From IMG/VR virus record IMGVR_UViG_3300036884_000037, positions 1 through 32,553 of that record: a stretch of DNA of 32,553 bases. One strand, given 5' to 3'. This stretch comes from a virus. The translations under genes were made by a program, and so were the position numbers. The notes under the pieces were generated by a model that saw only the letters and a list, made by a program, of their open reading frames with translations, did no database searches and was not told where the DNA came from. Positions 1 to 32,553 of this stretch are shown here, piece after piece (within the stretch, counting starts at the first letter, position 1; each line of letters starts with the position of its first letter).

Positions 1-170
1 TTGGTTGCATCAGGAATAAGATCTGCAAGAATAGCATCTACTGTAGTCCATCGGGGAGAACGAACCCAAGTGTCCATCATATCCTTGTACTGGGCATAGC
101 AGCGTTCGCCTGCGATCTGAGAGTAGGACAATCCTTCTTTGTTTCTGTCTTCCTGTTTAATGAATGGCAT
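1..170 (-). CDS. Hypothetical phage protein, C-terminus beyond window
   Basis: The reading frame is open from an ATG at 170 to the window edge, giving 56 residues without the C-terminus. It begins MPFIKQEDR, an opening often seen in small phage proteins of unknown function, and contains YAQYKDMMDTWVRSPRW. The GGGGG of the preceding gene's last codons serves as ribosome binding site, and the start overlaps that gene's TAA (TAATATG spacing), so it is the last visible member of the leftward operon. No catalytic motif is visible and no function is assigned. Confidence 0.75.
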   Translation of the reverse strand, partial: MPFIKQEDRNKEGLSYSQIAGERCYAQYKDMMDTWVRSPRWTTVDAILADLIPDAT

Positions 171-171
171 A

Positions 172-564
172 TTAGACCCCCATCATTTCGAGCAATTCAG
201 TAAGGGTACTACAGTGTTTAACTCGTGGTAAGTAATGGAATATATTTTCCTTTGGACCTAGCACCACAATCAATTTTCCCGTACCCAGGGCGTAGCCAAA
301 TTCCACATGCCTTCCTCCACGAACTCCTGCAATCAATGGATCAATAGAGAACATAATTACCACATCCGCTGCATCAATATCTTTGATATCTTGTGCCGCA
401 AATTTGGCCAATTCTTCGGTCGGGATCTGATCCATGCTAATGCCTGGGGGCCAATGTTCTTCCAGCCAGGACGATGTAACTTCAACGTCTCTGGCGCGAA
501 GAATTGTGGCAACACACTGCATATCTCCTTTTTGGGAATACCGAGCAGCTAAGTATGCTTTCAT
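172..564 (-). CDS. Nucleoside 2-deoxyribosyltransferase-like protein
   Basis: This 130-residue protein has the compact Rossmann-like fold signature of the nucleoside 2-deoxyribosyltransferase family. It starts MKAYLAARYS (beta strand and glycine-free turn), has the acidic stretch AAQDIKDIDAADVVI near residues 57-70, and GGRHVEFGYALGTGK near 83-97. Glu88 in that motif matches the catalytic nucleophile position of the family. Members cleave or exchange the N-glycosidic bond of deoxynucleosides or deoxynucleotides. In a phage this would alter nucleotide pools or feed salvage, which is inference. The ATG overlaps the TGA of... rather, is overlapped by the upstream primase stop (ATGA), implying translational coupling. 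The exact substrate cannot be read from sequence. Confidence 0.75.
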   Translation of the reverse strand: MKAYLAARYSQKGDMQCVATILRARDVEVTSSWLEEHWPPGISMDQIPTEELAKFAAQDIKDIDAADVVIMFSIDPLIAGVRGGRHVEFGYALGTGKLIVVLGPKENIFHYLPRVKHCSTLTELLEMMGV

Positions 565-3410
565 ACTATTTTCCTTTCTTCGCCGTCTTCTTTCTTTTCG
601 GCGTTGTAAATTAAGGACATAGCAACGTGTCCGAGTTCCGGCACTGTAAGATCAAATTCCAAACAGGGCTGGGCAATTGTTGGTAAGTATTCGACCCCGC
701 CACCCAGGGCTTTACGTGCATTGGCTTTAAGTAATACCGGACGCGGTTTAATATTACTCAACACTTCAGTAAATTGTTTCATAGATATATATGATTTTCT
801 GAAATGGTCTCGGAGTACGTCCCGAGAAATAAAGAGTCGCTTGCTATCAGTTTCCAGCCGCCCAATAATTGCGCCTTTGATCTCACGATAGACAAATACA
901 TAAGGTCTGCCGGAAGGATCTTTCCGTTTATCACATACCAGAATGTTTCCTGCATAATGTTCCACGAATGCAGCCAGAGCATCTATAGGAGCCACAACCT
1001 GTTCACATTTAGAACCGCGCATATCATGTACAGCGTCAACGAACCAGTCCATTATAGGAGCAATCTCAAAACGAATCAGCCCAAGTTTCTTGGCAATCAA
1101 TCCGCCATAGATAGCTACGGCTCCAAGCGCCGCCCAGAATCTTTCCTCAGAGGCGTTACCTAGTTTTTGCTCCAGTAGATCCATGATCTGATCCAGTTTG
1201 CTCTGATGTTCTTCAACATGAGCAACGAGGTACTGGATGTATTCAACACCAGCATGACCGCAATTTAGCATAACCGCGCGGTACATTTGTTTTGCAATGG
1301 CAGCATCCATTTCCTCAGGGAAAATCTCAAATACACGATTGATTTCCGCAGAAGCATCAGCTTTGGCTTGCCCCAGGCGCTCAACAAGTGAATGGTTTGA
1401 CGATGTAGTTATGACCGTGTTCCATGCATTGATATTGGATTTCTCTACCGCCTTCTGAGTTAGTCGGGCTTTATCCCGTCCCTGTGTAACCTTATAAACA
1501 AAGTCGCTTAGTGCCAGGGGTTCGATATTACTTGTCTCGTCAATGTACATTGGCAATGAGCCAAAGATCCCGAGACGTGAGATCAATGCATTCGGGGTAT
1601 CATCCTTACGACAAGACAGCTTCTCTGGCCGACCATATAGGGACAGAATAAAAGTACCCATTAAGGTTTTCCCAATTCCCGACTTCCCCACAATGGAAAG
1701 AACCGCTCCAGCATAACCAGTAAATTTCATCAGGGGCGCACCGAAGCCACCGGCGAGAAGGGAGAATGCGTGGACAATCATTTCGTCCTGATTCAGAAAC
1801 TCTGTTGCTTGTACCCATGATTCTTTATCTCCTATGCATTTAAACCCCTTAACTAATTCAGGAATATTCTTTGCAAGACCGGCTCCATGTACTTCTTCAC
1901 CTGGGCCATATATATGTTCGCCGAGGATGAACTGTAGGTCATCAACTCGGTCTTCGTCCTCATTACGCCATCCCATTTGACAGAATAGTTTTGACATCTT
2001 CTGCTGGGCTCTTAACCGCATTACATAATTTTCCACATAGGCCCCCATTAGAACTTGTTCCCTTTTCCCTATAACTTGAACATGATGATCGTGAAGTTCG
2101 ATCATGAATGCTTTGGTATCTTTTGGTAAAGATGATCTAATAACGACATCCTTTTCCCCTTCATGTGGCATCATATGTCTAATCGTTATAGCCTCATAAC
2201 CCAGACTGTCGTCATAGGCCACGCGTTCAACCCATAGATCCCAAGGATAAATCATTGTAGAGCCGTCATCATCCTCATAGAAGATCCCATCTTTCGTGCG
2301 TTTAAAGCCTTTGGGGGTCCATTTGCCCTCTTCTGACATCATCTTCCCATACCCAAGAGCAATAGGGGAATGCAGCTTCTTACTATGAGAACAGCCAATG
2401 CAGCCTTGTGGATTAACAGTGCCAAACATATGACACGTAGTAGGAGCTGTCTGAATCTGCTGGTCTTTTAGCTCAGTTGCCTCATATGAATATTCTGGAT
2501 GACCACTAGACCAGAGATGTTGTATCTGGGGATACTCCTCTGTGTAATGCAACAAGCAAAGGGCTGCATACCAGAATGGTTCAGGTACGTTCCCTTTTGT
2601 ATCCCTGATGATCCTCATTTGGTTACATCGTTCTGCAATCTCTAACGCGCTACTTGGTGGTCGGTCAGTGATCCCACTTAGGAATTCGTCGTACTCTGTT
2701 TGTTTCTTTGGCGGTTTAAGCACCGTGGTTTCTATCTTGCGTGCTTTTGCCGCAGTCCCGAGCAAATGAGTAAATGTAACAAATGATATGGGGTCGGCAT
2801 CTTTGATAATGGATACCGGTTTATCAGTTCCGTTTTTCCTGTTGGTTGAACCAGGAGGGCGTAAAATACTGGCTGAATCAGAAGTCCTTGCTGGGTCTGC
2901 CTCAAATTCATAGGCAGTAAGCGTTGATTTTAATAACTGAGCTGTACCCTTCCATTGAGCTTCAGAAAGGTCTTCCTCCATAAACCAATATGCATATAGC
3001 CCGTTGCCAGATCTAACAACACAGGGGAATGGTAGACCTGTTGCGCGTACCATTTCGGATATAGCATTACACCCTGCGGCCTGATTGGCATATGGTTTCT
3101 CAGGACCACAATCTATATCAAGCCAGAAAGCTTTTATTGCGTGTACATTTTCCTGCGATCTGCGTTTCTTGCGCTGGTTCTTCGGGGCATCAGCAGGCAG
3201 GGCATTGTTATATGCCATAGCGGCATCAATTTTTTCAGTAGAATAAGTAGCCTGAGCTAAATAAACTGTATGCCCCTGAGCGTCAAGGGCTATTGCATTT
3301 GAAATTGCGTCATCTAGTGTCTCGAAAAATCTATGCCGAATCCCTTTCGGCCCAACATTGGCCACGCATATTAGACCTTGCGAGGGAAATAACTTTTCAA
3401 AAAAATTCAT
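561..3410 (-). CDS. Primase-polymerase / superfamily 3-like helicase fusion
   Basis: A 949-residue replication protein. The N-terminal part resembles archaeo-eukaryotic (RepB/prim-pol type) primases: WLDID at 96-100 gives the metal-binding DxD, SGNGLYAYW at 134-142 is the second motif, and ILRPPGSTNRK at 182-192 the third. A Cys cluster (C326, C338, C341, with His nearby) follows and could bind zinc. The C-terminal half is a DUF927-like ATPase with Walker A GKSGIGKT at 575-582 and Walker B-like LPMYIDE at 619-625. It probably primes and unwinds at the phage origin. The start has GGAG six bases upstream and a TTGACA promoter at 3443-3470. An oddity is that the second primase motif has Tyr139 where related proteins usually have His. 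Confidence 0.85.
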   Translation of the reverse strand: MNFFEKLFPSQGLICVANVGPKGIRHRFFETLDDAISNAIALDAQGHTVYLAQATYSTEKIDAAMAYNNALPADAPKNQRKKRRSQENVHAIKAFWLDIDCGPEKPYANQAAGCNAISEMVRATGLPFPCVVRSGNGLYAYWFMEEDLSEAQWKGTAQLLKSTLTAYEFEADPARTSDSASILRPPGSTNRKNGTDKPVSIIKDADPISFVTFTHLLGTAAKARKIETTVLKPPKKQTEYDEFLSGITDRPPSSALEIAERCNQMRIIRDTKGNVPEPFWYAALCLLHYTEEYPQIQHLWSSGHPEYSYEATELKDQQIQTAPTTCHMFGTVNPQGCIGCSHSKKLHSPIALGYGKMMSEEGKWTPKGFKRTKDGIFYEDDDGSTMIYPWDLWVERVAYDDSLGYEAITIRHMMPHEGEKDVVIRSSLPKDTKAFMIELHDHHVQVIGKREQVLMGAYVENYVMRLRAQQKMSKLFCQMGWRNEDEDRVDDLQFILGEHIYGPGEEVHGAGLAKNIPELVKGFKCIGDKESWVQATEFLNQDEMIVHAFSLLAGGFGAPLMKFTGYAGAVLSIVGKSGIGKTLMGTFILSLYGRPEKLSCRKDDTPNALISRLGIFGSLPMYIDETSNIEPLALSDFVYKVTQGRDKARLTQKAVEKSNINAWNTVITTSSNHSLVERLGQAKADASAEINRVFEIFPEEMDAAIAKQMYRAVMLNCGHAGVEYIQYLVAHVEEHQSKLDQIMDLLEQKLGNASEERFWAALGAVAIYGGLIAKKLGLIRFEIAPIMDWFVDAVHDMRGSKCEQVVAPIDALAAFVEHYAGNILVCDKRKDPSGRPYVFVYREIKGAIIGRLETDSKRLFISRDVLRDHFRKSYISMKQFTEVLSNIKPRPVLLKANARKALGGGVEYLPTIAQPCLEFDLTVPELGHVAMSLIYNAEKKEDGEERKIV

Positions 3411-3442
3411 ATAGACTCCAATGTTTTCATGGTGAGTCTTAT

Positions 3443-3470
3443 CCTATACCCTATTTCAAATCACTGTCAA
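3443..3470 (-). promoter_or_regulatory. Sigma70-type promoter for the primase-helicase gene
   Basis: On the minus strand TTGACA (3470-3465) is followed after 16 bases by TATAGG (3448-3443). It lies immediately after the stop of the HTH gene and about 30 bases upstream of the primase ATG. The sequence around the -10 (AATAGGGTATAGG) resembles the -10 regions of two other leftward promoters in this window. Confidence 0.6.
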
Positions 3471-3473
3471 CTA

Positions 3474-3740
3474 TTATATTATTTTCGCTATATCGAAGAT
3501 AGCCTTGATCCTATCTTCAGGAGTCAGTCCTTTGGGTAGCGGGAGTAATCCCTGTTTAATTCCGGTAATTAATTTTTTGATCTGATGCATTGCAAACTCA
3601 GCCTGTATCTGAACACGAGGTTCCCGTCCTTGTCTCCAATGATGTAATGTATTCCGTGTCACCCGCATAAGCTGGGCGGCTTCTTCATAGGTAATCCCTG
3701 AAGCTTTTATTGTTTGCTCTATAACTTTAAGATCGAGCAT
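3474..3740 (-). CDS. Small helix-turn-helix DNA-binding protein
   Basis: An 88-residue protein with a helix-turn-helix in ITYEEAAQLMRVTRNTLHHW (about residues 16-35), followed by a basic and helical tail. The start is placed at MLDLKV because GGAGG lies seven bases upstream (GGAGGATACAATG). A longer reading from an upstream ATG has no such site. HTH proteins of this size are typical phage transcription regulators. It sits between the ssDNA-binding protein gene and the promoter of the primase gene, so it may regulate that promoter, which is inference. It ends in TAA just before the -35 box. Confidence 0.75.
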   Translation of the reverse strand: MLDLKVIEQTIKASGITYEEAAQLMRVTRNTLHHWRQGREPRVQIQAEFAMHQIKKLITGIKQGLLPLPKGLTPEDRIKAIFDIAKII

Positions 3741-3796
3741 TGTATCCTCCAAAAACTCCGCTACGGGGATTCCCATAGCGGAGCCATTCTAGTTAC

Positions 3797-4825
3797 TTAC
3801 AGTCCCAGTTTTGCAGATAGATCGGCATCTGAGAATCCGCCAAGTTGTCCCGCGGGAGCTTGATTTCCAGCAAAACCACCAAAGGCGACTGTTGCGTCAG
3901 GAGCGGTTTCTACATGGGCCTCTTCTGCTTTGGCAGCAGGTTTGATCTCACGTACTTTACGATTGTTCTTTGGCGGTGCCTGGGCATTCGGGGTACTAAT
4001 GTCTGCACCGAAAGATCCAAACCCAGGAGCGGCATTTTCAGGAACCTGTTCCTGGACTGGAGCCTGCTGGACTGGAGCCTGCTGGACTGGAGCCGGAAGC
4101 GCAGCAGCGTTTGGAACTTTAATAATGTCCCGTACTTCTACGCTGTCGATCAGTTCATATACATATGACAGAACTGTTTCATCCGCGAGTCCACCGAACG
4201 TGAAGGTAAGTTTCGGATAAGAAACTTTGATGTCGAAGCTGACCATGGTAATTGCTTCAGCCATATGGATACCACGGCTACGCAAACTTGCAACGTATTT
4301 GGCAAAGTTACCGAGGGATGCAGGCGGAATCTTGAACTTAAACGCACCCTGGTCTGATCCTGGGGTTACAGCGGTTATCTTGATATCACGGCATGCTTTA
4401 CCATCAGACGGCTCACCGGTAGCGGTTTTACCTGTACCAAACTGGTTCTTGGCACACCCAGCACATGATGCAGCACATTTATACTCGACCGAAGGATCAG
4501 GTACAATGCCATCCCGCGAGAAACAATCAGGTTTTGTCGGCTCATCGCCTGGGGTATATGCACCGTTGTAAAATACCTTGTCAAACGGACCCTTAGCTCG
4601 AAGGATAATGAGGCCAATTGACGTGCGGTCAATAGCATGATCCTCGCCATCTTTTGACACGATAAACCGCGTACCACTCAGTTTAATCTCAGGAGGAGCA
4701 CCGGTAAAAAGATTTGCAAGAGCATCTTCTTCCATGGTATCCAAGATTGAGCCACACTGCGATCTCAGTGCAAGTACGTGAGCAGGAAGCGTTGCGGGTA
4801 AGTTGTTGAATTGGTCGTCAGACAT
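3797..4825 (-). CDS. Putative ssDNA-binding protein with Cys cluster and flexible tail
   Basis: A 342-residue protein with a folded N-terminal part of about 235 residues that carries a four-Cys motif (CAASCAGC near 116-123 and a further Cys in KACRD) likely to bind zinc. It is followed by a low-complexity Ala/Pro/Gln-rich tail with tandem PVQQA units and a short Gly/Phe/acidic end (GGFSDADLSAKLGL). This architecture of core plus disordered tail with a hydrophobic-acidic tip resembles phage ssDNA-binding proteins, and the position beside primase and helicase genes fits. The assignment rests on layout and context, not on a recognised fold. An AAAGGAG-type site lies before the ATG. Confidence 0.5.
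   Translation of the reverse strand: MSDDQFNNLPATLPAHVLALRSQCGSILDTMEEDALANLFTGAPPEIKLSGTRFIVSKDGEDHAIDRTSIGLIILRAKGPFDKVFYNGAYTPGDEPTKPDCFSRDGIVPDPSVEYKCAASCAGCAKNQFGTGKTATGEPSDGKACRDIKITAVTPGSDQGAFKFKIPPASLGNFAKYVASLRSRGIHMAEAITMVSFDIKVSYPKLTFTFGGLADETVLSYVYELIDSVEVRDIIKVPNAAALPAPVQQAPVQQAPVQEQVPENAAPGFGSFGADISTPNAQAPPKNNRKVREIKPAAKAEEAHVETAPDATVAFGGFAGNQAPAGQLGGFSDADLSAKLGL
4052..4094 (-). repeat. 15-bp tandem repeat coding the PVQQA tail units
   Basis: Two full copies of CTGGACTGGAGCCTG (4052-4066 and 4067-4081) and a partial third (4082-4094) lie head to tail inside the tail of the putative ssDNA-binding protein. Being 15 bp, copy-number change keeps the reading frame. Confidence 0.85.
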
Positions 4826-4854
4826 AGTTTATTTCTCCTTTGTTTTTTATTCGG

Positions 4855-5076
4855 CTATTTGCCGATGTTGTGTTTCATATCCTGATATACCCTGCGATTT
4901 CCGCAAGCGATAGCAGTTGGATTCTTAAAGAATTGTTTGGCCCCCAGCAAAACATGGGACAACGAAACATGGGTCAGTGTCATCATCTGGGGTCCATGCC
5001 CTTCTTGATATTCAGTCTTACGTGGTTCATCACCATACACCATTCGCCTCAGTTCCTTCGCTTTCTTTTCGTTCAT
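4855..5076 (-). CDS. Small basic phage protein of unknown function
   Basis: A 73-residue protein beginning MNEKKAKELRRMVYGD and ending with CGNRRVYQDMKHNIGK. Similar Lys/Arg-rich openings and RRVYQ-like endings occur in uncharacterised phage proteins. The start is chosen at 5076 because AAGGAG lies eight bases upstream. An in-frame extension to 5118 would overlap the Cys-rich mini-gene upstream and lacks a ribosome site. It could bind nucleic acid, judging only by charge. Confidence 0.75.
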   Translation of the reverse strand: MNEKKAKELRRMVYGDEPRKTEYQEGHGPQMMTLTHVSLSHVLLGAKQFFKNPTAIACGNRRVYQDMKHNIGK

Positions 5077-5092
5077 TTTCTTCTCCTTTGGT

Positions 5093-5167
5093 TTAGTTCC
5101 CGCAGAACGGGGCGTCACACTCGTCTATGAAAGGACAATTTTCACAATCCTTCGCACAATGTTCCAT
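5093..5167 (-). CDS. 24-residue Cys-rich mini-protein
   Basis: A short frame from ATG at 5167 to TAA encodes a 24-residue peptide with five cysteines: MEHCAKDCENC near the start, then DECDAPFCGN. The spacing suggests a metal-binding knuckle. AAGGA lies nine bases before the ATG. It lies within 10 bases of the gene on either side in the same operon. The density of Cys and the ribosome site support it being real despite its size. The function is unknown. Confidence 0.55.
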   Translation of the reverse strand: MEHCAKDCENCPFIDECDAPFCGN

Positions 5168-5173
5168 ATCTTT

Positions 5174-5584
5174 TTATCCTTTCCGTATATGCAGTATCCT
5201 GAATGATGAATACTTAATACCAGGAGGTGCAGCATTTGGACGACTACCTTTACTATCCACTTCGCCCATCACTTCAAGCACTGCTGTCTTATTGGCGGAC
5301 TTGTTAAGCAGGTTATCATTCTTTGTCTGCTTAACATACTCCTGGAAGAGATCGTTATCCTCAATGGTCACTGACTCTTCCCTTTTAAAGAAGGCAAGTC
5401 CCACGCCCTTAACAGACGCATTCTGTAGCCCTGCTTTATCAAGTTCGCCTTCAATATATTTAAGTCGGTTCTTCTGGAATTCTTTTAGCCCCATAAGTTC
5501 CGCCTCCAATTCTTTCTCGCGGCGTGCGATCTCGGCCTTGCCCTCCATGTACTTTTCCATTACTGCCTCAATAGTAACCGCCAT
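5174..5584 (-). CDS. Conserved phage coiled-coil protein
   Basis: A 136-residue protein with a charged helical first half (about residues 5-50, EKYMEGKAEIARREKELEAE) that probably forms a coiled coil, followed by a short alpha/beta part with VKGVGLAFFKREESVTIED and ending PPGIKYSSFRILHIRKG. This layout, helical start then a PPGV/I-Y-ending domain, occurs in many phage replication modules without known function. GGGGGG precedes the ATG. Its own promoter with an operator-like palindrome lies at 5612-5640, so it probably heads the transcript that also carries the ssDNA-binding protein gene. Confidence 0.75.
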   Translation of the reverse strand: MAVTIEAVMEKYMEGKAEIARREKELEAELMGLKEFQKNRLKYIEGELDKAGLQNASVKGVGLAFFKREESVTIEDNDLFQEYVKQTKNDNLLNKSANKTAVLEVMGEVDSKGSRPNAAPPGIKYSSFRILHIRKG

Positions 5585-5611
5585 GTGGTGTTCCCCCCTT
5601 TCTTATTTATT

Positions 5612-5640
5612 ACCCTATCAAGATGTATCTTGTTTGTCAA
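5612..5640 (-). promoter_or_regulatory. Promoter with palindromic operator in its spacer
   Basis: On the minus strand TTGACA (5640-5635), a 17-base spacer and TAGGGT (5617-5612). The spacer holds CAAGATACATCTTG (5632-5619), six-base arms that are perfect inverted repeats around a two-base centre, placed where a repressor would block RNA polymerase. It lies 28 bases upstream of the 5174-5584 gene. Confidence 0.6.
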
Positions 5641-5649
5641 GAATTATTT

Positions 5650-5712
5650 CTATAAATCTGCGAGGACTGTTCTTTTTTCTCGATGCAATTCGGACAAATT
5701 TTTGGTCTCCAT
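5650..5712 (-). CDS. Possible 20-residue peptide
   Basis: An ATG at 5712 preceded by AAGGAGATACA, nine bases after the helicase stop and in the same frame, opens a 20-residue charged peptide (METKNLSELHREKRTVLADL). The ribosome site is strong, the product very small. The overlapping +1 frame would read KICPNC, but it has no ATG. It could be a leader peptide or a chance frame. Confidence 0.35.
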   Translation of the reverse strand: METKNLSELHREKRTVLADL

Positions 5713-5721
5713 TGTATCTCC

Positions 5722-7275
5722 TTAATGATCTTTTATTAAATCCAAAACTATCTGTTGCCATGTACATTTTCCGTTCAATACATCATACGCTTTCCACTCT
5801 TCAGGAGCCGCAGCAATATATGCGATGTCCATTTTCACAGTCTGACCACCGCCATCAATACGGGCATTCGCCTGTTCATGTAGTTCATTCTTTCCAACAA
5901 TAGGCGCATACCAAATTATCAATGATGCTGCTGTCAGTTCAAGGCCATGGGCCATACAACCAGGGTGGGCCAAAATGATATGCGGATTTTCGTCGTTCTG
6001 GAATGCACTGAATATCTTATTCCGTTTTCCCGCAGCCACTCCACCGTCTACGACTTCGACTGTCCATTTCTTTCTGAGTTCTCGGGCAAGAGCATCAAGT
6101 ACCCCTGTAAATGGAACAAAGACCAGCACCTTTTCCTCGTTCTCTTCGATCAATTCTTCCAGAACTTTTAAACGCGGTCCAAAGTCCATCTCAGCAATGT
6201 CGCCATTTGCTCCATATACCACGCCACAAGCAATCTGAATAAGTTTTGATACCATTACCGCAGCATTGACCGCTGTAACCTGCGTGTCGCCAATAGAGGT
6301 CAAGGCCTGCTTTTTCATTTGCTCGTAATGTTGTTTCTGTGTGGCTGATAATTCCGCTTGACGATAAACGATATTTGGTTCCATGTCTGTACATACGTCA
6401 CGAGTAAACCTGATCGACGGATAAAGGATCTTGGCCACGGTATCCGCAGCATCATGCCGAGGCAACCATTTATATGGGCCAAACTGTTGCATTGTTAACT
6501 CACGGAATTTAGTGAACGATCCATTCACGTTCTCTGGTTTAACTAATTTGGCTTGTCCATACCCATCGGTAGGAGCGTTTGGGGTTGGTGTTCCGGTCAT
6601 ACCCCATATCCAATGATCTGGTCGAAGATACGTCTTCATATACCCATAGCGTGTCAACTTTTCTTTGCCAGTACGCATCTGGGAATTTCGGTACGTCGAA
6701 ACCTCGTCAATTATTATGTGGTCTATATCAGGTCGATTCCGTAGTTCGTCGTGAATGACCTCGATCCCATCATGGTTAATAACGTAGTAATCCGCCTCGG
6801 AGTTCAAGAGATCACGCCGTTTCTGTGCGCTACCATAAAGAACTTTGAATTTTGAATGTGGGGAATCAATGAACAATGTATCCCCCCATACTCGTTCGAG
6901 TGTGGATAAGGGCGCGGCGATCAAAGTCTTCTTAATCATTTTCTTCTTGCGGAGAAAGTCCGCTGCCCAAATAACGCTATTCGTTTTCCCTGTGCGCATA
7001 GCATTCAGTATAAACGCCCGTTTATTTAACGTGGCAAACGCCGCAGTCTCAACCTGATACCACCTCGGAGTACGCCCTGGGCGAATGGGCCAATTGTAAT
7101 CGAATCGTATAGGACTGGGTGCATCATATCCCATGTTACGCAGAAGTAGGGTATTCTCTATCGTCGCAGGTACAGCCCCGAAAGAATCGGCGTACTTGTA
7201 TACAGGGAAAATAGACATCACATACTCTAACGCTTGGAATACATAGAACCCATTAATCAAACGTACAGGGTACAT
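5722..7275 (-). CDS. SNF2-like superfamily 2 DNA helicase
   Basis: A 517-residue superfamily 2 ATPase. RWYQVETAAF at 71-80 holds the Q-motif glutamine, NAMRTGKT at 91-98 is Walker A, IIIDEVS at 187-193 is motif II (DEVS rather than DEAH), and WGMTGTPTPN at 224-233 is motif III. The second RecA lobe ends with QANARIDGGGQT, a variant of the SNF2 motif VI. Phage members of this group are usually linked to VRR-NUC nucleases and act in recombination or replication. A VRR-NUC gene lies about 1.2 kb upstream in the same operon. GAGGAAC precedes the ATG. Confidence 0.88.
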   Translation of the reverse strand: MYPVRLINGFYVFQALEYVMSIFPVYKYADSFGAVPATIENTLLLRNMGYDAPSPIRFDYNWPIRPGRTPRWYQVETAAFATLNKRAFILNAMRTGKTNSVIWAADFLRKKKMIKKTLIAAPLSTLERVWGDTLFIDSPHSKFKVLYGSAQKRRDLLNSEADYYVINHDGIEVIHDELRNRPDIDHIIIDEVSTYRNSQMRTGKEKLTRYGYMKTYLRPDHWIWGMTGTPTPNAPTDGYGQAKLVKPENVNGSFTKFRELTMQQFGPYKWLPRHDAADTVAKILYPSIRFTRDVCTDMEPNIVYRQAELSATQKQHYEQMKKQALTSIGDTQVTAVNAAVMVSKLIQIACGVVYGANGDIAEMDFGPRLKVLEELIEENEEKVLVFVPFTGVLDALARELRKKWTVEVVDGGVAAGKRNKIFSAFQNDENPHIILAHPGCMAHGLELTAASLIIWYAPIVGKNELHEQANARIDGGGQTVKMDIAYIAAAPEEWKAYDVLNGKCTWQQIVLDLIKDH

Positions 7276-7294
7276 AGTTCCTCACTTTACTTTG

Positions 7295-7394
7295 ACGGCG
7301 GGTGCGGGAACTCGAACCCGCGACAAGATATCCGTTTCTGAGGTGGCCATTTCCACGTCTGCGAAATATCGAGACAAAACCTTGGCCTCGCCGT
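7295..7394 (-). other. tRNA-like element, probably decayed
   Basis: On the minus strand this 100-base segment ends with a T-arm-like hairpin: GCGGG, loop TTCGAGTT, CCCGC. A 6-bp terminal pairing (ACGGCG with CGCCGT) closes it. The T-loop is eight bases rather than seven, no anticodon stem pairs well around the CTCAGAA loop, and no CCA is encoded. It may be a degraded tRNA or an unrelated structured RNA. It lies in the non-coding gap between the helicase and a Cys-rich mini-gene. Confidence 0.3.
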
Positions 7395-7434
7395 AATTAT
7401 TTATCCTTACTATGAACGTGTGCCAGATTCAAAA

Positions 7435-7509
7435 TTAGTCTTCCTCGCCACTTCCTGAACAACCGCCACAATGTTCTGTGATCTGCTTACCAGTTACAAT
7501 GCATTTCAT
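7435..7509 (-). CDS. 24-residue Cys-rich mini-protein
   Basis: The ATG at 7509 overlaps the TGA of the upstream micropeptide (ATGA) and is preceded by GAAGGACACCCA. The peptide begins MKCIVTGKQI and carries HCGGCSGSGEED, a CxxC pair plus an N-terminal Cys and a His. It looks like a one-knuckle metal-binding peptide. The function is unknown. Coupling to the small membrane peptide upstream suggests the two are made together. Confidence 0.55.
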   Translation of the reverse strand: MKCIVTGKQITEHCGGCSGSGEED

Positions 7510-7598
7510 TGGGTGTCCTTCAAAAAAATCCAGATCAAAAACAACGCCACGACAATGTCATTATAATTCTGCGCGATCAGATTGATGATGTGTTCCAT
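7506..7598 (-). CDS. 30-residue single-span membrane micropeptide
   Basis: A frame from ATG at 7598 with AGGAGATGCAATC just upstream encodes 30 residues. A short polar N-terminus (MEHIINLIAQNYN) is followed by a hydrophobic stretch (DIVVALFLIWIFLK) long enough to span a membrane, and a polar end. It overlaps the 3' end of the larger membrane protein gene by 38 bases and is coupled to the Cys-rich mini-gene. It might be holin- or spanin-like, but nothing in the sequence proves this. Confidence 0.55.
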   Translation of the reverse strand: MEHIINLIAQNYNDIVVALFLIWIFLKDTQ

Positions 7599-7854
7599 GA
7601 TTGCATCTCCTAATAGCCATAACTACCCACACGATGTCTGCAACCGCCATGAACAGATTGCAGTAAAGACTGAACCACTGAGTAAGACTATAATAATAGA
7701 AGGTACTCCAAAAAGACCACAATGTAAAGAAGATAGTGGAAGAAATGAAAATTCCTTTTACCTGTTTATCCTTGTGGATCTTATACGCATTTGCCCAGGC
7801 ATATCCAGCACCACCAAAAACAAACACCCCATTTATGAGATCAATCCAGTTCAT
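7561..7854 (-). CDS. Three-helix phage membrane protein (PQ-loop-like)
   Basis: A 97-residue integral membrane protein. Hydrophobic segments cover about residues 5-22, 33-50 and 60-80 with KIHKDKQVKGI between the first two. The pattern MNWIDLINGVFxFGG, DKQVKGI, then WSFWSTFYYYSL resembles small phage membrane proteins distantly similar to PQ-loop transporters. The C-terminal tail is polar (RRCNHGTHHQSD). GGAG sits before the ATG. The role is unknown. Membrane modification during infection is a guess. Confidence 0.75.
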   Translation of the reverse strand: MNWIDLINGVFVFGGAGYAWANAYKIHKDKQVKGIFISSTIFFTLWSFWSTFYYYSLTQWFSLYCNLFMAVADIVWVVMAIRRCNHGTHHQSDRAEL

Positions 7855-7890
7855 ATAATACTCCTACAACCCTAGTGCATCTGTATCCTC

Positions 7891-8178
7891 CTATTTAAGT
7901 AAATCGGGAATCATGCTTACGCCCTCTTCACGAGGAATGTGGACAAATCCGGCATAGATGTTGTTTTTGTAAAAGTAGATACCGTCCTTCTTCGGTTCAG
8001 TAGGATGCATAAAGTTCTCAAACCGTACACCTTTGTCAATCATGCTCCTGCCAAATGCAGCAGGATCAGCGGTCTGCGTATCCAGTCCGAGTTCAGCGAA
8101 CTTGGCCACGAGTGCTTCGGTTACAAACTTGGCTACATCATTGTATAACTTTTCCTGTTTCTCAATTATAGACGACAT
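7891..8178 (-). CDS. Hypothetical phage protein
   Basis: A 95-residue soluble protein with a helical N-terminal half (IIEKQEKLYNDVAKFVTEALVAKFAELGL) and a C-terminal half rich in aromatic residues (GIYFYKNNIYAGFVHIPREEG). It ends in TAG, showing that amber is an ordinary stop in this genome. Its start overlaps the end of the next gene upstream by 17 bases. No family was recognised. Confidence 0.7.
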   Translation of the reverse strand: MSSIIEKQEKLYNDVAKFVTEALVAKFAELGLDTQTADPAAFGRSMIDKGVRFENFMHPTEPKKDGIYFYKNNIYAGFVHIPREEGVSMIPDLLK

Positions 8179-8437
8179 TTAATTCTCCTTTTTCGCTGTC
8201 AATATCGAATGAAAAATCTGCGATATAATAAGGCACCCCACTAACATAGCCCTGTAACTCGAAACAAACATTCATTCTTTCCGGATAAATGGTTGATCCA
8301 TCCCTATCACACCGGATAACAAAGTTTCCCACGATAGGAGTAGTATTTTGCAGCTTTGTTTTTATAAATGGCGGCGGTTCCTTCGCATCAATCTTTAACC
8401 TTTTGGTAAATCCAAACATCGTTAAGATAACATCCAT
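8162..8437 (-). CDS. Hypothetical phage protein
   Basis: A 91-residue protein, MDVILTMFGFTKRLKIDAKEPPPFIKTKL at the start, then mostly beta-prone sequence (NFVIRCDRDGSTIYPERMNVCFELQGYV). It follows the VRR-NUC gene with a one-base gap and overlaps the following gene by 17 bases, so it is translated within the operon. No catalytic motif was seen. A short beta-barrel or binding fold is possible but unsupported. Confidence 0.65.
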   Translation of the reverse strand: MDVILTMFGFTKRLKIDAKEPPPFIKTKLQNTTPIVGNFVIRCDRDGSTIYPERMNVCFELQGYVSGVPYYIADFSFDIDSEKGELNVVYN

Positions 8438-8438
8438 G

Positions 8439-8777
8439 TTATATTCCTTTCAATAGACGGACGCGAAGCGCGGTCAAATCGACAAGATCATGGACAACCA
8501 CTTCCAGTGCTCCGGTAATATAGAGTGCAGAAAGTTGAGCCTGCTGTAGAGCGGTAGGACTTTTACCTGGAACCTTGGTTTCTATAGCAAAGAACCGACC
8601 TTTATATTCACCAAGAAAATCTGGGATTCCTGTAACCCCCATACCGTTAGATACCGGCATGAAAAACCATCCTGTATTGTTCGCCGTCGCTTCTATCGCC
8701 TTACTGGCAGAGATCATTCCCAACTCTTCCAGCATAGCACGAGTCATTTTTTTAACTTCACCTTCCCTGGTGCTCAT
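8439..8777 (-). CDS. VRR-NUC domain nuclease
   Basis: A 112-residue single-domain PD-(D/E)XK nuclease of the VRR-NUC type. Key motifs are GIPDFLGEYKGRFFAIETK (Asp of PD, then E-x-K), and KSPTALQQAQLSAL, the conserved Gln-rich helix. Such stand-alone enzymes cut Holliday-type or flapped DNA and commonly travel with an SNF2-like helicase in phages, as here. The start at 8777 is chosen because AAGGAAAG precedes it and it overlaps the upstream TGA as ATGA. An in-frame extension to 8819 lacks a site. Confidence 0.9.
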   Translation of the reverse strand: MSTREGEVKKMTRAMLEELGMISASKAIEATANNTGWFFMPVSNGMGVTGIPDFLGEYKGRFFAIETKVPGKSPTALQQAQLSALYITGALEVVVHDLVDLTALRVRLLKGI

Positions 8778-8989
8778 AGTTCTTTCCTTTCCGGATGTGG
8801 TATACTCATCAATGCCCATAATAGACGATGTTTCTTCCGAATCATTCTAGCTGCATCATCCCTAGTGTGCTCCCCAGGATCTATTTGGATCGACATTCCG
8901 AGTACCCGACCGTCTTTAATCAAGGATAGATGATAATGCAGCTTCATTTCAGGAAATGCTAATACCTGCTTGTACCATATAAATATCAT
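8774..8989 (-). CDS. Hypothetical phage protein
   Basis: A 71-residue protein with an amphipathic beta-like first half (KLHYHLSLIKDGRVLGMSIQIDPG) and a basic C-terminus (DDAARMIRKKHRLLW). The start ATG overlaps the upstream stop by one base (TAATG) with AAAGGATC as ribosome site. It is coupled at its 3' end to the VRR-NUC gene. No known motif was recognised. Confidence 0.65.
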   Translation of the reverse strand: MIFIWYKQVLAFPEMKLHYHLSLIKDGRVLGMSIQIDPGEHTRDDAARMIRKKHRLLWALMSIPHPERKEL

Positions 8990-9213
8990 TACTTTGATCC
9001 TTTTATATACTTAGAAAATGTTGGGCATTGATACCCAGTCTCCATACAATAACCAAAAATATGATCTGGGCAATCTATACACGGAGGTAAATCGCTTGCA
9101 TACATAGTAAGCATCCACGCTTTTAGGCTTATCACTTCTTCCAGGGAAAAAGTAAACTCTGTTGCTATGATCTTCTTTTCAATTCGCACCAGCGAATGCA
9201 TGGAGGTATTCAT
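8989..9213 (-). CDS. Small protein with four-Cys putative zinc site
   Basis: A 74-residue protein whose C-terminal third holds PPCIDCPDHIFGYC and YQC, a plausible C-x2-C...C...C metal site, after a helical N-terminal part (EEVISLKAWMLTMYA). It overlaps the nuclease gene upstream (TAATG) and the next gene downstream. It could be an accessory factor for the nuclease it follows, based only on translational coupling. Confidence 0.65.
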   Translation of the reverse strand: MNTSMHSLVRIEKKIIATEFTFSLEEVISLKAWMLTMYASDLPPCIDCPDHIFGYCMETGYQCPTFSKYIKGSK

Positions 9214-10388
9214 TACCGTTTACCACAATGAGTACAACTTGTAACCTCACAATAATTTTTACACAGTCCATTTGTTTTGGCCTGCCATAGCTGGTTATCC
9301 CATGCTTCTCTGTATCTGGCAATGCGTCCAAGCAGTTTTTTCAACTCAGGAAGAAGATCTGCTCTTGTCAATGTTACCGGATCAGATACTTTATCTGATT
9401 TCAGCCATACATATCTGGAAATAAAAGTATGGACATCTCTTCTGGCCAATGCTAAGAATATGCAGAATATCCTAAGCTGATCTTCCTCATTCTTTTCCTT
9501 GCCAGATTTCCAGTCAAAGATCTTGGCTACTCCATCTTTAATTACAGCGACATCCAGCTTCGCCCGACCCCAGGCATCTTTTGCAAACCAACTGGTCATA
9601 GCTAGTCCTTCATTGAGAGTAAGTTCTTGCTCCACCAGAAGTTCCCCGCCTTGAGCAGCGGCGATCATAGCATCTGCATACTTGGCATATGGCTGAACTA
9701 CGGGGTCCATGCCTTTACCCTTCAGATAAAGTTCCAATCCTTTATGCTTAATATTTCCATCAAGACATTCAGGCGTTTCAACGAACTTCACTGATTTATA
9801 GTACCGACTCTCAGCACATTTCAACGGGCATATTTCAAAATCGTTCAACGCCGTATATGACCATGAGAATTTTGGTGGAACAAAACCAGCCGCGCTGGGG
9901 ATAAGCTGCACATTCTCTTGAATAATTTCAGCGGCAATTGTGGGGGTAATCGCGGTGGCAGGTTCATTCGCAGCTTGCGCTGGGTTTACTGCATCAGCGA
10001 GAACCCCAGCAACTACTGGGATACTCAGTTCCGCGATCCTTATGATCAATGTTTCGTCGATTGCCCCAGTTCCTTGAATGTTCTTATCCCCTTTGCGCGG
10101 TGGTTTAGACAAGTGCTTTGTGGCCTGAAAGTAATCCATTGCTGACTTAGGCACTTTATATTTACTGGCCGCATTAGCCGCCAACTGCACATCTTTCTGC
10201 CATGCCTTCCATAGTTCAATCCTGAAGGTTTCTTCTGTCAAATCAAATTTACGATCAGGGCCGGTAAATATAATTCCCTGATTATTCATCAACACCTCTT
10301 TTGTAGTTATCAATTTATCAAAAGGTAGTTGATGTATGTACATGACATCTCTCGGTTTCTCAGGAACAAATCCTTCAAGAAATTCCAT
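9213..10388 (-). CDS. RecB/Cas4-like PD-(D/E)XK exonuclease with Fe-S-type cysteines
   Basis: A 391-residue protein with a poorly conserved N-terminal 170 residues and a C-terminal nuclease domain of the RecB/Cas4 class. SWSYTALNDFEICPLKC opens the domain, GNIKHKGLELYL supplies the histidine motif, KLDVAVIKDGVAKIFDWKSGK supplies the Asp and D-x-K catalytic core, and CKNYCEVTSCTHCG closes it. One Cys before and three after the core is the usual layout for an iron-sulfur cluster in this class. It is likely a DNA end-processing enzyme for phage recombination. AAAGGAG precedes the ATG and a promoter lies at 10409-10437. Confidence 0.82.
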   Translation of the reverse strand: MEFLEGFVPEKPRDVMYIHQLPFDKLITTKEVLMNNQGIIFTGPDRKFDLTEETFRIELWKAWQKDVQLAANAASKYKVPKSAMDYFQATKHLSKPPRKGDKNIQGTGAIDETLIIRIAELSIPVVAGVLADAVNPAQAANEPATAITPTIAAEIIQENVQLIPSAAGFVPPKFSWSYTALNDFEICPLKCAESRYYKSVKFVETPECLDGNIKHKGLELYLKGKGMDPVVQPYAKYADAMIAAAQGGELLVEQELTLNEGLAMTSWFAKDAWGRAKLDVAVIKDGVAKIFDWKSGKEKNEEDQLRIFCIFLALARRDVHTFISRYVWLKSDKVSDPVTLTRADLLPELKKLLGRIARYREAWDNQLWQAKTNGLCKNYCEVTSCTHCGKR

Positions 10389-10408
10389 AACTTTCTCCTT
10401 TATTTAAT

Positions 10409-10437
10409 ACCCTACTACCTTTATACGCAGCTTGCAA
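10409..10437 (-). promoter_or_regulatory. Sigma70-type promoter for the exonuclease gene
   Basis: On the minus strand TTGCAA (10437-10432), 17 bases, TAGGGT (10414-10409), then ATTAAATAAAGGAG leading to the nuclease ATG. The same TAGGGTA -10 occurs with 17-base spacing at 5612-5640. The -35 lies inside the last codons of the preceding gene. Confidence 0.5.
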
Positions 10438-10708
10438 GAACTTTTTTTGTCGCGTCCAATATTTTTTGTTTAGTCTGCTGAATAAGCTCTTTGTCATGCT
10501 GCTGCATTTCCCACTCAGTCATTATATACAGTGTTGCTTTCATCGTTGCTTCATACTGCCCCTCGTGTATGATTACATTCATTTGTGCTGCTATATGGGG
10601 TAAAAACGTATGCGCAAGTCTGTCCTTTAAGTATAATCTGTATGCAAAATCATCTGAGCCCTGCAATAAGTCTGCTTCGGTTACCACTAAGGTACTAGTA
10701 TACTCCAT
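10421..10708 (-). CDS. Hypothetical helical phage protein
   Basis: A 95-residue, mostly helical protein: SDDFAYRLYLKDRLAHTFLPHI, a middle His/Glu part and a Lys-rich amphipathic end (ELIQQTKQKILDATKKVLASC). GAAAGGAGAAAGCAA precedes the ATG. It overlaps the end of the amber-interrupted zinc-ribbon frame and its own 3' end carries the -35 of the nuclease promoter. No family was recognised. Confidence 0.7.
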   Translation of the reverse strand: MEYTSTLVVTEADLLQGSDDFAYRLYLKDRLAHTFLPHIAAQMNVIIHEGQYEATMKATLYIMTEWEMQQHDKELIQQTKQKILDATKKVLASCV

Positions 10709-10865
10709 TTGCTTTCTCCTTTCTTCTTATATCTGCTTCTTCCCGCAGCATCTTCATGATTACTGCATCAGCAATCTTCTTATTATATTGCGGACAGCTC
10801 CGGTTCGGACATCCCTTCTCAGATTCAATATCACTATCCCCTACAAGCTGATGTCCGCACTTACA
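10695..10865 (-). pseudogene. Zinc-ribbon frame continuing after an in-frame amber codon
   Basis: Directly after the TAG at 10868-10866 the same frame runs on for 56 codons to a second TAG. It encodes CKCGHQLVGDSD, then GCPNRSCPQYNKK and a helical Lys/Glu-rich end. The paired CxC and CxxxxC motifs look like the second half of one zinc-binding protein whose first half lies upstream. There is no start codon near its beginning, so it would be made only by readthrough of the amber codon or is a remnant of a broken gene. Confidence 0.55.
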
Positions 10866-10982
10866 CTAATAAACAGGGCGCGGCTTGACACATCCCTTCG
10901 GACACCACGGAGGACACGCGCCTGCATCAAATACATAGCCATCACAGTCCATCCACTCAGGACAACTATCACAATAACCCAT
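10866..10982 (-). CDS. 38-residue Cys-rich protein, likely N-terminal part of an amber-split gene
   Basis: The ATG at 10982 has GGAGAGG upstream and follows the preceding gene's TAA by two bases. The peptide contains MGYCDSCPEWMDCDG and ACPPWCPKGCVKP, seven cysteines in all, so it should bind metal. It stops at TAG after KPRPVY, but the frame continues with a further zinc motif. Other genes here also end in TAG, so amber is a true stop in this genome. Whether the short form is functional is not known. Confidence 0.55.
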   Translation of the reverse strand: MGYCDSCPEWMDCDGYVFDAGACPPWCPKGCVKPRPVY

Positions 10983-10984
10983 GA

Positions 10985-11290
10985 TTACCTCTCCGGTATA
11001 GGTCTATACAAAAAGAAAAAGACTTGTTCGCCAGATGAATGATCCACGAATGCTTTTCTTCCGGCAAAAGCATAGCCTTTCTTTGTATGCTTTTTCATAA
11101 AATCTGCCGCTTCATAGGCCATATCTCGTGGGTCCATCCATGTACTACAGCGAAATTGTAGCTCATATGGTAGCAGCGGATGTTTTCTTTTATATCTTTT
11201 CTTTCTCTCTTCCCTTGGAATGTATGATGGAGGAAATGCCTGCGGCACAACTTTCGGCCTTTGTCCGTTACGTGCTGGTGTGTTGATCAT
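10985..11290 (-). CDS. Hypothetical basic phage protein
   Basis: A 101-residue protein with a strongly basic, Pro-rich N-terminal half (PARNGQRPKVVPQAFPPSY, then REERKKRYKRKH) and a C-terminal half that looks folded (MAYEAADFMKKHTKKGYAFAGRKAF). GGGGGTAAAA precedes the ATG. The charge suggests nucleic-acid contact, but no domain was recognised. It is followed after two bases by the Cys-rich gene. Confidence 0.65.
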   Translation of the reverse strand: MINTPARNGQRPKVVPQAFPPSYIPREERKKRYKRKHPLLPYELQFRCSTWMDPRDMAYEAADFMKKHTKKGYAFAGRKAFVDHSSGEQVFFFLYRPIPER

Positions 11291-11299
11291 TTTTACCCC

Positions 11300-11509
11300 C
11301 TAGTCCTGCACCCAATTTGTTTTTTCCCAGCCTGTTAGGGCAACTATCTCCCCATCTATAACAATATCGGACACTACAGTATATTGCTCACGCCACACCG
11401 CCCATTCTAGCCACCTTGTTTCCGAGCCAAGCATTACTGGTATAAACAGGAATCCAGCGCCTGTCCTAGTGTCTCCTAAGTCCGGATATACTTTTTTACT
11501 CCATCTCAT
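11300..11509 (-). CDS. Hypothetical phage protein
   Basis: A 69-residue, Trp-rich protein (LEWAVWREQY, GWEKTNWVQD) with a beta-prone middle (GAGFLFIPVMLGSETRW). Small phage proteins with this Trp-rich pattern are common next to DNA polymerase genes and have no known role. The start uses GGAGGTTGAA, formed by the end of the upstream gene. Confidence 0.7.
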   Translation of the reverse strand: MRWSKKVYPDLGDTRTGAGFLFIPVMLGSETRWLEWAVWREQYTVVSDIVIDGEIVALTGWEKTNWVQD

Positions 11510-11510
11510 T

Positions 11511-11735
11511 TCAACCTCCGTACTGTTTGGATTGCCAGTTAATTGCTGTCATTCGGGATTCAAAGTGCGCTATCTCCCGCGCACGTAGCTTTTCAATAGC
11601 GCCCTGTTTATTTTCTGAAAGATGCGCATCTCCATACCGCATATATACCTGGGGTAATACCTCATTTATTACAAGCTCATGATCGTTATTAAGCAGGGCT
11701 CCATACATAACTGGTTTGCGGCTGTAATCTATCAC
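11511..11735 (-). CDS. Hypothetical phage protein
   Basis: A 74-residue protein that begins at GTG overlapping the TGA of the polymerase palm gene (GTGA), which implies translational coupling. It contains helical NKQGAIEKLRAREIAHFESRM and ends NWQSKQYGG. Codons of that end supply the ribosome site of the next gene. No domain was recognised. Confidence 0.65.
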   Translation of the reverse strand: MIDYSRKPVMYGALLNNDHELVINEVLPQVYMRYGDAHLSENKQGAIEKLRAREIAHFESRMTAINWQSKQYGG

Positions 11736-12724
11736 TTGATGTACCTCCTATCCCAGCCGCCCTCTGAGGCAAGAGGTAAATCTGGAGCCCATGAAGGCGG
11801 TGTGGCCATTATAATACCCATTTCCTTGTATACATCTTCAGCCTGATTTTCAGGACACACAGATAAGATCTCGTCATGCACTTGATGCACACAACGAATT
11901 CCTTCTTGCTGCATCCTGAGCATGTCGTCGGTGATAACGATTCGTGCCAGCGCCTGTGTGATATTCTCATCAACTTTTCCGCCGTACAACTTTTCTCTTT
12001 GCCCTTTCTTTCTATCCCGTAGGATACTGAACTCATTGTATTTTCCTTCTTTCTTCGTGCGCAGCTCAACATAGCGCATAATCATCCCATTTGGTAGACG
12101 TAGTCCCTCAGCACAGGTTTCAATAATTCCCCCGTTCCCGAACTGCCACCCATATTGCCCGCATACAATTGCCTCTAACGATTCTTGACAAGTCTTCCAG
12201 AACTGGATCAGCATCGGGTTATTATCCCGAAAGGTTTTGATTATTCTCTCTGCATTCGCGCAGTGCGTGGCATGGGTAACAAAATCAATACTCGGAGGCA
12301 AGGATTCTTCAACATATTTTCTATGAATCCCTAAGAATCGTTCTGGATATACCCCAAGAGACTGAGCTACATCTTCCCCGAGCAACCGACCCTTCTCACC
12401 TAGCATCCCTACCCTGAGCATACCTTGAAACTTTTTCCATCCGAGTCCATAACCGCAACCGAGGGTCACAGTCTTTCCTAGAAATCTTTCCTTTGGATGT
12501 TCCTTCTTTTTAATTGGCTTACTGAATATCGTTGTGGCCATTTTACAATAAGCATCTTCGCCTCGCCGATAGGTATCGACCATGCTCATCTGCTCTGCTA
12601 ACCAGAAATTTATTCTGGCTTCGATTTGCGACAAGTCACGTACCACAATAACATGTCCTGGAGGGGCCATTATAGCACGTCTAAGTGCTGAAATTCCTGT
12701 GCCGTCGCAGCGATCACACTTCAT
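11732..12724 (-). CDS. Family A DNA polymerase, palm and fingers part (split gene)
   Basis: A 330-residue C-terminal half of a family A DNA polymerase. It starts MKCDRCDGTGISALRRAIM, so a CxxC pair stands directly before the palm. Motif A is VRDLSQIEARI (about 28-38), motif B (O-helix) is RFLGKTVTLGCGYG (about 81-94), and motif C is HQVHDEIL (about 282-289), so all catalytic residues are present. The exonuclease and thumb regions are missing and are encoded 460 bases upstream as a separate gene. The start ATG has only a weak AGG site and lies inside the end of the upstream small gene. The full enzyme probably forms from the two products. Confidence 0.9.
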   Translation of the reverse strand: MKCDRCDGTGISALRRAIMAPPGHVIVVRDLSQIEARINFWLAEQMSMVDTYRRGEDAYCKMATTIFSKPIKKKEHPKERFLGKTVTLGCGYGLGWKKFQGMLRVGMLGEKGRLLGEDVAQSLGVYPERFLGIHRKYVEESLPPSIDFVTHATHCANAERIIKTFRDNNPMLIQFWKTCQESLEAIVCGQYGWQFGNGGIIETCAEGLRLPNGMIMRYVELRTKKEGKYNEFSILRDRKKGQREKLYGGKVDENITQALARIVITDDMLRMQQEGIRCVHQVHDEILSVCPENQAEDVYKEMGIIMATPPSWAPDLPLASEGGWDRRYIK

Positions 12725-12953
12725 TGAAAAACCTGAGAGTATAAAATTTTTTCGTTTTTTTCTTTATTTCCCATGACTCACGCAATTGTGCCGCCCGCCT
12801 TTGTGCATCAATTAAATAACTAAAATATTGAATAAAATCAAATTCCTTATCAGTAATCCAAAAGGGGGAATATTTATATCTGTATTGAACAAAATAGAGT
12901 GTGTCCTGGTCCGACTCCCATATTCTTATTTCCGTACCTATTCTATATTTCAT
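12714..12953 (-). CDS. Hypothetical protein lodged between polymerase halves
   Basis: A 79-residue protein rich in aromatic residues (LYFVQYRYKYSPFWITDKEFDFIQYFSYLIDAQ split across the middle) with a basic C-terminal helix (LRESWEIKKKTKKF). GGGGGGAAAAA before the ATG is a good ribosome site and the start overlaps the upstream stop as ATGA. Its end overlaps the start of the polymerase palm gene. It looks like an ordinary small phage gene rather than part of an intron or intein. Confidence 0.65.
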   Translation of the reverse strand: MKYRIGTEIRIWESDQDTLYFVQYRYKYSPFWITDKEFDFIQYFSYLIDAQRRAAQLRESWEIKKKTKKFYTLRFFNEV

Positions 12954-13198
12954 TTTTTCCCCCCAAATACTCTACGCCATAAAGACGGTTGGTATAAACT
13001 ACGCTCGGGTCCACAATCTCCGCGCTCACGCATATAACGCGCAGATGGGCGCAGCGCTCCATGTTTACCGAGTGATATTAATGCTTCATGTCCGGTATAT
13101 GGATCAGTCTGATACTCCCATGGCCCATCTTGCACTTTGCATACAGGATAATCCATACCTACATGAATAAAATGCTTACATCCGCTACACGTTTTCAT
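12950..13198 (-). CDS. Cys-rich phage protein lodged between polymerase halves
   Basis: An 82-residue protein beginning MKTCSGCKHF and continuing YPVCK, DGPWEYQTDPYTGHEAL and RGDCGPERSLYQPS. The CxxCKHF opening, the later P-x-C and the closing DCGPE-like segment match a common family of small phage zinc proteins without known role. The start at 13198 is favoured by AGAGG five bases before it. A GTG at 13231 is possible but has no site. The gene begins 13 bases inside the polymerase exonuclease gene. Confidence 0.7.
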   Translation of the reverse strand: MKTCSGCKHFIHVGMDYPVCKVQDGPWEYQTDPYTGHEALISLGKHGALRPSARYMRERGDCGPERSLYQPSLWRRVFGGKK

Positions 13199-14276
13199 CA
13201 GGAACCTCTTTTTCGCCATTACATCGGCCACACAATTTTGTCAAATTTTGCGCATTTGACTTATCGCCACCACCAAGTCTTCCTGTGTGTGCGGCATATA
13301 CTTTCAGGTAAATAGGAAATGTTCCACGCCCTGCTATCCCTATAAATCGTTCTGATCGAGTTTGTTTGATTGTGCTTTTGATTCCGAACCGAGCTTCCAT
13401 GAGCGCGGCAATCATAGGATCTTCACTCGCTGCCAATTCCTTCGCAGCCTCGTCGTTCTTAGCCAGAGCATAGGCCCATGACTTCATTCCTTCCGGTAAT
13501 AGTCCTGACGGTTCTTCCCCAGGATCTTCGTCTGGGTGCGCCTTGCGCCAGGAGGGACTGATCTTCTTAGGTGGATCAACCCCGTACTCCAGTAGTAACT
13601 TAGCAAATTGAGGGTTAGACGCCAACACCGAACGGTCAGCGGATATCTTTTCCATTAATAACCGCTTATCTTCGATCTCATCGTCTCTCATCTGGATCAG
13701 TAGATCCCGATCCAACACCGTCACCGGCTCGGTGAACATTCGAGTAACAAGATCAATCACCCGTAATTCTGAAAGAGGGTATCCCACTTTCATGATGCCG
13801 AAGGCTTCTCTCGTCCTCTCTGTGTCGTTCATACAGTAAAACCCATATCGTTCTAGCTCTTGGTATGTGAAGTCTCTTAAATGCTTTCCTCGTGCGTTAT
13901 CGACCTCTTTCCCCTTTGCCCTTATTCCCAGTATATCGCACATATTAGCAAGAGACGCACGTTCTGCTGGATATAGCGCCCTGAACATTGGTAGGGTATC
14001 CAGTATGAACGCCGGACGATAACCGTATCTCCAATTGAGTATGGCCATATCAAAATGCGCATGATGTGATAGGACCATACATTGATCCCAGGGTATCTTA
14101 GCGAGAACTGCTGGAACTTGTGGACCTGGAACCCAGAACGCTGGATTCTCATCCATTTGAAAACTACACATGATAGTTTCAAATCTCGGATCTCGGATAT
14201 ATTCCTCGTTTGTCATACTTGAAAGAGTATATCCAGTTCCGTAGAAAGTTTCAAAGTCAAGGGTTAAGAAATGCAT
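13185..14276 (-). CDS. Family A DNA polymerase, 3'-5' exonuclease and thumb part (split gene)
   Basis: A 363-residue N-terminal half of a family A DNA polymerase. LDFETFYGTG (about 6-15) is Exo I, HHAHFDMAIL is Exo II, and YCMNDTERTREAF is Exo III, so the proofreading site is intact. It continues through a thumb-like region to AAHTGRLGGGDKSNAQNL, which in single-chain enzymes leads directly to the palm, and then ends after CGRCNGEKEVPDENV with TAG. The chain therefore breaks just after a CxxC pair, and the missing palm and fingers are encoded downstream. It follows the preceding gene with no gap. Confidence 0.9.
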   Translation of the reverse strand: MHFLTLDFETFYGTGYTLSSMTNEEYIRDPRFETIMCSFQMDENPAFWVPGPQVPAVLAKIPWDQCMVLSHHAHFDMAILNWRYGYRPAFILDTLPMFRALYPAERASLANMCDILGIRAKGKEVDNARGKHLRDFTYQELERYGFYCMNDTERTREAFGIMKVGYPLSELRVIDLVTRMFTEPVTVLDRDLLIQMRDDEIEDKRLLMEKISADRSVLASNPQFAKLLLEYGVDPPKKISPSWRKAHPDEDPGEEPSGLLPEGMKSWAYALAKNDEAAKELAASEDPMIAALMEARFGIKSTIKQTRSERFIGIAGRGTFPIYLKVYAAHTGRLGGGDKSNAQNLTKLCGRCNGEKEVPDENV

Positions 14277-14468
14277 CTAGTTCCTCGCCAAGTCTATCAA
14301 AATATCGGCATTTGGCCCTTCTATTGAATTATAATCCATAGTCAGATCGCCGGTCAATCCGAACCGCTCAATAGTAAGGGCAGCAAAGATTAACCCTGAA
14401 GCTTTACATTTACTTTCATTGGCAGTGAAACGCAACCCATTACAAATGTCCTGAATATTCTGGTCCAT
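14277..14468 (-). CDS. Hypothetical phage protein
   Basis: A 63-residue protein (IQDICNGLRFTANESKCKASGLIFAALTIERFGL in the first half, acidic second half). AAGGGAGATCAAT is the ribosome site. It ends in TAG, and the ATG of the polymerase exonuclease gene follows at once, so the two are probably co-translated. It may be a polymerase-associated factor, judging by context only. Confidence 0.65.
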   Translation of the reverse strand: MDQNIQDICNGLRFTANESKCKASGLIFAALTIERFGLTGDLTMDYNSIEGPNADILIDLARN

Positions 14469-14480
14469 ATTGATCTCCCT

Positions 14481-14687
14481 TTAGTGAATAACTGGAGGAA
14501 CTACTGTAGGATTACCAGCTTCCACCAATTTTGCTATGCGGCTGCGTTCTTCTACTATCAATTCTTCACAAGCTACAACGGTCGCTTTGAAATGCGGGCT
14601 CCAGTCACCTGTGCAATGAATTCCAAGTAATTCATTTTTCACCGTAGTAATCAGATTCTCCATGATCCTTAGCTCAGTTCTATTCAT
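14481..14687 (-). CDS. Hypothetical helical phage protein
   Basis: A 68-residue protein of mainly amphipathic helix (RTELRIMENLITTVKNELLGI, then a helix EELIVEERSRIAKLVEAG) ending VVPPVIH. GGAGG before the ATG is strong. The start overlaps the end of the membrane micropeptide gene. No family was recognised. Confidence 0.65.
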   Translation of the reverse strand: MNRTELRIMENLITTVKNELLGIHCTGDWSPHFKATVVACEELIVEERSRIAKLVEAGNPTVVPPVIH

Positions 14688-14793
14688 TTTTATCCTCCGG
14701 CCGACACGCAGCCCCTAGTAAGATGAGCAATGCACAGAAGTATATGTTCAACACTAGCAGGAAATAGACATCAAGTAAAGAAAAAAAGCTCAT
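14680..14793 (-). CDS. 37-residue single-span membrane peptide
   Basis: ATG at 14793 is preceded by AAAAGGAGCGAAACGA and overlaps the upstream TGA (ATGA). The product is one hydrophobic helix (LLDVYFLLVLNIYFCALLIL) followed by GAACRPEDKNE, a short polar tail. The Ala-Ala-Cys after the helix faintly resembles a lipobox, but the flanking residues do not fit well. The function is unknown. Confidence 0.6.
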   Translation of the reverse strand: MSFFSLLDVYFLLVLNIYFCALLILLGAACRPEDKNE

Positions 14794-14936
14794 TCGTTTC
14801 GCTCCTTTTTATACTGTTCTAATAACTGTGTCAATATTGATTCAAAATATGGCCTGAGCGGGGACGCAGATGAGGGTAATCCCATGATTTTATCTGCAAA
14901 AAACTCGATCAATTTTACAGTGCTGCTTACTAGCAT
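14790..14936 (-). CDS. 48-residue hypothetical protein
   Basis: A small helical protein (STVKLIEFFADKIMG, PYFESILTQLLEQYKKERNE) from ATG at 14936, which overlaps the TAA of the HTH gene (TAATG). AGGTGGGAATA is the ribosome site. It ends as ATGA into the membrane peptide gene. The continuous coupling on both sides supports it being real. Confidence 0.6.
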   Translation of the reverse strand: MLVSSTVKLIEFFADKIMGLPSSASPLRPYFESILTQLLEQYKKERNE

Positions 14937-15469
14937 TATTCCCACCTCGCTGTAATGCTTGTTGAATTTTCAAACAAGAACTTTCTCGGATTAGCTAATA
15001 GCTCCAGGAACTCTACAACATCCAACGTCAGTAGCCCTCGTTTGCTACAAAGCTCCCGCCGTTCTATGCTGAGTTCAATACCGATCAAACCGAGTTCAGC
15101 CCTGATAGTATTGAGTCTCATATAGGTGATACCATAATTATGCAGATCGTTCAATGTGGCGAATCCCTGACGGATAATCTTACTCTGGGTAGCAACATAT
15201 TTTCGAGCTGTAGGAAATGATACCCCCCGCAGTGCCGCCATTAAACTTGTAGGTGTGGGCTTACGAATATGGATTTCCTTTCGTTCTTTCCTTACTGTAC
15301 TTATCCCAGCTTGCTGGAGCCAGTAATATAGCATAGTGCGGGATACACCCAGCCGATCACATATGGCCCTGATTGTTCCATAGTTCTCACTACCCTTGTT
15401 AGCACAGTACATTTTTATTGCCATAACTCTGGTAGCTTCGCTTGTTATTTCATCAAATTTTTTTGGCAT
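14936..15469 (-). CDS. Helix-turn-helix DNA-binding protein
   Basis: A 177-residue protein. The N-terminal part (MPKKFDEITSEATRVMAIKMYC, then YGTIRAICDRLGVSRTMLYYW, about residues 31-51) is a transposase- or Sigma-like helix-turn-helix. The remainder is helical and basic, and a second HTH-like segment lies around TLNDLHNYGITYMRLNTIRAE. It is probably a phage transcriptional regulator. It is not a transposase, as no catalytic domain is present. GAGGTGAGAG precedes the ATG, and the start overlaps the gene upstream. Confidence 0.75.
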   Translation of the reverse strand: MPKKFDEITSEATRVMAIKMYCANKGSENYGTIRAICDRLGVSRTMLYYWLQQAGISTVRKERKEIHIRKPTPTSLMAALRGVSFPTARKYVATQSKIIRQGFATLNDLHNYGITYMRLNTIRAELGLIGIELSIERRELCSKRGLLTLDVVEFLELLANPRKFLFENSTSITARWE

Positions 15470-15665
15470 CTCTCACCTCGTAAATGAATTCCAGGCTGCG
15501 ATCTTTAAAGTAATCTTCAAGATCTTTCAGAATCTCTCCTGCTGCCGTGAATGCATCGCGTTCACATATTGTGGCAGCATAGATATCGAGCATGAATTGA
15601 GCCCGTTCTATCCGAGATCCAAATTTAGCCGGAACTCCTGTAACAATATGATTATTCTCACTCAT
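15453..15665 (-). CDS. Hypothetical phage protein
   Basis: A 70-residue protein with helical content (RIERAQFMLDIYAATICERDAF, EILKDLEDYFKDRSLEFIYE). The start at MSENNH is chosen because GGGAGGAAAAGAA lies just before it and the ATG overlaps the upstream TGA. An in-frame extension to 15725 would cover the Cys-rich gene. No family was recognised. Confidence 0.7.
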   Translation of the reverse strand: MSENNHIVTGVPAKFGSRIERAQFMLDIYAATICERDAFTAAGEILKDLEDYFKDRSLEFIYEVRDAKKI

Positions 15666-15802
15666 TTCTTTTCCTCCCAATGACAATTTCCTGTCAATCT
15701 CATGCAGTCTACACATCGCTGCCATTTTTTATCTAACAAATGCTTGCAGCTAGCACATAGTCTGCAAGGATTATGATATTTTTCACAGGTTGTGCATTTC
15801 AT
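15662..15802 (-). CDS. 46-residue Cys-rich putative zinc protein
   Basis: A peptide with eight cysteines in four pairs or near-pairs: CTTCEKYHNPCRLCASC, then CVDC and a late GNCHWEE. Two zinc knuckles could form. It is bracketed by ATGA overlaps on both sides, so it sits in a row of three coupled genes. There is no recognised family. Confidence 0.6.
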   Translation of the reverse strand: MKCTTCEKYHNPCRLCASCKHLLDKKWQRCVDCMRLTGNCHWEEKK

Positions 15803-15933
15803 ATGTTGCCCCCCAATGCGAACATGCATTCTGTATCATTCGCGCTGCACTCGTCGCATAATTCCGTACCTTCATACTTACACCAGGGACACCTCTTACA
15901 TGTCTCGTGTCTAGCACAATTGTCGCATGTCAT
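15799..15933 (-). CDS. 44-residue Cys-rich putative zinc protein
   Basis: From ATG at 15933 with AGGAGACAGAAAA upstream. It carries MTCDNCARHETCKRCPWC and CDECSANDTEC, nine cysteines in 44 residues. Three or more CxxC units imply at least two metal sites. It is coupled by ATGA to the next Cys-rich gene, which is similar in layout and may be a diverged duplicate. Confidence 0.6.
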   Translation of the reverse strand: MTCDNCARHETCKRCPWCKYEGTELCDECSANDTECMFALGGNI

Positions 15934-16063
15934 TTTTCTGTCTCCTATCCATCATTCGTTTCTGGAAGTCATAGTCCTGGAGTTCGATCATATACTCAGG
16001 ACTTCCGGCTCTGAGTCCTTTATATCCAAGCTGTTTCATAAATTTGATTCTTAATTTATCCAT
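15911..16063 (-). CDS. 50-residue basic hypothetical protein
   Basis: Starting at [16 protein letters not shown] and ending DFQKRMMDRRQKNDMRQLC with TAG. It is rich in Lys, Arg and Met. The start is placed at 16063, which overlaps the upstream stop. A longer frame to 16177 would lie inside the upstream gene. Only a weak GGG site is present, so translation may rely on coupling. Confidence 0.5.
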   Translation of the reverse strand: MDKLRIKFMKQLGYKGLRAGSPEYMIELQDYDFQKRMMDRRQKNDMRQLC

Positions 16064-16278
16064 GACAGTAACCCATTTATACGAGTAGCTTCTCGAACTA
16101 TTTGTACCAACTTTAATGCTCGTTTGCCAGCATACTCCCGCTGAACGACTACCAAAAGAATCTGATCTGCTGCCCATTGCCGGATATTTTGTGGGTAGTG
16201 GTTAGCTACGAGGAAACATATCTGCCACGCGTAATCTTTACCATAAAGTTCGTCTGCATACTGTTCAATAACTGTCAT
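16051..16278 (-). CDS. Hypothetical phage protein
   Basis: A 75-residue protein, helical ([25 protein letters not shown], then [16 protein letters not shown]). GGGAGAGGGAAAATT, inside the end of the ClpX-like gene, is its ribosome site, and the two genes overlap by 14 bases, so it is co-translated with ClpX. It could act as a small partner of that ATPase, which is inference. Confidence 0.65.
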
Positions 16279-17392
16279 AATTTTCCCTCTCCCCCCATTC
16301 GATAATGTCTGTAACTGTACCCTGAATAAACTCAGCGGTGACTAGAACTCTAACAGCACTGGATCGTGGGATAGCAAACATAATGTCCAGCAAACTCTGT
16401 TCCAGTATGGCTCTCAGCCCTCGTGCGCCGGTACTCTGGTCATAGGCCTTTTTAGCTACTGCGAATAACGCAGCCTCAGTGAACTGCAACTCTACCCCTG
16501 AGAGGCGAAACAATTTCTGGTACTGTTTAACCAGGGCGTTCTTGGGTTCTTCCAAGATCTTAACCAGCGTTGCCTCTCCAAGTTCATGAAGCACCGAAAG
16601 AATTGGTAGCCGCCCGATAAACTCAGGGATCAGTCCAAAAGTTCGCAGATCTTCAGGAATAATATCTTCCAAATAAGCAATACTTTTCTTACTACTCTTG
16701 GTAGACCCTGAACCAAAACCGATCTGTTTCGTGCATAGCCGCTGCTGGATTACATTTTCTATTCCTGCAAAAGCCCCCCCGCATATGAACAGAATGTTCG
16801 TGGTGTTCATTTTAACCGTCTGTTTATCCTGGAACTTCAAGCCCCTGCTTAACGGGACCGATGAAACTGTACCCTCGATAATCTTCAGGAGTGCCTGCTG
16901 TACACCTTCGCCGGATACATCTCGGTGTGTCGAAGCATTACTGTGCTGGGCGATCTTATCAATCTCATCAATGTATACGATCCCCCGTTGTGCCTTCTCC
17001 ACATCGCCTTCAGCGGCGTTTAGTAGTTTGGTAAGGATGCTCTCTACATCCTCGCCAACATAACCCGCCTGGGTCAAGGTAGTTGCGTCGGCCATAGCGA
17101 ATGGAACTTTAAGAGTTCGAGCTAGTGTCTGGGCTAGAAGAGTTTTCCCCGATCCTGTTGGACCCAGGAGTAAAATATTGCTCTTCTGCATTTCCACATC
17201 GTCAATTATTTCATTAGTTTCAATCCGCTTATAGTGATTATAAACTGCAACCGATAGGATCTTTTTTGCTCTCTCCTGACCGACCACATATTTATCGAGT
17301 TCGCCCTTGATTTCTCGTGGTGACGGAATATCGAGCATCTCGATCTTACTCGCTACAAACTCGCTACTTGTCAGCCATTCCTGGAGTTCCAT
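16265..17392 (-). CDS. clpX: ClpX-type AAA+ unfoldase without zinc-binding domain
   Basis: A 375-residue ATPase that follows ClpX along its whole AAA+ core. Walker A is GPTGSGKT (77-84), pore loop 1 is GYVG (110-113), Walker B is IVYIDEID (138-145), [20 protein letters not shown] is nearly as in bacterial Clp[14 protein letters not shown] follows, the ClpP-docking loop is IGFGSG (224-229), and sensor 2 is GARGLR (322-327). Cellular ClpX is about 420 residues with an N-terminal Cys4 zinc domain, which is absent here. The RKH pore-entrance loop reads LKF (185-187). It should unfold proteins and could dock on host ClpP. Substrates probably differ from ssrA-tagged proteins. AAAGGATAGCTC precedes the ATG. 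Confidence 0.9.
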
Positions 17393-17395
17393 GAG

Positions 17396-17587
17396 CTATC
17401 CTTTCTGTGTTAAGCTACAATACCCATACTCATGGCCGCTTGGCATTTCCCATGCCATGCAGTCATCAGTTTGACATAAATATTGGGCGTATTCAGCACT
17501 AGCCCCATGATCTCGCTGAGGATTAATGCAGTGGGTCATAAAAGGACAACACTTCTTGGAGGCATCATCTACATGTTGCGTCCGCAT
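17396..17587 (-). CDS. Small Cys-rich phage protein
   Basis: A 63-residue protein with CCPFMTHCINP near the start, then CQTDDCMAW and GYCSL. This CPF...C...C-x4-C-x2-W...C pattern recurs in small phage proteins thought to bind zinc or an iron-sulfur cluster. The start at MRTQHVDD is favoured by GGGG nine bases before the ATG. A longer frame to 17671 overlaps the upstream gene. It ends three bases before the ClpX-like gene. Confidence 0.7.
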   Translation of the reverse strand: MRTQHVDDASKKCCPFMTHCINPQRDHGASAEYAQYLCQTDDCMAWEMPSGHEYGYCSLTQKG

Positions 17588-17588
17588 T

Positions 17589-17783
17589 TTAATAACCCCT
17601 ACGCTGTTTGGACGCCTGCCGTGTTGTGATCCCTCGTTCTTTGGCATATTCAGCGTTTGACAACCGATCATCTTCTTCCAGGCGGAAATTCGGTTTTCTC
17701 GACCCTTTGATCTCGCTTCTGAGATTCACTGGAAGATCTGGACACGCACTGCGTCTTGTTTGTTTACCCGATGGAATTTTCAT
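17589..17783 (-). CDS. Small basic hypothetical protein
   Basis: A 64-residue, Arg/Lys-rich protein ending LSNAEYAKERGITTRQASKQ and RRGY, which resembles a single helix-turn-helix without a full domain. AGGAGATCAAAA precedes the ATG. The start lies within the end of the upstream gene. It may bind DNA, judging by charge and the short helical motif. Confidence 0.6.
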   Translation of the reverse strand: MKIPSGKQTRRSACPDLPVNLRSEIKGSRKPNFRLEEDDRLSNAEYAKERGITTRQASKQRRGY

Positions 17784-18111
17784 TTTTGATCTCCTGTCTT
17801 TTTAGATGTATGAAAAATCTTTCCAACTCCTGCCGTCCATAAGTTTGATCCGATGCCGTCCAGCTCAATCGCTGGTTTCCGTCCCTGGTAGCCAGATATG
17901 CTCTTGCTCGGTCTTGCAGATCTACCAGGGTGTATATCTCCCCGTCTAGTCTCAATTCCTTCGCTGCTTCAACCGTGGCTCTGCCGACGCGGACTGCCTT
18001 ATCAACCTCGGGTTCCAAATGCTCACCGGCCCATAGGCACTGCTTATCAAGTTCTTCTACAACATCACTCAGCACATTAACCAATAGGTTAATAACCTCA
18101 GTAGCTCTCAT
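17764..18111 (-). CDS. Hypothetical phage protein
   Basis: A 115-residue protein with a long helical first half (MRATEVINLLVNVLSDVVEE, EVDKAVRVGRATVEAAKELR) and a more polar second half containing TLVDLQDRARAYLATRDGN. The start at 18111 has AAGGAACTCAA and overlaps the upstream TGA (ATGA). No family was recognised. Confidence 0.7.
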   Translation of the reverse strand: MRATEVINLLVNVLSDVVEELDKQCLWAGEHLEPEVDKAVRVGRATVEAAKELRLDGEIYTLVDLQDRARAYLATRDGNQRLSWTASDQTYGRQELERFFIHLKRQEIKNENSIG

Positions 18112-18272
18112 TTGAGTTCCTTTCCGCAGAACGGGCAATATTCAAAATTGTTTTCTTCCGGCCCGCCGTTATTGAACCAATGCCTTTCACCACAACCTGA
18201 TTCATACTCTTCGGGGTATCCTTCTTCCGCTGGGGTCCAAGTACAAAATGTTTTTTCAACTTCGTTTGTCAT
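18108..18272 (-). CDS. 54-residue zinc-ribbon protein
   Basis: A small protein with FCTW near the start, ESGCGE in the middle and EYCPFCGKELK at the end. C...C...CPFCGKEL is the typical zinc-ribbon of short phage proteins. AAAGGAGAAAAGCC precedes the ATG, and a promoter overlaps the end of the gene upstream (18297-18326). It ends with ATGA coupling to the next gene. Confidence 0.75.
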   Translation of the reverse strand: MTNEVEKTFCTWTPAEEGYPEEYESGCGERHWFNNGGPEENNFEYCPFCGKELK

Positions 18273-18294
18273 GGCTTTTCTCCTTTGTTGTTTT

Positions 18295-18864
18295 TTACTC
18301 TACATCACCTTGTTTAATAATGTCAACAACTTTTTTTACATCGTCCAGATACCGATAGAATGAGGCTTTAGATATGTTTAACTCCTGCATTATTTCCTTT
18401 GGCGACTTACTTTTATAAAAAGAATTTACATAATCATGGGCAAACTGGTTAAACTTTGCTCCTCGTTTCCCTATCGTCAGATTGAATCCCATTTTGGCAT
18501 TAATTTTCTTGATCCAATATCGTACTGTTTCATATGATCGACCGCATTCAAGCACATCAAAATCAACTATAATGCCTTCTGGAAGGTCAATACCCTGGGC
18601 TATGTAGTTCTTGTATAATGCACGATTCTGCTCTACCTCAGCAAAGATTTCGGCTACAGTAGACCCATGTTTAAGCCTCTCGATTATGAACTGTTTAAAT
18701 CCCATACGCTTTACTACGCTCGGCTGCATCTTCATTGCTTTTTTAATGTCTGAGGACTCATGATCCTCTGGAGATACAACCTTATACTTCCCGAGCTGAT
18801 ATCGTTGCTCAAAATCGTCTCGTTCCTCATCAGTCATGCAATCATCTGGATCATAAGTGCTCAT
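18295..18864 (-). CDS. Helix-turn-helix protein, putative phage regulator
   Basis: A 189-residue protein with an acidic start (MSTYDPDDCMTDEERDDFEQ), a middle helical part (VKRMGFKQFIIERLKHG, SYETVRYWIKKINAKMG), and a C-terminal helix-turn-helix SPKEIMQELNISKASFYRYL (about 153-172). The C-terminal segment is typical of resolvase- or Sigma-region-4-like DNA recognition. It is probably a transcription regulator of the leftward operon. ATATT and GGAGGATATT precede the ATG. Confidence 0.7.
   Translation of the reverse strand: MSTYDPDDCMTDEERDDFEQRYQLGKYKVVSPEDHESSDIKKAMKMQPSVVKRMGFKQFIIERLKHGSTVAEIFAEVEQNRALYKNYIAQGIDLPEGIIVDFDVLECGRSYETVRYWIKKINAKMGFNLTIGKRGAKFNQFAHDYVNSFYKSKSPKEIMQELNISKASFYRYLDDVKKVVDIIKQGDVE
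18297..18326 (-). promoter_or_regulatory. Sigma70-type promoter inside the end of an HTH gene
   Basis: On the minus strand TTGACA (18326-18321), 18 bases, TAGAGT (18302-18297), 25 bases upstream of the zinc-ribbon gene. The boxes coincide with the last codons and stop of the upstream gene. The TAGAGT -10 resembles the TAGGGT of other leftward promoters. It could drive the ClpX-like gene and polymerase genes downstream. Confidence 0.5.
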
Positions 18865-18926
18865 AATATCCTCCGTTGACTACTCATTTCCGCTTCGGAG
18901 ATTAAGCCGGAGCGGGGTATGAATTT

Positions 18927-18992
18927 TCAATGCCGTTTTTCTACCTGGGCTAGAAATAATAGTACCAAAATTAACATTACCCAGATCCCCAT
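18927..18992 (-). CDS. Possible 21-residue membrane micropeptide
   Basis: ATG at 18992, a few bases beyond the stop of the preceding micropeptide, opens MGIWVMLILVLLFLAQVEK plus two residues, an almost pure hydrophobic helix with a basic end. The ribosome site is weak. The hydrophobic pattern and tandem position beside another membrane peptide argue for it. An alternative reading of this stretch in a third frame (to 18880) lacks a ribosome site. Confidence 0.4.
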   Translation of the reverse strand: MGIWVMLILVLLFLAQVEKRH

Positions 18993-18994
18993 AG

Positions 18995-19078
18995 CTAGTA
19001 CCGCAGGTCAAAGTAAAATGATGTTTTCCCGAACCAAATGCCAACATACGCTGCCACCAGAAAATATGCAATAAACAT
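18995..19078 (-). CDS. 27-residue membrane micropeptide
   Basis: ATG at 19078 with AAAGGAGAGTAAC upstream, directly after the TAA of the previous gene. It encodes MFIAYFLVAAYVGIWFGK and a short polar end, then TAG. The strong ribosome site shows that this ATG, rather than the ATG at 19071 in another frame, is the start used. One membrane span is expected. The function is unknown. Confidence 0.55.
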   Translation of the reverse strand: MFIAYFLVAAYVGIWFGKTSFYFDLRY

Positions 19079-19079
19079 G

Positions 19080-19301
19080 TTACTCTCCTTTCAATGCTTT
19101 AGTACAACGCTCAATTATTTCAGGGTGTTTCCCAAGTTCCGCGCCGACTTTATGCAATGCATCCAACGCCTCGGACATCTCGTTTTCAATTGCTCTTAGT
19201 TTGGCATATTCAGGGGCAAGTCTATGTTCTTGTCGCTCCGCTATGAGCCGGTCAAATTCTGCGATCTCGAATTGTCTGCTGCTCTGTAACATAGCCTTCA
19301 C
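19080..19301 (-). CDS. Hypothetical coiled-coil protein
   Basis: A 73-residue, highly helical protein (SSRQFEIAEFDRLIAERQEH, YAKLRAIENEMSEALDALHK) that likely forms a coiled coil, ending CTKALKGE. AGGGGTGAAGGCT precedes the ATG. Its last codons supply the ribosome site of the membrane micropeptide. No family was recognised. Confidence 0.65.
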   Translation of the reverse strand: MKAMLQSSRQFEIAEFDRLIAERQEHRLAPEYAKLRAIENEMSEALDALHKVGAELGKHPEIIERCTKALKGE

Positions 19302-19377
19302 CCCTTTCAGATTCTATTATTGCTTCAATCTCAATCTTTACTCCGAGCTTTTGTCCAATCAGTTCTGTGACTGTCAT
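19252..19377 (-). CDS. Possible 41-residue protein
   Basis: An ATG at 19377 opens MTVTELIGQKLGVKIEIEAI and a charged end to a TGA at 19252. It overlaps the start of the next gene by 50 bases and has no good ribosome site. The same frame holds a 14-codon start (19428-19384) that ends in TGA, one codon, and TGA again before this ATG. It may be the remnant of one longer gene. Confidence 0.35.
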   Translation of the reverse strand: MTVTELIGQKLGVKIEIEAIIESERGEGYVTEQQTIRDRRI

Positions 19378-19424
19378 TCAGGATCAGCCATGGATTGCTT
19401 CCATGAATGTTAAATCCGATGTTT

Positions 19425-19586
19425 TCATTCATTAATCTCCTTTTCATATGTTCCAATCATTTTCACACATGCGATCCGATCTGAAGTCCCTAATTTGTCC
19501 GCTTCCTCCTTTGTTTGGTATATCCCACCCCCGAGAAAATTCTCGTATACATTCACCCAGCCTGTAACCATCCGGACTACTGTCAT
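19425..19586 (-). CDS. 53-residue hypothetical protein
   Basis: From ATG at 19586, coupled by ATGA to the Cys-rich gene upstream, with GGTGAAACA before it. It begins MTVVRMVTGWVNVYENFLGG and continues GIYQTKEEADKLGTSDRIAC. The IYQTKEEAD-x5-R-IAC pattern is common in very small phage proteins of unknown role. It ends ATGA into a 14-codon frame. Confidence 0.65.
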   Translation of the reverse strand: MTVVRMVTGWVNVYENFLGGGIYQTKEEADKLGTSDRIACVKMIGTYEKEINE

Positions 19587-19747
19587 TGTTTCACCGTCCT
19601 TGCCAGGGCTATTTCTTTGCTACATCGTGAGCAACAAAGGTGTGCCTTTTCCTCGGTAAATAATCCTAACTTCCGACAATTCCGTTTCGCTCCGTTTTCA
19701 CAAGGAACGAGCCGCAGATCCCACAATTGTTCATGAATTCCTTTCAT
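19583..19747 (-). CDS. 54-residue Cys-containing protein
   Basis: ATG at 19747 with GGGGGAAGTATA upstream, overlapping the TAA of the previous gene (TAATG). Five cysteines (VPCENGAKRNC, HLCCSRCSKE) could form one zinc site. A second ATG 13 bases downstream in another frame reads MNNCGICGSF but stops early. The two frames both look Cys-rich, so a past frameshift in this gene is possible. Confidence 0.55.
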   Translation of the reverse strand: MKGIHEQLWDLRLVPCENGAKRNCRKLGLFTEEKAHLCCSRCSKEIALARTVKQ

Positions 19748-19899
19748 TATACTTCCCCCTTTGCTTGTAGTTCTGAATCAAATTTATGATACCGCCGCAT
19801 AGCCGTCAGCTTATCCGGTTCACAGACATAATCGTTAATCTTTTCACAACTGATACATTCACCCTCGATCATCTTGGTTTTACAAATTGGACATTTCAT
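19747..19899 (-). CDS. 50-residue zinc-ribbon protein
   Basis: A peptide starting MKCPICKTKMIEGECISCEK, with CPxC and CxxC pairs forming a classic zinc ribbon, then YVCEPDKL and a basic helix. It shares the exact leader AAAGGAGTTAAGCATG with the pentapeptide gene and with the cysteine-peptidase-like gene. It ends TAATG into the next gene. Confidence 0.65.
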   Translation of the reverse strand: MKCPICKTKMIEGECISCEKINDYVCEPDKLTAMRRYHKFDSELQAKGEV

Positions 19900-19901
19900 G
19901 C

Positions 19902-20279
19902 TTAACTCCTTTTCTGGGTAAGGGTTTTACTACCACCACATTCTTCAAAGTGGTTAAAGGCCTTCATGAATTCAATCTGTTTTTTAGTCGGATTGATCCC
20001 AGCAACCGCGAAGGCATGAAATAACAACTGGGCGGCAATCTGGTCGTCTACTAAGGCCCCGATGCTCCTGCATGCAAGAGGCCATGCAGAGTAATCAACA
20101 TTTGCCCCCCGCAAGTCCACATACCGCAGGTTCGCATACCGCAAGTCCGCATACATCAAGTCCGCATAAGCTAGACTAATCTTATGTGCGACGGCGTATT
20201 CTACCAGTTTCTTGATAGAATCAGCTTCTTGCTCGATAATTATTTCACCAGTTTCCCAGTTCTTGATTGATAATTCCAT
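19902..20279 (-). CDS. Pentapeptide-repeat protein
   Basis: A 125-residue protein. Residues about 37-61 are tandem pentapeptides of A(D/N)LxY type: YADLMYADLRYANLRYVDLRG is read in consecutive five-residue steps, which would form a short right-handed beta-helix. The flanks are an N-terminal beta/helix part (NWETGEIIIEQEADSIKKL) and a C-terminal helical part. Pentapeptide proteins can mimic DNA or bind partners, and the role here is unknown. At DNA level the repeats show as CAAGTCCGCAT and CGCAAGTCC units near 20110-20165. The leader AAAGGAGTTAAGCATG gives the start. Confidence 0.8.
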   Translation of the reverse strand: MELSIKNWETGEIIIEQEADSIKKLVEYAVAHKISLAYADLMYADLRYANLRYVDLRGANVDYSAWPLACRSIGALVDDQIAAQLLFHAFAVAGINPTKKQIEFMKAFNHFEECGGSKTLTQKRS

Positions 20280-20290
20280 GCTTAACTCCT

Positions 20291-20587
20291 TTAATAAATT
20301 AGCGACTTTGCTTCGTATTTATGCCATATTTCCTCAGCCAATTTCTCATCTTTCTTGAGTATAACGTCGAAGTTTTCAGTCATGAAGTAATGAATACCCA
20401 TGGTATCATCGAATCCATCGGCAATCAGCCTTATCCCCTGGGCCTCGATAAAATCCGTAACCTGGGCAACCCCGATCCAACTGGTGCTAATCTTTGTTCC
20501 TCGGCGTAGGTCATTTATCACCAAATGCCCTGGGCGTGCATATGTACATGGTTTCCATTCTGCGGAAAAAATTCTGAGCCTGATCAT
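20291..20587 (-). CDS. Hypothetical phage protein
   Basis: A 98-residue protein: beta-rich first part (IRLRIFSAEWKPCTYARPGHLVI), then STSWIGVAQVTDFIEAQGIR and a charged helical end (ILKKDEKLAEEIWHKYEAK). AGGGGGTCAAT precedes the ATG. The stop is 11 bases before the pentapeptide leader. No family was recognised. Confidence 0.65.
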   Translation of the reverse strand: MIRLRIFSAEWKPCTYARPGHLVINDLRRGTKISTSWIGVAQVTDFIEAQGIRLIADGFDDTMGIHYFMTENFDVILKKDEKLAEEIWHKYEAKSLIY

Positions 20588-20596
20588 ATTGACCCC

Positions 20597-20845
20597 CTAA
20601 AAAGTTAAGTTGCCTTTTTCATCCATTAACCCGAGCTTACGTGCTATGCTCCTGCATTCATAGCAATAGCTGGGGCATACATAATTTGCTTCATTTTCTC
20701 TTTGTACTTTTATATTCTGCCTCAGGGAAACAAGTGATAATCTACCAGTACCACTTGTCTCGGATAAATGCAACAATTCTTTTTTGGTCAGCACTTTTGT
20801 CCATTTCCTGTTACCTTCTAACTGTTTACGTGTCTTGGCTTTCAT
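20597..20845 (-). CDS. Small protein with C-terminal Cys motif
   Basis: An 82-residue basic protein (MKAKTRKQLEGNRKWTKVLTK) ending VCPSYCYECRSIARKLGL and a short tail. The three cysteines in VCPSYCYEC suggest a metal site. The second ATG (20845) is chosen because GGAGGG lies six bases before it and it overlaps the upstream TGA. The ATG at 20851 touches the site. Confidence 0.65.
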   Translation of the reverse strand: MKAKTRKQLEGNRKWTKVLTKKELLHLSETSGTGRLSLVSLRQNIKVQRENEANYVCPSYCYECRSIARKLGLMDEKGNLTF

Positions 20846-21003
20846 TTCCATCCCTCCGTTATTGTATAGTCCAGGTGAAGGAACTCAATTCCCAGGTCGA
20901 AGGCAAGACAAAATTGAGATATTGCCCACCCCTTATCTTCTGCCATTATCTCCAGCGAACAATCTATCCCATTAATTTTACAACTTACTGTATAAGGTTT
21001 CAT
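20842..21003 (-). CDS. 53-residue hypothetical protein
   Basis: ATG at 21003 with GGAGGGAATT upstream. The product begins MKPYTVSCKINGIDCSLEIM and continues WAISQFCLAFDLGIEFLHLD, then GWK. It is beta-prone at the start, helical later. It is coupled by ATGA to the next gene. No family was recognised. Confidence 0.6.
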   Translation of the reverse strand: MKPYTVSCKINGIDCSLEIMAEDKGWAISQFCLAFDLGIEFLHLDYTITEGWK

Positions 21004-21075
21004 AATTCCCTCCGTTTCTCATTTTGACAGACATTCCGACCCCTGAAACCCCCCGTCAGGAGCCGTGTATATTTG

Positions 21076-21168
21076 TCAAAGTGTTTCAATAATCTTAACC
21101 AGTAGCACCAGCCGCGCAATTAATGTTACAAAAAACCATACTACCACCACCCCGATTAATAATAACAT
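21076..21168 (-). CDS. 30-residue membrane micropeptide
   Basis: ATG at 21168 preceded by AAAGGAGGTAAGGGT, one of the strongest ribosome sites here. The peptide is MLLLIGVVVVWFFVTLIARL plus a short tail, a single membrane helix with a basic residue near the end. It follows the phosphoribosyltransferase gene closely and is likely co-expressed. The function is unknown. Confidence 0.6.
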   Translation of the reverse strand: MLLLIGVVVVWFFVTLIARLVLLVKIIETL

Positions 21169-21181
21169 ACCCTTACCTCCT

Positions 21182-21865
21182 TTATTCTTCTTGTTGTGGT
21201 CCCCAGAAAGGCACTTTAAAAAACGTGTCGTTAAATATATCTTTATATGTCAAGTATCCGACCATATCGCAATTGTTTGATTCTAATACTTTTTTAACAT
21301 ATAAAAAGGTGGTCCCGCTTGCTACCAGATCGTCAACAAAAACCACTCTTTGATCCGTCCATCCTTCAAAGGTATAATCTGAGTGCCTTGGCTCGGCTGA
21401 TTTTCGTACCAGGACGAGATTCTTTCCTAGTATCAAGGCAATTGTCGGTGCAACCAATGCCATACTATACCCTGATACCGCAATCGCGTCAAACTCGTCA
21501 ATATGGGGCTTTAAATACAATATGCAATAATCTATTACTCTTTTGTACTGCTCGGCGCTGAATAGCTGTGCCTCATGACTACAGGCTATCAACTTCTGTT
21601 TCTTGGGCCGTTCAACTGGGGCCTCCTCTGTCAACGCACATTGCTGTTCGTAAGCTGTAGGACTGAGCTGGAGTGTCTCTGCTATTGATACCGCGCTCCA
21701 ATGCGGTAATTCTTTCGTCTCTTCCACTTTAATTGTATGGACCACCGATTCAGGTAGATACTTCCTAACTACCCCTTGCCGGTCTTCATATGGCAATTCC
21801 CCCATGGTCAAAAATGGTGAATATATAGATATGTTCATACGCCCTGATAAATTTTTATCCCTCAT
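21182..21865 (-). CDS. Phosphoribosyltransferase-domain protein
   Basis: A 227-residue protein. The C-terminal half is a type I phosphoribosyltransferase: DAIAVSGYSMALVAPTIALI (126-145) is the hood-to-core beta-alpha unit, VLVRKS (151-156) leads into the flexible loop, and VVFVDDLVASGTT (174-186) is the PRPP-binding motif with both acidic residues. The first 110 residues do not match any family I know. The enzyme would transfer ribose-5-phosphate to or from a base. With the 2-deoxyribosyltransferase-like gene it points to nucleotide salvage. GGGGGGTGGATC precedes the ATG. Confidence 0.8.
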   Translation of the reverse strand: MRDKNLSGRMNISIYSPFLTMGELPYEDRQGVVRKYLPESVVHTIKVEETKELPHWSAVSIAETLQLSPTAYEQQCALTEEAPVERPKKQKLIACSHEAQLFSAEQYKRVIDYCILYLKPHIDEFDAIAVSGYSMALVAPTIALILGKNLVLVRKSAEPRHSDYTFEGWTDQRVVFVDDLVASGTTFLYVKKVLESNNCDMVGYLTYKDIFNDTFFKVPFWGPQQEE

Positions 21866-21882
21866 GATCCACCCCCCCTGTA

Positions 21883-22365
21883 TTAGTTAAATCCCTGGTC
21901 TTCTTTTATCATCGCCCCTGCCGCCCCTGCCGCCCGTGCCGCCCGTGCCGCCGCATCTGCCGCCCCTGCCGCCCATGCCGCCGCATCTGCCGCCCGTGCC
22001 GCCGCATCTGCCGCCCGTGCCGCCTCCAGTTCGTCAGCAGTTGCCTCACCGTTAGCAAATCGTCTTGCTACTGATATAGCTGTCCTGGGGCGTGAATCGT
22101 CAGGATACTGAGATTCATACAGATGCAATACTGACTCGGCACAATCGCATGCTATCAGCCGCGCAATGCGATTTATTTCCGGGTGATCCACGGCACGTAA
22201 CGCCCACAGACAATCGTCAACGCCGTTTGAGTCCAGTATCTGTATCAGTGATATCGGTGCATCGGTTACGCCGCCGAGTGATTTAGCAAGTTTTCTGTAG
22301 CCGCTGTTACATGCCCCGGCGGTCTTTAGTGCGGCGAATGTTGTTGTTAAGTGTTTTTTGGTCAT
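21883..22365 (-). CDS. Imm5-like putative immunity-family protein with Ala-rich tail
   Basis: A 160-residue protein. The core (GVTDAPISLIQILDSNGVDD, WALRAVDHPEINRIARLIAC, DCAESVLHLYESQYPDDSRP) matches a widespread family described as Imm5-like putative immunity proteins, also found in phages. It ends in a run of ADAAARAADAAAW-type repeats, expected to form a long alanine-rich helix and encoded by GCCGCC-rich DNA repeats (about 21910-22025). Whether it acts in immunity here is unknown. The start follows a membrane micropeptide by five bases. Confidence 0.65.
   Translation of the reverse strand: MTKKHLTTTFAALKTAGACNSGYRKLAKSLGGVTDAPISLIQILDSNGVDDCLWALRAVDHPEINRIARLIACDCAESVLHLYESQYPDDSRPRTAISVARRFANGEATADELEAARAADAAARAADAAAWAAGAADAAARAARAAGAAGAMIKEDQGFN
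21908..22026 (-). repeat. GCCGCC-type short tandem repeats coding the Ala-rich tail
   Basis: The plus strand shows repeated TGCCGCCCGTGCCGCC and TGCCGCCGCATC units, about 6-15 bp each, which encode the AARAADAAA tail. The units are imperfect but near identical, so recombination could change copy number without frameshift. GC content is far above the surroundings. Confidence 0.8.
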
Positions 22366-22370
22366 TTTCG

Positions 22371-22427
22371 TTATCCCCTTTGCCAGACAATTAGAATAAT
22401 TACTGCTAGAGCTATTGTTTCAAGCAT
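22371..22427 (-). CDS. 18-residue membrane micropeptide
   Basis: ATG at 22427 with AGGAGGCTATACA upstream opens MLETIALAVIILIVWQRG, then TAA. It is one short hydrophobic helix ending in Arg-Gly. The nearly perfect ribosome site is the main support. It directly precedes the Imm5-like gene and follows a long perfect palindrome. Confidence 0.5.
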   Translation of the reverse strand: MLETIALAVIILIVWQRG

Positions 22428-22457
22428 TGTATAGCCTCCTGGACGTGCTGAGTGTGC

Positions 22458-22484
22458 GTTAACTGCCAAGACTTGGCAGTTAAC
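22458..22484. promoter_or_regulatory. 27-bp perfect palindrome, putative operator
   Basis: GTTAACTGCCAAG (22458-22470), one base, CTTGGCAGTTAAC (22472-22484). The arms are perfect inverted repeats of 13 bp. Neither side is followed by a T-run, so a terminator is unlikely. It lies just upstream of the micropeptide and Imm5-like genes and overlaps the stop of a 22-residue frame. A dimeric repressor site is the simplest reading. Confidence 0.6.
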
Positions 22485-22548
22485 AATCAACAATAAAAGT
22501 GATTGTATCCTCATCATGATCACAACAAGTATAACCATATTGTTCCAT
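22480..22548 (-). CDS. Possible 22-residue peptide
   Basis: ATG at 22548, two bases after the upstream gene's TAA, encodes MEQYGYTCCDHDEDTITFIV and two residues more, with three cysteines and acidic residues. The ribosome site is poor (GGTG 16 bases away), so coupling would be needed. Its stop falls in the palindrome. Confidence 0.35.
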   Translation of the reverse strand: MEQYGYTCCDHDEDTITFIVDC

Positions 22549-22552
22549 AATT

Positions 22553-23101
22553 TTATGCCAGTTCACCTTCAGTTGTAAATTCATATTCATTTGATAGTAT
22601 TGTTTCTTTGATTGCTTCTTCTGACTGTAAATATTCAAATTCTTTTTGCAGGATACGGGTGTAATCTTCTGTTATTGACTTTTTGAAGTCTTCTTTTAAA
22701 TCTTCCATTTTGCTTTCAAGATTATTCAATGTGTCTTGTACACATTTACGCCATTTGTTACGTGAGTATATATCGTCACATTTATCACGTTTTACAGAAA
22801 GCGGTTTATATTCATCAAGAAACCTTTTAGCTGTTTTATATGTTTCACAATCAATACCATGATTTTCAAGAATCAATTCAGCCGTTTCATCGGGATTGCA
22901 GATTGTAGTTTTAGCATGACGGTTTCTGTCGAGATTAAAATGCAGAATTGTTATGCCGACCTGATTAGCGTCTTCATAAACACTTTCCCACCAATTATAA
23001 TCAACATTAATATCCGATAAATTGTTGATTGCGTTTTCTTTTGCCCTGTCTGATAGTTCATCGAATGTATAAAGGTTTCTTGTTATGGTTTCAGTTCTCA
23101 T
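22553..23101 (-). CDS. Conserved phage protein of unknown function
   Basis: A 182-residue protein. NLYTFDELSDRAKENAINNL (about 9-28) and YNWWESVYEDANQVGI (about 35-50) match a family of phage proteins that share the YTFDELS-x-AK start and WW-x-SVYEDA motif and have no proven role. The rest is helical and charged, with NNLESKMEDLKEDFKKSI likely a coiled coil. AAAAGGAGATAAAACA precedes the ATG. AT-rich codon use differs somewhat from the GC-rich gene downstream. Confidence 0.75.
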   Translation of the reverse strand: MRTETITRNLYTFDELSDRAKENAINNLSDINVDYNWWESVYEDANQVGITILHFNLDRNRHAKTTICNPDETAELILENHGIDCETYKTAKRFLDEYKPLSVKRDKCDDIYSRNKWRKCVQDTLNNLESKMEDLKEDFKKSITEDYTRILQKEFEYLQSEEAIKETILSNEYEFTTEGELA

Positions 23102-23124
23102 TGTTTTATCTCCTTTTAGTAGAA

Positions 23125-23316
23125 TTATGACTTAACAAAATCACCGAATTCATTTTCTAATTCAACAATTACAGTATCAAACGGTTTATGTTTACAAGCT
23201 TCAATGTCTCTTTTATGTTTTACTGCAATTCTTTTTGTTTTCCAGCTTGTACGATTTTTAACAGATAAATAAGAAGCTTCACCTTTTGAATTTATAAGTT
23301 TAACGCTGTAATACAT
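23125..23316 (-). CDS. Small basic hypothetical protein
   Basis: A 63-residue protein (MYYSVKLINSKGEASYLSVK, RTSWKTKRIAVKHKRD, TVIVELENEFGDFVKS). It looks like a compact beta-alpha-beta fold in which IAVKHKRDIE would be the helix. AAAAGGAGTTTATT precedes the ATG. The first 25 bases overlap the preceding gene. The role is unknown. Confidence 0.65.
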   Translation of the reverse strand: MYYSVKLINSKGEASYLSVKNRTSWKTKRIAVKHKRDIEACKHKPFDTVIVELENEFGDFVKS

Positions 23317-23390
23317 AATAAACTCCTTTTAAATGTAATAACTTCATTATATCCGTTTTTGTATGTTTGCCATACCTTGAAAGTTTTCAT
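23292..23390 (-). CDS. 32-residue hypothetical peptide
   Basis: ATG at 23390 with AAAGGAGATTAATAAA encodes MKTFKVWQTYKNGYNEVITF and 12 more residues, ending in TAA inside the next gene. MKT-x-KVW openings are frequent in small phage proteins. The strong ribosome site supports translation. Confidence 0.5.
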   Translation of the reverse strand: MKTFKVWQTYKNGYNEVITFKRSLLCITALNL

Positions 23391-23437
23391 TTTATTAATC
23401 TCCTTTATCTGCATACTTGGGCATCTAAATTGTCAAC

Positions 23438-24043
23438 CTAATTATATTCAATGGCAACGGCCATTCCATTTATGTTTTCAAACTCCAGTTCCAAGCACAA
23501 CTGCTGGTCGAGTGGTATATTAATCGGCCTTCGAAAAGACACTTCGCACCGGCGACCCCTGCAATAACCTGCATATTCCTCTTGCGCACCCTGGATGGTA
23601 GTAATCTCAAGTCTCTGGGTTCCTGGTTTCTGTAAAATTTTAGCCGTGTTATTGCCAAGTCCCTTGTCTCCGATGATGATAGCCGTATGCAATAAATCAT
23701 AGTTGCCTGTCGGCTGGACCGGTTCGGCATCTACCCAAAAATTTGAGGCATATAATCCACGGTCCTCATCACGATAATGTCTAAAGCTCAGATCCCGATA
23801 TACAACCACGTCGCCCTTGCGCGGTACTGATATCTCAATCGAACGTGTATCAAGGAGCTGCTCTATATCGTCCTGGTCATACCAAGTGAGATATTTATCC
23901 CAGCCAAGCGCATATGCTGTAAAACCCCAACAATTGAACGACTTCCTGATATAGAACTTAGGGTCCAATGCATTCTGAATAATATTGTCTTCTTTCAATT
24001 CATTCAAAATAGCTTCAATCTTGGCAGGGGCTATTGTTTCCAT
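23438..24043 (-). CDS. Papain-fold (NlpC/P60- or CHAP-like) cysteine peptidase candidate
   Basis: A 201-residue protein. SFNCWGFTAYALGW (35-48) looks like the catalytic Cys38 helix of NlpC/P60-type enzymes. PRKGDVVVYRD (74-84) is the usual strand after it, and DLLHTAIIIGD (116-126) provides His119. The C-terminal 60 residues add a beta-rich extension. Such enzymes cut peptidoglycan stems or amides, so it could act in lysis, but no cell-wall-binding domain is seen. Its promoter lies at 24110-24137 and its leader is AAAGGAGTTAAGCATG. The final assignment needs structural comparison. Confidence 0.5.
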   Translation of the reverse strand: METIAPAKIEAILNELKEDNIIQNALDPKFYIRKSFNCWGFTAYALGWDKYLTWYDQDDIEQLLDTRSIEISVPRKGDVVVYRDLSFRHYRDEDRGLYASNFWVDAEPVQPTGNYDLLHTAIIIGDKGLGNNTAKILQKPGTQRLEITTIQGAQEEYAGYCRGRRCEVSFRRPINIPLDQQLCLELEFENINGMAVAIEYN

Positions 24044-24109
24044 GCTTAACTCCTTTGGTTTATATGCCTTGTATGAAGGCGTGTTAATTTTTCTTTTAAT
24101 GTTATACTA

Positions 24110-24137
24110 AATATACGCCCATTACTCGGGAAGTCAA
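24110..24137 (-). promoter_or_regulatory. Sigma70-type promoter for the cysteine peptidase-like gene
   Basis: On the minus strand TTGACT (24137-24132), 16 bases, TATATT (24115-24110), about 65 bases upstream of the ATG. It faces left and lies right beside the inverted-repeat island, whose first copy is only 12 bases upstream of the -35. Confidence 0.6.
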
Positions 24138-24148
24138 GAAGTTTTTTG

Positions 24149-24702
24149 TGTAATCTGAGACAAGTACTGTTCCGTCAATTTTGTCTTAGATTACCGTGCA
24201 GAGGTGCGTTCATTAGAATTGCTGGACACTGGTATTAAAGTTTTCCGTACCATAAAAGAAAATGGGTGGGTATGTTTTCTTTCTTTACATAAACGCTTTA
24301 ATTTGATAGTCCAGGTAGAAAACGGACGAAAAATTGTTTATATAATGTGAGACTGACATACCATATCTAGTTTTTATCAACACTATATGTTGTGCTTTTT
24401 ATGCAATGTGAGACAATAGTTGTCTCAGATTACAGTGCGATTTAGATTAAATGTATCAGACGATACAGAAAATATTGTATTAGCAAAAGTTGACTGTATT
24501 AGTGTAGTTCTTGTAACTCGGTATTCTTGTTGTCTTTTTTCGTGTATTGTCTCAGATTGTACATATAGTTGATGTAAGGTTCCAAAACAATAGAGGCCTA
24601 AAATCGCATTCTTCTGTAATTCTGAGACAATGCTGGACGGTTTTTCCGAACATCTTTTTATGCGTTACATCAAAAACTATGCAAAAGTGTCTCAGATTTA
24701 CA
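24149..24702. repeat. Eight-copy inverted-repeat array in a gene-free island
   Basis: A 15-16 bp motif related to TGTAATCTGAGACAA occurs eight times. Forward copies are at 24149-24163, 24341-24355, 24402-24416 and 24615-24630. Reverse copies (TTGTCTCAGATTACA type) are at 24181-24195, 24420-24434, 24547-24561 and 24688-24702. The order (+ - + + - - + -) makes them pair as nested or adjacent hairpins, e.g. 24402-24434 with a three-base loop. The core TCT(G/C)AGA is itself near-palindromic. Spacers are unequal and unique, so it is not a CRISPR array. The island 24044-25178 otherwise has no supportable gene. Origin iterons, operator cluster or structured RNA are all possible. Confidence 0.75.
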
Positions 24703-25097
24703 GAAGATCGTCAAATAGAGCGTCTATAATTCCTTTGTTACAAATTTATATAGCCATCTTTTTATATGATACATTGGATATATGAGTTATTTCAACAAGA
24801 TGGACTATATTGGAAAGCGGACCCCCTCGGTAAAACAGAACAAAAAAACACGTTTACTTGTCAATTTTTGCTTAACTCCACTCCACTTTGCATCATAAGC
24901 ATATAACTCTTTTTTTCTTCTTAACGTCCAAGTATGGGATTTTCAAAGAACTATTTTGGTCTGGAAATTATTGCATTAACTATTACTATATTTTTCAGCG
25001 ATACACCACTTCCAAAATATGTAATGATATTATATACTTTGAGCGTGATATATTATAACAGTCTCTAATCATATAAACAAAACGGTTAACTTCTGTT

Positions 25098-25150
25098 AAT
25101 GCATCGTGCGATACGTTTCAGCATATTATATGTATATCGCACGATGCATT
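25098..25150. repeat. Perfect 16-bp inverted repeat with 21-base loop
   Basis: AATGCATCGTGCGATA (25098-25113) and its exact reverse complement (25135-25150) flank a 21-base AT-rich loop. Each arm holds the near-palindrome ATCGTGCGAT. It stands 29 bases beyond the stop of the leftward gene at 25179. No T-run follows on the left, so it may be an mRNA-end-protecting hairpin, a pair of protein sites, or an origin element. Between 24703 and 25097 I see only AT-rich sequence. Confidence 0.7.
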
Positions 25151-25178
25151 CATTATACCCCACTAAGGTTGTGTTTTT

Positions 25179-25361
25179 CTAATTAACCTGTCGCGGTTCA
25201 CAGATACCCTGTCGAATTAGGTCTGAGGCGGTTCGGCCGTAAGATCCTTGCAACTGATATGCAAGGCCACTGTCAATAAGTGCCTGAAATAGTTCAACAA
25301 CTTCAACATGCTCCAGTTCGCCTGATTCGTATGCCATAATTTGACCTACAAGATCTCGCAT
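25179..25361 (-). CDS. Small conserved phage protein (DUF7417-like)
   Basis: A 60-residue protein: MRDLVGQIMAYESGELEHVE, LFQALIDSGLAYQLQGSYGR, TASDLIRQGIC. The MAYESGEL and LQGSYGRTA motifs are those of a very common small phage family, which I believe is catalogued as DUF7417, with no known function. AAAGGAGACGAGA precedes the ATG. It is the last gene before the repeat island on the leftward transcript. Confidence 0.8.
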   Translation of the reverse strand: MRDLVGQIMAYESGELEHVEVVELFQALIDSGLAYQLQGSYGRTASDLIRQGICEPRQVN

Positions 25362-25373
25362 TCTCGTCTCCTT

Positions 25374-25544
25374 TTAGCTTTCATCTGATACCGTGTACCC
25401 TAACTGTCTTAAACTCTGGGCAACAAGTTTCGCTTCTTTTAAGCTCAGATTGCCTGTCACGTAACAGAAGGGATAGTCTGAGCGAATATAGTACCCTACA
25501 TCGTCCATTTTTATTGAGTATGTCATTTTCGGTAATACTATCAT
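25374..25544 (-). CDS. 56-residue hypothetical protein
   Basis: Start at the second ATG (25544), because AAGGAG lies six bases before it while the ATG at 25550 touches the site. The protein reads MIVLPKMTYSIKMDDVGYYI, FCYVTGNLSLKEAKLVAQSL and ends LGYTVSDES, a compact alpha/beta peptide. The SLKEAKLVAQSLRQLGY end is common in small phage proteins. The role is unknown. Confidence 0.65.
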   Translation of the reverse strand: MIVLPKMTYSIKMDDVGYYIRSDYPFCYVTGNLSLKEAKLVAQSLRQLGYTVSDES

Positions 25545-25556
25545 CCGCATCTCCTT

Positions 25557-25820
25557 TTAATGTTTCATCTCATTGCAGATGAAGGAGCTGTCACACCCGA
25601 TATTCTGTATCAGGCAACATTCCTGATTGTTGATATGATTTATAAGCTCTACGCAAGCCAACACGGTCTTCGGGTCGGCGTCTACTATCTCGATTATCAA
25701 GCTCTTCTCTTCTTGCCCCTTCCAGTAGCCTGTAGCGTGTATTATCGTAAAGCTGTCAAACAGTTCCGACACGATTGTTTCGGTTCCGATAATGTCTTCG
25801 GTTAATATTCTTGTTAGCAT
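25557..25820 (-). CDS. Conserved small phage protein of unknown function
   Basis: An 87-residue protein: SELFDSFTIIHATGYWKGQE, SLIIEIVDADPKTVLACVEL, INHINNQECCLIQNIGCD. The FTIIHATGYWKG...EKSLIIEI layout recalls a small ferredoxin-fold protein family of phages and bacteria (with YWKG-x4-E core) that lacks a role. AAAAAGGAGATACGATC precedes the ATG. Confidence 0.7.
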   Translation of the reverse strand: MLTRILTEDIIGTETIVSELFDSFTIIHATGYWKGQEEKSLIIEIVDADPKTVLACVELINHINNQECCLIQNIGCDSSFICNEMKH

Positions 25821-25835
25821 GATCGTATCTCCTTT

Positions 25836-26213
25836 TTAATAGTTTATTCCATAATAGCAATCAATATTACTGGCAAGGTTAAGCATATCGTATTCAGTAG
25901 GATTTTCAAAATCAGGTTTACAGTTTCCATAATCGCAACAAGAATCAATATTGGCCTTATTTTGTTCATACAATTCAAGCAAATCATTAAATGTATATTG
26001 AACGTCAAGAATATATGCGTCTGTTTTTCTTAACTGAGGCGGCAACAACTTACCATTATCATTCCATGCGAGACAACCACTTGTTGCTGTAAATCTTACA
26101 TAACAATCTTTATCAAGCTTGCCATTTTTAACAAGCTTTTTACTGTTAAACTCCATCATTAAATATCCTTCTGCACGACAAACACTTAAATTTATATCAA
26201 TTCCAATTTTCAT
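25836..26213 (-). CDS. Hypothetical phage protein
   Basis: A 125-residue protein: MKIGIDINLSVCRAEGYLMM start, FTATSGCLAWNDNGKLLPPQ middle, acidic Cys-containing end (SCCDYGNCKPDF, SNIDCYYGINY). AT-rich codon use like its neighbours. AAAAGGAGTAAGTT precedes the ATG. No family was recognised. Confidence 0.65.
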   Translation of the reverse strand: MKIGIDINLSVCRAEGYLMMEFNSKKLVKNGKLDKDCYVRFTATSGCLAWNDNGKLLPPQLRKTDAYILDVQYTFNDLLELYEQNKANIDSCCDYGNCKPDFENPTEYDMLNLASNIDCYYGINY

Positions 26214-26254
26214 AACTTACTCCTTTTAAATGAATTCTGACTCACATTTGATTG

Positions 26255-26386
26255 TTATACTTCGATTGCTTGCCATTTATCCCAGTCTATCAAGGCCAGT
26301 TCGCCATTAGTGCAAAGGTTATGAAATGCATATGCACTGAATTCAAACGAACATTGATTCCGATATGTACAATATGAACATTTCAT
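26255..26386 (-). CDS. 43-residue Cys-containing mini-protein
   Basis: ATG at 26386 overlaps the upstream TGA (ATGA) and AAAGGAG lies in the preceding codons. It begins MKCSYCTYRNQCSFEFSAYA and continues NLCTNGELALIDWDK. CxxC plus two further Cys fits one zinc site. No family was recognised. Confidence 0.6.
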   Translation of the reverse strand: MKCSYCTYRNQCSFEFSAYAFHNLCTNGELALIDWDKWQAIEV

Positions 26387-26487
26387 CTTGAGGCTCCTTT
26401 GATTGTTGTACTGAAACTATTGAGCGCGTCCTGATACTCAGCTTCGAGTGCTGCATATTCTTTATATAATGTTTCAAGCGTTTTCAT
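26383..26487 (-). CDS. 34-residue helical peptide, first gene of the leftward arm
   Basis: ATG at 26487, preceded by AAAAGGAAAACGAAA and by a promoter at 26509-26536. It reads MKTLETLYKEYAALEAEYQD and ends in TIKGASR, a charged amphipathic helix. It is the first leftward gene after the divergent control region and is coupled by ATGA to the next. Confidence 0.55.
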   Translation of the reverse strand: MKTLETLYKEYAALEAEYQDALNSFSTTIKGASR

Positions 26488-26508
26488 TTTCGTTTTCCTT
26501 TTGACTAA

Positions 26509-26575
26509 AGCATACCACTAGTTGATTGAATGTCAACAAAGAGTATTTGACATCCTTTTTTGTAAGAAGTAACGT
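26509..26575. promoter_or_regulatory. Back-to-back divergent promoters between the two arms
   Basis: Leftward: TTGACA (26536-26531), 16 bases, TATGCT (26514-26509). Rightward: TTGACA (26547-26552), 17 bases, TAACGT (26570-26575). The two -35 boxes are 10 bases apart and form an inverted repeat. This lies between the leftward genes and the rightward PhoH gene in the 26488-26841 gap. Confidence 0.55.
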
Positions 26576-26587
26576 GCGCGGGCGCTC

Positions 26588-26620
26588 GGGGGTCTGGGGG
26601 GTGAGGCATAGGAGGGGGGG
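26588..26620 (+). other. G-run tract, possible G-quadruplex or end-related site
   Basis: Runs of five G (26588-26592), six G (26596-26601) and seven G (26614-26620) with short loops, preceded by GTGCGCGGGCGCTC. This GC-rich block stands in an AT-rich non-coding gap. On a rightward transcript it would form a G-rich leader. A cos- or pac-related role is another possibility. No gene is seen around it. Confidence 0.5.
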
Positions 26621-26761
26621 TGAGTGAATGATTCGCCCCAGTACGCGAAACCCTAGTATTTTAACCATGTAACGCAAGATACAAGAATACTTGATTTCCT
26701 TACACAAAATTTTTCCCCTTTTTAATATCTTCAATGTATCGCAGGTTACATATTATAACTA

Positions 26762-26790
26762 TTGACTTCTCCTGATGACTTTGATATCTT
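26762..26790 (+). promoter_or_regulatory. Sigma70-type promoter for the PhoH gene
   Basis: TTGACT (26762-26767), 17 bases, TATCTT (26785-26790), about 50 bases upstream of the PhoH ATG, with GAAAGGAGCAAAAC as ribosome site. It faces right and is the nearest promoter to the rightward arm. Confidence 0.65.
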
Positions 26791-26841
26791 ATAGTCACAT
26801 AGGCAGACATCGTCCACCCCCTTCTACGAAAGGAGCAAAAC

Positions 26842-28209
26842 ATGACCGTAAACTACGTCCTAGATACCAACATCCTACTCCACGATGCCCAAGCAGTAAC
26901 AGCCTTTGGCCCCAATAATGTCCTTATCCCCATTGTAGTAATCGAAGAACTCGACACTTTTAAGAAAGAAATGAACGATTTAGGCCGCAATGCAAGGGCG
27001 TTTTCTCGTTTTATCGACTCCCTACGGGCCAAAGGAAGCCTGATTGACGGTGTGAAACTCAATTCAGAAGGCGGAAGACTGCGTGTAATACGATGCACCG
27101 CAGCAGCATTGGAAGAAATGCCCGATGACATGGATCATAAAATGGCAGATACCAGGATTTTGGCAGCAGCACTCGAAGTTATGAGGGCGAATCCTGGTGA
27201 TACAACCATTTTATGTACTCGGGACACCAATCTTCGGATCAAAGCAGACATTGTTGGTGTACAGGCAGAGACATATGACACAAATAAGGTATCAGTTGAT
27301 GATCTTTATACCGGAATAGCGAAGCTACCGGCTGGTTGTAGCCCATTTGACTATCCAGAAGGCACCTTTGCCCCAAATGAGTTCGTGATCGACGCAGAGG
27401 GCGGGATATTTCGTTACGATGCTGAGTCTCAGTTGGTCTGTGCGGTATCAGATCCAGGTAAAATCTGTGATCTGGAGGCACTAAATGAAGAACAGGTCAT
27501 GGCACTGGATCTTTTATTAGATGATCGGATCAAATTGGTAACTCTGGTAGGAAAAGCAGGAACAGGGAAAACTCTGTTGGCCATAGCAGCCGGACTCAAA
27601 CTCGTGACTGAGAATTTTACCTACCGGAAGATGCTGGTTGGTCGTCCGATAGTCGAGATGGGGAAAGGGATCGGGTTTTTGCCAGGAGATATCAGAGATA
27701 AGCTTGCACCTTATATGCAACCGATATATGATAACGTCGAATTTTTACTTTCAGGGTATCAGGTCGGGTCTTCTCGGATCATGAAACCGCTGGAGCCAAA
27801 AAAGAAGCTCGGGAAGTCGAAAGGGGATATTCCTCCAGAAGATCCCGAGTGCAAAGAGCGCGGGGCGTTCGGGAATGCATACATGGAGTTGATTGCCGCG
27901 GGGATTATGGAGATTGAACCATTGACTTATATCAGGGGGCGGTCCATTCCACAACAGTTCCTCATTATTGACGAAGCACAGAACTTGACACCACATGAGG
28001 TAAAGACTATAATCACTCGTGTTGGTAAAGGAACGAAAATAATTCTGACCGGAGATCCGAATCAGATCGACAATCCATTTTTGGATGCGGCATCGAACGG
28101 ATTGACATATGTGGTTGAACGGTTTAAGGATCAGGCAATCGCTGGTCACATTACATTAACAAAAGGAGAGCGGTCAGAGTTGGCAGAGATCGCATCGAAT
28201 ATTCTGTGA
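26842..28209 (+). CDS. phoH: PhoH-family protein with N-terminal PIN domain
   Basis: A 455-residue two-domain protein. Residues 1-150 are a PIN nuclease domain: VLDTNILLHD (Asp8), VIEELD, DHKMADTRIL and LCTRDTNLRIKA give the acidic cluster. The rest is a PhoH ATPase with Walker A GKAGTGKT (237-244), GRPIVEMGKGIGFLPG, and Walker B FLIIDEAQ (373-380), then TGDPNQID. PIN-PhoH2 proteins act as RNA helicase-nucleases. Phage PhoH roles remain uncertain. An insert (PKKKLGKSKGDI) precedes GAFGNAY. It heads the rightward arm, with its own promoter. Confidence 0.92.
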   Translation: MTVNYVLDTNILLHDAQAVTAFGPNNVLIPIVVIEELDTFKKEMNDLGRNARAFSRFIDSLRAKGSLIDGVKLNSEGGRLRVIRCTAAALEEMPDDMDHKMADTRILAAALEVMRANPGDTTILCTRDTNLRIKADIVGVQAETYDTNKVSVDDLYTGIAKLPAGCSPFDYPEGTFAPNEFVIDAEGGIFRYDAESQLVCAVSDPGKICDLEALNEEQVMALDLLLDDRIKLVTLVGKAGTGKTLLAIAAGLKLVTENFTYRKMLVGRPIVEMGKGIGFLPGDIRDKLAPYMQPIYDNVEFLLSGYQVGSSRIMKPLEPKKKLGKSKGDIPPEDPECKERGAFGNAYMELIAAGIMEIEPLTYIRGRSIPQQFLIIDEAQNLTPHEVKTIITRVGKGTKIILTGDPNQIDNPFLDAASNGLTYVVERFKDQAIAGHITLTKGERSELAEIASNIL

Positions 28210-28565
28210 AAATAAAATGGCTTAAAAATCCAGAAGAACATGATTTTACAGCAGCGGGGGATTATCTACTTTTGATATATCCTCCTGCTGTTGTAGGACG
28301 TATTGTCCAACGATTGCATAACGCAGTTGAAACTGAGTTTAAGGCCAAAGATATATTCAGAGCGTCGGGACTATCCCTTTTGGGAATCAGTAATTCTCAT
28401 GTAGGTAAGAACATACGTAAGATAAAGGACGGCAAGGAGTTATCACCTATTTTATTGATTAGAGATAGTATACTGGGTCGGGTCATTATAGCTGATGGAT
28501 ATCACAGATTGTGCGCGGTATATGCAATAGATGAGGATGCAGAAATTCGATGTAGACTCATATAG
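28206..28565 (+). CDS. ParB/sulfiredoxin-fold protein
   Basis: A 119-residue protein starting at GTG that overlaps the PhoH stop (GTGA), with only a weak ribosome site, so coupling is likely. The second half (ELSPILLIRDSILGRVIIAD, GYHRLCAVYAID) is the ParB N-terminal/sulfiredoxin-like core, where ADGYHRL matches the GxxR-type nucleotide motif. Phage members may be nucleases or CTP-switch-like proteins. There is no DNA-binding helix pair, so it is not a full partition protein. Confidence 0.72.
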   Translation: MKIKWLKNPEEHDFTAAGDYLLLIYPPAVVGRIVQRLHNAVETEFKAKDIFRASGLSLLGISNSHVGKNIRKIKDGKELSPILLIRDSILGRVIIADGYHRLCAVYAIDEDAEIRCRLI

Positions 28566-28577
28566 AGGGGCGCTGAT

Positions 28578-28751
28578 ATGAACGTACATGAACAGATAAA
28601 TATAATGCGAAGAGCATATAGAGTTTTAATGTTCATGTGTGTAAATATGGGTCTACGTGAGGCACACGGCAAACTCAGTCAACTACACGACGAAATGCTC
28701 AGGGAAATCGAACGGAAACATAAGGACGATGTAGACTTGACAAATAAATGA
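28578..28751 (+). CDS. 57-residue helical hypothetical protein
   Basis: ATG at 28578 after GAGGGGCGCTGAT. MNVHEQINIMRRAYRVLMFM, then LREAHGKLSQLHDEMLREIE and a charged end. It is almost entirely helical. Its last codons contain the -35 of the promoter for the next gene. No family was recognised. Confidence 0.6.
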   Translation: MNVHEQINIMRRAYRVLMFMCVNMGLREAHGKLSQLHDEMLREIERKHKDDVDLTNK

Positions 28752-28766
28752 AAGTGTTGATACTAT
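28737..28766 (+). promoter_or_regulatory. Promoter whose start point coincides with the next ATG
   Basis: TTGACA (28737-28742), 18 bases, TACTAT (28761-28766). Transcription would begin near 28773, which is the ATG of the putative terminase gene, and no ribosome site precedes that ATG. Confidence 0.5.
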
Positions 28767-28772
28767 TGAGAT

Positions 28773-29300
28773 ATGACTAGAGAACTGTTAAGTATGTTCG
28801 AGGAAGAAGAATTTAATAACCTGGAGCCGGAGAAGCCCCCAGTTATTTCTTTGTCTGAGCAGCTCAAGGATGCGCTTACAGGGATAGAAGATGAGGTTAT
28901 AGATGCGTTGACAGTTCGAGATCAGACTCTAGGCGCATGGAACCCCAGGATGGTGTTTGATATTGCTCTTGGAGTAGAGGACGATGAAATTGTCAGGGGG
29001 CGTTATTTATTAGATGAAGACGAATATAGGATGATCCTACAACAGCCAGCCTTTAAAAAGGAAGTGGCTATTTTAGTTAAGGAAATAAGAGAATCAGGGG
29101 TATCGTTTGCGACTAAGGCAAAATTAATCGCAGAGGAAACTCTGACTGATATCTTTAATATTATAACCAGTACCCACGTTGCTGCCAAAGATCGGGTAAC
29201 AGCATGGACTAAGGTAGCAGAATTTGCAGGCTTGACACCCAAGGTTGAGAAAGGGGATAATGGTTTATCACATCAGGTAAACATCCAGATTAATTTATAG
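28773..29300 (+). CDS. Putative terminase small subunit
   Basis: A 175-residue acidic-to-neutral helical protein. The C-terminal part (KEIRESGVSFATKAKLIAEE, AAKDRVTAWTKVAEFAGLTP, ending NIQINL) has the layout of phage terminase small subunits that bind packaging sites: a helical pair, then a short beta end. The N-terminal acidic part (SMFEEEEFNNLEPEKP) is not typical. No large terminase gene is present in the window. There is no good ribosome site before the ATG, and a promoter lies directly upstream. Confidence 0.5.
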   Translation: MTRELLSMFEEEEFNNLEPEKPPVISLSEQLKDALTGIEDEVIDALTVRDQTLGAWNPRMVFDIALGVEDDEIVRGRYLLDEDEYRMILQQPAFKKEVAILVKEIRESGVSFATKAKLIAEETLTDIFNIITSTHVAAKDRVTAWTKVAEFAGLTPKVEKGDNGLSHQVNIQINL

Positions 29301-29311
29301 GAGAATATAAT

Positions 29312-29611
29312 ATGTCAGCAGCCGGAGATGTTTATCAAGCAGGAGTTGCCTCAGTTGCGCAAAATGCATACCTCAATTTGCAACCGGCAGCGGGGGCTGA
29401 AATCGTGGTTCATAATATTTTACATAGCACCGATGCCATTCTTGAATTCTATGATGGATCTACCGCAGTAACAGTTGACACAGTCATAGGTGCAGGGGCG
29501 TGGATGGGATGTTTCCTACATTGCACTAATGCGAAGTATTACAGGGTGAAGAACACGAACGCCTCGGCAAATAATATTTGTGCTGATGGTATGTATACCA
29601 AGGTCGCTTAG
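29312..29611 (+). CDS. Small phage structural protein
   Basis: A 99-residue beta-rich protein: SAAGDVYQAGVASVAQNAYL, LQPAAGAEIVVHNILHS, LEFYDGSTAVTVDTVIGAG. The QPAAGxEIVVHNI and FYDG motifs recur in small virion proteins placed next to tail or head-fibre genes in many phages. The exact location in the virion is unknown. ATAGGAGAATATAAT precedes the ATG. Confidence 0.7.
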   Translation: MSAAGDVYQAGVASVAQNAYLNLQPAAGAEIVVHNILHSTDAILEFYDGSTAVTVDTVIGAGAWMGCFLHCTNAKYYRVKNTNASANNICADGMYTKVA

Positions 29612-29613
29612 TC

Positions 29614-30708
29614 ATGGGCATTAAACTACTTAGTTCATTAAGCAAAACGGATCATGCCGGATTACAAAATTTGGTTTATGCATCTTCAGGGCATACAGGT
29701 TTTGCACCTAGCGATAATCCTACATTTACAACTGCGATTACATCGCCGTTATATAATTCCGTTGCTATTTCTCGTGGAGGAGTAGTTGATTATTCCAGTA
29801 CCTATATTGGGGGTTTAGCAGCAAGTTCAACGGGTACGAGTAAGGGGAATACCAGTCTTGGATACAATGCGTTGACGGTTGTGACCTCGGGAAGTTCAGC
29901 AACAGCGGTAGGATCAAATGCGTTGAGCGCACTTACAACGGGATTTTATAATACAGCAGTAGGAGAAAGTTCACAACTTAACTGCACAACTGGGGGATAT
30001 AATACTACTGTTGGCCGTGGTACAATGGTTAACAATACTACTGGGGCCAATAATATTGCCATTGGATACAATGCGCTGTACACCTCAAATGGAAACGGCG
30101 CGATTAGTGAATCAACTGCGAATGTGGCTATTGGATACGGGGCAATGGATGCGGCTACATCATCGTCATATTGTACATGCATAGGCACCGATGCCGGTGG
30201 AGCGATAACAACTGGGGTGAGTCATGTGGCGGTAGGGAACAACGCACTGGCAGCGATCACCACCGCGAGTACATGTACCGCAGTCGGGGCATTTGCACTA
30301 GGTTCTACTACTGCAATAGGAAACACGGGTATTGGGTTTGACGCCTTAGCGGATAATACAACTGGGACGTATAATACAGCACTCGGGGATCATGCTGGGT
30401 ATAACGCAGGGGTTGCACTTCAGACTATGAGTCATTGTGTATTCATTGGAGATAGTGCAAACAGCACTGCTAATGCAATTACAAATGCTATTGCCATTGG
30501 GTATCAGGCAGTTGTATCCGCAAGTAATCAAATATCAATTGGAAATACTAGCCATACGGCATTGATACTAAATGGGTTAACTAATGCATCGGCTCCAGCA
30601 AGTGCAGGAGCTACAGGTATCAAAGGCGAGGTTAGGGTAACGTCTACATATATATATGTGTGCATAGCTGCAAATACATGGGTTCGGGCAGCAATAGCGA
30701 CATGGTAG
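29614..30708 (+). CDS. Fibre protein with YadA-like head repeats
   Basis: A 364-residue virion fibre. From about residue 75 to 310 it is a chain of 14-16-residue units of the type NTALG-x4-GYNA or NTAVG...LTTG, like the left-handed beta-roll of trimeric autotransporter head domains, so a trimeric fibre shaft is expected. The C-terminal end (GIKGEVRVTSTYIYVCIAAN, TWVRAAIATW) is a common phage fibre tip. It starts two bases after the preceding stop with AAGG as weak ribosome site. It probably takes part in host recognition. Confidence 0.82.
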   Translation: MGIKLLSSLSKTDHAGLQNLVYASSGHTGFAPSDNPTFTTAITSPLYNSVAISRGGVVDYSSTYIGGLAASSTGTSKGNTSLGYNALTVVTSGSSATAVGSNALSALTTGFYNTAVGESSQLNCTTGGYNTTVGRGTMVNNTTGANNIAIGYNALYTSNGNGAISESTANVAIGYGAMDAATSSSYCTCIGTDAGGAITTGVSHVAVGNNALAAITTASTCTAVGAFALGSTTAIGNTGIGFDALADNTTGTYNTALGDHAGYNAGVALQTMSHCVFIGDSANSTANAITNAIAIGYQAVVSASNQISIGNTSHTALILNGLTNASAPASAGATGIKGEVRVTSTYIYVCIAANTWVRAAIATW

Positions 30709-30709
30709 G

Positions 30710-30738
30710 TTGACAAGTAAGACAAAAAGGCGTTAAAT
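30710..30738 (+). promoter_or_regulatory. Sigma70-type promoter for the next structural gene
   Basis: TTGACA (30710-30715), 17 bases, TTAAAT (30733-30738), then AAAAGGAGAAAAAATC and the ATG at 30771. It lies directly after the fibre stop. Confidence 0.55.
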
Positions 30739-30770
30739 AGTAATATCCAAAGGTAAAAGGAGAAAAAATC

Positions 30771-31199
30771 ATGGCTCTTGTTCTCGCAGATTTAGGTGCA
30801 AAAAGTATGCTGAAAGCATATTTTAATAATGTATGGGCCTCAGGTGGAAAAGACCTTACATTAAAATTATTTGCAACAAACGTAACCCCAACAGATGCTT
30901 CCACTGCGGGTTCATTTACAGAAGCGGCTGGTGGCGGATACGCTAGTAAGACTCTGACAAATGGTTCATGGACTGAGTCGAACAGCGGTGGTATTGAGCA
31001 AGCAGCGTATGCCCAGCAGACGTTTACATTTACTGGGGTGCTAACCACAAATACTGTTATTTATGGGTATTATATTATCGATGCTGACGGTGTTCTGGTT
31101 TATGCCGAACTTGCAGGGGCTCCATTTACTCCAGCAAATAATGGTGACACGTACAAAGTTACCCCAATTGTCCAGTTGAGCAAAGGCACACCAACCTAA
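30771..31199 (+). CDS. Phage structural protein, tail or capsid decoration type
   Basis: A 142-residue, mostly beta protein: MALVLADLGAKSMLKAYFNN, LTLKLFATNVTPTDASTAG, TVIYGYYIIDADGVLVYAEL. The opening and the GYYIIDADG segment recur in phage virion proteins of unknown place, often beside fibre genes. AAAAGGAGAAAAAATC precedes the ATG, and it has its own promoter and terminator, suggesting strong, separate expression as for an abundant virion part. Confidence 0.7.
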   Translation: MALVLADLGAKSMLKAYFNNVWASGGKDLTLKLFATNVTPTDASTAGSFTEAAGGGYASKTLTNGSWTESNSGGIEQAAYAQQTFTFTGVLTTNTVIYGYYIIDADGVLVYAELAGAPFTPANNGDTYKVTPIVQLSKGTPT

Positions 31200-31230
31200 T
31201 AAATAATTGGTACTTTTAACTAAGGGTGGA

Positions 31231-31265
31231 TAGCCTCCTTCGTGGGTTCGGAGGGGGCTATTTTT
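31231..31265 (+). terminator. Rho-independent terminator
   Basis: TAGCCTCCTTCG (31231-31242) pairs with CGGAGGGGGCTA (31249-31260) in a 12-bp stem with two G-T pairs and loop TGGGTT, followed by TTTTT (31261-31265). It closes the structural-gene transcript and precedes the next fibre ATG by 15 bases. Confidence 0.9.
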
Positions 31266-31279
31266 ATTGGGGATAAAGA

Positions 31280-32553
31280 ATGTCATATACCAATTATCGA
31301 ATTTTAATATCCGCAGGAAACGGATCAGGAACTTATACTTTATGTGAAGTCCAGATGCGTACTGCTGTAGGTGGCGCGGACCAATGCACAGGGGGAACCC
31401 CTACTGAGAGTGCGCATAGTGGCCCATATGCATGTGCTAATGCGTTCGATGATAACACAGGGACATTATGGGTTTGTACCGCAGTAGGTGGCGACTATAT
31501 TGGGTATGATATGGCTGCTGCTAATACGATTTTGGAGTATGTGCTCCAGGCTCGTACTGACGGATATTTAACCGATAGCCCAAAAGATTGGAAACTTCAA
31601 GGATATAACGGGAGTTCGTGGGTAGATCTCGACCAACGTGAGGCGAATAGCGATTGGGGCCTGGGTGAACTCAAGGTAAACACACTAGGGGTCCGTAGGT
31701 ATGAATTAGTATTTACTGCGGTAAACGGTGGGTCCAATATAGCCGTCGCCGAACTGCAAATGCATTCTGCTATTGGAGGGAGTACAATTTGCTCAGGTGG
31801 TATGCCACTCGCAAGTAACTCTCTTGGGGGAGCATACGCTGGGAGTATGGCCTTTGATGGTAACGCTGGTACAATGTGGAACCAGGGTTTTGCCAGTGGT
31901 TGCGTTTTAGGTTATACGTTTACAGATAATCCTAATGTACTTGAATATTCAATTGCCACGCGTAATGACGGATATACAGACAATGCTCCTAAAGATTGGA
32001 CCGTTCGATATACAGACGATGGGATGTCGTGGACCACTATTGATACCAGAACAAATCAAACAGGCTGGAGTGCTGGAGAGGTACGAACTTTTACAACCAA
32101 TTTAGGCTCGGCAACGTATTCTATATCTGGTTCAGGCGGTGGCATTGCTGCGGGTACTGGTTCAGCTTATGGAGAATCCGGAACACAGAGTTATTCTATA
32201 TCTGGATCAGCCGGTGGGGTAGGGGGTGGGTCGGCCACACTTTTAGGGTTTAATATTGCGCTACCTGGGTTGTCTGAGCAGGGTCGGTATTTTGCAAATA
32301 CATGTTTAGACGAAACTGGGCATTTTATACTCACAGTCTTGGATGAAATGGGGTATTACTGCAAACACATAGGAGTAGAAGGCCCCTCATATGCAATAGT
32401 CGGAGTCGCTGGTGGCCTTATTGGTGGTGCATCAGACATAATCAATGGAATAATTATTGATCCGAGCGGCGGCGGGGTAGGTGGCGGGGCGGCGGGATTC
32501 CTCCAGGCCGGATCGCTTATTGCTTTAGGCGGTGGAATAGGTGGCGGGGCGGC
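31280..32553 (+). CDS. Fibre or adhesin with two discoidin-like domains, C-terminus beyond window
   Basis: The frame from ATG at 31280 is open to the window edge (424 codons). Residues about 1-145 and 146-275 are two copies of an F5/8 type C (discoidin)-like fold: YRILISAGNGSG / YELVFTAVNGGS openings, CANAFDDNTGTLW / SMAFDGNAGTMW, EYVLQARTDGYLTDSPKDW / EYSIATRNDGYTDNAPKDW. A Gly/Ser-rich part follows (SYSISGSGGG, SYSISGSAGG), then a unique region and GGGVGGGAAG repeats. Discoidin domains often bind sugars, which suits receptor binding. The terminator upstream and GGGGATAAAG just before the ATG fit its start. Confidence 0.8.
   Translation, partial: MSYTNYRILISAGNGSGTYTLCEVQMRTAVGGADQCTGGTPTESAHSGPYACANAFDDNTGTLWVCTAVGGDYIGYDMAAANTILEYVLQARTDGYLTDSPKDWKLQGYNGSSWVDLDQREANSDWGLGELKVNTLGVRRYELVFTAVNGGSNIAVAELQMHSAIGGSTICSGGMPLASNSLGGAYAGSMAFDGNAGTMWNQGFASGCVLGYTFTDNPNVLEYSIATRNDGYTDNAPKDWTVRYTDDGMSWTTIDTRTNQTGWSAGEVRTFTTNLGSATYSISGSGGGIAAGTGSAYGESGTQSYSISGSAGGVGGGSATLLGFNIALPGLSEQGRYFANTCLDETGHFILTVLDEMGYYCKHIGVEGPSYAIVGVAGGLIGGASDIINGIIIDPSGGGVGGGAAGFLQAGSLIALGGGIGGGA

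Follow-up and report, generated by a model that had tools for sequence, protein, structure and literature searches.

Does a DNA polymerase that is encoded in two pieces, with one pair of cysteines at each of the facing ends, work as a two-chain enzyme, and could a zinc ion shared between the chains hold it together? The question is raised by a 32.6 kb viral fragment (IMGVR_UViG_3300036884_000037) from a virus of bacteria, which is referred to here over its full length of 32,553 nt as the window.

A polymerase encoded by two genes

The genes are arranged on the minus strand of the window in the order exonuclease half, 82-residue gene, 79-residue gene, polymerase half. The relevant features are the following.

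13185..14276, minus strand: exonuclease-thumb half of a family A DNA polymerase, 363 amino acids, assigned from phrog_403 and homology to single-chain polymerases
13221..13232, minus strand: first cysteine knuckle, C349-x2-C352, at the C-terminus of the exonuclease half (LCGRCNGEKEVPDENV, followed by the stop)
12950..13198, minus strand: first small gap gene, 82 amino acids from ATG 13198, with no database match
12714..12953, minus strand: second small gap gene, 79 amino acids
12707..12718, minus strand: second cysteine knuckle, C3-x2-C6, at the N-terminus of the polymerase half (MKCDRCDGTG)
11732..12724, minus strand: palm-fingers (polymerase) half, 330 amino acids, assigned from PF00476, phrog_17, motifs and fold

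The positions of both halves, their end sequences and the gap between them, as given by a first-pass annotation, are confirmed in the open reading frames. The exonuclease-thumb frame ends in NAQNLTKLCGRCNGEKEVPDENV before its stop codon and the polymerase frame begins with MKCDRCDGTGISALRRAIMAPPG (also written MKCDRCDGTGISALRRAI). The 460 nt between them (12725–13184) are filled by the two small genes, for which the same annotation had proposed individual ribosome sites and overlaps. This is borne out by overlaps of 14 nt between the exonuclease and 82-residue genes, 4 nt (ATGA) between the two small genes and 11 nt between the 79-residue and polymerase genes, and by the SD sequence aagagg in front of ATG 13198. 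The list of open reading frames gives the first gap gene as 93 residues from GTG 13231, but ATG 13198 is the most likely start because the SD sequence lies 6 nt before it, whereas the GTG has none. This SD sequence sits within the tail of the exonuclease gene, and the residues of that tail around GAG-GTT/GTG are under a further constraint because the stretch serves the following gene as its ribosome site. No homologues of the 82- and 79-residue genes were found in the phage records searched, and neither matches a known family. The first gap gene opens with a CxxC motif of its own (MKTCSGCKHF) and by eye resembles a good many of the small zinc proteins of phages.

The polymerase half matches PF00476 (E = 2.6e-17; 63.3 bits against a cut-off of 34.3) and phrog_17 (E = 2e-47). 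It carries motif A (DLSQIEAR), the O-helix residues R80-K84-L88-Y92 and motif C (VHDE), and Foldseek matches its AlphaFold model (pLDDT 91) to Taq, Klenow and Bst. The exonuclease half alone has no Pfam match; it matches phrog_403, a DNA polymerase exonuclease subunit (E = 2.5e-4), and aligns with the N-terminal part of single-chain phage polymerases. Its exonuclease motifs DFET, HFD and YC.ND are conserved across relatives, and it also carries the conserved palm segment R..GG.K.N.QNL. With polymerase motifs and 3′–5′ exonuclease motifs both present, the enzyme belongs to the family A DNA polymerases (phage Pol I type).

L88 of the polymerase half is the leucine at the Klenow 762 position and is invariant in our alignment, and genes for RecB-like PDDEXK and SNF2-like proteins neighbour the polymerase. 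A leucine at this position together with RecB-like and SNF2-like neighbours characterizes the Leu762 Group I replication module (Nasko et al. 2018, PMC6302109). By these two features, rather than by placement in a tree, the replication genes of the window appear to fit this module. The window thus resembles Leu762 Group I phage polymerases in its leucine and its neighbours; apart from the split ones, the relatives found here are single chains that lack a cysteine finger. Upstream of the replication genes, positions 16265–17392 encode a ClpX-like AAA+ protein (phrog_4339), apparently without the N-terminal zinc domain.

The same break in related phages

The same break is found in two further phage contigs. 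In L005 (IMGVR_UViG_3300035701_000033), the polymerase half of which is 84% identical to that of the window, the exonuclease half ends in NAQNLTKKCSYCDGNGEVL and the polymerase half starts with MKCDRCDGTG. A single 80-residue gene lies between them; it occupies the place of the 79-residue gene of the window, has the same 11 nt overlap onto the polymerase start and shows weak sequence similarity to it. L168 (IMGVR_UViG_3300044712_000496), which was picked up by a pattern scan for the second knuckle, is more distant, with 59% identity to the window in the polymerase half and 45% in the exonuclease half. Here, no gene intervenes and the halves overlap by 8 nt (ATGTCTGA); the exonuclease half ends in CTICDGSGKINV (longer form INLQNLSRSCTICDGSGKINV) and the polymerase half starts with MSECPCEKCAGTG (longer form MSECPCEKCAGTGVSPLRRAL). 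As the gap holds zero, one or two genes among the three split phages, the mechanism does not involve the inserted genes.

The gene order HTH, exonuclease half, polymerase half, PDDEXK nuclease is common to all three contigs, and an SNF2 helicase is seen further along in the window and L168. A quick maximum-likelihood tree groups the three in a single clade (SH-aLRT 100) that is nested among single-chain relatives, for which 160 homologous loci were found, and the split is therefore derived. Between the window and L005, pN/pS is 0.12/0.78 for the exonuclease half and 0.10/0.64 for the polymerase half, i.e. synonymous sites are near saturation while pN stays at about 0.1 for each half; no amino acid is changed over the first 30 polymerase codons, where pS is 0.68. 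Strong purifying selection acts on each half, and the catalytic motifs are preserved. Although the split is known from three phages only, the earlier suggestion that it is stable, and not a broken gene, is strongly supported by the recurrence of the break in three independent contigs, the low pN/pS of both halves, the intact motifs and the conserved gene order. An assembly error as the cause of the split is ruled out by the same break in the two other contigs.

Intein-like sequences occur elsewhere in these genes. The polymerase half of L168 (L183 5986–7368) contains an insert of about 129 residues in the O-helix, with the boundaries GKTVVLG/CLTGDN and LVHN/CGYGLG, and DNA polymerase genes of phages of Streptococcus, Ruminococcus and Gardnerella harbour similar sequence. 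A contig from a Bacillota MAG (L186 1284–2857) carries a relative's polymerase gene in which an intein-like sequence (GRWGG/CLTAETLVTV) directly precedes the QNL segment.

Cysteine pairs and a putative shared zinc unit

In the window, L005 and L168 alike, the sole two CxxC motifs in the whole enzyme flank the break. C349, C352 and Gly354 of the exonuclease half and C3, C6, Gly8, Thr9 and Gly10 of the polymerase half are invariant in the three phages, and the four cysteines are thus retained in L168 despite its low overall identity. With cysteines as frequent as in the single-chain relatives, both end segments would contain a CxxC by chance with a probability of about 6e-6, which is a rough estimate; given this value, the lack of any other CxxC in the enzyme and the recurrence in two other phages, the pairs are not a product of chance. 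Between QNL and LRxA, none of the 160 single-chain loci has a CxxC, and the 150 single-chain polymerases that were scored in full contain only five such motifs in all. In the sequences compared here, the cysteine pairs belong to the split lineage.

The first-pass annotation implied a single-chain ancestor carrying the joined finger. No such protein came to light: these cysteines are missing from every one of the 160 single-chain relatives, and none was returned by tblastn with the junction against phages and plasmids, by a search for two knuckle patterns in viral contigs or by profile scans of viral and GTDB contigs. Cysteine-free single-chain homologues, which had been listed beforehand as a refutation of the shared finger, do not refute it, because they show that only the split lineage has the finger. 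The junction loop lends itself naturally to insertions: other phages carry tens of extra residues there, and no CxxC pair is present in the longer junction inserts of the Rollin, Stiles, Mae-Yong, Bacteroides, Terrisporobacter and Fusobacterium phages. In Pseudomonas phage Rollin (L001 3001–5142) the insert, of about 40–50 residues, lies exactly at the QNL/LR junction.

When the two ends are joined in silico, the junctions resemble known zinc units. The joined sequences match Pfam DnaJ_CXXCXGXG with E values of 5.8e-6 (L005) and 6e-5 (window), and that of L168 matches Pfam Anti-TRAP with an E value of 2.7e-5, whereas the separate halves give 0.0037, 0.028 or nothing against these families. All of the joined scores stay below the Pfam gathering cut-offs, the best being 26.9 against 32.7 bits for DnaJ and 24.5 against 32 bits for Anti-TRAP. 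L005 and L168 contain the full CxxCxGxG motif twice; the first knuckle of the window is CxxCxG only and lacks the second glycine (CNGEKEV). In anti-TRAP, zinc is essential for oligomers and function (PMC2896485). Confinement of the cysteines to the split clade and the match of the joined knuckles to the DnaJ and anti-TRAP profiles together argue for an inter-chain zinc site. When each chain is modelled singly with AlphaFold, the first ten residues of the polymerase half, which contain its knuckle, have a pLDDT of 55, while the remainder is confident, and the last 40 residues of the exonuclease half are poorly defined (pLDDT about 38–58). These predicted chain ends are compatible with folding on contact between the halves, although low confidence can also stem from thin alignments.

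In family A enzymes such as Klenow and T7 polymerase, the thumb and the QNL palm strand grip the primer-template. As both lie on the exonuclease half, the enzyme would work most simply as a lasting complex. We therefore consider how such a complex might be built. The phage would be replicated by a two-subunit family A DNA polymerase, with one gene supplying the proofreading exonuclease, the thumb and the first palm strands and the other the catalytic palm and the fingers, the break falling behind the QNL motif, in a loop of the palm. Both chains would come from a single operon, with translation initiated at neighbouring start sites, and would dock by rebuilding the palm. Each would contribute one CxxC(xGxG) knuckle, and the four cysteines would bind one zinc in a unit of the DnaJ/anti-TRAP type that staples the chains together. 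That the enzyme consists of two chains is very probable. Docking of the pair and its polymerase activity are inferred, and sharing of the zinc between the chains is reasonably probable. Assembly across the palm may further depend on zinc, with each chain supplying half of the finger, and could then be switched by metal or redox state; we give this about an even chance.

Alternative readings and comparison with known split enzymes

A two-chain polymerase could also dock through the palm surface without sharing a zinc. The knuckles would then be leftovers, or each would bind a zinc of its own, for instance in a homodimer or in contact with a different replication protein. A precedent exists in L029 (IMGVR_UViG_3300014618_000008), which encodes a split family A polymerase (1831–4879) on a different branch of the tree. 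Its exonuclease half ends in LRRSLCVPTREVRL, small genes with ATGA overlaps follow and the polymerase half restarts before motif A; the split lies a few residues further on than the break in the window, and there is no CxxC. The comparison shows an independent split and indicates that zinc is not generally required for such halves to persist. The T4-like split gp43A/43B also work, and the passages of a review that describe them do not mention a zinc feature (PMC2988022). Survival of the four cysteines over a saturated synonymous distance and at 45–59% identity is harder to reconcile with leftover or separately used knuckles, as are the absence of any other CxxC from the enzyme and the far higher score of the joined pair relative to either half. 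We regard docking with no shared zinc as unlikely, but as an alternative of real weight. It is improbable that the halves form no lasting complex at all, with the exonuclease half serving independently as a nuclease for proofreading or repair while the polymerase half synthesizes DNA alone. The annotation of phrog_403 as a separate exonuclease subunit and the well folded model of the isolated polymerase half would suit such a division of roles, but the thumb and QNL strand reside on the exonuclease half, where that segment is poorly ordered in the single-chain model.

Rejoining of the halves in the cell, through an intron, a split intein or, in L168-like phages, a programmed +1 frameshift, is very improbable, even with intein-like inserts present elsewhere in the polymerase family. 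There is no Rfam intron match in the window or L005 and no open frame in any frame through the gap of the window; the zero, one or two genes in the gap each have a start and a ribosome site. The exonuclease tail past QNL (about 14–18 residues) and the polymerase head (about 12–15) are too short for a split intein. Rejoining was rejected on the missing intron match, these short ends and the lack of an open frame. Interrupted genes commonly decay, yet a decaying polymerase replaced by a host or second phage enzyme is scarcely credible here, as strong purifying selection acts on both halves, every motif is intact in three lineages and PHROG scans detected no second polymerase among the window proteins tested, in what is a partial annotation of a fragment record. 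The explanation that we favour, with somewhat better than even confidence, is a two-chain polymerase that would be docked through the palm and share one zinc.

Split phage polymerases, CXXCXGXG zinc units and inter-chain CxxC zinc sites such as the Rad50 hook are already known. The literature and databases searched contained no family A polymerase whose two chains each bear half a zinc finger, and the open-access literature searched yielded no split family A phage polymerase, which does not prove its absence. If the zinc staple is true, it would be a natural and evolutionarily stable route to rejoining a cut enzyme and a simple model of how a split gene survives, and it would suggest a zinc-controlled design of split polymerases in a family that is widely used in biotechnology. 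The versions with zero, one and two genes in the gap, together with the cysteine-free split of L029, offer natural comparisons for the reassembly of split phage enzymes.

The window polymerase is like gp43A/gp43B of the T4-like Aeromonas phages 25 and 44RR and nrdA of Aeh1, described in passages of the same review (PMC2988022), in that, in a single phage lineage, a replication enzyme with one-chain relatives is distributed over two cistrons with intervening sequence. The split PolB pieces gp43A/43B of phage 25 are reported there to co-purify and to be active. T4-like gp43 is a family B enzyme, the pieces of which are separated by a homing endonuclease or an untranslated spacer, while the window polymerase belongs to family A and has ordinary small genes, or in L168 nothing, between its pieces; no cysteine pair is mentioned at the gp43 break in those passages. 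The present locus shares with such genes in pieces the one-chain relatives and the derived split. A homing endonuclease or intron between the pieces was not found, the gap genes having no family match and L168 no insert; this feature is not universal in the class, judging from the account of 44RR in the review, where only an untranslated spacer separates the gp43 pieces.

In the DnaJ cysteine-rich domain and in anti-TRAP, two CxxCxGxG knuckles are used per zinc, and the joined phage knuckles match both families weakly but specifically. The phage knuckles differ in being located on separate polypeptides, each at the end of one half of an enzyme, and their match is below the cut-off. One CxxC per chain sharing one zinc, as predicted here, is likewise found in the Rad50 zinc hook, which serves as an analogy only: the hook joins two identical coiled-coil hairpins, whereas the phage unit would join two different halves of one enzyme.

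Follow-up and report, generated by a model that had tools for sequence, protein, structure and literature searches.

Arrays of short sites are used by replication initiators in several well-known systems, including the iterons of the lambda ori, alpha/ori of P4 and Rep/ori of the SaPIs. The P4 and SaPI initiators are helicases. The phage described here likewise encodes a primase-helicase with a DUF927 domain, but its array differs from those of lambda, P4 and the SaPIs in that the copies occur in both orientations, are irregularly spaced and are ~20 kb away from the gene for the primase-helicase. The iteron origin of the satellite PLE covaries with the DNA-binding domain of RepA, according to excerpts of two reports (PMC8263062, PMC7145576). 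As these excerpts describe it, the PLE origin (RepA_N iterons) resembles the present array in being noncoding, in having repeated and partly inverted motifs, and in differing in sequence between relatives at the same locus. It differs in having three iterons of ~30 bp, whereas the copies here are ~15 bp long, more numerous and scattered over at least 0.55 kb; the PLE initiator is also known and covarying, whereas here there are candidate binders only. The stoperators of Cluster A mycobacteriophages and the 17-bp palindromic repeats of Cluster O, as excerpted from a further report (PMC4351075), are similar in that many copies of one phage-specific short site are present. Those repeats are spread over the genome; the present motif is confined to one island and changes between phages.

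Repeated sites at origins and operators are an already known kind of element, and what is unusual here is that the motif is exchanged across the family while its place stays fixed. A search of the open-licence literature found no description of this locus. The DNA analysed (the window) is a 32,553-nt stretch of a viral contig, IMG/VR record IMGVR_UViG_3300036884_000037. It contains an array of motif copies upstream of its early operon, and most of the relatives that could be tested have an array of a different motif at the corresponding place. The array probably consists of sites for a DNA-binding protein which is sequence-specific and evolves fast, and these sites are most likely iterons of an origin which overlap early-promoter control; the probability of this reading is put at just under one half (0.47).

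The array and its surroundings in the window

The array lies in a gene-free island of 1135 bp which forms the leader of the leftward early operon. The main features are:

561-3410: primase-helicase with DUF927, about 20 kb from the island
3474-3776: gene for a small XRE-type HTH protein, immediately 5' of the primase-helicase
23438-24043, minus strand: first gene of the leftward early operon, 201 aa, with a weak sub-threshold NlpC/P60 match
24044-25178: gene-free, AT-rich island upstream of the leftward early operon (GC 0.33, contig 0.43)
24110-24137, minus strand: sigma-70-like early leftward promoter, TTGACT-N16-TATATT, just left of c1; consensus match only
24149-24163, plus strand: motif copy c1, TGTAATCTGAGACAA, adjoining the early promoter-like site
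24181-24195, minus strand: motif copy c2
24341-24355, plus strand: motif copy c3, TATAATGTGAGACTG
24402-24416, plus strand: motif copy c4
24420-24434, minus strand: motif copy c5
24452-24467: perfect dyad TGTATCAGACGATACA (TGTAWC-N4-GWTACA), a second motif type within the island
24547-24561, minus strand: motif copy c6
24580-24607, plus strand: 28-bp block TTCCAAAACAATAGAGGCCTAAAATCGC, 86% identical in L031, the closest relative
24610-24645 / 24672-24707: 36-nt imperfect inverted repeat around c7 and c8
24615-24630, plus strand: motif copy c7, in the left arm of that repeat
24688-24702, minus strand: motif copy c8, in its right arm
25059-25073, minus strand: possible ninth copy (c9), TATGATTAGAGACTG, very weak, found through a 34-nt inverted repeat

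Eight motif copies had been described in an earlier note made from the sequence alone, and all eight were located in place. A weight matrix built from them gives the copies 15.7-22.3 bits, and the rest of the 32.5 kb reaches at most 11.8 bits; the high scores are expected by construction, but the gap which separates the copies from the remaining sites is not. The possible ninth copy is absent from the weight-matrix matches of 9 bits or more in the whole window. When the motif is searched as an ungapped 15-mer with up to three mismatches there are five matches in the whole window, all within the island (mean of 100 shuffles 1.28, largest 4). Copies c7 and c8 carry a one-base insertion within TGTAA(n)TCTG. 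The 10-mer AATCTGAGAC occurs eight times in the gap 24044-25178 at one mismatch or fewer. This raw count does not exceed that of shuffles, in which the best AT-rich words reach 8-10 copies; the composition-adjusted score (12.1; the highest of 10 shuffles is 4.6) is the decisive measure, because raw word counts in islands do not beat shuffles.

The claim that the island has no supportable gene was borne out, as the gap contains only ORFs of 60 codons or fewer. The nested inverted order which had been emphasised carries less weight. The orientations (+ - + + - - + -) do nest like brackets; however, so do 14 of the 256 strings of length eight, and the possible ninth copy would break the nesting. 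Direct pairs (five, shuffle mean 0.1) and inverted pairs (five, shuffle mean 0.8) are both in excess in the gap, so inversion itself is not the special feature.

Leftward genes on the left side of the window have replication functions and include the primase-helicase, a helicase, parts of a DNA polymerase and a match to a RecB-type exonuclease. Rightward genes start at 26842 with a PhoH-like protein. The switch between early and late strands is ~2 kb from the island, with a few small leftward genes in between, and the cumulative GC skew of the window turns in this island/strand-switch region. The early promoter is to be taken as only a consensus match, since 23900-26900 contains no more promoter-like sites than chance would give (11 found, 12.6 expected). 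Within the window contig, which is probably half a genome, the copies are limited to one island and face both ways. The genome-wide dispersal and orientation with transcription which characterise stoperators were not found in this contig; what was found is a short site repeated several times within a single noncoding region, as in iteron origins. A search of phages for DNA similarity to 23900-25400 found none.

Replacement of the motif in related phages

Gene order in the closest relative, L031 (contig G001, 61 kb), is that of the window. Identity is 74% for PhoH, 83% for an 87-aa gene, 62% for a 60-aa gene and 41% for the first early gene. The contig looks like a circularly permuted 61-kb genome; matches to the window primase-helicase cross its ends. 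The window therefore probably covers about half of a genome.

The corresponding gap in L031 is 1178 bp long, compared with 1135 bp in the window, and it lacks the window motif. The earlier note had named loss of the motif from relatives as grounds for refutation. Taken literally this is what was observed, since the closest relative lacks the exact motif; but a different motif array stands at the same place, for which reason the functional idea survives. There, TGTAATCTGAGACAA has been rewritten to about TAGTATTYGTAGACATA, which is present in four clear copies and one weak one. The four score 16.9-20.7 bits; the fifth, m2, scores 11.6, which is under background sites of 12.3 and 14.0. By position the five are counterparts of c1, c2, c5, c7 and c8, and orientations agree (+ - - + -), in a pairing which was chosen by the analyst and which leaves c3, c4, c6 and c9 without counterparts. 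Distances from the early -35 are 12-26 bp for c1 and 10-26 bp for m1, 44-58 and 38-54 bp for c2 and m2, and 283-297 and 258-274 bp for c5 and m3. In both phages the coordinates give a distance of 47 bp from the TGTC of the first copy to the -10 downstream of it. The islands have otherwise diverged, apart from the 28-bp block TTCCAAAACAATAGAGGCCTAAAATCGC; c7 follows it by 9 bp and m4 by 8 bp, and c8 and m5 are also at similar distances. The pattern of this block was found in no other IMG/VR contig. A motif change common to several sites points to a trans-acting reader, as a changed protein would select it.

Word-count tests on this relative do not make the TAGTATTYGTAGACATA-type copies stand out and flag another word, ATGTATCGCT, with six copies. 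As direct repeats, the motif copies score 17.0 and 15.6, compared with a shuffle best of 12.8; inverted pairs are not beyond shuffles (15.3 vs 20.2). The pairs c7/c8 and m4/m5 have common letters beyond the motif, which suggests that a hairpin or paired site may matter there.

Wider comparison used a search with the SNF2-type helicase, which gave 428 IMG/VR relatives; the best 80 of 428 were kept, and 25 of these were sampled, favouring close matches and long contigs with no strict rule. Together with L031, the isolate Rollin and the window they make 28 sequences. They cannot be counted as independent: among 12 of the records, mean pairwise identity is 51-86%. When the four top places in each record are considered, an array outside ORFs and contig ends is present in 15 of 28 records and is always in the early leader. 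Orientation is mixed in 13 of the 15, and is single (direct copies) in G006 and G013. The motifs differ from phage to phage. They include CATGTAAAGTT in G018, AATAATCTAAG in G024 and TGCTACCTTTT in Rollin, each with nine copies, and TGTAAGGTTTG in G013 with six. The Rollin record starts within its array, the copies form 25-bp palindromes, and a second repeated word is found in the same island.

Islands were also identified by a TerS-like gene. Of 20 records, 16 have in the longest noncoding gap upstream of that gene an array which none of 60 shuffles equals; of the 23 other gaps, which are mostly shorter, one (G019) gives such a result. Six of the 28 records (G005, G007 and G009-G012) were left out as they have no TerS match, and two (G008 and G017) as the gap is at a contig end. 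Four of the 20 fall short: G003 and Rollin, whose islands are out of reach in this test, G020, whose array is equalled by 3 of 60 shuffles, and L031, where a 98-codon ORF splits the island and 9 of 60 shuffles equal what is left of it. With three copies only, G014 still passes. If the gap taken by the analyst as the island is used, 16 of 18 pass.

Four further isolates were searched over five top places each, with no shuffles. Xp15 has six copies of ATCATATGATA in an annotated gap (771-1678) between divergent genes; no such array is among the top places of RHph_TM3_14A, Effie and MD-2021a, although by eye a few words are repeated in the MD-2021a gap. Effie (L201/L202) and MD-2021a (L205), Acinetobacter phages, have four-site groups built on (A)TCAGAGCGG with alternating orientation in several gaps.

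Other searches returned nothing. The first early gene alone found no relatives, and two scans of genome contigs in search of a host found no relative. PhoH and the 60-aa gene were found in 0 of 25 helicase relatives, an empty result which shows little as it has no known positive.

Origin, early-promoter control and other possible explanations

The earlier note had offered iterons, a cooperative operator or a multi-hairpin RNA as explanations. The comparison favours protein-binding sites, and RNA is less likely as a common feature. Mixed orientations, irregular spacing, rewriting and a single location would all follow if the copies bind a protein. One DNA-binding protein would recognise the sites in either orientation and at variable spacing, and its binding at many sites would be cooperative. 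Once bound, it would open AT-rich DNA at the array and start lytic replication, as initiators do at iterons. Through the promoter-proximal sites c1 and c2, the same protein would also control the early promoter at 24137-24110. Protein and sites would change together, and the motif would be rewritten from phage to phage as a result. The sequence itself establishes the array, its location and its exchange for another array in relatives; binding, cooperativity, initiation of replication, promoter control and co-evolution are inferred.

Origin iterons with early-promoter overlap are ranked first as the most likely explanation, although the data do not decide between origin and operator. In favour of an origin are the presence of one array only, its AT-richness, the position of the skew minimum, the distance of some copies from the promoter, and the precedent of PLE. 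Each of the 19 islands measured has a higher AT content than its own genome; this is weak support for an iteron origin because intergenic DNA is often AT-rich anyway. Of 10 chosen records, treated as circular, 8 have their cumulative GC-skew minimum no more than ~4 kb from the island, but this is confounded, as skew changes with gene direction, and in G026 the maximum is nearer to the island than the minimum.

It is possible, if on balance doubtful, that the array is an operator only. A repressor or activator on the copies would then control the early leftward promoter, perhaps by looping DNA, and would have no role in replication. What favours this is promoter spacing in two phages, since c1 and m1 are equally far from the early promoter-like site despite their different motifs, as well as G015, in which copies overlap the -35-like box of two promoter-like sites (two found, 0.1 expected). 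HTH- or XRE-like genes near several islands also favour it: in G002, G006 and G008 such genes adjoin the island or extend over its edge (the G002 HTH by eye), and a 67-69-aa HTH-like gene, again judged by eye, is near the island in G019, G021 and G026. However, these genes belong to more than one family. Promoter-like sites are few across 18 islands (8 found, 4.5 expected), with no general spacing rule. The copies also extend 0.56 kb upstream of the promoter, and the possible ninth is at 0.93 kb.

A structured, multi-hairpin RNA transcribed from the island is improbable, and a conserved RNA is unlikely as a common feature of the islands. Folding both strands had been proposed as a check, and 24140-24720 does fold better than shuffles on both (z -3.4 and -5.2); but inverted repeats fold on both strands whatever their role. 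In tests on the central 600 nt at most, with 15 shuffles, z is below -2 for at least one strand in 13 of 19 islands, and for both strands in 12. Neither strand falls below this level in G001, G004, G013, G018 or G020, and G015 gives -0.8/-2.0. The direct copies of G006 and G013 also speak against RNA, and Rfam gives no family at gathering score in the window (0 matches). Paired arms were likewise to be sought in relatives. The c7/c8 arms match at 29 of 36 positions and the L031 arms at 14 of 16 plus one G-T pair; the c7/c8 hairpin may be real, as complementarity beyond the motif is kept in both phages. Against RNA, m3 of L031 keeps the full motif without a local partner.

A packaging initiation site (pac/cos-like) bound by the small terminase is very improbable. 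In 14 of 17 genomes compared, no more than 7 kb separate the TerS-like gene (28773-29300 in the window) from the island. However, this gene is 4 kb away in the window, its divergence does not track motif class (permutation p 0.59), and the TerS label comes from position and clustering, with PHROGs and Pfam giving nothing. Least probable of all are nested transposon (MITE) remnants or DNA inversion sites: the nested inverted copies have TGT...ACA-like ends, which we take to resemble transposon ends, and the early protein HTH177 weakly matches a transposase-type HTH, but the L031 counterparts in the same gap carry a different sequence, no integrase or invertase is among the 20 window proteins scanned with PHROGs, and the exact motif occurs in IMG/VR at 25 loci which are judged to be chance because each has one copy.

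Candidate binding proteins and implications

If the array is bound by an initiator or regulator, the first candidate is HTH189, because its HTH helix has changed between the window and L031; that of HTH177 is nearly conserved. HTH177 matches a transposase-type HTH (phrog_157, E 2.8e-4) and sub-threshold HTH_Tnp models. AlphaFold gives a poor model for HTH189 (mean pLDDT 60.8). Both proteins were found in the window and L031 only among 17 genomes searched, so neither can be a family-wide binder.

A screen for co-variation between 18 protein families and two by-eye motif classes in 12 genomes gave no convincing partner; the lowest permutation p was 0.036 in 18 tests. In this coarse screen the XRE protein (p 0.41), the primase-helicase (p 0.30) and the TerS-like protein (p 0.59) found no support as specificity partners. 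The small XRE-type HTH gene is just 5' of the primase-helicase in 26 of the 29 records which have a primase-helicase, and was not found in Rollin, RHph_TM3_14A and G014. By eye, its HTH helix changes little within each branch while the motifs differ. The XRE protein may read the dyad TGTAWC-N4-GWTACA instead of the array motif.

It can be suggested, with some doubt, that this family of ~50-65 kb phages keeps one hypervariable control or origin locus, in which the place is conserved and the motif is rewritten in concert, with similar types recurring in different branches (by eye). If so, the locus would be a specificity determinant (a replicon or immunity type), and the drivers would be parasites, defences or co-infecting relatives which target or titrate a common origin or operator. 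It would also make it simple to locate the origin or region of early control in a phage family which is large, is mostly uncultured and has few annotated isolates. The natural series of rewritten site arrays at one locus could be used to study joint change in protein and site specificity, and would bear on whether origin-targeting parasites or superinfection drive the rewriting.

Several smaller features of the region should be noted. Perfect TGTAWC-N4-GWTACA dyads occur three times in the window, at 24452-24467, 26668-26683 and 26735-26750; at one mismatch or fewer there are five sites (0.39 expected). L031 has such dyads at 5828 (one mismatch) and 5872 (two mismatches). Upstream of PhoH is a rightward promoter-like site (26762-26790); the dyad at 26735 stops 11 bp short of its -35, and this arrangement is recognisable in L031. 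A perfect 16-bp inverted repeat (25098-25113 / 25135-25150) is present directly past the stop of the 60-aa gene; the corresponding spot in L031 has a different inverted repeat of 25 nt (80%) at 3957-4015. The 60-aa protein (25179-25361) is a DUF7417 protein with matches in 163 phage records, 157 of which are Streptomyces phages. The 87-aa protein (25557-25820) has a weak, sub-threshold match to the S-adenosylmethionine lyase family.
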